From Lunularia cruciata (taxonomy: Eukaryota > Streptophyta > Marchantiopsida > Lunulariales > Lunulariaceae), in NCBI GenBank assembly GCA_948567375.1, contig OX419756.1, positions 72,678,333-72,742,332 of the forward strand: a stretch of 64,000 nucleotides of DNA, given 5' to 3'. Below the pieces are notes generated by a model. That model ran no database searches. It saw only the letters and a list, made by a program, of their open reading frames with translations, and was not told the origin of the DNA. Shown one piece after another: positions 1 through 64,000 of the stretch (positions within the stretch are counted from its first letter, which is position 1; the number at the start of each line of letters is the position of its first letter). The translations under genes were made by a program, and so were the position numbers.

Positions 1-863
1 CACTCTTCCAGATACTCGGCACCAAGCTTGCTTTATCCATGGCCTATCATCCTCAAACTGATGGACAAATCGAACACGCCAATTGTACATTGGAGGATAT
101 GTTGTGGGCCTTTGTCAATGTCCACCATACCAACTAGGATGAATGTCTTGCAGCTACAGAATTTGCCTACAACAATTCCAAATAGGCAAGCACCGGATTT
201 TCTCCCTTCTTTCTCAATTTTGGCCAAGATCGGCTTGTTCCATATTCTCTTCTTGCTCCCCCTCCCTCTCAGGTTCCTCATACTTCTACATTCGTGACCA
301 CTATATCCCAATCTCTCCAACAAGCCAAATCTCACCTCCTTGTTGCTCAAAATTGCCAAAAACAATATGCAGACCATCATTGTCGTGATCTCACCTTTGA
401 AGTTGGTGATAAAGTTATGCTATCCTCTAGTAACCTCCCTCTCCCACTTGATACCCAAGTTTGTAAACTTGCTCCTAATTGGATAGGACCCTTTGATATC
501 ACCCACATTATCTCTCCTGTTGCTTATCGACTTGCCTTACCTTGTCACATGCGTATCCATCCTATCTTTCATGTTTCCAAGTTAAAACCCTTTGTTCCTA
601 ACCCTTCTTCCTTTTCCTCTCGAATCCAACCTCCCCCTCTTCCTATCCCTATCAATGATCATGAGGAATACGAAGTTGATCGTATTCTTGCGCGTCGCCA
701 TATTCAACGAGCAACATACGGAGTACAAGGTCCTTTGGAAAGGGTATCCCCTTCATGATGCCACATGGGAACCTCTTTCTCACCTCCAAAATGCACATAT
801 GGCCATCAAGGACTTCGAAGCTTTACTGGCGATGAGGACGTCACCAACTAGTGGCGGGGGAAT
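1..863 (+). pseudogene. Ty3/gypsy chromovirus copy A: end of integrase and chromodomain
   Basis: This is the 3' end of a retrotransposon pol gene; the rest lies left of the window. It starts in the integrase core at YHPQTDGQIEHANCTLED, which holds the third catalytic acidic residue. It continues through the integrase C-terminal region (FEVGDKVML, then AYRLALP and FHVSKLKPF) into a chromodomain (EYEVDRIL, then EYKVLWKGYPLHDATWEPL near 715-790). Such chromodomains tether integration to marked chromatin in the chromovirus clade. In-frame stops (for example TAG near 137, where a Trp codon is expected) and a frame change near 700 show the copy is dead. A G-rich polypurine-like tract (851-862) directly precedes the LTR. 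Copy B, in the opposite orientation, is the same family. Confidence 0.9.
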
Positions 864-1435
864 ATGTAACAATATGGAGTTTAGAGATGAAGTTAGTCGG
901 GCTTACAAAGTAGAGAATAATACAAAATAGCCTAGAATATTCTAGAAGCATCTCAAAAGCTTCTTGGGAAGCTTCCCAACTAGTTAACTTGTGCCCTAAG
1001 CAGGTAGCTTCTAGAAGGAAGCTTCTAGAAGCTTCTAACTAGCTTAGCTTGCACGCCAAGTAGGCGGCTTCTAGAAGAAAGCTTCTTGAGAAGCTTCCTA
1101 GTTAACTTGGCTTGCACTCCAAGAAAGCGGCTCAAGGAAGCTTCTTGAGAAGCTTCAAGAGTCTTATATGCTACCTATAAATACCAAGGCCAAAGCTCAT
1201 GCTAAGCATTCGGTGTTTTCCCTCATTCAAGTGTCCCAATGTGAGTTTCCATTCTCCTATTTCTCTCCTCGGTTTTAGTCTTTTATACCAAGGATTCTTA
1301 TTGCTACAAAGATTGATCCACAAATTGTAGGAGCTCAATCATCCAAAGGCATAACCAATCCTCCAAGGATTCACCTTTCATAATAGCAAGTTATGGATCT
1401 CTGATGCCTTAGACCTTAAAACTACTATCCTAACA
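864..1435 (+). repeat. 3' LTR of gypsy copy A
   Basis: The repeat begins with TGTAAC right after the polypurine tract of copy A. It matches, in inverted orientation, the sequence at 2127-2532 that follows the chromodomain of copy B, which is how it was recognised. It contains a TATA box (TATAAATA, 1176-1183) preceded by dense GAA/TTC arrays, so U3 is roughly 864-1205. The right end is uncertain: a TAACA near 1431-1435 is a plausible terminus because integrase-coding sequence of another element starts just after. No tRNA primer-binding site was recognised. Confidence 0.75.
935..1183 (+). promoter_or_regulatory. Heat-shock-element-like array and TATA box in LTR A
   Basis: Alternating GAA and TTC triplets separated by exactly two bases, the arrangement bound by heat-shock factors, occur as three units at 935-947 and four units at 1018-1035, with pairs at 968-975, 1009-1016, 1069-1076, 1090-1097, 1137-1144 and 1149-1156. 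The last pair ends about 20 bp upstream of TATAAATA (1176-1183). This is seen directly; that it confers heat-inducible transcription is inference, by analogy with the heat-activated ONSEN copia element of Arabidopsis. Confidence 0.65.
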
Positions 1436-1441
1436 GAATTT

Positions 1442-2115
1442 CATTGTAGGTCATGTTGGAGTGGACAAGACCTTAGATGCAGTCAAGCACCATTACTTTA
1501 GCCCAAAATGAGCAACAATGTGATGGAGTATATTCAAATTTTTCTACTTTATCAACAAAATAATCCTCTAATCAGGCTCTCACATGACTCCTTCAACCCC
1601 TCCCTACTCTACACAATGTTGGGAATAGGTTAGCATGGATCTAGTTTTTGAATTGCCCAAGACCACCTCAGGGTTTGACTCCATTGTAGTCTTTGTAGAC
1701 CGACTCAACAGAATGATTCATATGTGTCCTACAACAAAGGACATGATTGCTCTACAATTAGCTCAATTGTACTTAGATGTAGTCTTTTCTCACCATGGTC
1801 TATCTTGAGTGCTCATCACCAATCAAGGCACTCAATTCACTATTTTGTTTTGGAGAACACTCTTTGGCATCTTAAAACCAAACTAACCATGTCTATGGCC
1901 TACAATCTACAAACCAATGGACAAACAAAGTGGGCTAATTGCTCTATTGATTGCATGCTTCATGGCTTCACCTTATTTTTATTGGTGTAATTTTCCTACA
2001 ATATTTAGTGAATGTATCTACATATGTCACACCATTCTTCCTCATGTATGGAGAGTACTCTTTCACACCTTCAAGCTTGGTAAAGATCCACCCAATGGCT
2101 ACAAAGGTTGACATT
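1442..2115 (+). pseudogene. Integrase fragment of a third gypsy element
   Basis: The frame reads through an integrase zinc-binding region (VGHVGVDKTLDAVKHHYF), then the catalytic core (SMDLVFELPKTTSGFDSIVV, VLITNQGTQF, then NLQTNGQTKWANCSID), ending in a stretch resembling FSPFFLNFGQ of the neighbouring copies. Several stops and frame changes interrupt it. It differs enough from copies A and B to be another family. It sits between the two facing LTRs, so one or both junctions (near 1436 and 2127) are insertion or deletion breakpoints. Confidence 0.75.
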
Positions 2116-2126
2116 GTCAATTGTAA

Positions 2127-2532
2127 AAGACCAAATCCAAGGAGAGAAATAGGAGAATGGAAACTCCTATTGGGACATGTGAATGAGGGAAAACTCTGAA
2201 TGCCTAGCATGAATTTCGGCTTTGGTATTTATAGGTAGCATACAAGGCTCTTGAGAAGCTTCTCAAGAAGCTTTCTTGAGCCACTTTTTTAGAGTGCAAG
2301 CTAAGTTAACTAGGAAGCTTCTCAAGAAGCTTCCTTCTAGAAGTCGCCTACTTGGCATGCAAGCTAAGCTAGTTAGAAGCTTCTAGAAGCTACCTGCTTG
2401 GAGCACAAGTTAACTAGTTGGGAAGCTTCCCAAGAAGCTTCCTAGATGCTTTTGGAATATTCTAGGTTAATTTGGTTTATTCACTACTTTGTTAGCCTTA
2501 CTAGTTACGTTGCTAAACTCCATATTGTTACA
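2127..2532 (-). repeat. 3' LTR of gypsy copy B, truncated
   Basis: On the minus strand it begins with TGTAACAATATGG directly after a polypurine tract that follows the chromodomain, exactly as in copy A, and stays alignable to LTR A down to about 2127, where similarity stops at the integrase fragment. About 150 bp of the LTR 3' end is therefore missing. The TATA box is at 2226-2233 (reverse complement of TATAAATA). Confidence 0.75.
2226..2462 (-). promoter_or_regulatory. Heat-shock-element-like array and TATA box in LTR B
   Basis: GAA/TTC alternation with two-base spacing recurs at 2255-2262, 2314-2321, 2326-2333, 2335-2342, 2376-2388 (three units), 2422-2429, 2434-2441 and 2455-2462, all upstream of the TATA box on the minus strand. 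The layout matches LTR A although the individual bases have diverged. Confidence 0.6.
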
Positions 2533-3660
2533 TATTCCTCCACCACTAGTTGGTGACAACCTTGTTGCCATTGACGCATCAAACTCCTGGATGGCCGTCT
2601 GTGCATTTTGAAGGTGAGAAAGAGGTTCCCATGTGGCATCATGAAGGGGATACCCTTTCCAATGGACCTTGTATTCCGTATGTTGGCGGCGTCCTCGTTG
2701 GATGTGGCAATGTGCAAGGATACAATCAACTTCATACTCCTCATGATCATTGATAGGGATTGGGGGAGGAGGAGGTTGGGCTCGAGAGGAGAAAAAAGAG
2801 GGATTATGAACAAAGGATTTCAACTTGGAAACATGATGGATGCACATATGAGAAGGCAAAGCAAGTCAATAAGCAACAAGAGAGATAATTTGAGTGACAT
2901 CAAAAGGTCCTATCCAATGAGTGGCAAGTTTAAAAACTTAGGTTTCAAGTAGGAGGGGTAGATCACTAGAGGATAACATAACTTTATCACCAACTTCAAA
3001 GGTGAGATCACAATGATTATGGTCCACATATTGTTTTTGATGATTCTGAGCAACAAGGAGGTGAGATTTAGCTTGTTGGAGAGATTTAGAGATGGTGATC
3101 AAGAAGGTTGAAGTATGGGAGACTTGAGACGGAGGAGGAGCAAGAAGAGAATTTGGGACAAGCGGATCTTGGCCAAAATTGAGAAAGAAAGGAGAGAATC
3201 TGGTGCTTGCATGTTTAGAATTATTGTATGCAAACTCTATAGTTGCAAGACATTGATCCCAATTGGTGTGGTGAATGTTGACAAAGGCATAAAACATATC
3301 TTCCAAGGTGCAATTTGCACGTTCAGTTTGTCCATTAGTTTGAGGATGATAGAGGTTGTTGACAAAGCAAGCTTGGTGCCAAGTAGCTAGAAGAGTGCTT
3401 GCCAAAACTTTTTGGTGAAGCAAGGATCACGGTCAGAGATGAGTACACGTGGCATCCCATGATGTTTGAAGACATTATCAAAGTAGAGTTGCGCCAAGGT
3501 TGGAGCATCCACAGTATCAACCATTGGTGCCAAATGGATTTGCTTACTAAGCTTATCTACAAACACCACAATTGTTGTGTGACCTTATTGTGTCTTGGGT
3601 AAAGAGGTGATGAGATCTAAGCTCACATGTTCCCAACGAGTAGCTGGAATAGGAAGTGGT
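2533..3660 (-). pseudogene. Gypsy copy B: integrase and chromodomain
   Basis: On the minus strand this holds the integrase core (MVFVDKLSKQIHLAPMV, then the second acidic residue in VLISDRDPCFTKKFWQ, and the third in YHPQTNGQTERANCTLED), the C-terminal FEVGDKVML region, and a chromodomain (EYEVDCILAH, then EYKVHWKGYPLHDATWEPL). A frame change near 3400 separates the second and third catalytic residues, and another near 2940-2860 separates integrase from chromodomain. It is closely similar to copy A. Confidence 0.88.
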
Positions 3661-3839
3661 TGAAGGAGTCCACTCGGCTTCTGGTTACTGGCCTTGACAA
3701 CTCTCACATGATCAAACAAAGTCCCAAACATCTTGTGTCATGTTGGGCCACCACCATTGGCATTGGAGGGTGCCCAAGGTATTGTCTACTCCCATGTGAC
3801 CAGCTATTGGTAAATCATGGGCTTCTTGAAGGCACACAA

Positions 3840-5600
3840 GTCAAAGATCACCCTTGGTTGGAACATAGATTTGGTCCGCATGGAATAGAAGGCCTTCCTT
3901 GAAAGAGAAGGTGTTATACTCCTTGTTGCATGTTGTCAGACGACCATGTACCATTTGGAAGAAGGGATCTTGTTGTAGAGCTGATTGAAACTCATTATGG
4001 ATCTTGAGGTCAATTGACACCATTGTATTTACCACTATGATGAGAAGAAGAGCCTTCAAATCAGGTTGTCGTGATAGAGCATCAAGGATGACGTGGAACC
4101 AAGCTGGTTTGTACTCAAGTTTGATGTCAAATAATTGGAGTTGCTCTTCTTATCAATGATGTTGACTCTTCATGTGCTCCAAGTGTAGGGTCTGCAACAA
4201 TGGCTTGTGATAAGTTCACATGATCACTTGTTTCCCCAAGAGATAGTGCCTCCATACCTTGGTTGGCATATACCATTGCAAGTTGTTCCCAATCTCGAGT
4301 AGAGTAATTTCTTTCAGTTGTATTTAGTTGGCGAGACACAAAGGCAATGGGATCTAGTCCATCTGGGAATTCCTGTTGCAACACAACTCCAATTGCAAAG
4401 TTAGGAGCATCAAAATCAACCACATAAGGTAATTGAGGATCATATGGTTGAAGAATGGATCTTGAAGATACCATATGCTTTAACTTCTGGAATGCTTCTT
4501 CATGCTTAGTGGTCCACTAGAGGCTCAAGTTCTTTCCCAAGAGGTCAGTCAATGGTGCAGCCACATGAGCATAATAGTGGATGAACCGTCAGTAAAAATT
4601 GGCCAATCCATTGAATGCCCGTACTTCATTAGCATCCTTTGGGGTAGGCTAATCAGTAATGGCCTTGATCTTCTCTTCTTCTATCTTGATCCTCTCTGAT
4701 GAGATTTTATGACCCAAGAAGGTAACCTCTTTCTGCTAAAAGGCACACTTTGACTTCTTGTAATAAAATTTCCATTGTTGTAGTCGTCTTAGGACTTCTT
4801 CCACATGATTCACATGTTCTGTCTTTGTCTTGATATAGATTAAAATATCATCCAAGAATATCACCACGGACCAATCCAATAGTCCATCCAACACCCAATG
4901 CATTTGGTCCATGAAGACTGTTGGAGCATTAGTGAGTCCAAAAGGTAGAACTCTCCACTCAAAATGCCCATACCTTGTGCAAAAGGCAATCTTTTGCACA
5001 TCCTCTCTATCAATAGAAATTTGCCAATAGACGCAACAAAGATCCAACTTGGAAAAGTAGCGTGCTCGACTTAGTTGATCAAGCAAGTCATTGATCCGAG
5101 GCAAGGGATATGCATTCTTCACAGTTTGCTTATTGAGCACATGATAATCAATATAGAAAAAAAGTCCTTCATCCTTCTTTGGAACAAATAGTATCAGTGC
5201 TCCCCAAGGAGAGGTATCATGTCATATGAAGTCCTTCTCCAACAACGCTGTAAGTGTTGTTTGCAACTCCTCCAACTCTTTTGGTGAGAGCCGATAGATC
5301 GGTCTACTCACTAGAGTACTCCATGGCAATAACTTGATCTTGAAAGGCATACCTCAATCAAAGGGTAATCCCTTTGGCAGTTCATCTAGAAACACGTTCG
5401 CAAACTCCTTAACTATCCAATCAACCATTGCTTGATGAGGCTCTTGGCCCTCTGCAGATTGTTCTTGTGCAATAGGCTTGATCCACACCACAAATATAGA
5501 CTTATCTTCCTCCAAAGCTTGCTCTATGGCTGGTTTACTAACAAACTTCCCTTTTAGTGACTTATCTCTCTTCCAAACTTGCTCCATGGTTGCCTTCTTG
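3840..5600 (-). pseudogene. Gypsy copy B: reverse transcriptase and RNase H
   Basis: The pre-RT segment ends in FANVFLDELPKGLPFD (about 5360). The reverse transcriptase follows at 5140-4736 (AYPLPRINDLLDQL, FSKLDL, VLPFGLTNAP, and the catalytic FLDDILIY). RNase H is at about 4474-4260 (YVVDFDAPNFAIGVVLQQ, PIAFVSRQLNTTERNYSTRDWE). The tether toward integrase continues to about 3840. The FLDD active site is intact, but stops and shifts between blocks show the polyprotein can no longer be made. Confidence 0.88.
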
Positions 5601-5690
5601 GCAAACTTCCCATCTTGGGACTCATCTCCCTTCCACGTTTACTCTATGGCTACCTTCTCGACAAACTTTCCATCTTGGGACTGACTATTT
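5512..5690 (-). repeat. Three ~60-bp imperfect tandem units in the pol linker
   Basis: Three consecutive units of about 60 bp (starting near 5512, 5573 and 5633), each carrying a variant of GCTCTATGGCT and AACTTCCCATCTTGGGAC, lie between the protease and reverse transcriptase parts of copy B. They encode a repeated acidic/lysine-rich linker. Copy number may vary between family members. Confidence 0.6.
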
Positions 5691-6955
5691 TTAGGTGTCT
5701 TCCTCAGAGGTGGCAGAAAACCTAATCGGAATTCCTACCTTGGTGTTGTACTTGAATTTGGCATCGAGTCCAATCGAATTGAACCTTGTGATGTTCAAGC
5801 CAAGGTAGACCAAGAATGATATCATAGTGTAGAGGTGCCACTACAAACCACATACACTCCAAATACTCCTTCCCAATCTTGAAGGTAACAAGATGCGAGG
5901 TGCGGAATGCAGAACCCTTTCTACCATTGCCATCATCAAACTACTTCCAATCATTGGCTTGATGTGAATACCCAATTCCTTTACTACTTTCATAGACATG
6001 CAATTCTCCAAATTTCTAGATTCAACCAAAATCCTACAACCCCAATTAGATATCATACCTTGCAAGTGAAGCAAAATTGCATAGGTCAAGCCTTCAATCC
6101 CATTGGAACTAATCAAGCTCTCAGTAGGTGGCTCAAAATCTGCTATTTGGATTCCTTGTTTCCCTGATCATTCCGATCCACAACCTCCACCTGGACAACT
6201 TGTTGAGGTCGTCCATTCTTGAGTGGACATTCAGCAATGTGATGCGCCAATTGGCAACAATAAAAACAACCACCATTTTGTCATAGTTTCTCTCTATCTA
6301 CCGTGCCAAGTGGTCTTCATTGAATGGAATCAATCTCCATTGGTGTTGGATCCTCCACTTGTGTATAGTGTATTGGTAGGCTCTGTGGAGGTCAAGGTCA
6401 AGACCAAGTTGTTACTACTTAGGAATCAAAATGTTTGGCCAACCGCATGGCTTCCTCCAAGTGTTATGGCTCTCGCATGGTTACCTCTAATTTGGTTCTC
6501 ACCTTCAATCCCCTCACAAATTGATCCAGAGTTTCACCTTCCAATATATCTAGAATTTGCATGATGGTGTTTTGGAACTGCGTGATGTAACTTCTTATAG
6601 AGCCAATCTGTTTCAACTCTGGCAACACATCCCGTGCAGCTTGTGTGGCATTTATAGCTTGGAACCAACTAATTATTGCACTCTTGAATTCTACTCATGT
6701 CAAGATTGGTGCAATAATTTGTCGTTCAGCTTGCTCCACTCAAAATCTCCAACATAGCTTTGCTACTCCATCCAATTGGCTAGAAGCCAAGAGAATCTGT
6801 TTTTGCTCGTCTTGTAGATTGGTAGCTTCAAAATAACATTCACAATCAAACACAAAATTCTCCACTACACCCGGAAGATTCTTGCCTTCAAATACCTTGG
6901 GTTTAGCAAATCTGATCCGATCCTTTCCTTCTCGAATTGGTACTCTCTCCACCTG
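5690..6955 (-). pseudogene. Gypsy copy B: gag and protease
   Basis: Gag begins near 6952 (RFAKPKVFEGKNLPGVVENF, then LDGVAKLCWR). A nucleocapsid zinc knuckle of CX2CX4HX4C form (CFYCCQLAHHIAEC) lies near 6225-6270. The protease region follows (ILVESRNLEN, VVKELGI). The catalytic triplet normally DSG reads ESR here, so the protease is dead. Nothing resembling a 5' LTR or leader is found beyond 6955; the element is cut near 7000-7150 by sequence leading into a LINE fragment. Confidence 0.8.
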
Positions 6956-7149
6956 CTCTTGTTGTCAAAGATCTCGTTCATCCAACAATCAAGTAAGGTG
7001 CTCGAGCTCCAAGGGCGGAGCTCCCTTTGAGTGGATCTTCTTTGTTACATAATAAAGACAATGTGCTCCTTTGGGACATCAAAGTATTGAGGGTTGAAGC
7101 CTTATGTTCCTTCTCTTGTGTTTCTCTTGGGGATTTTCCTATCCTCAGA

Positions 7150-7955
7150 ACATTACATCCACCCATCAATATCTTCATTACTTTCTTGTGAGTGGTTCTA
7201 CATTAGATGCAATAGTGGTCCATATGACACGGTGTCTTTTTGGATTATAGAAGATAGCTACCCATGATACCATCAAGGATATAGTGTTTAGTTTGGCATA
7301 AGAGAGTGGGGGAAAATTTTGTACCTTGCTCTAAAGAAGAGTTTGTATGTTTTGTGGACAACATGTGTGAGGGTTGACTTATACTTGGTCCAAGATGATT
7401 AGGTGCCAAAAGTGGATGTTGTGCTTAAGAACCCTATACGTGATGTAGTTTCAAAAGGAGTGATTACTCATCTCTTTGGATGGGCGGCAAGCAGAGTGGT
7501 AGCATGCAAGGTCTCCAAGTATATGGGTATGCAGCAAGGTCACATTTTTGCTCTTTTAACCTTGGAGTTATATGAAGTAATGGATATGGCATTAGACATA
7601 TTCATCACAAAGTGCAGAATAGCACATCATATTAGACATCAAGTGGTACTAGTCTCACTCTCATACTTCATAGCATATTTCAGACAGTGGGTATCCATTG
7701 CTCTATATAGAGCATTTGTTGGTGCAATCCATAAGAGAGCAATCACATTAGGTGATGATTCTTTTGATGCTCTAGTAGTTGGTAGACCTTATTACTTGTA
7801 TAGCTCAAATATCTTAGGTGTAATAGGGCAGATTTATCATACAAATACTATTGAGGTTTAACTTCATTTTACATCATATGTCTGGCTGGCTTGATGGAGT
7901 CTTCCCATCCTTTGTGTTTTCTACACAATCTCCTTTTTCTATATGTGATGCCATA
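7150..7955 (+). pseudogene. LINE copy 1: 3' portion (C-terminal domain and 3' UTR)
   Basis: Homologous to the 3' part of the LINE copies at 8.5-11.8 kb and 38.7-40.3 kb, from the zinc-knuckle region onward. The readable frame at 7403-7861 covers the C-terminal domain (VVLKNPIRDVV, GWAASRVVACKVSKYMGMQQ, SLSYFIAYFRQWVS, SSNILGVIGQIYHT). The 3' end (about 7890-7945) is the shared terminus GCTTGATGGaGTCTTCCCAT followed by a decayed TTTTCTACGCGGTCGCC. Substitutions relative to the young copy are mostly C-to-T and G-to-A. The 5' boundary near 7150 follows the truncated gypsy copy B. Confidence 0.75.
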
Positions 7956-7959
7956 CCGC

Positions 7960-8459
7960 CAAGTGTTGAATGAATGTTATATTGTAATTTTTTACTATAA
8001 AATAAATTTAAAACTTGATCAGATGATGATACTTAATCTAAAACATAAAAAAAATATGTTAAAAAGTTGAATCTCTTATCCTAGTTTGGGAGAGTGTGGA
8101 GACGAGAGAGGAGAGAGAGAAATATGAGAGAAAGACATACATTTTCTAAGTGCTCTCTAGCATATAGCACTTGAGTGAATAGTTGATTCTGTTTGGTTTT
8201 CAAATTTGGTTCCATTGGTACCTAGATTGAAGACTATGGGTAATTGAGTAGAAATTTGTGGGGATTTTTAGGTTTTTTTAGGGTTTAGAGTGATCATTAC
8301 ACATTGAAAGTGATGAGTTTGGAATTCTCATTTCTAATCTCTTGGTTTATGATTGAGTTCCATGGGAATTTAATTTGAAAATTTTTGAGATGGAAATTGA
8401 AAGTTATGAAAGTTTATGGTTTTTAGGGTTTGGAGAGATTGTATTTTCTCATGTGAGTT
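7960..8459. other. AT-rich spacer between LINE copies
   Basis: No gene is supported. It includes a GA-rich stretch (8095-8140) and may be the 5' leader of the LINE copy that follows, but there is no second copy in the window against which to define it. Confidence 0.5.
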
Positions 8460-11400
8460 AGGAAGGGTTGTGGTTTTACAAGTATGGGGGACATGTGGAT
8501 AGGAGCATCATGTGTTACTATTGTTATTCTTGTGCTAACCATGGTTACACCTCCCCATGTGGGGCTTCCAAGAGCGGCTCGGGATACACCATGCTTGATG
8601 TGTCATCAACGCTTTACCTTGCAAGGGGTAAAGACCCATGTGGGAAGGATTCACAAGGACTATGATTGGACCACTTGGGATACCATGTGAGGCAACGGAC
8701 CATGTCAACAGCAATAATAATCAAGATTATGTATGCTTTCTCTATCCCTTTGTTGATCATTCCAAGGATACCAATCGAGTTGTAGGAGTGGTTAGCTTCT
8801 CAAGCAGGTTTCATTTTGGAGTTATTTGAGACTATTTTTTCATGTCCACATCTATTCCATAGGCTACCCCGTACACTCCATGATGAGGCTAATAGGCTTT
8901 TCACCTGCTACTTGATTGTTTAGCTCATGATCTCTTGGATGAGTTAGCATGGTTCTTATTCCTCTTACTCCCTCAATGGTTAAATTGTGTCGATGGTGTC
9001 TTTGTTATGCTAGAGGGAGACGTGCGGAGTATAGACAAGTGGCTACTAGATTTCATAGATTCTAAGCAAGGGATTGGATGGCCCTACAGGAGGAATCTAT
9101 TAGGGTTGCATGTTTTAGGAGACAAGTCTTGCCACAAGATACTATAGAGTCTACTCAATTACAACAATGTAGGACATTGGTCAGGCGGGAGAGTTCAGTA
9201 GAGCATTGTAAGCACTAGACTCTTTGTCTATAGCTACTCCTATTAATGAGACTATCTCTTCCCTAATTTCACTACATCCTATGGCAAGAGAGGGATTACT
9301 ACAAGATGTCTTAGATTATCATCCTTAGAAGCCTTTATGTCTTAATAGGTCACTTTTTACACAAGCATTGTGCTTTGCCTTACCTTTCCTCAAGAGGCTT
9401 GTTAGGGATGATATATGAGCATCTTAGAGATTACTTTTAAGTAGATAATCCTTCTAGTGGTTTCAGCAAGTTGTTTCAAGTGGCTATAGTAGTAGCAAGA
9501 GGAGACACTCCTACATATGTTAGTAGGGTGTTAGGTGCTAGTTGACTTCTCTAAATGTAGAAGGACACAAGAGGCATTAGACCAATTTCTATTGGGGAGA
9601 TCTTTTTGCATTCGGTCAGTTGCATCATTGTCCTTTAGCATCATTCTCACTTTTGACAACACCTCAGTCCACATCAAATTGGAGTAGCTACACCTAGGGG
9701 ATGTGAGGCTATATCTCTAGGCATTAAGTCACTCCTAGATATATATCTGGAGTGTGTAATCCTAGAAGTGGATGTTGAGAATGCTTTTAATAACATCTCA
9801 CAAACATCCATCTTTAAAGAGCTTAGGGAGGCTAAAGGATCCTTGGCAAGTGTTATTCCTTTTGTGCAGTCTTATGGTTGTCTTGCTTCCCTTTACTACC
9901 AACATGGTATTTCACAAGAGGGAGTCAACTATTGTTACACGTTAGGGAGATCCTTTAAGGAGGCCCTTATTTACCATGGCTCACTTTAGATCTCTCTTAT
10001 CTACTACTTTGGCCATGCCAGGTTGTGTATTTCCTCCTTGGCAGATGATACACGCATCATGGGCCCTGTATATCAAATTAGGTAGGCCTTTGACCACTTG
10101 ACTATCGAGCTACATGTAGTAGGCTTGAGAGTCAAGGTGTCAAAGTGTAGGGCATGGTCCCCTTTAGGTATCCCTCTGCACCTTGAGCTTCCAAAGTGGT
10201 GTATGATATCTACATATGGACTATGTGTCCTTGGAGTGCCAATAGGATCTAAGGATTTGGTCACATGCTTCTTAGATGTTCCCTTTGTAGAGGATGTTAT
10301 CCATGTGGATGACCTTTTGTTACTAGGAGATCTGCAGGTGGTATTTGGTATACTCTCCTCTAGTATTGCTCGTTGACCAACTTACCTCCTCTGCATAGTG
10401 CCTCCCTCCTTGACCTTCCTATCATGTTTGGGAGCCTTTGATAAGAGGATTATGGGAGTCTTTGGTGATATTATTGGACCATGGACATTTGAGTGTGTGA
10501 TAGGGGATTTGGCACGTAGACAAACATCTTTACCAATCTCGTGTGAAGAGGTTGGCTTGTGATCTATGGAGGAGACGACACTTATATCATTTTTGGGTAG
10601 TCGGGCTCTCTTGGACCCCTACTTTCCTCTTGTTTTGTGGTTATTGATAGACCGGTTTGAAGGTTTATGTGATAAAGGTGGAGGAGGAATCCTTTTCTCT
10701 TCATATGTTATTATGGTAGACAAGAGATAGTTTATCTCCATGAGCATGCAAGGACCTTCCATCTTTTGCTGCACTATCGTCAGATCTAGAGGTTTATAGT
10801 CTTCCTTGATGGAGCAATATTGTCAACATATGCTACATTCTCTCTTAGTTGACTTGTCCATTCCTCCCCGCTACTAGAGCACATCTTTGCTCTTGCTCTG
10901 GCGAGGGTGCAGGCTCTTGGATCCTAGCTTGACCATACATCAGGGCATTCCAACTTGCACCAACTACTTTTGTTATAGCAATGAGGTTTTGCCTAAGTTT
11001 GGTCCACCCATCTGCATCTTCATTACTCAATTGTGAGTGTGGTTCTACACTAGATGCAACAACGGTCGATATGACATGGTGTCCTTTTGGAAGACAAAGG
11101 ATAACTACCCATAAATGGTATTAGGAACATAGTGTTTGCTATGGCACGCAAGAGTGGATACTTGGCTTGGCGGGAGTGTTCATATGATGTGCAAATGACA
11201 CATGTTAGGGCATTCTTATACTTGGTCCAAGATGATCAAGTGACAATAATGGATATTGTAGTTACGAACCCTACGCGTGATATAGTTTTGGAAGGAATGA
11301 TTACCCATCCCCTTGGATGGGCTACAAGTGCAGCAATAGCTTGCAAGGTCTCCAAGTATAGGGGTATGCAGCAGGATCACCTCTTTGCTCCTCTAGCCTT

Positions 11401-11785
11401 GGAGTTATATGGAGCGATGGCCATAGCATTTGACACACATTTGTCATGGAATGTACAAGAGTCTATCATGTTAGGCATTGGGGTACCATTCTCATACTTT
11501 GTAGCATATTTTAGATAACTTGTGTCCAATGCTCCACAAAATATAATGGCTAATGCAGTCTATAGGAGAACAATCATACTAGGTGATGCTTCTTCAAATA
11601 CTCCGGTTGTCTCTAGACAATACTATCTGCATAGCTCGGATATCTTAGGTGCAATAAGGCAGGTTTCTCATATCTACTCTATTGGGGCTTATCCCCATGT
11701 TACCTTTTTTGTCTCACCCTTCTGCGGCTTGATGGGGTCTTCCCATGTATTGGGTTTCCTATGCGGTCGCCCTTTTCTCCCTATC
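8460..11785 (+). pseudogene. LINE copy 2: long degraded element (C2H2 finger, RT, zinc knuckle, possible RLE)
   Basis: Order of recognisable parts: a C2H2 zinc finger (CLMCHQRF, then HVGRIH, near 8600-8660); reverse transcriptase motif A (DVENAFNNIS, 9768-9800); motif C reading SLADDTRIMGP (near 10030-10065), keeping the ADD catalytic pair; the downstream RT/thumb region (VLGVPIGSKDLVT, HVDDLLLLGD, RRIMGVFGDIIGP, 10220-10500); a zinc-knuckle region (near 11030-11110); and a C-terminal domain (DIVVTNPTRDIV, SKYRGMQQDHLF) ending near 11680, then the family 3' end (11720-11780). Many stops and frame changes make it non-coding. One ORF with an N-terminal finger and C-terminal nuclease is the architecture of R2-like LINEs, not of plant L1 or RTE elements. 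Confidence 0.75.
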
Positions 11786-11789
11786 CTAC

Positions 11790-13390
11790 TTGACTCCCGT
11801 AACCCCCTACCCGGACTCCCTCTACTCTAACCCGTTCCCACAACCTCACCCTGCAATCCTCCACTCTAACCCACTCGATTCGACCTGACGCTACCCGAGT
11901 TTTTAACTCCCTTACTCGATCCGACTCTCCCATCTCTAACGGGAGTCCCCCTACGTCTTGATTATCTCCCAACGCGAAGTTTCTGTTGCCAACTATGACA
12001 AGGTGCAACACGTGGCACCAAGGTTTCTGTCAAGCTTTTGTCAACTTCTCAAATATGCGGTACAGTAAAGTCTTCCTCTGTGAGGTTCCAGTTTCATTGG
12101 ACCAAAGCGTTGAGTAGAGCATCATCCAAGGAGGGCATTGGCAGATCTGGGCGTCGAGGGCAGGCCTTAAAAGATCTCCGTCCCAGACTCAAAAGATCTC
12201 CATCGGACTCTTACCCGCACAAAAGTTGATTCAGCCTCCATGGGGTGGTGTCAAGTAACCCACGAACTCTCCTTATTGGATAGGATGGGCACATGCGGTC
12301 AATGAGGTCGGTCAGACCCTCCCCATGCTGACACTCTGGATACGGTTCGAGCATCTGTACCACTTTGTTACCTGGTTACCTACCTATCTACCATACGACG
12401 TGAAGAAGTAGAACCTGACTTTCCGGCCACTTGAAGTCTTCACCATGATATCTACTACCACATCCAGGATAATGTCAGCTATCTACGACGTGGACTCTAT
12501 CCACATTAGCACTGACTTAACAACAAACTTATTGATACTGGCTGGGCGTGCATTCTCATTAGATCCTGATTCTATTCTTTGATAGGTGATAAGTTTCCAC
12601 AAGCAGCTGTGGTCATGTAAACTAGGTAAAACCAAAATAAGCAAGTTAAAAACCAATTTCCCTGTATGAAACAAATATGGAACTAAAAGGAATCTTATTC
12701 GTGTGGCTTCAGTTTAACAAGACTACTCGTCATCGTACCTTTCCTCCTCTTCCTTTAAAGTAAATTGGCAGGGGAATTCTCACACCCCTGTCTGGATTTC
12801 AATATTTGACATGTGATCCATGAATCGTCCACCCGTATTGTCGATTGCAGCATAATCATATTGCAACACAATGGTTCTCCTTATGATCAACTTGAAGAAC
12901 ATGCAATGCAAACCTATAAGATGTAATTTGCTTTTAAGCTCTTGGATTTAGGGGATGCTCCAAAAGTCTTTGTTGTTAAATACAGCGATAGCCTACATGC
13001 TCTTGATTCCCCAAATGCTCTATTGTCTTCCTTTGCCCTTTGGTGATTTTTTATCGTCTCTGTATCTAGACCATATTTTCCTCGTAACAACTCCCTGTAG
13101 CGCCTGCTATTTTCCTCATCTTTCTTCTTTCTCCCCCGGCTTACGAAATGGTCTCTAAGTTCTTTTAACCCCTGGAAATGCAGCCAGCTGAAGAATACGT
13201 CTTGGATGGACGTTGACATGAGTCAATGTCAATCAAATATGACATTACATAGAGGAAACGAAATTTGGTACCCTCGTGTCCTCCGGTGAAAGAGGCGCAA
13301 CTAAACGCGGATGAGAAGACGCAAACCGGACAACGAGAAGCGGAAAGGGATACATTTACATACACATGCATTTGGTTGTAAATGTGGTGG
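11790..13390. other. No gene recognised
   Basis: A pyrimidine-rich stretch of repeated CTCTAACCC/ACTCG-like words (11790-11940) is followed by mixed sequence. Open frames near 12914-13219 on the minus strand show no recognisable domain and are probably chance. Confidence 0.5.
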
Positions 13391-13392
13391 GG

Positions 13393-13560
13393 AAGAAGAA
13401 GGCGACCGCGTGCGATAACAAGAAGGGTGCGAAGGTGATTGTAAAGGAAAAACGCGACCGCGCGTGAAAACAAGAAGGATGGGAAGATCCCACCAAGCCG
13501 TACAAGGAAAAGACAAATGAGGCTAAACCCCGATAGTATCGGTGGTAGTTGAGCCCATTT
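13393..13560 (-). mobile_element. Two LINE 3' tails, adjacent
   Basis: On the minus strand the family terminus occurs twice: a short piece at about 13393-13430 (GGCGACCGCGTGCGATAACA on the plus strand) and a longer one at 13446-13560 that includes the GGATGGGAAGATCCCACCAA stretch and the AAACCCC hairpin region. The shared 3' ends and differing 5' extents fit independent 5'-truncated insertions. Confidence 0.65.
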
Positions 13561-13839
13561 TCGGCGAAAGCATCTCTTCGCGAACCAGAGTTAGCGTTCT
13601 CTATCTTTGCCTCTAGCTACAGTATGGTGAATCGTCCGTCGCTGAATATATCGCATTTCTTAATGATATTTTATGTGCCTCAAACTAGCTGCAGGTAGAG
13701 TTGAAAGTGAAACTTGTTGACTCTAGTATCTGCGGGAATAGCCATCATCTGGATAAAGGTCAACCATGCGGTGACGCATCCGAAAACCTCAAGTCGCGTG
13801 CGGCAAATGCTCGATGTAGTGGACGATGTCCGCCGCTAA

Positions 13840-13985
13840 CTTCCAAGAGGGGACTTGTCCCTTCTTGGGACCTACCGATACGAGCGGGGCTTAGCCCCAT
13901 TTACCTCGAGTGGTTTATCCTTGTACGGGTTGACGGGGGCTTCCCTTCCTTCTTGTTACCCTACGCGGTCGCTTCTGGGCACGAA
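13840..13985 (+). mobile_element. LINE 3' tail
   Basis: Contains the family 3' UTR in order: ACCGATACGAGCGGGGCTTA, a GGGGCTTAGCCCC hairpin (about 13886-13898), TTGTACGGGTTGACGGGGGC, and the terminal CTACGCGGTCGC (13961-13972). It is GC-rich and close to the family consensus. Confidence 0.65.
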
Positions 13986-14394
13986 GGTAAGAATTAGTTT
14001 ACAGCGTGGTCCTTTCTCTTTCTACGCTGGTTACTAGGTACTATACATATTCAAAAGTAACATAGTAAAGGTATCTCTCCCACTGCTCAGTACTGTAGTT
14101 TCCACAGTGTTCCACGCCAGGACGCGTGGATAAGAAGAGAACCCACCAAAGTTGCCACGCGTCTTGTCCTGGGGTCGCCACAACTCCTGATGGATACATA
14201 CGCCTCTTCGTTCTCACAAATAACAACGTGGAGACGTTTGTGCCCAGCTATACGCAATGATTACATCACAAAAATATACTATTTCGTTGCTTTAGCATGC
14301 AGGGTTTAACTGACTCTGCTCTCTGTGCCGTTTTCTAGATAAGAATGAAAATGTAGTCAAAGCAGAGAGCTTCACAGTTCTTCAGGCCTTATTT

Positions 14395-14580
14395 GTGATT
14401 AAGAGTGCGAAAAGGCGACCACACAGAACACAAGAAGGATAGGAAACAACACAAGAAAGACGGGGGAAGACCCCACAAGCCGAACAAGGGAGAGACAAAT
14501 GAGGTAGAATGGTGCTGGTTCCAATAGCATCGATATGAAAAATCTGCTTTAAAGATATCCGATCTATTCAAATCATAAGG
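14395..14580 (-). mobile_element. LINE 3' tail
   Basis: Minus-strand copy: GGCGACCACACAGAACACAA, then GGGGGAAGACCCCACAAGCC, then a stretch matching GATATGAAAAATCTGC and AGATATCCGATCTATTC of the longer copies at 38.8 and 51.7 kb. A short internal duplication around 14430-14470 separates the terminus from the rest. Confidence 0.65.
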
Positions 14581-14599
14581 TTACATCTGGTATGATTGT

Positions 14600-15350
14600 G
14601 TATTTGTATCTGGGTATGATTTATGTACTGCTTTCGCAGACGACATGTAAGCTTTTCAATCCCAAATGTCTTTGTGCAGTAACGCGTAAGTTTGACAGCA
14701 GATTACATCGTACACTGAATCTCGGCATATTGTATTTCTCGGCTACTTTGTAATTTTGAAGCTCGAAGTTTGACAATCACTGCTTCTTCATTTCAGTTTC
14801 AGAACCTTTTCTTATAAAGGAATGTAGGGTATTGGATGCGAACTAATATTATAGAGAAACGTACTTTCTCTGATGCATCCACCTTAAGGAGAATGACGCT
14901 TATTCTTACCTGCGATTTCGCTTTACAATCTAAAATTAAAGTACCATCTTCAATATTCAATATCGTAGGAGAGTTGTATGTGAGTATTTTTAAAATTCTG
15001 GTCATTTCTAGTCATTCTAGTTGAAGTAATATTTATAAGTAATCTCTGGATATTTATAACTAATGCTTGAATATTAAATCAAATGTTGGAAAGAAAGAAT
15101 GAATGGTTTATAATTCTTTGTGAACTAATACTAACTTGGTGCAAGAATGAAACGAAGGTTAAGTTCTAAAAACAAGATTTGGTATAAAAAAAGCTCTGTA
15201 GAACTTGAATGAATTCCAGGTGATGACAACTTGGTATCCCTGGGTCAAAGAAAAATTTCCTTAGTTGCTTGTTTAGAATTATTGACAAAATTATTTTATG
15301 AGATGAGTCTAATTATGCTATTCTAGATCTTAGTTGTCCTTATGACTCAA
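14600..15350. other. AT-rich, no gene recognised
   Basis: No supported coding frame. The short word TCTAGTCATTCTAGTTGAAG (15004-15023) recurs near 16533 and is likely from an old dispersed repeat. Confidence 0.5.
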
Positions 15351-15359
15351 AAGGCCAAC

Positions 15360-15640
15360 TTACAGTGTACTATTTCTCATAATTTTCCTTTCAGAAAAAT
15401 AATATTACTTTAGAAGAGTAACTTCCCATTAGAAAAGCAATTGTAGTAGAAGCATTCTCATTAGACATCCAAAATGAATTAAAATAAGTTACATTTTATT
15501 GACTTGGAAACAAGACAAAATATAGAACACCTTTTACTCAATAGAGTCTTATTTATAAGCTAAGTTGAGGATTATGTATTGTATACCATGAGATGAATAT
15601 CAAGTAGCAAGATGATGCAAAACTTGCATTTCAAAACAAG
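15360..15640 (+). pseudogene. Highly decayed gypsy RNase H remnant
   Basis: Frames read YFSHNFPFRKNNITLEE, LPIRKAIVVEAF, then RQNIEHLLLNRVLF and SSKMMQNLHF. The order fits the Ty3/gypsy RNase H blocks (SRKL..ERNYT..E.E.LAI, then the D..L.YLL.QR region and the MMQNADFLSR-like end). Stops are frequent. It is a different, much older element than copies A and B. Confidence 0.5.
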
Positions 15641-16117
15641 TCTTTGAAGAAAGAAGCAAAAATCATAAGCCAATTCTCACATATCAAATATATTGAGGTT
15701 TCAAACAAGATCATTAGAAGCAACAAACAAAATTTGAAATAACATTTTACTAAACAAATTTTTGGGATAAAAAAGAAAGTAAGTAGACCAAATTTCTTTC
15801 AAGGAGAAAGCAAATACTCTTGCATAAAGGTTGTTATATTGACATATGATTGCATGTGATTGATTAACAAGTCAATCAGTCGGGACGATTTTATCAAGTG
15901 GTCAATACACTGAAACCAAATTTCTTACTTATCAACTTATTTATTTAACCTGTTTAATAAGGAGGTTACCATGATCAACTCTTTTATTAATTCTTACTAA
16001 CAAAGTTATAGCTCAAAAGAACAAAGAGATTAGACAAAGAAACTAATGAATATTGTCCTCCCTATAACCTACCATAATGAAAATCCATACTATAAATCCA
16101 CCCATAAACCAAAATGT

Positions 16118-16119
<2 letters not shown>

Positions 16120-16170
<51 letters not shown>
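16120..16170. repeat. (TA)n microsatellite
   Basis: About 25 uninterrupted TA units. Likely length-polymorphic. Confidence 0.95.
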
Positions 16171-16173
<3 letters not shown>

Positions 16174-16454
16174 ATTTAAAATTTATGCAACTCAAAGTGT
16201 AAAGGTTTAACTCCTTGATGAACCTTAGTACATTAATAAACATGGATAATATTTGTTGATTCTATGAGCTAATAAAGGGTTAATTATTTTGTCTTGATTT
16301 TTACGTAAAGAGTATGTTTATTGCCTTAAATAATTCAAATAAAAAACTGTATGCATTAATTACTACTTCTAGTTACTATAAGGAATGCATACATGTTTGG
16401 CTAATTGCTTGTAGCTTTCCTCATAATTTCATAATTCTTACAAATAAGGAGATA

Positions 16455-16495
16455 TGGCAGAAAGGCAACCACGTAGAACACATGAAGGATGGGAA
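16455..16495 (-). mobile_element. Very short LINE 3' tail
   Basis: Only the last ~40 bases of the family are present on the minus strand (AAAGGCAACCACGTAGAACA, then CATGAAGGATGGGAAGA). It runs directly into one arm of a long inverted repeat. Confidence 0.6.
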
Positions 16496-16637
16496 GAAGA
16501 GTCTTTTATACTCCAAGAGTATAAAAGTCTTTCTAGTCATTCTAGTTGAAGACAAAAGAGGTAAATTGGGGCTATTCTAGTCATTTCTAGTCATATGATC
16601 TCTATCTTGTTTCATCTTGGAGTATAAAAGACTCTTC
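16496..16637. repeat. 23-bp perfect inverted repeat (hairpin)
   Basis: The arm at 16496-16518 is the exact reverse complement of 16615-16637, with a 96-base loop. The loop contains TCTAGTCAT-type short repeats. No element of known type was recognised. Confidence 0.8.
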
Positions 16638-16639
16638 AT

Positions 16640-17580
16640 CTTTTTCAATATTTGGTGTTGTAGTCATACATGGCTTAAGATGTATTTACATTTGTTCCTC
16701 CTTGTGCAAATTACCAACAAAAATGGCTTTCAATACATTTTTATATTGCTTTTTTGTATAAAAGTTACAAATGAGTAGGGCTTTAGCTCTAAAATTAATG
16801 GTCTTCTCTAATCTCTACATGCTACTAATCCCCTAAACTTGGATCTTATCATGTTTAATCTTAATACTACTCATATATCTATTAGACAATTGTAATGTCT
16901 ATGGATACAAAAGTCCACTTAGCTCTTATAGTTGAAACAATATATCTCATTGAATTAACCAAGCTCTACTTTATACCATATTTTAATATCATGGTCTATT
17001 GAAATATATCTCATGTCTTATAGCTATCTTTACTTCATTGGTACTATTGGCTAAGCATTATTTTGATATTTTGTTCTAAAATCATATTGTATACATGATA
17101 CTTATATTTGAAAATTACTCTTGCTTTGTTGGTGAATTTTAGTGTGCATTTTCTGAGATTTGGATAACAAATTGACCAAAATCCAATTCTTACCACCCCA
17201 AATATGGTCAAGCTAAATATACTAAATGTAACTTAGAAGAAATACTTATATAAATATGAAAAATTATGATAATTTCCTTATAATTTCAAAATTTTCCTAC
17301 TACAAGTCCAAGCATGTAAAATATTAGATTTCACTCTTTGTTTTGTTAATTCTGATCAAAAACCTCAGTTCTTTACAACTTGTTTACTCCACTATCTTCT
17401 AATATCCCTAGAAATTTTATACTCTTTTTCTCCTTCACTTGTATCTATATTCATCTTGTTTCCTAAATGTGGAAATTAAGGTATTTTCATCTCCAAATCA
17501 TTTCTTTATCATTCTTGACCAAATTCAGCTCCTTCACTTGTAACTTATAATGATTACAATATGAAGTTGATTAGATGATT
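16640..17580. other. AT-rich, no gene recognised
   Basis: No supported gene or element. Base composition and the absence of long frames suggest old decayed repeats. Confidence 0.5.
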
Positions 17581-18030
17581 AACATATGAAGTTGATTGAA
17601 TTATTACCGAGTGCATGGCTAATCAAAAACCAATATATAGAGTTCAAAGTTCTTTAGAAAGCTTATACCCTCCATAATGCTACATATGAACCATTTCATT
17701 ATCTTCAAAATGCTCAAATGATCTCCTATCACTTATCATTTTAACTGCCTACCACATCTATGTTAATCTTGTTTTTCTTTTTTTCTAAATTTTAAAATTG
17801 AATCTTCACATTTCTTCTAACTCAATTTTTTTTTTTCAACAAATTAATTTTATTCACTTGAAATCAAAGATGATTAGAAATGTGAAGTTGATTAATTCTT
17901 TGCCCATTGTACGTTGAATCACTTCAATCACCCGTATACAAATATGTAGAGTCCGGAGTTCTTTAGAAAGATTATGCATTCCGTCATGCTAAATATGAGA
18001 ATTTCCATCTTCTTCAAAATGCTCTTTTAG
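17580..18030 (+). pseudogene. Two decayed gypsy chromodomain remnants in tandem
   Basis: Two segments (about 17580-17720 and 17890-18030) both match the chromodomain end of copies A and B at the DNA level: GAAGTTGATT (EVD), then GAGTTCAAAGTTCTTTAGAAAG or GAGTCCGGAGTTCTTTAGAAAG for EYKVLWKG, then ATGCTACATATGAACCATTT for DATWEPL, then CTTCAAAATGCTC for LQNA. Stops and transitions dominate. Their ~300-bp spacing with similar intervening sequence suggests a tandem duplication. Confidence 0.65.
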
Positions 18031-18039
18031 CATCCAAAT

Positions 18040-19500
18040 GCTTAAAACTAGAGCACATGAAGGAGTATTTTTGTTAACTAGAAGAAGTGAGATCTGTAAT
18101 AATAGAAACATTGCTTTAGTAATTTAGTATATTTTTATTATATTATTTACTAGTAAATTATAAAAAAGCACTCCATAAAATACAATGAATCTTCATAAAT
18201 GAGTATTTGAAAGGTTCTACAAAGGTACTTAGGAACTTTCTTGTAGATTGAGTAAGCTCACATGGTATGTAGAACCTTCTAGGCTATTAGGGATTAGATA
18301 TTTTGGCTTGGAAATCAATGATTAAATGAATAAAGCTTATCCAAGTCTCCAATATAAAAAATGACCATGGATTATTTTTGGCTTTCTTAGTACATTTTGT
18401 ATAATTGTTGGTCCATTATCCTTCTTAATTGTTCTTTTAGTATAATATAGTGACCATTCATAAATATTACCACAATTTTTTTGTATAGAAAAATTCATGA
18501 GGTAATCTATTGTTGATAAGATGAGTTAATAATTGTATATGAAAATATAAAGAACTTGATATGAACATAGAATAAAGTGGATTTTTGAAAGTAAGTAAAA
18601 TCACGCAATATTTTATTGGAGATATGTCTTAACACGTCCGGTAAATGTAAACTTGTAACGATCACACAAAAAGGTTTTTACGAATTCCCTATAAAACAAA
18701 CTAATTGAAAAGCTTGCAACACTTTCCCTTTTTAAAGCCTATGGCAGCCCCCAGGTTGTCTGATGAAGCTCGGTTTGGGCATATAGCCGATCAGTTACTT
18801 GATCTGGTTATGTCATCAAGGGACATTTTACCTCGAAGTCCAATGTGGGCACATTACAATAATCTATCGAGAAAAGGGCGTCCAAGTTTCGTGACCCTTC
18901 TGTCAGTAAACTGATCCCTGTCCTCGGGTAACTCGAACCTACAGTGCACCGATGGAAGGAAAGAAACCAGTTACAGATACATGCCCACAGATTGCGGTGA
19001 CATGTTGCCGGGATTACGATTTAGAGAAACGTCTATTATAATGGGGAAGAGCCCAAGTTGGCGGATCAGACCTCGGTGGAGGAAACAATAATTGATGACG
19101 GTGCGTGATTTTGACGAGAATAGGCAGATATTTACATGTAGAGGAAGTGGAGAGGAGAATGGATCGCAGGCAGGGAGGAAATCACGAGTGATACGCCGCA
19201 AAATCGTTTCCGATCTATGAAGGGGAGTGCGGAAGGCAGTAGGGCGACGTAAAGATCTCTGACAGGGAACAGTGACAGAAAGCGGACCTTTATCGTCGTG
19301 GCAAAGCGGATGAGGTGGCAAACTGCCACTTTTACAGGCATTAGGAAAGGGTCGTATCCTAATCCACTCGTGGGTTAATTAATCAGGTCCACTCAGTTTC
19401 CACCCACTTCATTCACTCCTGCCCCGGGCTGCCCTTCTCTGGCTGCCCGCCGGGGTTCCAACATAATCGCTTGCTTTCAATTCAGCCTTGCTTTCCTATC
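18040..19500. other. Intergenic, upstream of TOC1
   Basis: AT-rich to about 18,700, then more balanced. An open frame at 18705-18914 on + has no recognisable domain. No evening element (AAAATATCT) was found by eye. The switch to higher GC near 19,340 probably marks the approach to the TOC1 promoter. Confidence 0.45.
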
Positions 19501-19513
19501 GATATCGCCGTCT

Positions 19514-20006
19514 GAGGAGAGGAGAGGAGAGGAGAGCGCAGAGCAGCGGAGCTTGAGCAGAGCGGAGCAGTGGCGCGATCCTCTTGCCGGGGTACCTGAT
19601 TTGATGGATGCGTGAGGCTTCCGTATCCGGTGGAAGAAAGGGTGGTACGAGTACTGCAGAAGAAGTGGATTGAAACTTGTAATAGTGACATTTGGCTGTG
19701 CAATTCCGCATTGAGTGTTTCCCGCATGCGTGCATGCATGGGAGGCAATTGGAGGAGTCGTTGTCTGTCGGGCGGAATACCGTAGTGTGTCAGTTCAGAT
19801 TGGGGCAGCAGCAGGAAAGGAGGAGGAGGTTTTGTAGACCAGTCAGTTGATGGTGAGTTGGTTCATTAGCTGCTCTAAAAGTTGGGAAGGAAGGTGGTCG
19901 GTCCTGGTTGCGGTGCCGTTTCCACCCGTCTGTGTTGTACAGTGTTGGAGTCGAGTGTGCAGGGGAGTAGGGGGAAGGGAAGGGAAGGGAAGGGAAAGGA
20001 AGGGGG
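19514..20006 (+). promoter_or_regulatory. Purine tract and G-quadruplex motif upstream of TOC1
   Basis: A (GGAGA)n purine tract lies at 19514-19536. At 19970-20006 five runs of three or more G are separated by AA/AAA, a canonical G-quadruplex motif on the coding strand, about 560 bp before the TOC1 start codon. Whether it lies in promoter or in a long 5' leader cannot be told. Confidence 0.5.
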
Positions 20007-20563
20007 TTCTCAAAGACTGGGATCTGCGAGGAAGTCTCTTGATCCTTGGTAACTGCTCTCCGCAGGTGGACAGGTAGTCACGACTACAACCTACTCCTTG
20101 CAATCGTTGGATGTACGACAAGAAGGCCGAAGGTGCATATGTAAACCGTGAAATTTGTTAGTTCCTAGTGGCGCTGAGGGCCGCAGATTGCACGGGGTAA
20201 TCTGGCTGAGCCGTCCGACATTGGATTCGCAGAGGATGGAAAGGGCATTCCTGGCCAGAAGTAAGTCGGAAATTGGTGCGTCTTATCGGAGTTTTTGAGG
20301 GATGTTGGGATCCCCTGACTGTGAAGGAAGGGTTTCCATGGATAGTGAGGAAGCAGCGGCCGAGGCAGCATATTGGAACATGACGAGGGTGACGAAAGAG
20401 CTAACGAACAGGCTTCTGGTCGAACAGGAAAGCAGACACTCTTAACGAGGACAGGTCGGGCAGGTATTAGACGGATGGGCTTGTAGCTGCCTACCGAGGA
20501 TCAAGATATTGCGGAATTTAAGCAAGTTAATCGATTCGAAGTACCAGGAGTGTGGGGCAAGGG

Positions 20564-23500
20564 ATGGCCGATGCTGTCCTTAGAGAGCTGGGTGTTGAGA
20601 ATGGAGGACGTGTTGTGTTCGATCGCAGCAGGGTCCGGATTTTACTCTGTGACCCGAGTACATCACCAGAGGTCGTGGATCTTCTGCGCCGTTGCTCTTA
20701 CCAAGGTAGGAAATTGTAGACACCTCATCTGTCTGGACTTAATTTTGAGAACTCATGGTATTGTACATGGGGTATCGACCGCCGCGCCGTACGCTGTTTT
20801 GAATCGTACCTTACTGAATGCCTTGCGATATGATTGACCGTTTTGTGATTTTGCATTATTCTTCCTCCGTAGCTTCATGCTGCAGTGGTACTTTGAGTCA
20901 TGTTTGGATCTTGGGATCGAGTCAAGATTTCTGTTTCAATGCCATGATGTCCGTAGACGAGTGGCAGTTTGCTCGTTTGACTTGTGCTGCCGTAGAGCGA
21001 ATTCTCTCACACGTGCAGCCACCTTACCGTCGCATTCTCTTTCCCATAGTATTTCTGCAATTTCTTCTTCAAGCAACGGAAATTTTTGTCACCGCTGGTC
21101 CGTTGGGTGATTATTTGCCACTGCGAGGCTAGTACGGTGACGATTTTGTTCACCATTTGGATTAGATTTAGCTGAAAGTCGCACAAGGTTCCGGATATCC
21201 TCAAGGTTGACAGGGCTGTCTGTGCAAGTTTGTGGATGCTACGCATGGACTTGAGGGATAGTTCCGCCTCCGTTTTGGTAGCTTTTCTTCTGTTTCTCGA
21301 GTAGTGAATACTGATGCTTTGCTTGTGTTTCCAGTCGTGGCCGTGCAAAATGCCAGGCAGGTGATGGAAGTTCTGAGGAACGGCATGGCCGATGTGGATC
21401 TTATACTGGCTGAAGTAGAACTCCCGAAGAAGAAAGGATTTAAGATGCTGAAGCACATAACCAAGGAGGAGCGCTTGAAACAGATCCCGATCGTCAGTAT
21501 GTATACTACAGCTCCGAACTTCTGTTTTTTGGTTGGCGACCGTTCTACCCGTCATTTTGATCAATCAGATCCCCTTAGGCTCACTGATCCGCCGTACTGG
21601 TTCATCCTTTAAACTTGAGTTTGGAGATCGAAACTTCTTCAGATTGTGCTATGTTAACAGTTGTTACACAACCTTTACTCATATGTTAACCGTTGTCTTA
21701 GTTAAATCAATTCTAGCTGGTGATCTAGTCACTAATATGTAGTATTTTGGCTCAGTGATGTCCTCACGGGATGAGATGGCAGTCGTTGTCAAATGTTTGA
21801 GACTTGGAGCAGCTGACTACCTTGTGAAGCCCCTTCGCACGAACGAACTGCTTAATTTGTGGACCCACATGTGGCGGAGGCGACGAATGGTAACCTCTTC
21901 CTCTTGGACAGTTGCCCATACCATTCATGTGTTGCCATTTTCTCTGGTCACTCTCAAATTGGTCACACGTTCAAGTCGAGCAGTCCTTGCTTGACGGTCA
22001 ATTCTAGTTCAGTAAAGCAAGGACTTTCGCTGTCTGTGGATTGGGGTGCAGGAGAAAGAACGCCGCTGCCGTTTCGTTGACATGTTGTAGATTTATTTTG
22101 TGTCTATGAGCTTCCAGAGTCCTAAAAGTGGCCGTTGCGTACTCGCATTCCTACGAGGGTAGCGGTTACTATCATCCGAAAGCTTGAAACTCGTGTCCTC
22201 TGTTGACCAATCTTCGTGATAAACTTTTATGTGACAGCTCGGTATGACGGAAAAGCACATGCTGAATGGAGCTCTGAACATCAACTTCCCGCCGATAGAC
22301 ATGCTTGTTTCGGATACAAGTGAGTCCAATACCACCAGTACAGACCTCTTCTCCGATGACAGCAATGACCAGCCTCGTAGGAGTGTGATGGAAGTAGCCA
22401 ACAGCAAGCTTGCCCACAGCTCGGGCGTCCAACTTAGCATCCACGTAAGTATTTCACCTCTTGGTCTACATCCATCTTGCTCTCTACCACCCTAGATTAG
22501 GAATCCATTATCTAGAATATCTTGTGTTGAGCGATCGCACTTCAGAGCAGAATCCAACGATAGAGATACTGGGCATCCTTTCTCCGAGCTTACGTTGCCT
22601 GTCTTTTGCATCCATCCGAAAGTCACTTTCCCCTTGTCATAGATCTGGACGCACCGTGAAGCGTTTTCACATCGAAAAATGTCCACCGTGCGAAGGATTC
22701 ATACCCCTGTTACTTCTCTTGGTGTGAATCATTAAGCCAGAGACACAGATTGTGGTACGAGATGCATGCACACAATGGAGAAATATGTGGCCGAGACTGA
22801 CCATATAACCTATGCCCGTTTCCATCACAGTCAAATCGTCTACCAGGACTGGAGTTAACTTTGAAGCCATCGTCTGATTCGGCAGGAGCTGAACGACCAC
22901 CTCCCTCCGGAACAGGTGATTGATTGGATCTTCTCAGTTCGCTCGAAAGTCAATCAGGGCTGCTTGTCAAACAGCGTCTTTGTTTTCTGTATTCTCCCTT
23001 GTCTGTCGAGTGGTACCTATTCCCGTACAATCCTCGTCCGTGGAACACAAATACGTTCCAGGAGATATACTGCTTCTTCCTCGTCATGTCTTGTCCAGTT
23101 TGAAGTTAGTATTGAACCGTGTTCTAACCAACGAGATCCGTATTCTTACATTCAATATATTTTCCACACTGTTTCATCTCGTGTTCTTTTGTTTGTGATG
23201 AGCTGTTGAAACGATAGTTCTTTCCCAGTACTCATTCCAAACGAGAAAACAGTTACTGATCTTCCGTCCTGAACGTGTATCCCTGCAGTCAACTTGGAAC
23301 TAGTACCTTCTCCACCTAAGAAAACCGTGTTGAAAATTGCCCAGTCTTCCGCCTTTCTCTCATACGCAAAGGTAAATAATCAGAGGTTGGACAGGCCGAT
23401 GGAGCTTCACAGCAGTATGCCAGCTGACAGTGACGTCTTCGAGCATCAATCCCTGGCTCCGACGCACCCGCACCCAACTGTGCATTCAGCTTCCCATGTC

Positions 23501-24319
23501 CGGCCATCTATGGGAATTTGTATGGGCCCTCCAGCTTCTCAGTGGGAAGCGGTCACTAGTAGTAGGTCTCAGGGTTTGAATGCGAACTTGTGTATAGATG
23601 GTGAGAGCATTCCATCCAGTCGGACAATTCCTTGGAGTACGTGTGAGCCTTCGAGATCGAGATTTGCGCACACATCCTCTGACCAGGTCCCTACACCTAT
23701 GCTTCAGATGCATACCCGGAATGAAACCCTAATGGGTGTCCCCTCTGTACCTAGTATTCCTCGTCATCTTCTCTCTCCAGGCTTGGTAGCTCCAAATATG
23801 CACCCATCCGTTATGATGCCTCCTGCCATACACTTGTACCATGGTTTGCCCCAGGATGGGTCTATAGGCATAGCTTCCAGAATACCTCCAATTCATACTT
23901 TACCACCAGGTCATCAAATGGGCCCACCTACCTCCTTCTCCTACTATCCAATTACCCTACCTGTGGGTCCCTCGACAGGGTGGCCACCTATGGTTAGTAT
24001 GACTATCTCTGAACGCAAGCTAGAGCAGGCTGAGAGGAGGGAAGCAGCATTGAACAAGTTCAGGCAGAAGCGCAAAGATCGCTGTTTCGAGAAGAAAATC
24101 CGATACGTTAGTAGAAAGCGCCTGGCCGAGCAACGGCCGAGAAACAGAGGTCAGTTCGTACGGAGAACAAGCGACAACGAGATAAGTGGAGTTGTGGATG
24201 AATCTGAAGAAGAGTACGATGAAGATGAAAATGGGTCTAGTGATGCTGTTACGGACATGTCTCCTGAGATGTTGTCCGAGAATTCGCTGAGTGTCCCGTC
24301 GGGTGTAAGAACATCATGA
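20564..24319 (+). CDS. TOC1: Pseudo-response regulator, TIMING OF CAB EXPRESSION 1 (TOC1/PRR1)
   Basis: A core clock protein, in Arabidopsis a nuclear DNA-binding repressor of morning genes. Exons read: 20564-20705, 21335-21496, 21756-21889, 22238-22444, 22831-22915 and 23289-24319; all phases join and give 586 codons plus TGA (Arabidopsis TOC1 is 618). The start ATG has an in-frame stop upstream (20528). The pseudo-receiver covers about residues 22-140 ([31 protein letters not shown]). The phospho-acceptor Asp position is Glu74 (LILAEVELP), as in TOC1 proteins, so no phosphorelay is expected. A middle motif ([20 protein letters not shown]) is typical of TOC1. The CCT domain is residues ~490-536 ([20 protein letters not shown]), followed by an acidic tail. 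Convergent with the UBP gene downstream. No break seen; expression not judged. Confidence 0.95.
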
Positions 24320-27300
24320 CTAATTTATCTGTGCATTTGCAAGTCCCTCTATATCTGCTGTATTATATCTTTTCGTCCTCAAATTTGAAATCTACCGTGC
24401 GAGTTCATATGTACTCGCCCCCCTTAAGATACGTGCCGTGTTTTCTGATATCATGTCTCTGCCTGGACTACTTATGAAAGCTGACTCTCGGTTGAAGGCA
24501 AGGCCGATGTTTTTGCCGCACCGAGAACTTTCATGTCCCAAACTGTCACAGGTCATCGTTAAATGTCTTCGGTGTCGTTCAATACGAGCAAGAGGGTATG
24601 ACCAATGACTGGGATGTTTCTCCAGGAAAAATGATGGATACAGAGAATTGAGGTAACTTGAGCGTTATGTTTTCCAAAGGTAAGTGACGCACTGAGTGGA
24701 GCCCAGTGTCTTTTCTTGGATGTGAGTAAACCTGATTTACTGCCGTTTGTTCTCCGAGTCCATTACTGCCTCTCATGCTTTCATTTCGTACCCTCAAGTG
24801 ATATTATCATCTTTCTGTTCCAAGTGATTCCTTGCTCAAGCTTTTCGCTCTCTCGATATTCCTTTGAATATTCCCCTCGGCAAGGACCGTGTTCTGTGTG
24901 ATGGGGTTGGATGCAGAAGTCCTTGTCAAAGGTTGAGAAAACGGTCATATATATCCCTTTTGCACGTCGCTGCTGCATGGTTTTAGACGTAATCGGGTCT
25001 TTTCAAAGTGCCTTTGGTTATCATCTATACCGAGCAAGGAGGTATGAACTCATGATCAGGAGGGATGTCTTGACCAAAATGGATTTAGACTAGGTGTCTT
25101 TGTCGGCGATCTCTTCATGGTAAGTTAAACGCAGAAGGTCGTGTGATCTCGCTGTTGGGGTAATAAGAAGAAAAGTATTTGGCACTGCTTGCTCTGTCGC
25201 CTTATATCAGTAAGTGTCACGTGAATTGAGTTGCAGAGCAAGTTTTGTCAACTACTTCAAACGCGAAAACGATGGCAGAGATTCCATCTGATTCTTCTAA
25301 TTCGTCAGGCTTGTTATGTGTATGATGGACGGCATATCTTAGAAGTTTTTTGTCAAGAGACGTGGATTTTCTCGCCTCACCCAGAACTTTGCATGCCCGA
25401 AAATGTAACAGGTGTTCCCCAAGTGCCTTTTGGCGTGACTTCGATAAACCACCAAAGGAGTATGCAAAGGATGGATCTATTATAACAGAGGTATTATGAG
25501 AGCTAACATACTGTCTGAGGTAAGTCATCGAGGTTTCTAATTCCTTTCGTCAACAGGGTTCTTCTGTCTTGGACAATCATACGCGGACAAAATCACAAGT
25601 CCTCAAACTAACGCTTTCTGAATTGAACAGTGGTAGACCTAATGTCCTGATTTCAATTTGGGAATTGGATGTTATATACGGGCAATGATTCTTGCATAAA
25701 AACCCGGACTTTCAAAAGCTGTAACAGAAGTAGCATTGTACTGTGTTTTTTGGTGGCAGCAGTCGTGTTTGGTGATATCTACACCGCGGCACATACTCTT
25801 GATAATTCTTTGAAAAAATCAGGGCACATCTTGTGTTTTATGCGAGAAGTCCGCAAATGGTAAGCTTACCGTTATTGCTAGAGCATATGTAAGGATTAGA
25901 TGGAAAAAGTGCTTGCTTATTCCTCTCATGCCCCGTTTTTGTTCAGTTCGCAGGTTAACAGTAAACAGTATATTTGATGAATTGTCATCTGAGTGAACGT
26001 AGTTTGGCGATATGTGTCGCTGGTTACGACTTCTAACTTTGTCATTAGTGGAATTAAAATTACAGCTCTCAAGGAAGTTGAATCCTGCCGACTGAAGGCT
26101 GTTGCACGCCTGTTGGCCATGAGAATTTCCTGCTTTGAGATTTATTATGAGAAAGTATTTGAGTTCTTTTGCTGGTCTATTCATTTCACGCTCCAAAGAA
26201 TCAGATAAACTCTCGTCTCAAACACCGCACTTATGTTTACACGAGGATGTGCCAAAGACTTCAGTAGTGTCAAATCTCGGAAAAATTATGGGACGAGTCC
26301 GAGCCCATCCGAGTTTTTAACTAACCGATGATAGAAAGAAGTGAATAAATAGGAGCATAAATAACACAACCATATGCGGAGGGTCGTTTCTTCAACCACA
26401 AGCAGCGCCAAGAAATAGCTAATAGCGTGGAAGAGAATTGAGAGGTGTTTTACCCAAAAGTCACATGTAACAAGATTTGGATTTGCAGAGAAAGGAACTA
26501 GAGTATGGATTAGAGGATCGTAGAGAGGGGAAAGCTGCTGTAACAAATAATCTACGTTGAAAACATATTTTAAATGTGTAAATGTACTGAATTATACGTG
26601 TATGCAATGAATTATATGATGTCGTATAACACTCTTTGGACTCTTGGACAATCGGGATAATTATTTTGAATGTATGAGGTGACAAAATTGTATACTGCTC
26701 TAATTCTAATGAGCATATTCTTGCTCATTTGAATGAATGAGGCGCCGTAACCAACTGGCGCACTTGGTTAAGCAGTAGAAACTTCTTCCGAGTGGGAAGA
26801 GTCTATTCAGCTCTGGCTATGGTCAGAAGATCACAATATCATCTATGGTGCTACTATGATGCGTAATCCGCTGCATACTGGGTGCATCAGAATCCTCTCT
26901 TCACTCAATTCTATCATCTAAAAGAGTTTGAAAACAATGTTGCTAAAATAGCTGAACGTCGTACTCATCAAAGCTTCGTCGTCAATCTGAAAGGATTGCA
27001 TGCGTAAGTTGTGAATGTACAAACCGTACTTATCGTAGGAGATCTTCTGTACATGGGCGATATATGCATGGAGCGGAAATGTGCAAAAGTCGGTCTTCCT
27101 TGAGGAGCAGATTGATCAAATTTGAACTAGAAGTTGTAGCGAAAATTTACTAGAGGTGAAAATTTACCAAACTCACCTCTAGCAAATTTGACAAACTCAC
27201 CTCTTGCAAATTTCTGCGCTGCGCATCCTAAATCTGTAGCGAAAATTTACTAGAGGTGAGTTTGGCAAAGATTCAACCAATGGCAAGCATTTGTCTGTGG

Positions 27301-28550
27301 CAATTTAAAAGAAACTCCTTTCGACAATTGTCGACGCTGAGCTGCGGTGAGATGATCCCAAGCTACTGTTTACCACTGACTTGGATGTACGCTCCATTTG
27401 AGTACCCAGACAATCCTCAGCTGATCCCATTCTAGGGTTTACTATATTGAAGAGAACAACTTGAATTATAGCTTCCAGAGCACTTGCTACAAACCTGTTA
27501 CGAGAATAAGACTAAATTCGACATCCATCACTAATAATGTGTCTGTTTTGTTTTCGATCAACAAACGGCTGCCACATTTCCCGTCAAACCTCTCTCGAAA
27601 TGGAATGAAAATGGTCTGTGTTTGGACCTTGACTTTTTTCAAGTTCCATTACTGGGCAGATGAATTACTCATGTATTTATTTCCGGTTACAATATGTCGC
27701 ATAGACGACATCAGTCGACAGGACCCTTCGGAATGCAATTAGTGCAATTAGGTGACGCACCGACCGAAACTGTTTTCACCATACATCTCCAATCCAAAGC
27801 AGGTCCAAACTGCGTGACTCAGCCAGTTTGTCTGACTCTAATCTGGTGTCTGCATGTAGCGGACAGAAGAAAGCCGGAGCTTTTAAGTGAAGATAAACTG
27901 ATGTTTCTCGGTATCTCAAAATTCTGCACTGGAGGACCCAATGACAATTTATGCAGAAGCCGCTTAGAAGGAATGAGAAGTGATACGCCTTTTGCCCACC
28001 ATGTGTATGGAGTGGCTCATCTGACAATTACAGCTGGTAGTCAGAAACAGTTGTGAGTTGACACGCAAAGAAAGGAGACCTACTAGATTGACATAATACA
28101 GCACACAACATACCCGAAAGTTTGCAAGTATTGCGTGAAACCATTCCGCTACGAAACACACAGATTTCAGAAAATAATGCTAAAGTTATGGGTTTGGACA
28201 ATCTTACACCTGAGGCCGTATCATCTTGGTGCTGGTGGCGTCTAATGACGGGCCGTCCCTTCAGGTCTGGTATAAGATCAGATTCTTATAATCTACACAT
28301 ACCAGCCCGAATGAGATTTATTTGGGCGTTAAAACGTGTCCGAGGCATGGATTTCTTAACAACTAAGCACTTCTGCAGGAAACATTTCTGCAAAACGTTT
28401 GCTCTGGGGTATGGACCAACTGTACAAACCTCACACAAAAGTAAGGTCACGGTCTGTTAGAAATCTTGTTTGTCAAATCTCGATTCCCAAACATTCATTC
28501 CACTAGGCCAAAATCGCGACTGGTGCAATTGGGTTCTGAGAAAATGGTCC
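24320..28550. other. Intergenic between convergent TOC1 and UBP
   Basis: No gene recognised. Segments near 24,515-24,660, 25,000-25,090 and 25,370-25,490 share loose similarity (ACTTT-CATG-CC, AAGTGCCTTT, AGGAGTATG words), possibly an old local duplication. Foldback repeats lie at 27,132-27,270. Open frames at 27694-28056 and 28122-28460 on + have no recognisable domain. Confidence 0.45.
27132..27265. repeat. Foldback/direct repeat cluster
   Basis: GTAGCGAAAATTTACTAGAG occurs twice in direct orientation (near 27137 and 27236). Its inverted counterpart TCACCTCTAGCAAATTTG (27173-27190) and a variant TCACCTCTTGCAAATTT lie between. The arms 27144-27159 and 27173-27189 can form a hairpin with a 13-base loop. 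Confidence 0.7.
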
Positions 28551-28554
28551 CAAT

Positions 28555-28560
28555 TTTATT
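28555..28560 (-). terminator. Putative poly(A) signal of the UBP gene
   Basis: AATAAA on the minus strand, about 125 bases past the UBP stop codon. The position is typical of a plant near-upstream element; use is not proven. Confidence 0.4.
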
Positions 28561-28683
28561 AATCTCTCGAGTGCGTACCAAGAATTATTTTGTAATTAAC
28601 AAGAATTTGAAGTCGCTGACCCAACCACATACTCAACCCTCACCTCTACTTGCACAAATTCACTATTACAAAGCTGATGTAAA

Positions 28684-37671
<8,988 letters not shown>

Positions 37672-38700
37672 CTCCTTTCTAAATCAGCAGTTCCTCATTC
37701 GCCGCAGCATAGATCCCGCTTCTCGACCTCCCTCTATTACAGAACAATCTCTCACTCCTCGTCCTCCTCCTTCGCCCTCTTCTACACAATCCCCCTCCCC
37801 ACTACAACCTCGTCTTCATGGTACAGCAAATTCCCCTCGCCTCGCCAGATTAGACCAATTTCAAAACGCGCCTCCGCTCCCCCTCCAAATCCCTACCTCC
37901 AAATCCCTGCCTCCTCCTCCGTCACGCCTTCGTTGTAATCTACACGTTGCGCTACCAATATGTTGGCTGAAACTCTCCTCTCTCTCTCTCTCTTCTTCCA
38001 CATACGATACACCAGCGAGCGACAACGACAACAACAACACTAAGCCCGGCACGTCCTTCTACTCCATGAAAAGAGCACAAATCTCCTCACCCTTTGCAGT
38101 TCTAGATTTCCCTTGGCTGTCTTCCCTGCCCTGTCGTTCTCTCCCTCTGTTACGAACCTCCGGAAAGAAAAACCAAACAAAGGGGAGTGAGGTGTAGGAG
38201 TAGGAGTGACCTCAGACTCCTCCTTCCCTTTCCTTCCTCGAGGCTCGAACTCCTCCTCTGTAGCTTTCACTGTTCTCGTACTACAGTCAGTTGTTCTTAC
38301 TATGGTTACTGTTTTGTGATTCTCCTCTTCAGTTACCGCATCCATTTCGACTTGCTCCGCCGTCGTCACTGAGTCTGGTCAGGGCTGGGACTTTACCTCA
38401 GAGTTTCATTTTCTCAACTACTACCGCACCGCACTACAAGGATTTCAAACCCTTTTTATTCCGTTATGACGAGAAGTAGACTCACTTTTCTTAGCAGTTC
38501 AGTTCGTCTTTTCTTCTCTCTTTCATGGCAGTCAGTTATTGTGAGATGTTAGAGAGAGGTGATAAGAATAGAAACTAATATTACTTCAATCCCAAGCGAA
38601 AGGGACATGCGTCCAAAGCAGCACTTAAGGTAAAAGAGATGCTTAATGAAGACTTGATAATGCCAGTGCTTAAGACTTGGTCTCTTCACTTAACTCCTTG
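37672..38700 (-). promoter_or_regulatory. Upstream region of the UBP gene
   Basis: Leader and promoter region on the minus strand. It is pyrimidine-rich on the plus strand (purine-rich in the transcript), with a (CT)n run at about 37977-37994. Open frames here on both strands (37543-38197 +, 38040-38369 -) are low-complexity Ser/Pro or Glu-rich and are taken as chance. TATA position and start site were not identified. Confidence 0.45.
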
Positions 38701-38705
38701 TCCTT

Positions 38706-40313
38706 TGCCTTGGAAAGAAAAAAGGCGACCGCGTAGGAAAAATGAAGGATGGGAAGACGTACAAGGGAGAGACAAAAAAGGTAACATGGGGCTAAGCCCC
38801 AATAGAGTCGGTATGAGAAATCTGCCCTACCGCACCTAAGATATCCGAGCTATGCAAGTCGTACGGTCTACACACAACTGGAGCATCCGAAGAAACATCA
38901 CCTAATGTGATTGCTCTCCTATAGATTGCACCAGCCACTGCACTCTGTAGAGCAATGGACACACGCTGTCTAAAGTAAGCTACAAAGTATGAGAGTGAGA
39001 GTGGTACCCCCTGACGCCTAACATGATAAGCTCTCACGCACTCCCTGACAAATGTGTCAAATGCCGTGTCCATCGCTCCATATAACTCCAAGGCTAGAGG
39101 AACAAAGAGGTGACCTCGTTGCATGCCCCTATACTTGGAGACATTGCGACCTGCTGCTGCACTCGCCGCCCATCCAGGGGGATGGGTAATCACTCCCTCC
39201 GAAACTGTATCTCACGTAGGATCCGTGACCACGACATCCGCTACTGTCACCTGATCATCTCGGACCAAGTATAAGTCTGTCCTGACACGTGTCGTCTGCA
39301 GCGCATACGAACGCTCCCTCCAAGCCAAGTATCCACTCTCTCGTGCCATAGCAAACACTATGTCTCTAATGGCATCATGGGTAGCTATCCTCTGTCCTCC
39401 AAAAGGACACCGTGTCATGTGGACCGCCGCTGCATCTAGTGTAGAACCACACTCACAAGTGAGTAGTGAAGATGCAGATGGGTGGACCAAACCTAGGCGA
39501 AACCTCATCGCTGTAGAGAAAGTAGCCGGTGCGAGTCGGAAAGCCCTAATGCATGGTCGAGCTAGGATCTACGAGCCTGCACCCTTGCCGGAGCAAGAGC
39601 GTAGACGTGCTCTAGTAGCCTGAGGAATGGACGAGTCAACTAAGAGAGAATGTAGCATATGCTCACACTGTCGCTCCATCAAGGAAGATTGTAGACCTCT
39701 AGTCCAATCTGACGATAGTGAAGCAAATGGTGGAAAACACTCTCGTGCTCGTGGGGATAGACTATCTCTTGTCTGCCGCAATAACACCTGGAGAGAAAAG
39801 GATCCTCCCTCCACCTCTATCACATAAGTCTCCAAAACCGGCCTATCAGCAACCACAAAACGAGAGGCAAGTAGGGGTGCCGAGAGAGCAAAACTACCCA
39901 AAAACGCTTTAGGTGCCATCTCCTCCATAGAAAGCAAGCCAACCCCACCACATGAGATCGGTAGAGCCGTCTGTCTACGTGCCAAATCCCCTGTCACACA
40001 CTCAAAAGTCCTTGGTCCAATAATATCACCAAAGACTCCCATAATCCTCCTATCAAATGCTCTCAGACGTAATAGGAAGGACAGTGAAGGGGGAACTGTA
40101 CGGATGAGGTAGGATGGTCGACGAGCAATACTGGAATAGAGTATACCAAATGCCACATGCGGATCTCCTAGTAATGGAAGGTCATCCACATGGAGAACAT
40201 CCTCTACAAGGGCAGCGTCCAAGAAGCGTGTGACAAAATCCTCCGATCCTACTGGCACTCCAAGAACACGATAAAGAGAGGAGACCACATAGAACACTAC
40301 TGCCTTGGAAAGA
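38706..40313 (-). mobile_element. LINE copy 7, youngest long copy, with 13-bp target-site duplication
   Basis: 5'-truncated copy on the minus strand, about 38719-40268. It is flanked by exact TGCCTTGGAAAGA at 38706-38718 and 40301-40313. A short extra LINE-like tail (40269-40300) lies between its 5' end and the second duplicate. It covers the late RT region (VLGVPVGSEDFVTRFLDAAL, HVDDLPLLGD, RRIMGVFGDIIGP), a zinc knuckle (CECGSTLDAAAVHMTRC), the HDAIRDIV and RTDLYLVRDDQVTVADVVV stretch that resembles a restriction-like endonuclease core, and the C-terminal domain to 38792. The only clear lesions are a frame change near 39510-39570 and a TGA near 39209 where the copy at 51.6-52.1 kb has an Arg codon. 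GC content is well above the 7-12 kb copies. Confidence 0.8.
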
Positions 40314-40360
40314 GAGGTGACCACATGAAGGATGGGAAGACCTTGGAGGGACAACAGATA
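40269..40360 (-). mobile_element. Two tiny LINE tails next to copy 7
   Basis: AAAGAGAGGAGACCACATAG at 40272-40291 and AAAGAGAGGTGACCACATGA at 40309-40328 are both minus-strand versions of the family 3' terminus; the second runs on through GGATGGGAAGACC. They suggest nested insertions or template jumping at one site. Confidence 0.5.
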
Positions 40361-40494
40361 AGAGGATTGGAATGTTATTTTATATGAATGCCAAGTAACT
40401 CCGGTAGTGTGTAGTTCGTAGACCTTACGATTTGATTGCATAACGCAGATATCTTAGTGTGGGAACGCAGATTTCTCGGACCAATATTATTACC

Positions 40495-40620
40495 GATAGC
40501 TAAACCCCAATAATATCGGGGTTTAGCTCCATTTTTATTTCTTTTGTCTCATCTTTGCACGGGCTTGATGGGGTCTTCCCATCCTTCGCGTTTTCTACGC
40601 GGGCCCTATTTCTCCCTTTT
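40495..40620 (+). mobile_element. LINE 3' tail with hairpin
   Basis: Plus-strand copy: a perfect 10-bp stem GCTAAACCCC/GGGGTTTAGC (40499-40508 and 40519-40528), then CTCATCTTTGCACGGGCTTG, GGGGTCTTCCCATCCTTCGC, and TTTTCTACGCGGGCCC. It begins in the 3' UTR, so it is strongly 5'-truncated. Confidence 0.7.
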
Positions 40621-40629
40621 GAATAAATG

Positions 40630-41908
40630 CAGAGTGACTCTTTAGATGGAGCCTCGTTTAGGTTCAATAAATTAAAAAAAGGATTTTCATGACATCGCAT
40701 TTTGTTCTCCTTGTACACGTGGAAATATTTTGTGTAATTTTAACTAATTTTCAGCAATCATTTAAGACAGTAGATTGGTGAAAGCTAACACTGTGAGGGT
40801 TTTTCCTTCACTCTTGCACTAATAGGCGTATTCTTCCAATTGTAAAATAGATCATATTTATTGTTGATTGGGACAGAGTCCTCTCACACTCTTGCAGAAG
40901 AATATTTGGCATGGCATTATATATTTCAAATCAATCAACTCCTTGCTAGACAACATGACTAGTAGATTCATCAAAAAAACCTGAAATGGAAGCTTCATTT
41001 GTTTCAGAGTTTAAGCCTTTATATTACCAATTGCAGAGCAGATATCCTGTTGCTTCAGTCAACCAAATGCCCATCGATGAAATAAAAAGCTCCAGTTTGA
41101 GTTCAAATCCTAATTCCTAGACAGATATCCAGAAATAGTTATCAAGCCCGCCTCGTTACAATAGCCCAGTCGAAAACCTAAACTCTCTCCGCTTGAGCTG
41201 AACATCCTCATATAGATTGCGGAACCGGTCTGAATTTTGACATTCAAGAAAGGGAATATAAGCGCGTCATGAGAAGTTCACCCATTAACGCATGTTGTAC
41301 TGGGGTTGAGTTGAGGTCCACTGTAGTAGTAGGCGTTTCGCATGGCACATTTGGCTGGCAGTTCCGGCCACAAAAAGGTTGCGTGCTTCTTTGTCCCTGT
41401 GCTTGCGTACATCGTGTCGCTGTCCTAAGACGCGGCCAAATCTGAATCGATCACGCATTGAAGGCATTGCCGAGTTGTACAACAAAAGCTTCAGATACAT
41501 GAGAAGAGGAAAAAAATTTGGGAAAATAGGCCAATTAATCAGGGCTAACTAATCACCACCACTGGCATCAGTTTGAGCAAATTTTGAGTCTGAGATGCCC
41601 TGAACGTTGAAGAGTCTAACGTGCACATGCTCGTCTGCTCTTCGACAACCCAGACAGACTTCCAGAACTTGGGTCAGGAAACTGCTCCTAGTTTTCGTCC
41701 CGATAATAAATGCTGCTTTTGGGTACGAAAGTCTCACTTGACTCCACTTGTGCCAGCTCTCAAATTCGTCGCCTTTAGTGCATGTTTCTGCAACTTGTCA
41801 CTGTTCTAGAGCATTGTCTAGTCATGCGGGCTGAGAACGGTCAGTCTTGGTTTTAGTATGTTGTCGTTTGAAGAGGTTCTAGTGACTGAGTTTGTAGAAG
41901 ACGATATC
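40630..41908. other. No gene recognised
   Basis: AT-rich to about 41,150, then more balanced. Short frames on both strands (for example 41285-41500 -, 41549-41737 -) show no family resemblance. Confidence 0.45.
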
Positions 41909-42000
41909 CATTGTTGAGGCTATCCCATCCGGCTTGATGGGGTCTTCCCATCCTTCATGTATTCTACGTGGTCGCCATTCTGTCCTTTTCATTGTTGAGG
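41909..42000 (+). mobile_element. 70-bp LINE insertion with 11-bp target-site duplication
   Basis: CATTGTTGAGG at 41909-41919 recurs at 41990-42000. Between them (41920-41989) is only the family 3' end (GGCTTGATGGGGTCTTCCCA, TCCTTC, TATTCTACGTGGTCGCC) with a short pyrimidine tail ending CCTTTT. Complete insertion unit seen directly. Confidence 0.85.
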
Positions 42001-42497
42001 ATCCTACCGTAAGCATGTGTGGGGCCAAACTTTGTTGAAAGAATGAGGCTCATGGATGGATGATTATTGTAAGATGGGCCATGCTCTCCGGAACACCATG
42101 ACGTCCTTCTCTGAGATCATCTGCCACGACGTAATATCCTGATTTTGCAAAAGGTCACATCTGGTAATGATGACGAATCTTGTACGTCGAGCCACTAATG
42201 GATATTCACCTCACTTTCATAGCTTTTCCGCTGTTTTGGAGTCGTCACCACCCTGATCTCCCTTTCATCTGATGACTCCTATGAGGATCCTTGATGTTGG
42301 AGATGGGTACCAAGTCCAAAAGCTCCGGTAGTACTTTGGAGACGAGTAAACGAAAGTAAATCATAGTTCAAGAACATCCTCCATTACCGAATATCACTTG
42401 GTTGAGTGATAGAATTTATGTTTAATTCCTCAAAAGTTCCACGGTTGGAAAACATTGCAGAACTTCTGTACATTTAGGTGATGGACCACTGCCGAAC

Positions 42498-45400
42498 CTA
42501 CGCTCTTAATGCTGAAGATATGTCTCGCAGTGGCATCGTTCTCCCTTCCGGTGCTATCATGAATTGTTTCGTGTGCAAATATGTCTCTAACCTATTCACA
42601 ACAGCCCTCGAATCGGCGTCATCATGGCTTTTCAGGCTGACTAAAAACTCTGAGACAACCACTTGCATAAGCTTCATGAACTGCGCCGGATATGCTTGGT
42701 AGAGTCTGAAACCTGCAATCTGTAAAAATTGGTTGCAACTCAATTCCATCAGCATCGAAACTGGTCAATCGACTTGTTGGTGAGAATTCTACTACTTCCA
42801 AATATAATCAGATGATTGCAAAGCTGACCCATTTCTGTGCTTTTGATCAATTGTCGGTCAATGAGACGCTGATCGTGTATTTACATTAGCCAAGGCTTAA
42901 ATACAAAAACCTTCGAATGTGAATAGGATAACGAAAGGGACGACGAACTTTTAGACTCCACTTTTCTAGGTCTTATCGTAAACATACCTTCAAAAAAGAC
43001 TCCAATGCGGATGCAGAGGATCGATTTGCAGGAATCCGGTTCAATAGTCGTGCACACCATGCCCAAGCCTCACTTAAGCCGTGAGGATTGACACCTCCGG
43101 GTACTTCAGTCTGTTGGAAGGGAACACGCAGCACCTTGAGTAACGTACTTGGTCCGGACAACCAAATGGAGTGACATAAACTAAGCAAACCGTTATTAAA
43201 AGCATTCTTTTGGTCCATCTCAAGGAGCTCGAACTGCTATTTTGACTTTTACAGTTCTCATCATGCTCTTAGCACCAGAAGACGGAATTTTGCACCTTCC
43301 TCGAACCACTCCGGTACTTCCCAGGGACGTTCTGTTTGGATACATATTTTCAGCTTTTATATCGACTCATGAAGAACAGTGTATATTCCAGGTCCAACGT
43401 TTCCAGTAAGGAACGTGTTCTAGAGATCTCTGACAAAGAGCCCAAGGTTTGGAAGGCTCTTTCAGTGATAAAAGCAGGGCGTATTGGAAGGATCAGGGAC
43501 GAGAGCACGTTGTAATGACGTTCTAAGTTTGAAGCACCGAGCATCTAGTCAGAACCACCAGCATACGTCCAGTTGGCATACTCAGCACGGTTTCAAGTAT
43601 CAAGCGTCTCATGGTCATCCACATCGCCTACTTCCCTATCGACCATTACCGAGAAGATCCTGTAATGTCTCAAATTATTTTTTCATTGTATAGGGCTTGT
43701 CTACTATAGATCAGAATATTACCAAAAGTCGACATCTACTGCCCGATACGACGTGAAAAACATATTCCAAAAGGACACGGGACATGACATGACGTGTATG
43801 CATGCAAAGATCAGCTTTGCATGAAGAGGGAGAGATCCACATAGGAAAGCGAAAGTGAAGCAGACAACAAACCTGTGTAAGAGCAGCATAGAACGCAATG
43901 TACGCGTTCATTCTTGCAACATACTCGTCTGTAGATTCCAATTTACCAGCCTCCTCCTTGTATCCCAGCATTTTGTAGTAGTCTTCATCACTTCTATACT
44001 GGCCCTGCTCAAGAAGGTAGAGAACAACTGACTAAAGCAGGAGGTTGATGCTTGATAATCTATTTCCCCTATAGACCTACTTCTGTGAATCCCAAATCCA
44101 TATAAGCTTGAAATCAATAATTGTGGAGCACGCCACTCTACCTTGTTAAAAACGTAGTACTTGGGTACGGTGAATATGCAGACTTGATGAAGCTGTGCAA
44201 GCACCGACTCCATGACAAATGGCACCTACGACACATCCAAAGAACAAATTATTGATCCTACAGTGCAGAGGACAACCTCGAAAACTACGGGAATAAACAC
44301 TGCACACACAGTTTGATTGTCCAAGGTATCCATGTAGAAAAATGACAGTAAATATCACACCTCCACAGAGAGTGGGGTTCCACTACTTACTGACTTCGAA
44401 TGACAGAAATAGCACTATGTCAATACAGTTATCTGATTAATTAACGTCAGCCGACGTAAGTGAACTTTTGCTTCTAGGGACTCAAAGCGTCTGGAATGAC
44501 CGGGTCAAGGCACCTTCAAACACAAACTGACACTCCCTAGCATCGTGATTAACAAAACTGACCTGAGAAGCAACATTCACAACCACTTGAGCGAGTGCAT
44601 ATGAGAATGATGGCAGCTTCTGCACTTGTGACTCACATTGTGACAACAGCTGCGCGCCAGGGAACCCCCATGTACTGGTCAGTTAGTTGAGGAAACGCAG
44701 CTTTCCCTACCCCGTCACGGACAATAGGAGGATAGGAGACAAAACTGTGGCAATGGTGCAGCTAGAACTCTAGATAGAAATTTGTACATACACTTTTGCT
44801 TGAAGAACGATAGAGAAAAAATTTCAGTCTTGAATAAGTGACTTGCGTGGTCAATATCGACTAAAGAACATCATGATAAAGAAAATAGAAATCATAAAGA
44901 TGTAGTCTTTACCTTGCTGCCAAGGGTAACAATCATAAATTGGATTGGAGGCCCACGAGGATCCTGGAGAGTCTGAATAAGGTCTGCTGACTTTTTCCTG
45001 CAGCAAGTAGACGTATGAGCTAGGTAGTAGATATTTAGGACATGAGGTAGGTAGTAGCTAGGCCGTAGATATTCGATTTATGAGGACAGAAGCCGCTCGA
45101 GGAAGGGGGGATTCAGAACTCATTCAATCCATATGAAATGTAGATGAAATGAAATCAGAACTGACTACAATATGAGAATAGGAGATGAAATCTAATTCAT
45201 GAAAAGCATGTACTATCAAACAGCGAACATCAATAACTACACGTAGAGAATCTGTGAACCAATGTGTGCTGAGAAAACGACGAGTCATATCAAGAAATAG
45301 CGAAGTAAGCGAATGTGAAACTACCGAAAACAAATTAAATGAATCGAATGCAGATTGTAAACCGAGACTAATAAAATAATGTAAAATGGTAGTAGATATA

Positions 45401-48400
45401 TACACTAAAAACCATAAAGTCAGCCCATGTGTTCTTACTGTTCCCGCATGAGGGAAGTAACGAAGAAGTCAATGCAAGCAAACGCACCTGACTTGCTCTT
45501 GAGTAGCAGATACTTGCTGTAGATGCTTGATAATCTGTCTCTCATAGACCTTCAAGTCCTGTTTCAAGAGTGTCAAGCTAGTTTAGTTGATGAGATCACG
45601 TTCAAGGTACCTTCAATGCCATGGCTCAAGGTCATGTACCTGATCGACAATGCTATTAACAAGGATGGTTCCAGAGACTTACATACTAAAAATGCTGCGG
45701 ACGCAAACACAATCATGACAATTCTACTTGGAGTGAATAGCTTTATACATAAAGTGAAATAGCTATGTACGGTGAAAATCTCTGTGCCCGTACCCTTCTC
45801 AAACTCATGCACACAAGTTTCTGTGCATTTGACTTGCCTGGCTAACCCCATCTGATACTAGATGGCCTGCAATACACCTCCAGCAATATGATTACTACAT
45901 ACATGCACCTTAAATGCTCTACGCATGTCAGGTTCAACAGGTGAGAACTTTTACCTTTTTTAACGCTGGTTTGTCAGCAAGATGTTTATAAGCATCTTGA
46001 AGCTCCCTCAACTTATACAATCTTTCCTCCTCTAGCTTCAAAGCATTTTCTGCTACTCTAGGTTTTGGCGCTGACACACAGAAGAAGATCACAACAGGCG
46101 ACGAGATATAACAAGTTGTGTACAAACAAACAAGATCGCAGAAGAGCAACTGCAACCTAAATCCCGTGAAGGCGCTAAATGAGGCATGATGACTGAAAAC
46201 AAAAATTGGATAAGACATTTCTGTAAAGAGCAAGCCTCTTAAGTTGCTTCATGAACTGAGATCTGCGAGACAACAAATCTACACTGCTTTGATTTGTTTC
46301 AGAACTGTATCCGGTACATTGACTTGCAGGCAGGTCAGTCCAGCTTTTTGTCACTAACCTGAGGCCACGCTAACGACGACTGCTTGTTGGCTGACAAGAG
46401 TTTGGGCTTTCTGTTCAGCATCTTGTTTTGCTTTACTCGCCACCTGCGCACGTTGCAATGCTGCTGCAGCAGCAGCATCTGCTTTTGCCTTCCGTCTTGC
46501 AATCTCTAGTGCTGCTTTCTCCTTTTCTGCTTTCTCCTTTACCTCTGCCAATCTTCTGGCCTGTCAATAGATTGCCCAAACTGAATAACTTATACTTCAA
46601 AAGCTAAGGATGACTTCTAGACTACGTTTCTATCACAAGTGCTAAGCACCCCAATCTGCAGTGTGACTGGTAATTGGGGCAACACTGAGTGAGCCCCATT
46701 TTCAGCAATCAGCGGTGGACTCTGTCAACCCCACTTCCACATCAGCAGGACTATGCATCTCAAGACAAAATGAATGCTGTCGTTCAAATACACGGTGCAG
46801 GAATCACTGATAGCATCACAGCTTGAAAGAAAACGATACTTACCAACAATTGACAAAAGAACCACAAAGCAACGCATTCACTCGACCCGGAGTTCAAAGC
46901 TAGTGAAAACCACCAGGCTTTCTCTACTCTACTCTACTTCTCACAAGTGTTCTAACACTTAGGCTCAGCAGCACAATATGAGGCAGGAAAATCTCGATAA
47001 CAGAGAGCATCTTCTTAACTTGTAACTATCATTCGCTATGCGAGACTCACCTCCGCTTCTGCCTCTGCCTGAGCTCTCTCTCGCTGCTCCTTTTCTCGGG
47101 CAAGTTCTCTCCGCCGTGCGTCTTCAGCAGCCGCCTCTTTTCTAATCCGCCTCTCTTCGACTTGAGATCGCTGCTCATGATCACGCTGCAGTGCCGACAA
47201 GTGCATATCACGAGCTTCTGCACTGCCCGTGTATTCCATCCAACTCATTTTAGCATGCTGATCATACTATCCGGTTAAAAGAATAGGCTGCAGCGACCAG
47301 ATTCACACGAACTAAGCTCCCTTTAAAACTGTTGGAAGCTTCAGGGAACAGCAGCACCGACCGACGATCCTCCACGAACTGCCTCTATAGCCCTAAACAA
47401 AGCTAGCCAGTGAGGTCTGGATAGCGATGGACCCGAAAGCGAGGAACTGATGCAAGTGGAAGCAAGCTTACATCAATCTTTGATCTTGCTTGTCAGTGCG
47501 ACGTGCCAATTCGTACTTTACTACCACCTCCTTATTCAACTGAGCAAATTTAGCTGTGACTCGGTCCTGCTCATCTTTCATTAGATCGTCGAAAGAGGAG
47601 AGTCTATTTCTGATCTCTTCCTGTTTCAAAAGCATTCCAACTTCCAGTGTCTTAGTTGATTGAGATAGTTAGTCTCCGTAGCTAGAGAATATGATTCTCA
47701 TTTACCTCGATGTGTAAGAGCGTATCAGACCAATCATGCTGCTCCCAAGTGGAAGACATATCAACAAAGTTCGCAAGGCCACATCCTAGTGACAAGAAAA
47801 GACTATCAGCTCATGACAGTCTGGAACAATATCAAATCTCGTGCTACCTGAACTCTTTGGAGGCGCTCGCGTTCCAACTCCAAAAGAGCAGCTTCAATCC
47901 GTTCTGTTTTTGGAAGAAGAGGAGACCTGTCCCATTGCCAAGTCAGCTTGCTTGAGATGTCGTGTGGAGACACAACATACAACGAGCTTATTACATAGTC
48001 AGGCAATTGCCGTATATGGATGTTCTCTGCAACGTCTCCAGAAGTTTAACCTGAGGAATTCTTTCCTGAAGTAAGTTCCTGAAATGTACTAGCATTACCT
48101 ACTACGAGTGAATAAAACAATGAGAGGGTATCAACTGATTCACAATTTGCAACAAATGAGGAAAGTGGACAATTGATGCCATGGGCTGAAAACCTGGACA
48201 ATGAGGAACATATCGAACTTAAAGCTCCGTTACAGCAACTGGGGAAAATGAAGAGCTCGAAACTAAAGAGTTACAATTAACTACTGATAAATCTCAGCGA
48301 CAATGCACACAATCTAGTTAGCTTTTAACTTTCCAAAGAGGATCACATGTGCAAAGACACTGTGCTATACCTCTCGACTTCAGATTCTCTTGGAGGAGTA

Positions 48401-49118
48401 GGAGATCTTCCTTGAACAGTCTCTGTCTTAGTAGAAAAAGTTGCATGTTGTTCCCTTTCCGAGTCCTCATCGGAATCACTATCTTCGTCAGAATCAAAAG
48501 CCCTCATGACGAACGGCTTGCCTTTCCTTCCAAAATCTGCTACTTTCGACAGATTTCTCCATGAGACACTGAACGCAAGCACATCGATAAACTGTAAGTA
48601 AGTGGTTATGAAGTTTCTATTTCCATAACGATCCAATCATGCATTTCGGACAATCAGACCAAAATGAAAGACCTGTGTAAAACCTGAGTTGGAAATTCTC
48701 GTAAGTTCGAGAATTTCCAACTTCCCTCAATAAGTTTAGCTATTGCGCCAAACAACATAAAAGCACTGCAGCAGAGGTTAGAAATAGACTCTCCAGTCAA
48801 CAGGAATAGTCCATCCCTCTGCAAATTCCATCTTCCCTATTCTCTGACGGCCTTTGTCACAAAGAAATATAATAAGCACAGATAACCACGGAATAACGAA
48901 CCAAGATGCGCTTACTCAGTAGAACGCAAGGGGCTCGGTGAATTGTGCGGAAGACCGGGACCCTGCATATGCGACGAGATAACATCCAGCTCCTTCGTAA
49001 GATCATCCATGCACCAATCGGGATCAGGGTCCAGTTTAGCAAAAACCTCCGGTCTCCAGGAAACAGCTCCCAACGGCGAGTGAATCTTAGGAGTCAGTAT
49101 CAACCGTGTCCCCATCAT
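42498..49118 (-). CDS. GLE1: GLE1 nucleoporin, mRNA export factor
   Basis: GLE1 acts at the cytoplasmic face of the nuclear pore, where with inositol hexakisphosphate it activates the DEAD-box helicase LOS4/Dbp5 for mRNA release. Minus-strand exons: 49118-48916, 48568-48371, 47926-47848, 47738-47706, 47620-47472, ~47262-47051, 46560-46359, 46070-45955, 45558-45488, 44997-44913, 44649-44563, 44225-44142, 44004-43873, 43110-42988 and 42719-42498; about 665 codons (Arabidopsis 611). N-terminus: PKIHSPLGAV, KLDPDPDWCMDDLTKELD. A long charged coiled coil follows (HLSALQRDHEQRSQVEERR, AEKEKAALEIARRKAKADA). The C-terminal GLE1 domain has SVLAQLHQVCIFTVPKYYVF, EAWAWCARLLNRIPANR and AGFRLYQAYPAQFMKLMQVV. 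The join between the exons at 47472 and ~47262 is unresolved: the donor leaves phase 2 while the readable acceptors need phase 0, so a tiny exon or a lesion may lie there. Confidence 0.92.
45055..45140. repeat. Dispersed intronic repeat in GLE1
   Basis: Lies between GLE1 exons 9 and 10. It matches the UBP intronic repeat: TATGAGGACAGAAGCCGCTC, then GAGGAAGGGGGGATTCAGAA, then CTCATTCAATCCATATGAAATG. Same orientation on the plus strand as the UBP copies. Confidence 0.6.
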
Positions 49119-49220
49119 TGCTGTGGAAATAACAGCAGTCTTTCCCTCTTTGGATGTGGTCTTTTAATCAACTCAGACTCAAATTCACTCGCCGTTGGGA
49201 GCTGCGAGTGAATTTGAGTC
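49066..49220. repeat. Overlapping inverted repeats around the GLE1 start codon
   Basis: A 20-bp segment of GLE1 exon 1 (49066-49085) recurs as a perfect reverse complement in the 5' leader (49183-49202). The leader copy overlaps a second hairpin with 17-bp arms 49176-49192 and 49204-49220 (GACTCAAATTCACTCGC and its complement). The GLE1 ATG (49116-49118) lies in the 97-base loop of the first hairpin. Confidence 0.8.
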
Positions 49221-49607
49221 CAATCGGCAAAGATTTCGGCACGGAGACTACCCGAAGAAATGGATGTGCGATGATGCCGAGAAAGGAAAAATTTGCTCGG
49301 CGAGACTCGAGCTTCACTAACTCATCTTTCTTGTTAGCACATTATTCCTGCATGTGATAGATTTGCACAGACATTCCCCCGAACAGGTTCAGTGTATGAT
49401 TATACAGTCCAACAAGCGAAGTGGAAATGAAATGAACTTCTGAGTTTATTAAGGGCGGTAGACCGTGTCAGTTTAGATGCATCAGATAGTCCTCCAAGAA
49501 TGTTGAACAAGAAGTCCGAAGCTTGAAAATTCAAACCTCTGACTTTCTAAATCGCATTGACGAAGTGACTACTTCAACGATCACCACTTCATAAATACTC
49601 GAAACCA

Positions 49608-49662
49608 CTTGCGAGTAATCCTTCGTGTTTTCTACGCGGTCGCCCTTTTCTTGCGAGTAATC
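49608..49662 (+). mobile_element. 29-bp LINE insertion with 13-bp target-site duplication
   Basis: CTTGCGAGTAATC at 49608-49620 is repeated exactly at 49650-49662. The 29 bases between (49621-49649) are CTTCGTGTTTTCTACGCGG followed by TCGCCCTTTT, precisely the last bases of the LINE family. This defines the family's 3' end. Confidence 0.88.
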
Positions 49663-50220
49663 TCAGCAGTTTTTATAATTTTTCAAATGAACAAATTTTC
49701 TGGTAGGTTTTCACCTCTTTGTCGACCACAACTGCTGGTAATCTCTGCAGTGTTCTCGAAATGAACACATCTTCCATAGATTTTCACATCTATGTCGAAC
49801 ATGCTTTTGAGCCAGCTTCCGCTACGCACAATTCATATCCTCCTGAAAATTGATAGGGACCCATCAGTTTGCAAATCGATTCGCACCCGCTCTCAAGTCC
49901 ACGCCGATCGCACTCGTATACAGACCAAATGTACGAGGGCAAATCATCGTCGTAAGCTAATCAGACCTTGCTTTGTTCCATCTTCATCATAAATATTTTG
50001 ATATTTAATACAAGTTTTAATAATGAACATTTTAATTACATTTTACAAATATATTAATATAAATATATTAAACCAAATTAATGAATCGCTTTACTAAGAG
50101 ATCTGTCTTGTTTTCCACTGTAAATCCGATTTATAATTTTTTAACTCTTGAGTTTAAATTTTTATTTTCTAAGATACACTACACTGTAGTAATTTTAAAG
50201 CGAAGTACATTCAAGAATCA
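49663..50220. other. AT-rich, no gene recognised
   Basis: Short direct repeats (AATCTCAGCAGT, AATCTCTGCAGTG) flank the mini LINE insertion site. No coding frame is supported. Confidence 0.5.
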
Positions 50221-50224
50221 TCAA

Positions 50225-50525
50225 AAGAGAAAGGCTACCGCGGAGAGACCACGAAGGATTGGAAGACCCCATCAAGTCGAAGGATGAGATCAACGAGGTA
50301 AAATGGAGCTAAATACCATCTAGTGTGATGTGAATGCTTTGATTGATTTGTTCAAGTGCTAGCAAGTGCGCTCTCTAGTGCAATGTACACACAAGTGGCA
50401 AACAATATGAGAGTGGGAGAGACTGGTAGTCTTTATGATATTCTCTCGTGTTAATGCACTCTTTGATAAATGTGTGGAAAGCTGTGTGTATCATGCCATA
50501 TAATCCCTAAGCTAACTTCAGAACT
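50225..50525 (-). mobile_element. LINE 3' fragment
   Basis: Minus-strand copy covering the family 3' UTR (GGCTACCGCGGAGAGACCAC, GAAGACCCCATCAAG) and part of the C-terminal coding region (the stretch equivalent to FVRECVRAYH and LALELYGAM, near 50450-50520), with an internal deletion in the part equivalent to 38,850-38,930. Heavily decayed. Confidence 0.65.
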
Positions 50526-51233
50526 ATCTGCATTTTAGATTTAATAATGGAGAATTTTGCAAAACACCCTCCTTAAAAGGAGTATTCTCCAAAATGCCCC
50601 CCTCAGCAGAAGTTATTATCTCAATCCCCTCCTCGCGTGCCTTGCTTCAACTCGCGCAGCGGCACCCCAGTATCTCAGCCAAACCGATACCCAGAGCAAC
50701 ACGAATGATAAATGGTGAAAACTTAAAACGAAAATGGGGCATTTTGGAGAATACTTTTTTAAGTGGAGCATTGTGGAAATTTTCCCTTTAATAATTCATG
50801 GTTTTTATTTATATTTTTATTTTATATTTGGAATTCATATTTCCTGAGCTTCTTCCTTGTAGGGAAACTCTCTTGAATTTCTAGTTTTGCATATTTGATG
50901 CAACTCAAAGATATATAAAATAAAATGTATTTAAAATAAAAAAAAGGATATATAAATATCTAGGCTTTAGCTAAGTGGTGCAGAATATCATGAATATTTA
51001 TTAGTCAATATTTCTTAACCTTTAGGAATAAATTTCTTTGCATTTAGTGACATTTTCACATATCTTTTATCATGCATATGAATGAATCATAGCCCCCCAT
51101 ATATCTAAGCTAAAATATCATACGTTAAAAAGATATCTAAATATCTTTCAATGTTTGTTAAAAAACCCAAAAGATCTTTAACTCGCCTAAATCTTTAGAT
51201 AAATTTAAATCAGGTTCTTTATTTCGCTCAGGA

Positions 51234-51349
51234 TTATTTGTGGTTCCTCTCATACTAATGTACGAGAGAAACCACAAATAAACATGAGTATGAGAGAAAC
51301 CATAGATAATTCTAAGCAAAAAGAATTATTTGTGGTTTCTCTCATACTA
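51234..51349. repeat. Double foldback repeat
   Basis: Four alternating arms of one ~25-bp sequence: TTATTTGTGGTTCCTCTCAT (from 51234), its complement at 51260-51281, a second complement at 51284-51310, and a forward copy at 51323-51349. Each neighbouring pair can form a hairpin; the first pair has 22-bp arms and a 4-base loop. Confidence 0.75.
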
Positions 51350-51449
51350 ATTTTATTCATAACGATTTTGCAACAAAACTGTTAATTTCATTCTCAAATA
51401 GAGAACAACTCTATACAACGTTTAGGTTCTACCATCTTCGTCTCTCGTT

Positions 51450-52520
51450 CTTGCGGAAGCTTAGGTGATGAGTGCAGTCAAACTAAAACATGTCTCAAAA
51501 CTCACTAGAAATCTTCCTTACTATCTTTAACATCTAGAGAAGACAGAATTAAGTCTAGGTTTATTCAGACGAATGATAAAAGGCTACCGCGTTGGAAAAA
51601 TGAAAGAGGAGAAGACCCCATCAAGCCGTACAACGGAGAGACAAAAAAAGGTAACATGGGGCTAAGCCCCAGTAGAGTCTGTATGAGAAATCTGCCCTAC
51701 CGCACCTAAGATATCCGAGCTATGCAAGCCGTATGGTCTACACACAACTGGAGCATCCGAAGAAACACCACCTAATGCGATTGCTCTCCTATGGATTGCA
51801 CCAACCACTGCACTCTGTAGAGCAATGGACACACGCTGTCTAAAATATGCTACAAAGTATGAGAGTGAGAGTGGTACCCCTGACGTCTAACATGATAAGC
51901 TCTCGCGCACTCCCTGACAAATGTGTTAAATGCCATGTCCATCGCTCCATATAACTCCAAGGCTAGAGGAACAAAGAGGTGACCCCGCTGCATGCCCCTA
52001 TACTTGGAGACCTTGCGACCTGCTGCTGCACTCGCCGCCCATCCAGGGGGATGGGTAATCATTCCCTCCGAAATTGTATCCCGCGTAGGGTCCGACGAAT
52101 TAGAATTAGCGTCTCATGCTTGCTGAAGCTTGTATAACAAGTGTAGTCAACCCAAACCATGTTTCAAAAATTACTAGAAATCCACAAGACTATCTTTAAC
52201 ATCCAAAGAAGAAAAACTTCAATCTGGGTTTATTAAGGGAAGAATTAGTTTTTCAACGAGCGTGAGAGCTTGTTGAAGCTCGGGTGACGAGTAGAGTCTA
52301 ACCAAAACATGTTTCAAAAATCATTAGAAATCCACAAGATGATCTTTTGACATCCATAGAAGACAAACTTCAATTAGGGTTTATTACGAGAAGAATTAAG
52401 GGAAATTCCACTGTATTGAAGCATGTATATACATTTCATTTTAAAATGTGTTTGGGGGCAGCAGTCCTACCATGTTTCAAACATCACTAGAAATTCACAA
52501 GATGATCTTTCACTAGAAAT
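51450..52520 (+). repeat. ~150-bp tandem repeat array interrupted by a LINE
   Basis: Units at about 51450-51574, 52101-52250 and 52251-52400, and a partial unit at 52465-52520, share GCTTG.TGAAGCTC.GGTGA, AACATGTTTCAAAAATCA, TAGAAATCCACAAGATGATC and CATCCAAAGAAGACAAACTTC. The LINE fragment 51575-52093 splits the first from the second. The phrase ATTTTA.AATGTGTTTGG recurs at 52440 and 52525. Confidence 0.7.
51575..52093 (-). mobile_element. LINE 3' fragment inserted in the tandem array
   Basis: Minus-strand 5'-truncated copy close to copy 7: 3' UTR with GGGGCTAAGCCCC hairpin (about 51659-51671) and the C-terminal domain (GWAASAAAGRKVSKYRGMQ). GACGAAT occurs on both sides (51568-51574 and 52094-52100), a short probable target-site duplication supported by the uninterrupted neighbouring repeat units. 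It keeps an Arg codon where copy 7 has TGA. Confidence 0.75.
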
Positions 52521-52559
52521 TTCATTTTACAATGTGTTTGGAGTGCGCTAGTCCTACAG

Positions 52560-55380
52560 TATATAGATAATATACTTGGGTTATGGCATGGTCTTTAGCG
52601 GCGCCATTTTATGGTTCTTATTGCAGTTGGATGCTAGTGCTCCGGCTAACAGCCAGATGGGCCTTTGTATGCTTCAGTTGGATTCTAGTGTCATGATATA
52701 CAAACAAACACATTGTTTCCTTTCATGGTATCCAAAAGATACGCAATAGACTGGTTCTGCAGAATGTCAATGGTTATTTACTTCAAAACTTAATGAAGCA
52801 AGCATTTCAACTTTTTCCTCTTTCCATTTTTGTCTATTTGCTATATCATTTATCTCTAAAGTGACTCTCCATTATTAGGTCTCACATCATAAAATATTAT
52901 CGAGAAAATGTTCCTCATATCTATACTCAAGAAGTTAATTGAAACATATTGCATTCTATGGAAAACATGTTCTCTTTGATGATAGCCTATAGGAAAGAAT
53001 GATTGAACCAAATGCTTTTATACCATCCTTTATACTTATATCATATAAATATTATCTATAAATATAAATATTTTTTTATTTTTATTTTTATTTGTTTATT
53101 TGTTTATGTGTTTATTTATTTATAAAATATTTATAAATATTATCTAAAGGAAATAAGAAAGACTTTTATACCAAAAGTAATTATTATCATTCCTTTATTC
53201 ACAATGGATAGCATTCCAGTCTATATATCATCATATATAGCATTTTCTGATAAGGAACAATAACGTCATATGTGATCTTGAATTCTTCACCATTTCATTC
53301 ACATATTTAGATCTAATTAGACTTTGCCAACTAGGTATAATTATAGTTCATATTGTCTTTTCTTTGTCAAGAAGTTAGGTATTTACATACACATATAGTT
53401 AGCATCTCCTTTACATCTTCATATCTAAAATACTTTGCCAAAAAGTTATAGTTATAATAGATCTTGCATTTTCTTGGTTGTAAAGTTAGGTATTTGCAAA
53501 CACATATAGTTACAAGAACAAAAAGGAATGTAAGGACCATCTTACATCTTAAAACTTTTTCAATGTTTTATTTTTTTAACTAAAGAAAGAACAAAGAATT
53601 TAGTATGAGTGTTGTTGATAGAACCTTACCTTGAATAACAAAGAATAAAAAGATCTTGAATTTTCAAGATCTTGAATAACATCTTAACTTCAAGCTCTAC
53701 TCTTGTTGTATGTAAGTATTTTAATTCTATCTCAAATAATTAAATTTAACAAGCATAAAAATATACGATATGAGCTAATGTAGTTTTCTCTTCATGATCA
53801 TTCTCCGAGATTCAAACCACTTTAGTAAGAGCTATATGTATATAAATAAATAAATATACATATATATAACATAATAATTCTATCAAAAACTTTATACCTA
53901 TTTATATTGGTGCCCAAAATTACTAATTTACTTATCAAAGTCATAGTTACCTCATAACTTTTACTTTATTTTATCTCATTATTTCTTGCTATATGCAGTT
54001 TGGATACCATTAAATTTCCTTATAGTAGTAACTCCTAAGAGTTGAAAAAAGAGACATAGATGTTTGTAGTATAGATATAACCAACCTACTTGCTTTACAT
54101 ATATATAGATTCGAAAATTTTACTTTCTTTACTATTTATCTATCTTACAAAATAGTTTATCATGCAATTGTATTTTAATTGAAACATTCATCTCAAGTCA
54201 AAATGATGTTAAATACTAGTTGTGCTTTAAGTTAGAATAAAGCACAAGAATACATTTACAATTTGAGTCATAGCATCTCTAGTAGGAAGTGATATTGACT
54301 AGGAAATTACATGTGCTTTAATTTTATAAACAGTGTGTTAATATCTTCTATATTTATAAAGATAAGCAATACTTTTTATCTAAAGAAGTCAAAATTATGG
54401 AATTTTTTAGCACTTCTTACATTTTATTTGCATGTTTATTTTACAAATGTAAAGTGTAAATTTTTTGAGTAATTATAGTTGAATAATTTTCATGTTATTG
54501 CAACCAACTAGGCCAAATATTTCAATTTCCACAAGAAAAACCAAGTAGCAACCCAGGCTTATACTTTCTACTTGAGAGATCTCATTTTCAAATAATCATT
54601 GCTTGAGAATTACAAGTTCTTTTTGACATATAACTTTCTTTGGTTTATTGTCTTGATATTTGAATGATTTTTAATATTTGATTCCAAATCAACAAAGTTG
54701 TATGGAATCTAAAGTTATAAGCAAATATTTAAAGCTTGATACAACCAGCTCAAATAAGAACTATTCTTTAAATCTTATTCTTAGTACATTTTGCATTCTT
54801 TGATGCTCAAATTATGTTTTCTCTATCCCAATAGTGTATGCTACTTATGAAGATGAAGTAAGTATGAAAGTAAAATAAACTCTAGCAAGTCAAAGAAAAT
54901 TCCAAAGGAAATGAAAGGATGATCATTTCCTTGTGCTTCATAACACATTGAGTACTTAACTCAACTACGATGTCTATAAGATATATTAAATACTTGATTT
55001 TATAAAATTATATATATTCAACAATCACACAACTAGCACAAACTACTATTTTTATCTCATTTACAATAGAGACAATATAAAGCTTAGGATAGATAAATAA
55101 ATTAAAAATACAATTCATATATTAATATTGTATCCAAAGTAAAAGTGAGATTTTCTCAATCATGAATATCTAACATGACATAAAATAAATTCAAGAATCA
55201 AATTGATATCAAACTTGTGCTTGCAATGATAGATTTAAAGATAGATTATCATGAATAGAAATGCCAATCAATTTGCTCCCAATCATAAGTCTACTTTAAC
55301 AATGGTGAGTTTCTTGAGAAAATTGCCATAAATGAATAATGGTTTGTTACCATGCAAGTAGAACTTGTTGCTCTCTACTA
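52560..55380. other. AT-rich, no gene recognised
   Basis: About 2.8 kb of strongly AT-rich DNA with short TTTATT and TATA runs (53060-53150, 53840-53870). No coding frame or recognisable element. Confidence 0.55.
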
Positions 55381-55399
55381 CCAATGCAAACTATAACTT

Positions 55400-56765
55400 T
55401 TTTATCATAAGACTATAGGTTGTCGATGGGTCTTCCGTATCAAGTTTAATTTTGATTGCTCTATGAGCAAGTACAAGGCATGCTTGGTGGAAAAAGGTTA
55501 TGCTCAAAACTTTGGCCTCGACTATGATGAGACATTTAGTCTCATTGCCAAGATGGCAATCATTTGTACATTGGTTGCAGTTGCAACTCAGCAAGGATGG
55601 CAATTGCACCCAATGAGCTTCAAGAATATATTTCTCAATGGTGTTCTTGAGGAGGAGGTCTACATGGTGCAACTACCTTGTTTTGAGGATCCACAATTTC
55701 TATCTTGAGTCTGCAAGTTACAAAGAGTGCTTTATGGTTTGAAGCAAGCACCCAAGGCTTGGTATGCAAAGATTACTTCCTTCTTGGTTGCTTGTGAGTT
55801 TTCTATTTATCCTTCTAGTCCTACATTGTATGTTTTAAAGGAAGTGGATTAGGATTTGATAAATACAATCTATGCAAATGATGTTATTATCATTAGTAGT
55901 TGTGAGAAGCTAGTGTCTCATCTCAAGGAGTACTTGAAAGCCCAGTTTGAGATGCAAGCTCTAGGTGGCCTTAGATACTTCTTAGGTGTGGAGTTTATTG
56001 GAGATGAATAGGATATTTGCCTAGTGTAGCATCAGTATGCCATTGACATGCTAAAGAGATTTAGCCTATTGGAGTGTAAGCTTATGGCTACACCTTTAGA
56101 GCATAACCATCACTTAGGTATTGATGGCAATGAGTTGCTTGTTGATCCCCATGGATAAAGGCAGATGGTTGGTAGTCTTATCTATTTGACTATCACTAGA
56201 TCTGACCTGAGTAATGTGGTTGGAGTTGTCAACCAGTTCATGAAATCAGCATGAAAATGTCACTTTGAGGTTGTAAAATGCATTTTCTGATATGTGGAGT
56301 TCATTTTGCAGTTTGGCCTTCACTACACATTTGGTGGATCATTGGTGCTACATGGTTACATTGATGCATATTGTGCAAGGAGTGTACTTGATAGGAGATC
56401 TAATTTAGTGTACATATTTGGGCTTAGGAGTAGCATTGTGAGTTGGGCTTTTAGGAAGTAGCCAACCATAGATCTTTCTTCTACTAAGGTAGAGTATCAT
56501 TGAGCCACCAATGCAACTTGTGAAATTGTTTGGCTTTGGAGTTTGCTTTTTGGTATTGGTGTGGATTGTTTATTTCCCATTGTATTATACATAGATAATA
56601 TGAGTAACATTAAGTTAGCTAGTAATCCTATGTTTCATGCTATGATTAAGCACATTGAGATGCACTGTCACTTTGTTAGGAAGAAGGTTTTGGTAGGGCA
56701 GATTGAGCTTAGGTTTATTGGCACAAGAGAGCATATAGTTGATATTTTTCACCAAGGCTTTATCT
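55400..56765 (+). pseudogene. Ty1/copia pol remnant: reverse transcriptase and RNase H
   Basis: One frame carries the copia blocks in order: KYKACLVEKGYAQNFGLDYD, then TFSLIAKMA, RVLYGLKQAPKAWYAKI, the catalytic box as YANDVIII (usually YVDD, so the first Asp is Asn), LGGLRYFLGVEF, MVGSLIYLTITRSDL, and the RNase H end (IDNMSNIKLASNPMFHAMIK, HIEMHCHFVR). At least eight in-frame stops interrupt it, several at codons normally Gln, Arg or Trp. The 5' half of the element (gag, integrase) is not found. Confidence 0.88.
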
Positions 56766-56824
56766 AGAGGTAAGTTTGAGGCTTTAAGACTTTGCCTTGG
56801 TGTATATGATATTGAGTGGTGCTT

Positions 56825-57060
56825 GAGAGGGAGTGTTTATACTATTCCAAGCTTGTAGTGACTTAGTTCTCATTGTACATTTGTATTAGGGTTTATTATA
56901 CACAAGTATCCTATATATACATGAGAGGAGTACACTCTCATTTTCTTGCTTCACTTCCTTGTGCGCTCTCTCTCTCATGGTCCTCTATGAATAGTCTTGG
57001 AGTGTTGGCCTAGTCCTTGTCTTACTTGAAAATTATGTGATATAATTGTATATAATTAGT
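56825..57060 (+). repeat. Polypurine tract and 3' LTR of the copia element
   Basis: GAGAGGGAG (56825-56833) follows the copia coding end; an LTR-like start TGTTTATACT comes next (56834). A TATA box (CTATATATAC, about 56911-56920) and a pyrimidine-rich leader with CTCTCTCTCTC follow. The right end is not defined because no second LTR is present; 57060 is only an estimate. Confidence 0.55.
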
Positions 57061-58430
57061 GTGATACTTATATAGTATTAATAAACCTATTTATTTGTAT
57101 ACTAGATTCTATGGTATTACTAAACATATAGTATTACCAAGCATGCTTGTCTATATTCTAGATCCTATGGTGTTATTAAACATATTTTATGTGATGCTAG
57201 CTTGGTATTAATGAGTATACTTATCTTTATTCTAGATCATATGTATACTAAAGAAATGATTGTGCATTCTACATGCATAAAACCAAGCTTATTTTGTGAT
57301 GGATATTATGTATGTATCTTTAGTATCCCTTTGGTATCCCTTTGGTATTTCTTTAGTACCCTTTTGGTTTTGTTTTAATTCTAGATCTTATGTAAATGGT
57401 ATGTTTTGTCATTATTTATAAATGATATTAAGCTCGTATTTGTGAAAGGTATTATGATTTCAAGTGCACTTTTAGCATGTTTGAAGTCTTATATAAATAA
57501 GATTAATGCTAAATTGAGTTGCTTTCTTTGATAAGGATTTGCATGTATTATACATAATACTAATTTGTATTATTTTCTTCTCTTGTTTTTCCCCCTTTTC
57601 AAGCTTTAACCTTGAAGTATTCAGGTGCATAAGCGTATTTCATTTGAGAATGTCAAGCATATCATAAATTTTCAGCAAGTTATCCTCAACTTGACACTTG
57701 AATAAAAAATCCTCATAAAGAGTTTAGGTTGAAGCTTTGATACTCGAATAGAGTAGCTTAGATAGTAATAGAATGGAATGAGTTACTTAGAGGAGTTGTG
57801 CATTATTTACACAACATCAAAACCATATCTATAAAAATTTCACTTGCAACCATTCTCATGGCACATCTATGACACTATCAACCTTTACGGTAATAACTAG
57901 CTTTTGCAAAGTTGCTTTAAGCACATGTATAGCTAGCTCATGAAGTTTTCAACGTATTACCTTTTCTCTTTTAATATTGTATAGCACCTTATACCGTGAG
58001 TACAACGTGATTATTACAAAATATTACAAAATAGAATTCTAGTAATATTTTCGCTTTTAATGATCTCTTCTTTTATTTATAATATTTTAGTTATAACTGA
58101 TATAATTTATTTGTAAATAGTATCTGAAATTTAAATATATATTTTTATTAAAATTATTCTTGATAAGAAATATGTTTATATTACATGAAATAATCCTAAT
58201 AGAAACAGCACATTAATGATAAATAATTAATAAATCTTTAATTAGTTGTGGTGGTGTATATCTTATTTGAAATGAAAAATCTATAATTGCAAAAGTTACG
58301 TAGCGCAATTTGAAGAAACTCAGAAGATGAAAACAGTACTCTCTTCCTCGTACTAGACGGATCAGAAAGTAACCACGGTTACCTGGCAGAAGCCAGGTAA
58401 ACAACTACTATACGTACTGTAGTGTCGAAA
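57061..58430. other. AT-rich intergenic region upstream of NDUFB10
   Basis: Contains loosely repeated words (TCTAGATCCTATG / GGTATTA..AAACATA) between 57,030 and 57,420, otherwise nothing recognisable. GC rises from about 58,310, probably the NDUFB10 promoter. Confidence 0.5.
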
Positions 58431-58594
58431 TACACTCTTGGGGAGGAAATAGTGCGGTCCTGAAGTCCTTGAAACAACAGAGTAGGCTCTTGTTGTGGAG
58501 GGTTCCCACGCTGGCGCTCTCAAACTCTCCATATCGACTAGTGCCTCGAGCAGATCTGAAAAAGTTTCGGGATTCTGCGCACGGAATTGATTGA

Positions 58595-58888
58595 GTGGTG
58601 AAAATGGTGTACAAGGAGCAGAAATTTGACGAAGGGGGGCCAGATGATTTCGATCCAGCCCGCCCGTATGCTGATCCGGTGGCAATGTTGGAGCAGCGGG
58701 AGTACATAGTGAGGGAGAAGCTTATAGCAATTGAGATGGCAAAGGTGCTGCGAGAGAGAGTACAGCAGTGTTACAGGCGGGAGGGGGTCAATCACTACCA
58801 GAAGTGCAGGCAGCACGTCAAGAATTACCTGGCCTCCATCAGGAATGTAGGATGGGGCAAGGACGCGAAACCGGATTACGAGGTGTGA
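58595..58888 (+). CDS. NDUFB10: NADH:ubiquinone oxidoreductase subunit NDUFB10 (PDSW), complex I
   Basis: An accessory subunit of the membrane arm of mitochondrial complex I. Single exon, 97 codons (Arabidopsis homologue about 106). The family signature is complete: DDFDPARPYADPVAMLEQRE, IVREKLIAIEMAKVLRERV, CYRREGVNHYQKCR, and the C-terminal GVGWGKD-like RNVGWGKDAK. Conserved Cys residues in CYRREG and QKCR fit the family's disulphide pattern. The start at 58595 (MVKMVYKEQ) was chosen as the first ATG; the ATG three codons on is an alternative. No targeting peptide is evident, as in homologues. Confidence 0.95.
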   Translation: MVKMVYKEQKFDEGGPDDFDPARPYADPVAMLEQREYIVREKLIAIEMAKVLRERVQQCYRREGVNHYQKCRQHVKNYLASIRNVGWGKDAKPDYEV

Positions 58889-59690
58889 ATTGATTTGAAT
58901 GCATCAGCGGGTTTCTGGAGTCAAATTAGGGTTATTCCCGATCCCTGGTCATTAAGGAGACCTGTCCAGGTTGCTTACTTCTATATCAATTCTGGAAATC
59001 TGGTAGGTCCTGGACAGCAATTAGAGGAGTTCCCTCGTGTAGAATGCCGTTCGAGTCGCTGTGTTTAGCTATAACAACGTTGAGGAATCTTGTTGGAAAA
59101 TTCGACTAAACTGTGATCCAATATATCTCTTGCTTTGTTCGTTCATAAAGCGGGCAAGGAGAGAAAGTACATCAGGTTGTCATCGCAAGCTGAGCGATCA
59201 GATCTCAAAGTTCATTTCTATTGCCCTGAATCAACCATGATGGTTGTCTTTCTTCAATCCACATATTCTTCAGATTTATCTCTCTGTTTCCTCCTCTTTT
59301 AAATTGATTACTCCTCTCCAATACGAATTTCCTATCGTTCTCACGAAAGCAGTCGTTTGTTCGTCGTTATTGCCTAAATTATCTCTCTGTCAAATGTTGT
59401 TTTGATATCCCTCTTTTTCATGACTTTCTGCAACGATAGGTAATGTTATACTGCACGGAAAATATAATTCTTTAGAAGCAGGTGAGATTCTTTTTTTGGG
59501 CCGCGCTGCATGACGGACTTTGCAGGTGTTGAATCTTTAGAAGAGGATCCTCGAACAGGATTTCTTCCCAACTTTCAGCAACTTTTCAAACCTTCCCTCT
59601 TCTGTACACTCTGACCACATATGACATAGAGATCTAAGGGATAGCCATTCTTAGATAATGAACCTCGATGTTTCTCAGAAAGAGCATACC
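58889..59690 (+). other. 3' flank of NDUFB10
   Basis: Probably includes the 3' UTR, but no clear AATAAA was found. No further gene recognised. Confidence 0.4.
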
Positions 59691-59699
59691 CAAGTTGCT

Positions 59700-59915
59700 C
59701 AAGAAATTGTGCGGAAGACCTGAATTTTGCATCTCGAATTTGATCTCAGCCACCGATTTCTTTTAAAGGTATTCCAAGCTTCACTAGGGATCCGGATCCA
59801 GTCCAGCCATGGCCTCGGATATACAGGGGCCAGCTTCTAACGGCTAGTGAATCTTAGGTACCAGTATCATGTTCATGCGTTGCTTGTAGAAATAGCGTAG
59901 CACCAATTCTTCATT
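59700..59915 (-). pseudogene. Decayed duplicate of GLE1 exon 1
   Basis: Aligns by eye along about 200 bp to GLE1 exon 1 and leader at 48940-49140, including GAAATTGTGCGGAAGACC (59704-59721), GATCCGGATCCAGTCCAG, and TAGTGAATCTTAGG. On the minus strand it reads ILVPKIH, then a stop, PLEAG, and GLDPDP, compared with LILTPKIHSPLGAV and KLDPDP in GLE1. It lies 10.6 kb from the parent in the same orientation. No other GLE1 exon was found near it. Confidence 0.75.
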
Positions 59916-60478
59916 CTTTCTATATCGTATTCTGACCTTATTATGAGAAATTTACTTCTCATGCCTAGATGGCAATGTCATATCTTGTTCAGTTCCACGT
60001 TGGTATGGAATCATGTACTTGTGAACGCATTCCCTTACTCAATATCCTATTTTGATAAACTCGGACTTGAAGAAAGTAGTCTTTTTTCAGCACCAATGTC
60101 AATATATGTAATGGACTGAAGTGTGTACATTGGGGAGACCGGTAGAAATCTAAGCGTGTAAAACAGACGCCCCTGGAAACGGCCTCATCAGAATGGTGTT
60201 CACTTCAAAACCAAAGTGCAGTTATAGGTAGCGCGTGTTTTACATAGCGTACAGCTTTTAAACGCTAGGACTTTCACTTCACTAATCTGGCTCAGGAAAT
60301 GCGAGGCTTGAGGCTTTAAGATTACCCGGATCACTGATCAACATACGTTGTCGAATGTTTTCTGTTTCTCTTGTCAATGGAAGGCTACAGCTAACATTGG
60401 CCTCCTTACCCGCTCATCCTTTCGATGGTTTATCTGAGCACGACTCTCAGGGAGAACCGAGTTTGCATTGGTATTTAT

Positions 60479-60615
60479 GAGCGAAGGACAGAAACTCGGG
60501 ACGCGAGATATTGGCATTTCATCCAACTATCTTGACGGGAGATATTGGCACCAATGAGCAAAAGAGCAGAAGCTCTGGACGGGAAGTACTGGCATCGCAT
60601 TCAGCTATGTTGACA
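60479..60615. repeat. Two ~58-bp direct repeats
   Basis: 60479-60536 and 60557-60615 share ATGAGC.AA.G.CAGAA.CT and GGACG.GA..TA.TGGCAT followed by CAT.CA.CTAT.TTGAC. Diverged local duplication of unknown origin. Confidence 0.65.
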
Positions 60616-61069
60616 CTCCGTAGAGCACTGACGATGTTTTGATTGTTTACACGTGCAGACTTTCTATGAAAGCCTGCTTTTTTCTTATTGTGCTCTGTAG
60701 TTGTTGACAAATTCATACTAACATAGAGCATGCAGTGGTGAATCCCAGTTCTCAAACACTCATCTCGTAATATTTTCAGTTTCTGGCAATTCATGTGCTA
60801 TGCACCAACATCTTCATGCAATCACTAACTCATGCTTCGCTTTCAAGGCTACACTTGCTCTCACTGATAATGCGTGACAAGTAAGATGTAACAGAAACAA
60901 AGTGCTAACCTTTGTATGCAGACTAATGCATGCTTACCTCTCTATGTAAATGATAGTTACGAGGAGTGACCATCATATGATCTTTTCTTGGTTACCATGA
61001 TACGTAAGAATCAGGGCTGTCAGACATCTCCTTTAAGGAGATCCTTTAATATCCTTAGGAGTAAGTGGT

Positions 61070-61205
61070 CGACAGCTTGGGATAACAAGAAGGATGGAAA
61101 GACCCATCAAGCCGTACAAGGACAAACTATATGATCGTAACATAGGGCTAAACTCGGGTAGTATGTCCAATAATATTGGGACAATAATTCAGCACTATTG
61201 TATCT
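61070..61205 (-). mobile_element. LINE 3' tail
   Basis: Minus-strand copy: GATAACAAGAAGGATGGAAA, GACCCATCAAGCCGTACAAG, then a decayed GTAACATAGGGCTAAACTCG hairpin region and TAATATTGGGACAATAATTC. The terminal GGCGACCGCG is replaced or lost. Confidence 0.6.
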
Positions 61206-61650
61206 AAGATATGCAAAATTGTATGTTGTACATATTCTACAAATCAAATCATATGGTATACGTAGTATCATTGGAGGATCAAGAAGTATAATCTGGTGTG
61301 ATTGTCTCCACAGTAGTAAGATTTGTCTTTTGTCGCATGAAATTGTAAATTTTCTTAACTTTATTAGTATATTATTTATTTGTAAAATATGTAGTTACAA
61401 TTACTTTTTATTTTTTAATGATCGTTAAAAAATAATATGCAAAGTGGAAATCACTTAATATCATGTTGCAAGGGTGATGATTTTACTATAAGCAATCTGA
61501 AAGAGTAGCAATCCAAAGAAAGTTCTTCCTAAAAAAAAATTTTAGCCTGTTTTCGTCATGTCAATATGTCACCTCCAATATTGGAAATTGTTTCATGGAG
61601 AGTTATTTATTAATTTTGAAGTTGAATCATTTAAAATGAAAGGTAAAGTC

Positions 61651-61880
61651 ATCCAAGTTCCAATGACATGCATGTATGGAGTTAATAATTTGTTTGTTTG
61701 ATGGTATAATTTACTAAGACAAGACAGCATTCAAAAATCAAATATTATAAAGCCTTCATAGAAGGATCCAAGTTCCAATGACATGCATGTATGGAGTTAA
61801 TAATTTGTTTGTTTGATGGTATAATTTACTAAGACAAGACATCATTCAAAAATCAAATACTATAAAGCCTTCATAGAAGG
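61651..61880. repeat. 115-bp exact-period tandem duplication
   Basis: 61651-61765 is repeated at 61766-61880 with only about two mismatches (AGCATT/ATCATT and ATATTATAAA/ATACTATAAA). A recent duplication in otherwise decayed AT-rich DNA. Confidence 0.92.
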
Positions 61881-62882
61881 ATGGTGGAGGCAAGCTTTGT
61901 CTAACTTATGGGATGATCCAAATAGAGAATCTTTTTAATTTTATATTGTGAATACCTTTGGATATGTAATAAAGTGGATTCTAAAATATAAGATTTTAAT
62001 TAAAAAATCATAAATACTTAGTTCTCCTATCTAAAATAAAGGATTGTAAATTGGATGTAGACAGAATTTTCCAAAAAAAAGTTAAAACTTATGTTAGCTT
62101 TAAAGGATTAAAGGTAATTTCAATGATCAATTATTATAACTCACTCAACTTCGTTATGTCATATTAAAAAAAATAATAAAATTGGCACTCAATTAATATA
62201 CTGAAACTAAGTCCATTGAGAACTATATTGCTTACAAGTTGATATGATAGTCAAAATCTTTTAATTAAGTCTCTTAAGACCTAGTTGACTAAGATTTCAG
62301 ATTCATCCTCCAATCTTCCTTCTACTACATATCGTACCTTGCATAATAATTCTAATTATAGTATCTCTTTACAAAATAAGTACTTCTAGTATCAACCTGT
62401 ATATAATCCTAACTTGTAGGTTTTTATGGGTTTTAATATTTTTCCTCTTAATCTAGGTGCATGCCTCTCAAAGCTTGTTTATTGAGCAAGTTTATGTTGT
62501 ATTGTATATTTTCACATTATCATTAGTAGAGAATATAATTATATCCCACATTATTTTATCATTTAATATCATTGTGATGGTTTAAAATATTAATGCATAT
62601 TTCTTATATAGTAAACTTATATGTATCACATGTTTTTCAGAAGTATCTTTTTTTGGAGATGAAGTTTTTTTAATAATAAATTATGTTAAGAGTGAAATAT
62701 AATAAATTAATTTATTTATTTTCTACACTTCAAGGTAAATTATAAAATAAAAGAAGTTGAAATAAACATATGTCTATGCCTTTAAAAATTGGCATTTTAA
62801 TTCTATCAAGGAAAGTTATATTAAACTAAATGCTAGTATGTCATCCTTAAATATTTACCTCATAGAAGTTTTGTACAAGATG

Positions 62883-62883
<1 letters not shown>

Positions 62884-62970
<87 letters not shown>
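62884..62970. repeat. Compound (TA)n(CT)n(TA)n microsatellite
   Basis: TA units at 62884-62932, CT units at 62933-62956, then TA again to 62970. Probably highly polymorphic. Confidence 0.95.
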
Positions 62971-64000
62971 TTGATATTTTTCTAAAATATAATTATTCAT
63001 TTACATGCAAGTTAACAAGAGACATGAGAAAATAAAAAAATTCACTTTTCATTTTTGAATAGAATTAATATCTATTCAAGCACATTGAAAAAATATCATT
63101 TATATTACAATCCTACATCATGTTCTGGTAACAATTTATTTCCCTCAACAATGATGCATATTTACTTATTTCTATACTTTTATTAGGAGTAATAAAAAGA
63201 GAAAGAAAAAAAATAACAAAAAATTGGTACATGGAAGCAAAAGTGAGTTGAGAAAAAAGAGAAGATTAACTTGTTAGAATGAGCCACTAATCTCTTATGT
63301 ATTATAGTTGTATTTTATAATGGCATGCACTTCTTGTATAATTGGATATTTTGTTTTCAATCCATAAACATAAGTTTATATATTTGGTAAATTGTTTATA
63401 TATTTTAATACTTAGTCTTTTTTATCATTATCTCCATTTCAATAATTATCAAGGTTGCTGATTTTGGACTGATAAGTACCATAACATCAATTTTCTTCAA
63501 TTTGATTTTAGCTTGAATCCTAAAAAACATTGGTTGAAGTTTAATAATAAGTAGTGCAATGCAATGCTTAATCATAAAATACAAGCAAATTGACAAACAC
63601 TTAATTGTGAGAATCTTGTTATTTACTGTGTATGATTTTTTTTAATCACACATATAGCACGTTTTAAGTATTATTATCTTTCTTTAACTTTGATTTGTTT
63701 CTTTGATGTTGATAATCTGGTATTCATATTATGCGCGTTTGATTTTCAATACCTTATTTGACCACAATACTCGTTAAGAATTTTATTTCATTTTCTATAA
63801 GCTGCAATTTCTGGATGAAAAGTAATCTAAATCATGAGATATTTCTATTATGCATATACTTTTATTAATTTTAAAATTTTAAAATAATAATTTTAATTAT
63901 TTAAAGAATTATATATCATATGCTTACCACAATAAAGAATGACTCCTATAGTCCATGAATTTATCAAGCTTATGGGCTTGATAGATTATCTACCATGTTC
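62971..64000. other. AT-rich, no gene recognised
   Basis: Very AT-rich to the window end, with no supported coding frame or element. Confidence 0.55.

Follow-up and report, generated by a model that had tools for sequence, protein, structure and literature searches.

Why should a long terminal repeat (LTR) in a liverwort genome be crowded with GAA and TTC triplets at a fixed spacing just upstream of a TATA box? Heat shock elements (HSEs) are the sites through which plants turn genes on in heat; a canonical HSE has three or more GAA/TTC units at 2-bp spacing, and the rule for heat shock factor (HSF) is a succession of 5-bp steps. The question is raised by a 64,000-nucleotide stretch of Lunularia cruciata DNA (the window), the start of which falls inside a Ty3/gypsy element (element 1) with its 3' LTR at positions 865 to 1287. 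We propose that the U3 region of this LTR is probably an HSF-driven, heat-responsive promoter of a very abundant chromovirus, ONSEN-like in its mode of action. Under heat stress, trimers of the host HSF would attach to the HSEs of three and four units; this binding would turn on transcription from the TATA box 19 to 21 bp downstream of the array, and genomic RNA would be made and new copies inserted while the host is heat-stressed. All three parts of the model, HSF binding, heat induction and heat-driven amplification, we infer from sequence.

Element 1 is represented in the window by the 3' part of its internal region (positions 1 to 864, plus strand), comprising an integrase C-terminal/SH3 region and a purine-rich stretch adjoining the LTR. 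An open reading frame at 294 to 758 matched SH3_Tf2-1 (E 4.8e-19); the domain search found no chromodomain in that frame, and the reading frame is broken in the window copy. The LTR, also on the plus strand, is 423 bp long, begins with TGTAACA and was 96.2% identical by BLAST over 421 bp to the 5' LTR of another copy, L021. Boundaries were set from L021 and L025, both of which have two LTRs and 5-bp duplications; in these copies the 423-bp LTR runs from TGTAACA to TTTTACA and is followed by TTGGTATCAGAGC, which we take to be a primer binding site (PBS) fitting tRNA-Met. Pfam matches to the pieces of L021 came in the order Asp protease, RVT_1, RT_RNaseH, Integrase_H2C2, SH3_Tf2-1 and Chromo, the last (PF00385, E 3.8e-13) at residues 214 to 266 of the final piece and in the same frame as SH3_Tf2-1, while gag scored 23 bits, under the Pfam cut-off of 24.1. 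The chromodomain piece, L021:5760-6026, retains a WKGY...TWEP core. A 5-bp target duplication flanked all six LTR pairs examined, and the K2P distance between paired LTRs was 0.0024 to 0.056 in six pairs, a difference so small that some insertions are probably recent. With this pol order, an integrase C-terminal chromodomain (in L021), LTRs, PBS and target duplications, the element is a Ty3/gypsy chromovirus; a first-pass annotation of the window had called it a chromodomain Ty3/gypsy family, correctly, although the domain itself was found in L021. The nearest liverwort-named reverse transcriptase match was from Riccia sorocarpa at 55%, and other contigs reached up to 74%, among the matches listed.

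An exact scan of the element 1 U3 found eight runs of alternating GAA/TTC units in 5-bp steps between positions 935 and 1156: one with four units, one with three and six with two, none of them assigned a strand. From the 5' side these are the three-unit HSE GAATATTCTAGAA (935 to 947), the two-unit runs GAAGCTTC (968 to 975) and TTCTAGAA (1009 to 1016), the four-unit HSE GAAGCTTCTAGAAGCTTC (1018 to 1035), a second TTCTAGAA (1069 to 1076) and three more GAAGCTTC runs (1090 to 1097, 1137 to 1144 and 1149 to 1156), the last two being the first and second arms of a GAAGCTTC-N4-GAAGCTTC block. The second arm contains the last unit upstream of the TATA box, TATAAATA, which was read from the sequence at 1176 to 1183 on the plus strand, 19 bp past that unit. 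Only two of the eight runs reach the canonical three-unit length, and the six two-unit runs fall below it. The first-pass annotation had described more than eight clusters at exact two-base spacing; the spacing is indeed exact, but the count is eight. It had also placed four units at 1018 to 1035 and three at 935 to 947, both of which the scan recovered, and had set the end of the array about 20 bp upstream of the TATA box, in agreement with the 19 bp here and with a gap that is near-fixed across copies. Hairpin-capable blocks resembling GAAGCTTC-N4-GAAGCTTC lie at 957 to 976, 1079 to 1097 and 1137 to 1156.

Repeats are also present within U3. A repeat search found a pair of 60-bp direct repeats with 72% similarity that bear HSE runs (968 to 1087, plus strand), and a 35-bp repeat pair at 80% (1035-1069/1098-1132). 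The 60-bp repeats make the U3 runs dependent on one another, so that the shuffle counts given below overstate the number of independent coincidences. In two other copies (L060:1035-1507 and L086:1037-1507) an extra U3 block of about 47 to 50 bp adds GAAGCTTC units. It seems that the array grew partly by duplication and that HSE number varies by block duplication.

We scored HSEs by counting unit matches, allowing none or one mismatch, in place of using an HSF position matrix, and compared the counts with those in shuffled sequences (2000 of each kind, keeping 1-, 2- or 3-letter words, or AAGCTT whole). The element 1 LTR contains 11 adjacent unit pairs, a number reached in 0/2000 shuffles of every kind, with shuffle means of 0.19, 0.29 and 1.23 for 1-, 2- and 3-letter words and 0.57 with AAGCTT whole. 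The last of these is the comparison against which the first-pass annotation had staked its claim, and HSEs proved commoner than in the AAGCTT-keeping shuffles. An artefact of composition or of AAGCTT is ruled out by the shuffles that keep these words. The longest run of four was less extreme, being reached in 0, 1, 10 and 3 of 2000 shuffles (1-, 2-, 3-letter, AAGCTT), and two runs of at least three units were reached in 0, 0, 1 and 0 of 2000, in the same order. When whole GAAGCTTC was kept as a block, 11 pairs were reached in 0/2000, the run count in 14/2000, the runs of at least three units in 47/2000 and the longest run in 238/2000. There were three exact three-unit sites, a number matched by 0/1000 shuffles keeping 2-letter words, 0/1000 keeping 3-letter words and 1/1000 keeping AAGCTT; when one of the nine letters was allowed to differ, there were seven sites (0/1000 in each kind). 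The density of adjacent pairs was 35.5 per kb in the U3 of element 1 compared to 0.78 per kb at 2601 to 64000, where the 48 pairs equal the shuffled rate (40 to 67 in 20 shuffles) and at most three pairs fell in any 310-bp stretch when sampled at 10-bp steps. Within the element, two copies had 12 to 13 pairs in the 423-bp LTR against 4 to 5 in about 4.8 kb of internal DNA.

A second copy of the element, diverged and inverted, has its LTR in the window as well (2122 to 2532, minus strand, 411 bp, BLAST 85.9%). The exact scan found eight runs here, one with three units at 2376 to 2388, and a TATA box was read from the sequence at 2226 to 2233. Its 9 adjacent pairs were reached in 0/300 shuffles; its single exact three-unit site was reached in 4, 30 and 17 of 1000 (2-letter, 3-letter, AAGCTT kept), and its four sites with one mismatch in nine letters in 0, 1 and 2 of 1000. 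Positions 2533 to 3423 (minus strand) were assigned to the 3' part of the element 2 internal region weakly, by their position beside the LTR; an antisense ORF at 2938 to 3423 within them had no Pfam match. Between the inverted LTRs, 1441 to 2121 resembles by eye another Ty3/gypsy integrase region, which suggests nested insertions. Farther along the window, a reading frame with a CCT motif at 23294 to 24319 (plus strand) is of the clock-type pseudo-response regulator kind, and its protein is 74% identical over the full length to Marchantia polymorpha PRR1 (pseudo-response regulator 1); among the matches listed, the next by E-value was at 45%, and others covering at least 80% were at 46% or less. 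This one gene speaks for a liverwort as host and against a flowering plant.

We evaluated how the array fared across the family in copies from 30 junction loci, picked by the 20-mer spanning the LTR end and PBS, blind to U3, which were the first by position and all on contig C1 at 0.5 to 7.7 Mb. Full-length LTRs in one BLAST piece were obtained from 25 of the 30, with L059, L068, L071, L077 and L084 excluded, and these were 76.8 to 97.9% identical to L021. All 25 had 4 to 14 adjacent pairs, with 0/300 dinucleotide shuffles reaching the number in each. As to an HSE array with at least three adjacent nGAAn units upstream of a TATA box, a run of at least three units was present in 22/25 copies (a run of four in 14/25), and TATAAAT in 22/25 aligned copies, the other three being without it. 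In 18 of these 22 copies the last paired unit lies 19 to 21 bp from TATAAAT; in the rest the distance is 28, 28, 33 and 39 bp.

The letters of the units varied differently from their surroundings. With L021 as reference, A/T and CHH sites only, and variants classed as shared when found in at least three copies, unit letters of the 25 copies carried 24 private variants and 1 shared variant; for the remainder of U3 the corresponding counts were 62 and 37 (Fisher p 4.8e-4). Among 310 circular shifts of the mask, none brought diversity or the number of shared variants down to this level. At A/T sites only, the numbers were 12 private and 0 shared against 21 and 20 (p 1.3e-3). The direction was unchanged when any of three further copies served as reference (p 2.7e-4, 5.3e-3 and 3.5e-4; 0 to 1 shifts as low in diversity). 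For the C/G (CHH) core sites alone the contrast was not significant in the 25-copy set (p 0.086 to 0.121). A larger and less even set of 83 copies was made up of 92 full-length LTR matches minus duplicate loci, many of them chosen because they resembled the query closely or contained the 18-mer GAAGCTTCTAGAAGCTTC; the same definition of shared was used, under which recurrent C-to-T changes can pass as shared in this set. Here the shared:private contrast was not significant (p 0.25) and the C/G (CHH) core leaned the opposite way, with 10 shared variants to 5 private ones in the core and 40 to 45 outside it (p 0.955), though core diversity was still the lowest (0/310 shifts). A per-letter count of changes at GAAGCTTC sites of the junction set, using its own cut-offs and per-column majority letters that differ from those of the conservation test, found 11 changes out of 158 at each of the two spacer letters, 6 at the outer G, 10 at the outer C and 2 to 4 at each inner A/T letter. 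We take the pattern to be a sign that purifying selection has acted on the HSE units of lineages that kept transposing, the sequence evidence being that the HSE letters were maintained during the spread of the family. The conservation shows a constraint on the GAA/TTC letters and is silent on which protein reads them.

The same letters might be kept for their structure in RNA, with GAAGCTTC-N4-GAAGCTTC palindromes folding, in the U3 part of the genomic RNA, into hairpins that serve packaging, dimerisation, the making of small RNAs or the formation of the 3' end, and with the HSE match being incidental. Most two-unit runs do also sit in hairpin-capable pairs, the U3 RNA (925 to 1174) forms a much stronger fold than shuffled sequences do (z -6.49, 0/200), and three GAAGCTTC-N4-GAAGCTTC pairs aligned across copies had 95.2% of cells paired against 34 to 56% with the partner slid. 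However, a two-sided change was found in 0/24 arm pairs among the 25 copies, arm cells were paired as often in shuffles (95.3%), the two-base spacing within units and the near-fixed TATA gap fit HSEs and not hairpins, and the three-unit and four-unit runs at 935 to 947 and 1018 to 1035 are not N4 hairpins. Given a strong fold yet no covariation in 25 copies, we rejected hairpins as the reason for conservation; they are not needed to explain it, and we consider this account quite unlikely. Slightly more doubtful still is that the pattern is a disused byproduct of tandem duplication in a palindrome-rich block, its abundance mirroring copy number, which we regard as very unlikely. The 60-bp direct repeats, the block insertions of L060 and L086 that bring further GAAGCTTC units, and the 83-copy set without a shared:private contrast would all accord with such an origin, but in the 25-copy set the core is privately mutated as often as elsewhere while shared variants are nearly absent (1 vs 37). 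A passive repeat is disfavoured because unit letters in this set take private but almost no shared variants.

A protein other than HSF, or general enhancer repeats, might act through the AGCTTCTAGAAGCT palindromes to give transcription that is constitutive or tied to some other stress. Conservation constrains the letters without pointing to the bound protein, and the heat-activated Ty3/gypsy elements PHRE1 and PHRE2 of moso bamboo were linked by their authors to TCP, DOF and GATA factors (PMC8656106). We nevertheless hold a different factor to be unlikely. The spacing of opposite units has a sharp maximum at 5 bp, as the HSF rule has it, with 260 pooled occurrences compared to 0 to 9 at 3, 4, 6 and 8 bp and secondary peaks of 64 at 7 bp and 70 at 9 bp, and the exact 18-mer GAAGCTTCTAGAAGCTTC occurs in HSF reporters; it is on account of this peak and this 18-mer that we favor HSF. 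A literature text search found the 18-mer in ten papers, including as part of synthetic HSEs in the reporter of an HSF1/HSF2 isoform study (PMC3572029) and of a yeast HSE2-lacZ construct (PMC4214751).

As for what an HSF-driven promoter of this form might achieve, heat-response elements with four units in copia elements of Brassicaceae were reported to give up to thousand-fold heat induction and those with three units up to hundred-fold, whereas gap and step types were mostly insufficient (PMC5059998). On that scale, the liverwort LTR would be equipped with one strong and one moderate site, and the six two-unit runs would be weak alone. In a figure legend, the Marchantia factor HSFB1, an HSF from a liverwort, is described as binding an HSE probe in vitro (PMC12445474).

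The family is abundant, on a scale that the first-pass annotation, as with the hairpin-capable pairing of most two-unit runs, had not noted. We searched 565.8 Mb of genome in 74 contigs and found the LTR start, with at most two mismatches, at 17,961 places (8,925 + 9,036; reversed pattern 15), and the exact 20-mer of LTR end and PBS at 2,362 (1,168 + 1,194; reversed control 0). The 18-mer GAAGCTTCTAGAAGCTTC had 5,213 exact copies (reversed control 0), and all 15 of the 15 GAAGCTTCTAGAAGCTTC loci fetched held this LTR. A general four-unit pattern, GAANNTTCNNGAANNTTC, occurred at 7,083 places compared to 117 for its reverse, and 49 of 50 such places inspected (in the first 4.4 Mb of C1) had the family form with a central (T/C)AGAA or its complement. 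Judged from these 50 inspected places, most four-unit HSEs of the genome appear to lie in this one family. Only two matches to the HSF DNA-binding domain were found in the genome, at C14:50658-51116 and C10:53595627-53595803; the first contains internal stops, perhaps from an intron that was read through.

Lunularia cruciata has been reported to have a genome of 580 Mb, almost twice that of other liverworts studied, mostly through Ty3/gypsy bursts, with Ty3/gypsy making up 40% of repeats and 2,827 full-length LTR elements compared to 222 in M. polymorpha (PMC9985172). Possibly, the elements of those bursts and the HSE-bearing LTR family are the same; the word 'heat' is absent from the text of that paper. 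We would go further only speculatively: it is conceivable, if rather improbable, that HSF coupling let the family flood the genome, so that about 18,000 LTRs hold nearly all four-unit HSEs in a plant with two apparent HSF genes and act as an HSF sink or as heat switches of neighboring genes. If this were true, an HSF-driven chromovirus would be a main engine of genome growth in a liverwort lineage. Should heat activate the family, environmental stress would become a concrete candidate cause of the genome-size jump, and a plant with few HSFs, in which most strong HSEs sit inside transposons, would be a test case for the working of the heat response under such conditions.

Several known systems share parts of this arrangement. 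The idea of HSEs in a Ty3/gypsy LTR has a precedent, having been proposed for Cryptococcus TCN3, also a Ty3/gypsy element: two putative HSEs lie in its LTR, and in one assay it gave insertions at 37 C and none at 30 C; TCN12, an LTR retrotransposon of the same genus, has putative HSEs too (PMC12810828). The host there is a fungus, two putative HSEs compare to eight runs here, and the use of HSF is the authors' suggestion (PMC12810828). Nor is it new that one transposon class holds most HSEs of a genome, because Helitrons carry 61.4% of those of C. elegans, and Caenorhabditis Helitron HSEs were described as occupied by HSF-1 upon heat shock; unlike the liverwort family, these are DNA transposons and their HSEs are not in an LTR promoter (PMC6927752). 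PHRE1 and PHRE2 of moso bamboo are, like the liverwort family, Ty3/gypsy elements (about 5 kb) and have an LTR active in heat, but the factors found were TCP, DOF and GATA, and the term 'HSE' is absent from the text (PMC8656106). In the titles and abstract starts of the open-licence papers listed by our searches we found no report of an HSE-bearing plant Ty3/gypsy LTR or of this family.

The closest parallels are ONSEN (COPIA78) and TERESTRA, in which a four-unit HSE or HRE likewise sits in the LTR, an origin by duplication of shorter motifs has been proposed, and the host HSF pathway is hijacked (PMC3907296, PMC5059998). Membership of ONSEN itself is ruled out by the Ty3/gypsy pol order with chromodomain and by CG and CHG content. 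ONSEN and TERESTRA are Ty1/copia elements of Brassicaceae, which are flowering plants, whereas this is a Ty3/gypsy element of a liverwort; the ONSEN LTR is described as free of CG and CHG sites, and the liverwort LTR has both (PMC3907296, PMC5059998). We counted 12 CG and 7 CHG cytosines on both strands of the first window LTR, which is hence not a methylation-blind LTR of the ONSEN type, free of CG or CHG cytosines. Heat activation is proven for ONSEN and predicted for the liverwort family, and ONSEN numbers 24 copies in Arabidopsis thaliana and 55 in A. lyrata compared to thousands here (PMC3907296, PMC5059998). The suggestion of the first-pass annotation, a new heat-responsive retrotransposon, thus stays a prediction, if one with more behind it than the letters of the window alone could give. 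The elements in which ONSEN-type heat coupling has been demonstrated are copia elements of low copy number in flowering plants; in Lunularia cruciata a probable switch of the ONSEN kind sits in a bryophyte Ty3/gypsy chromovirus with thousands of copies.
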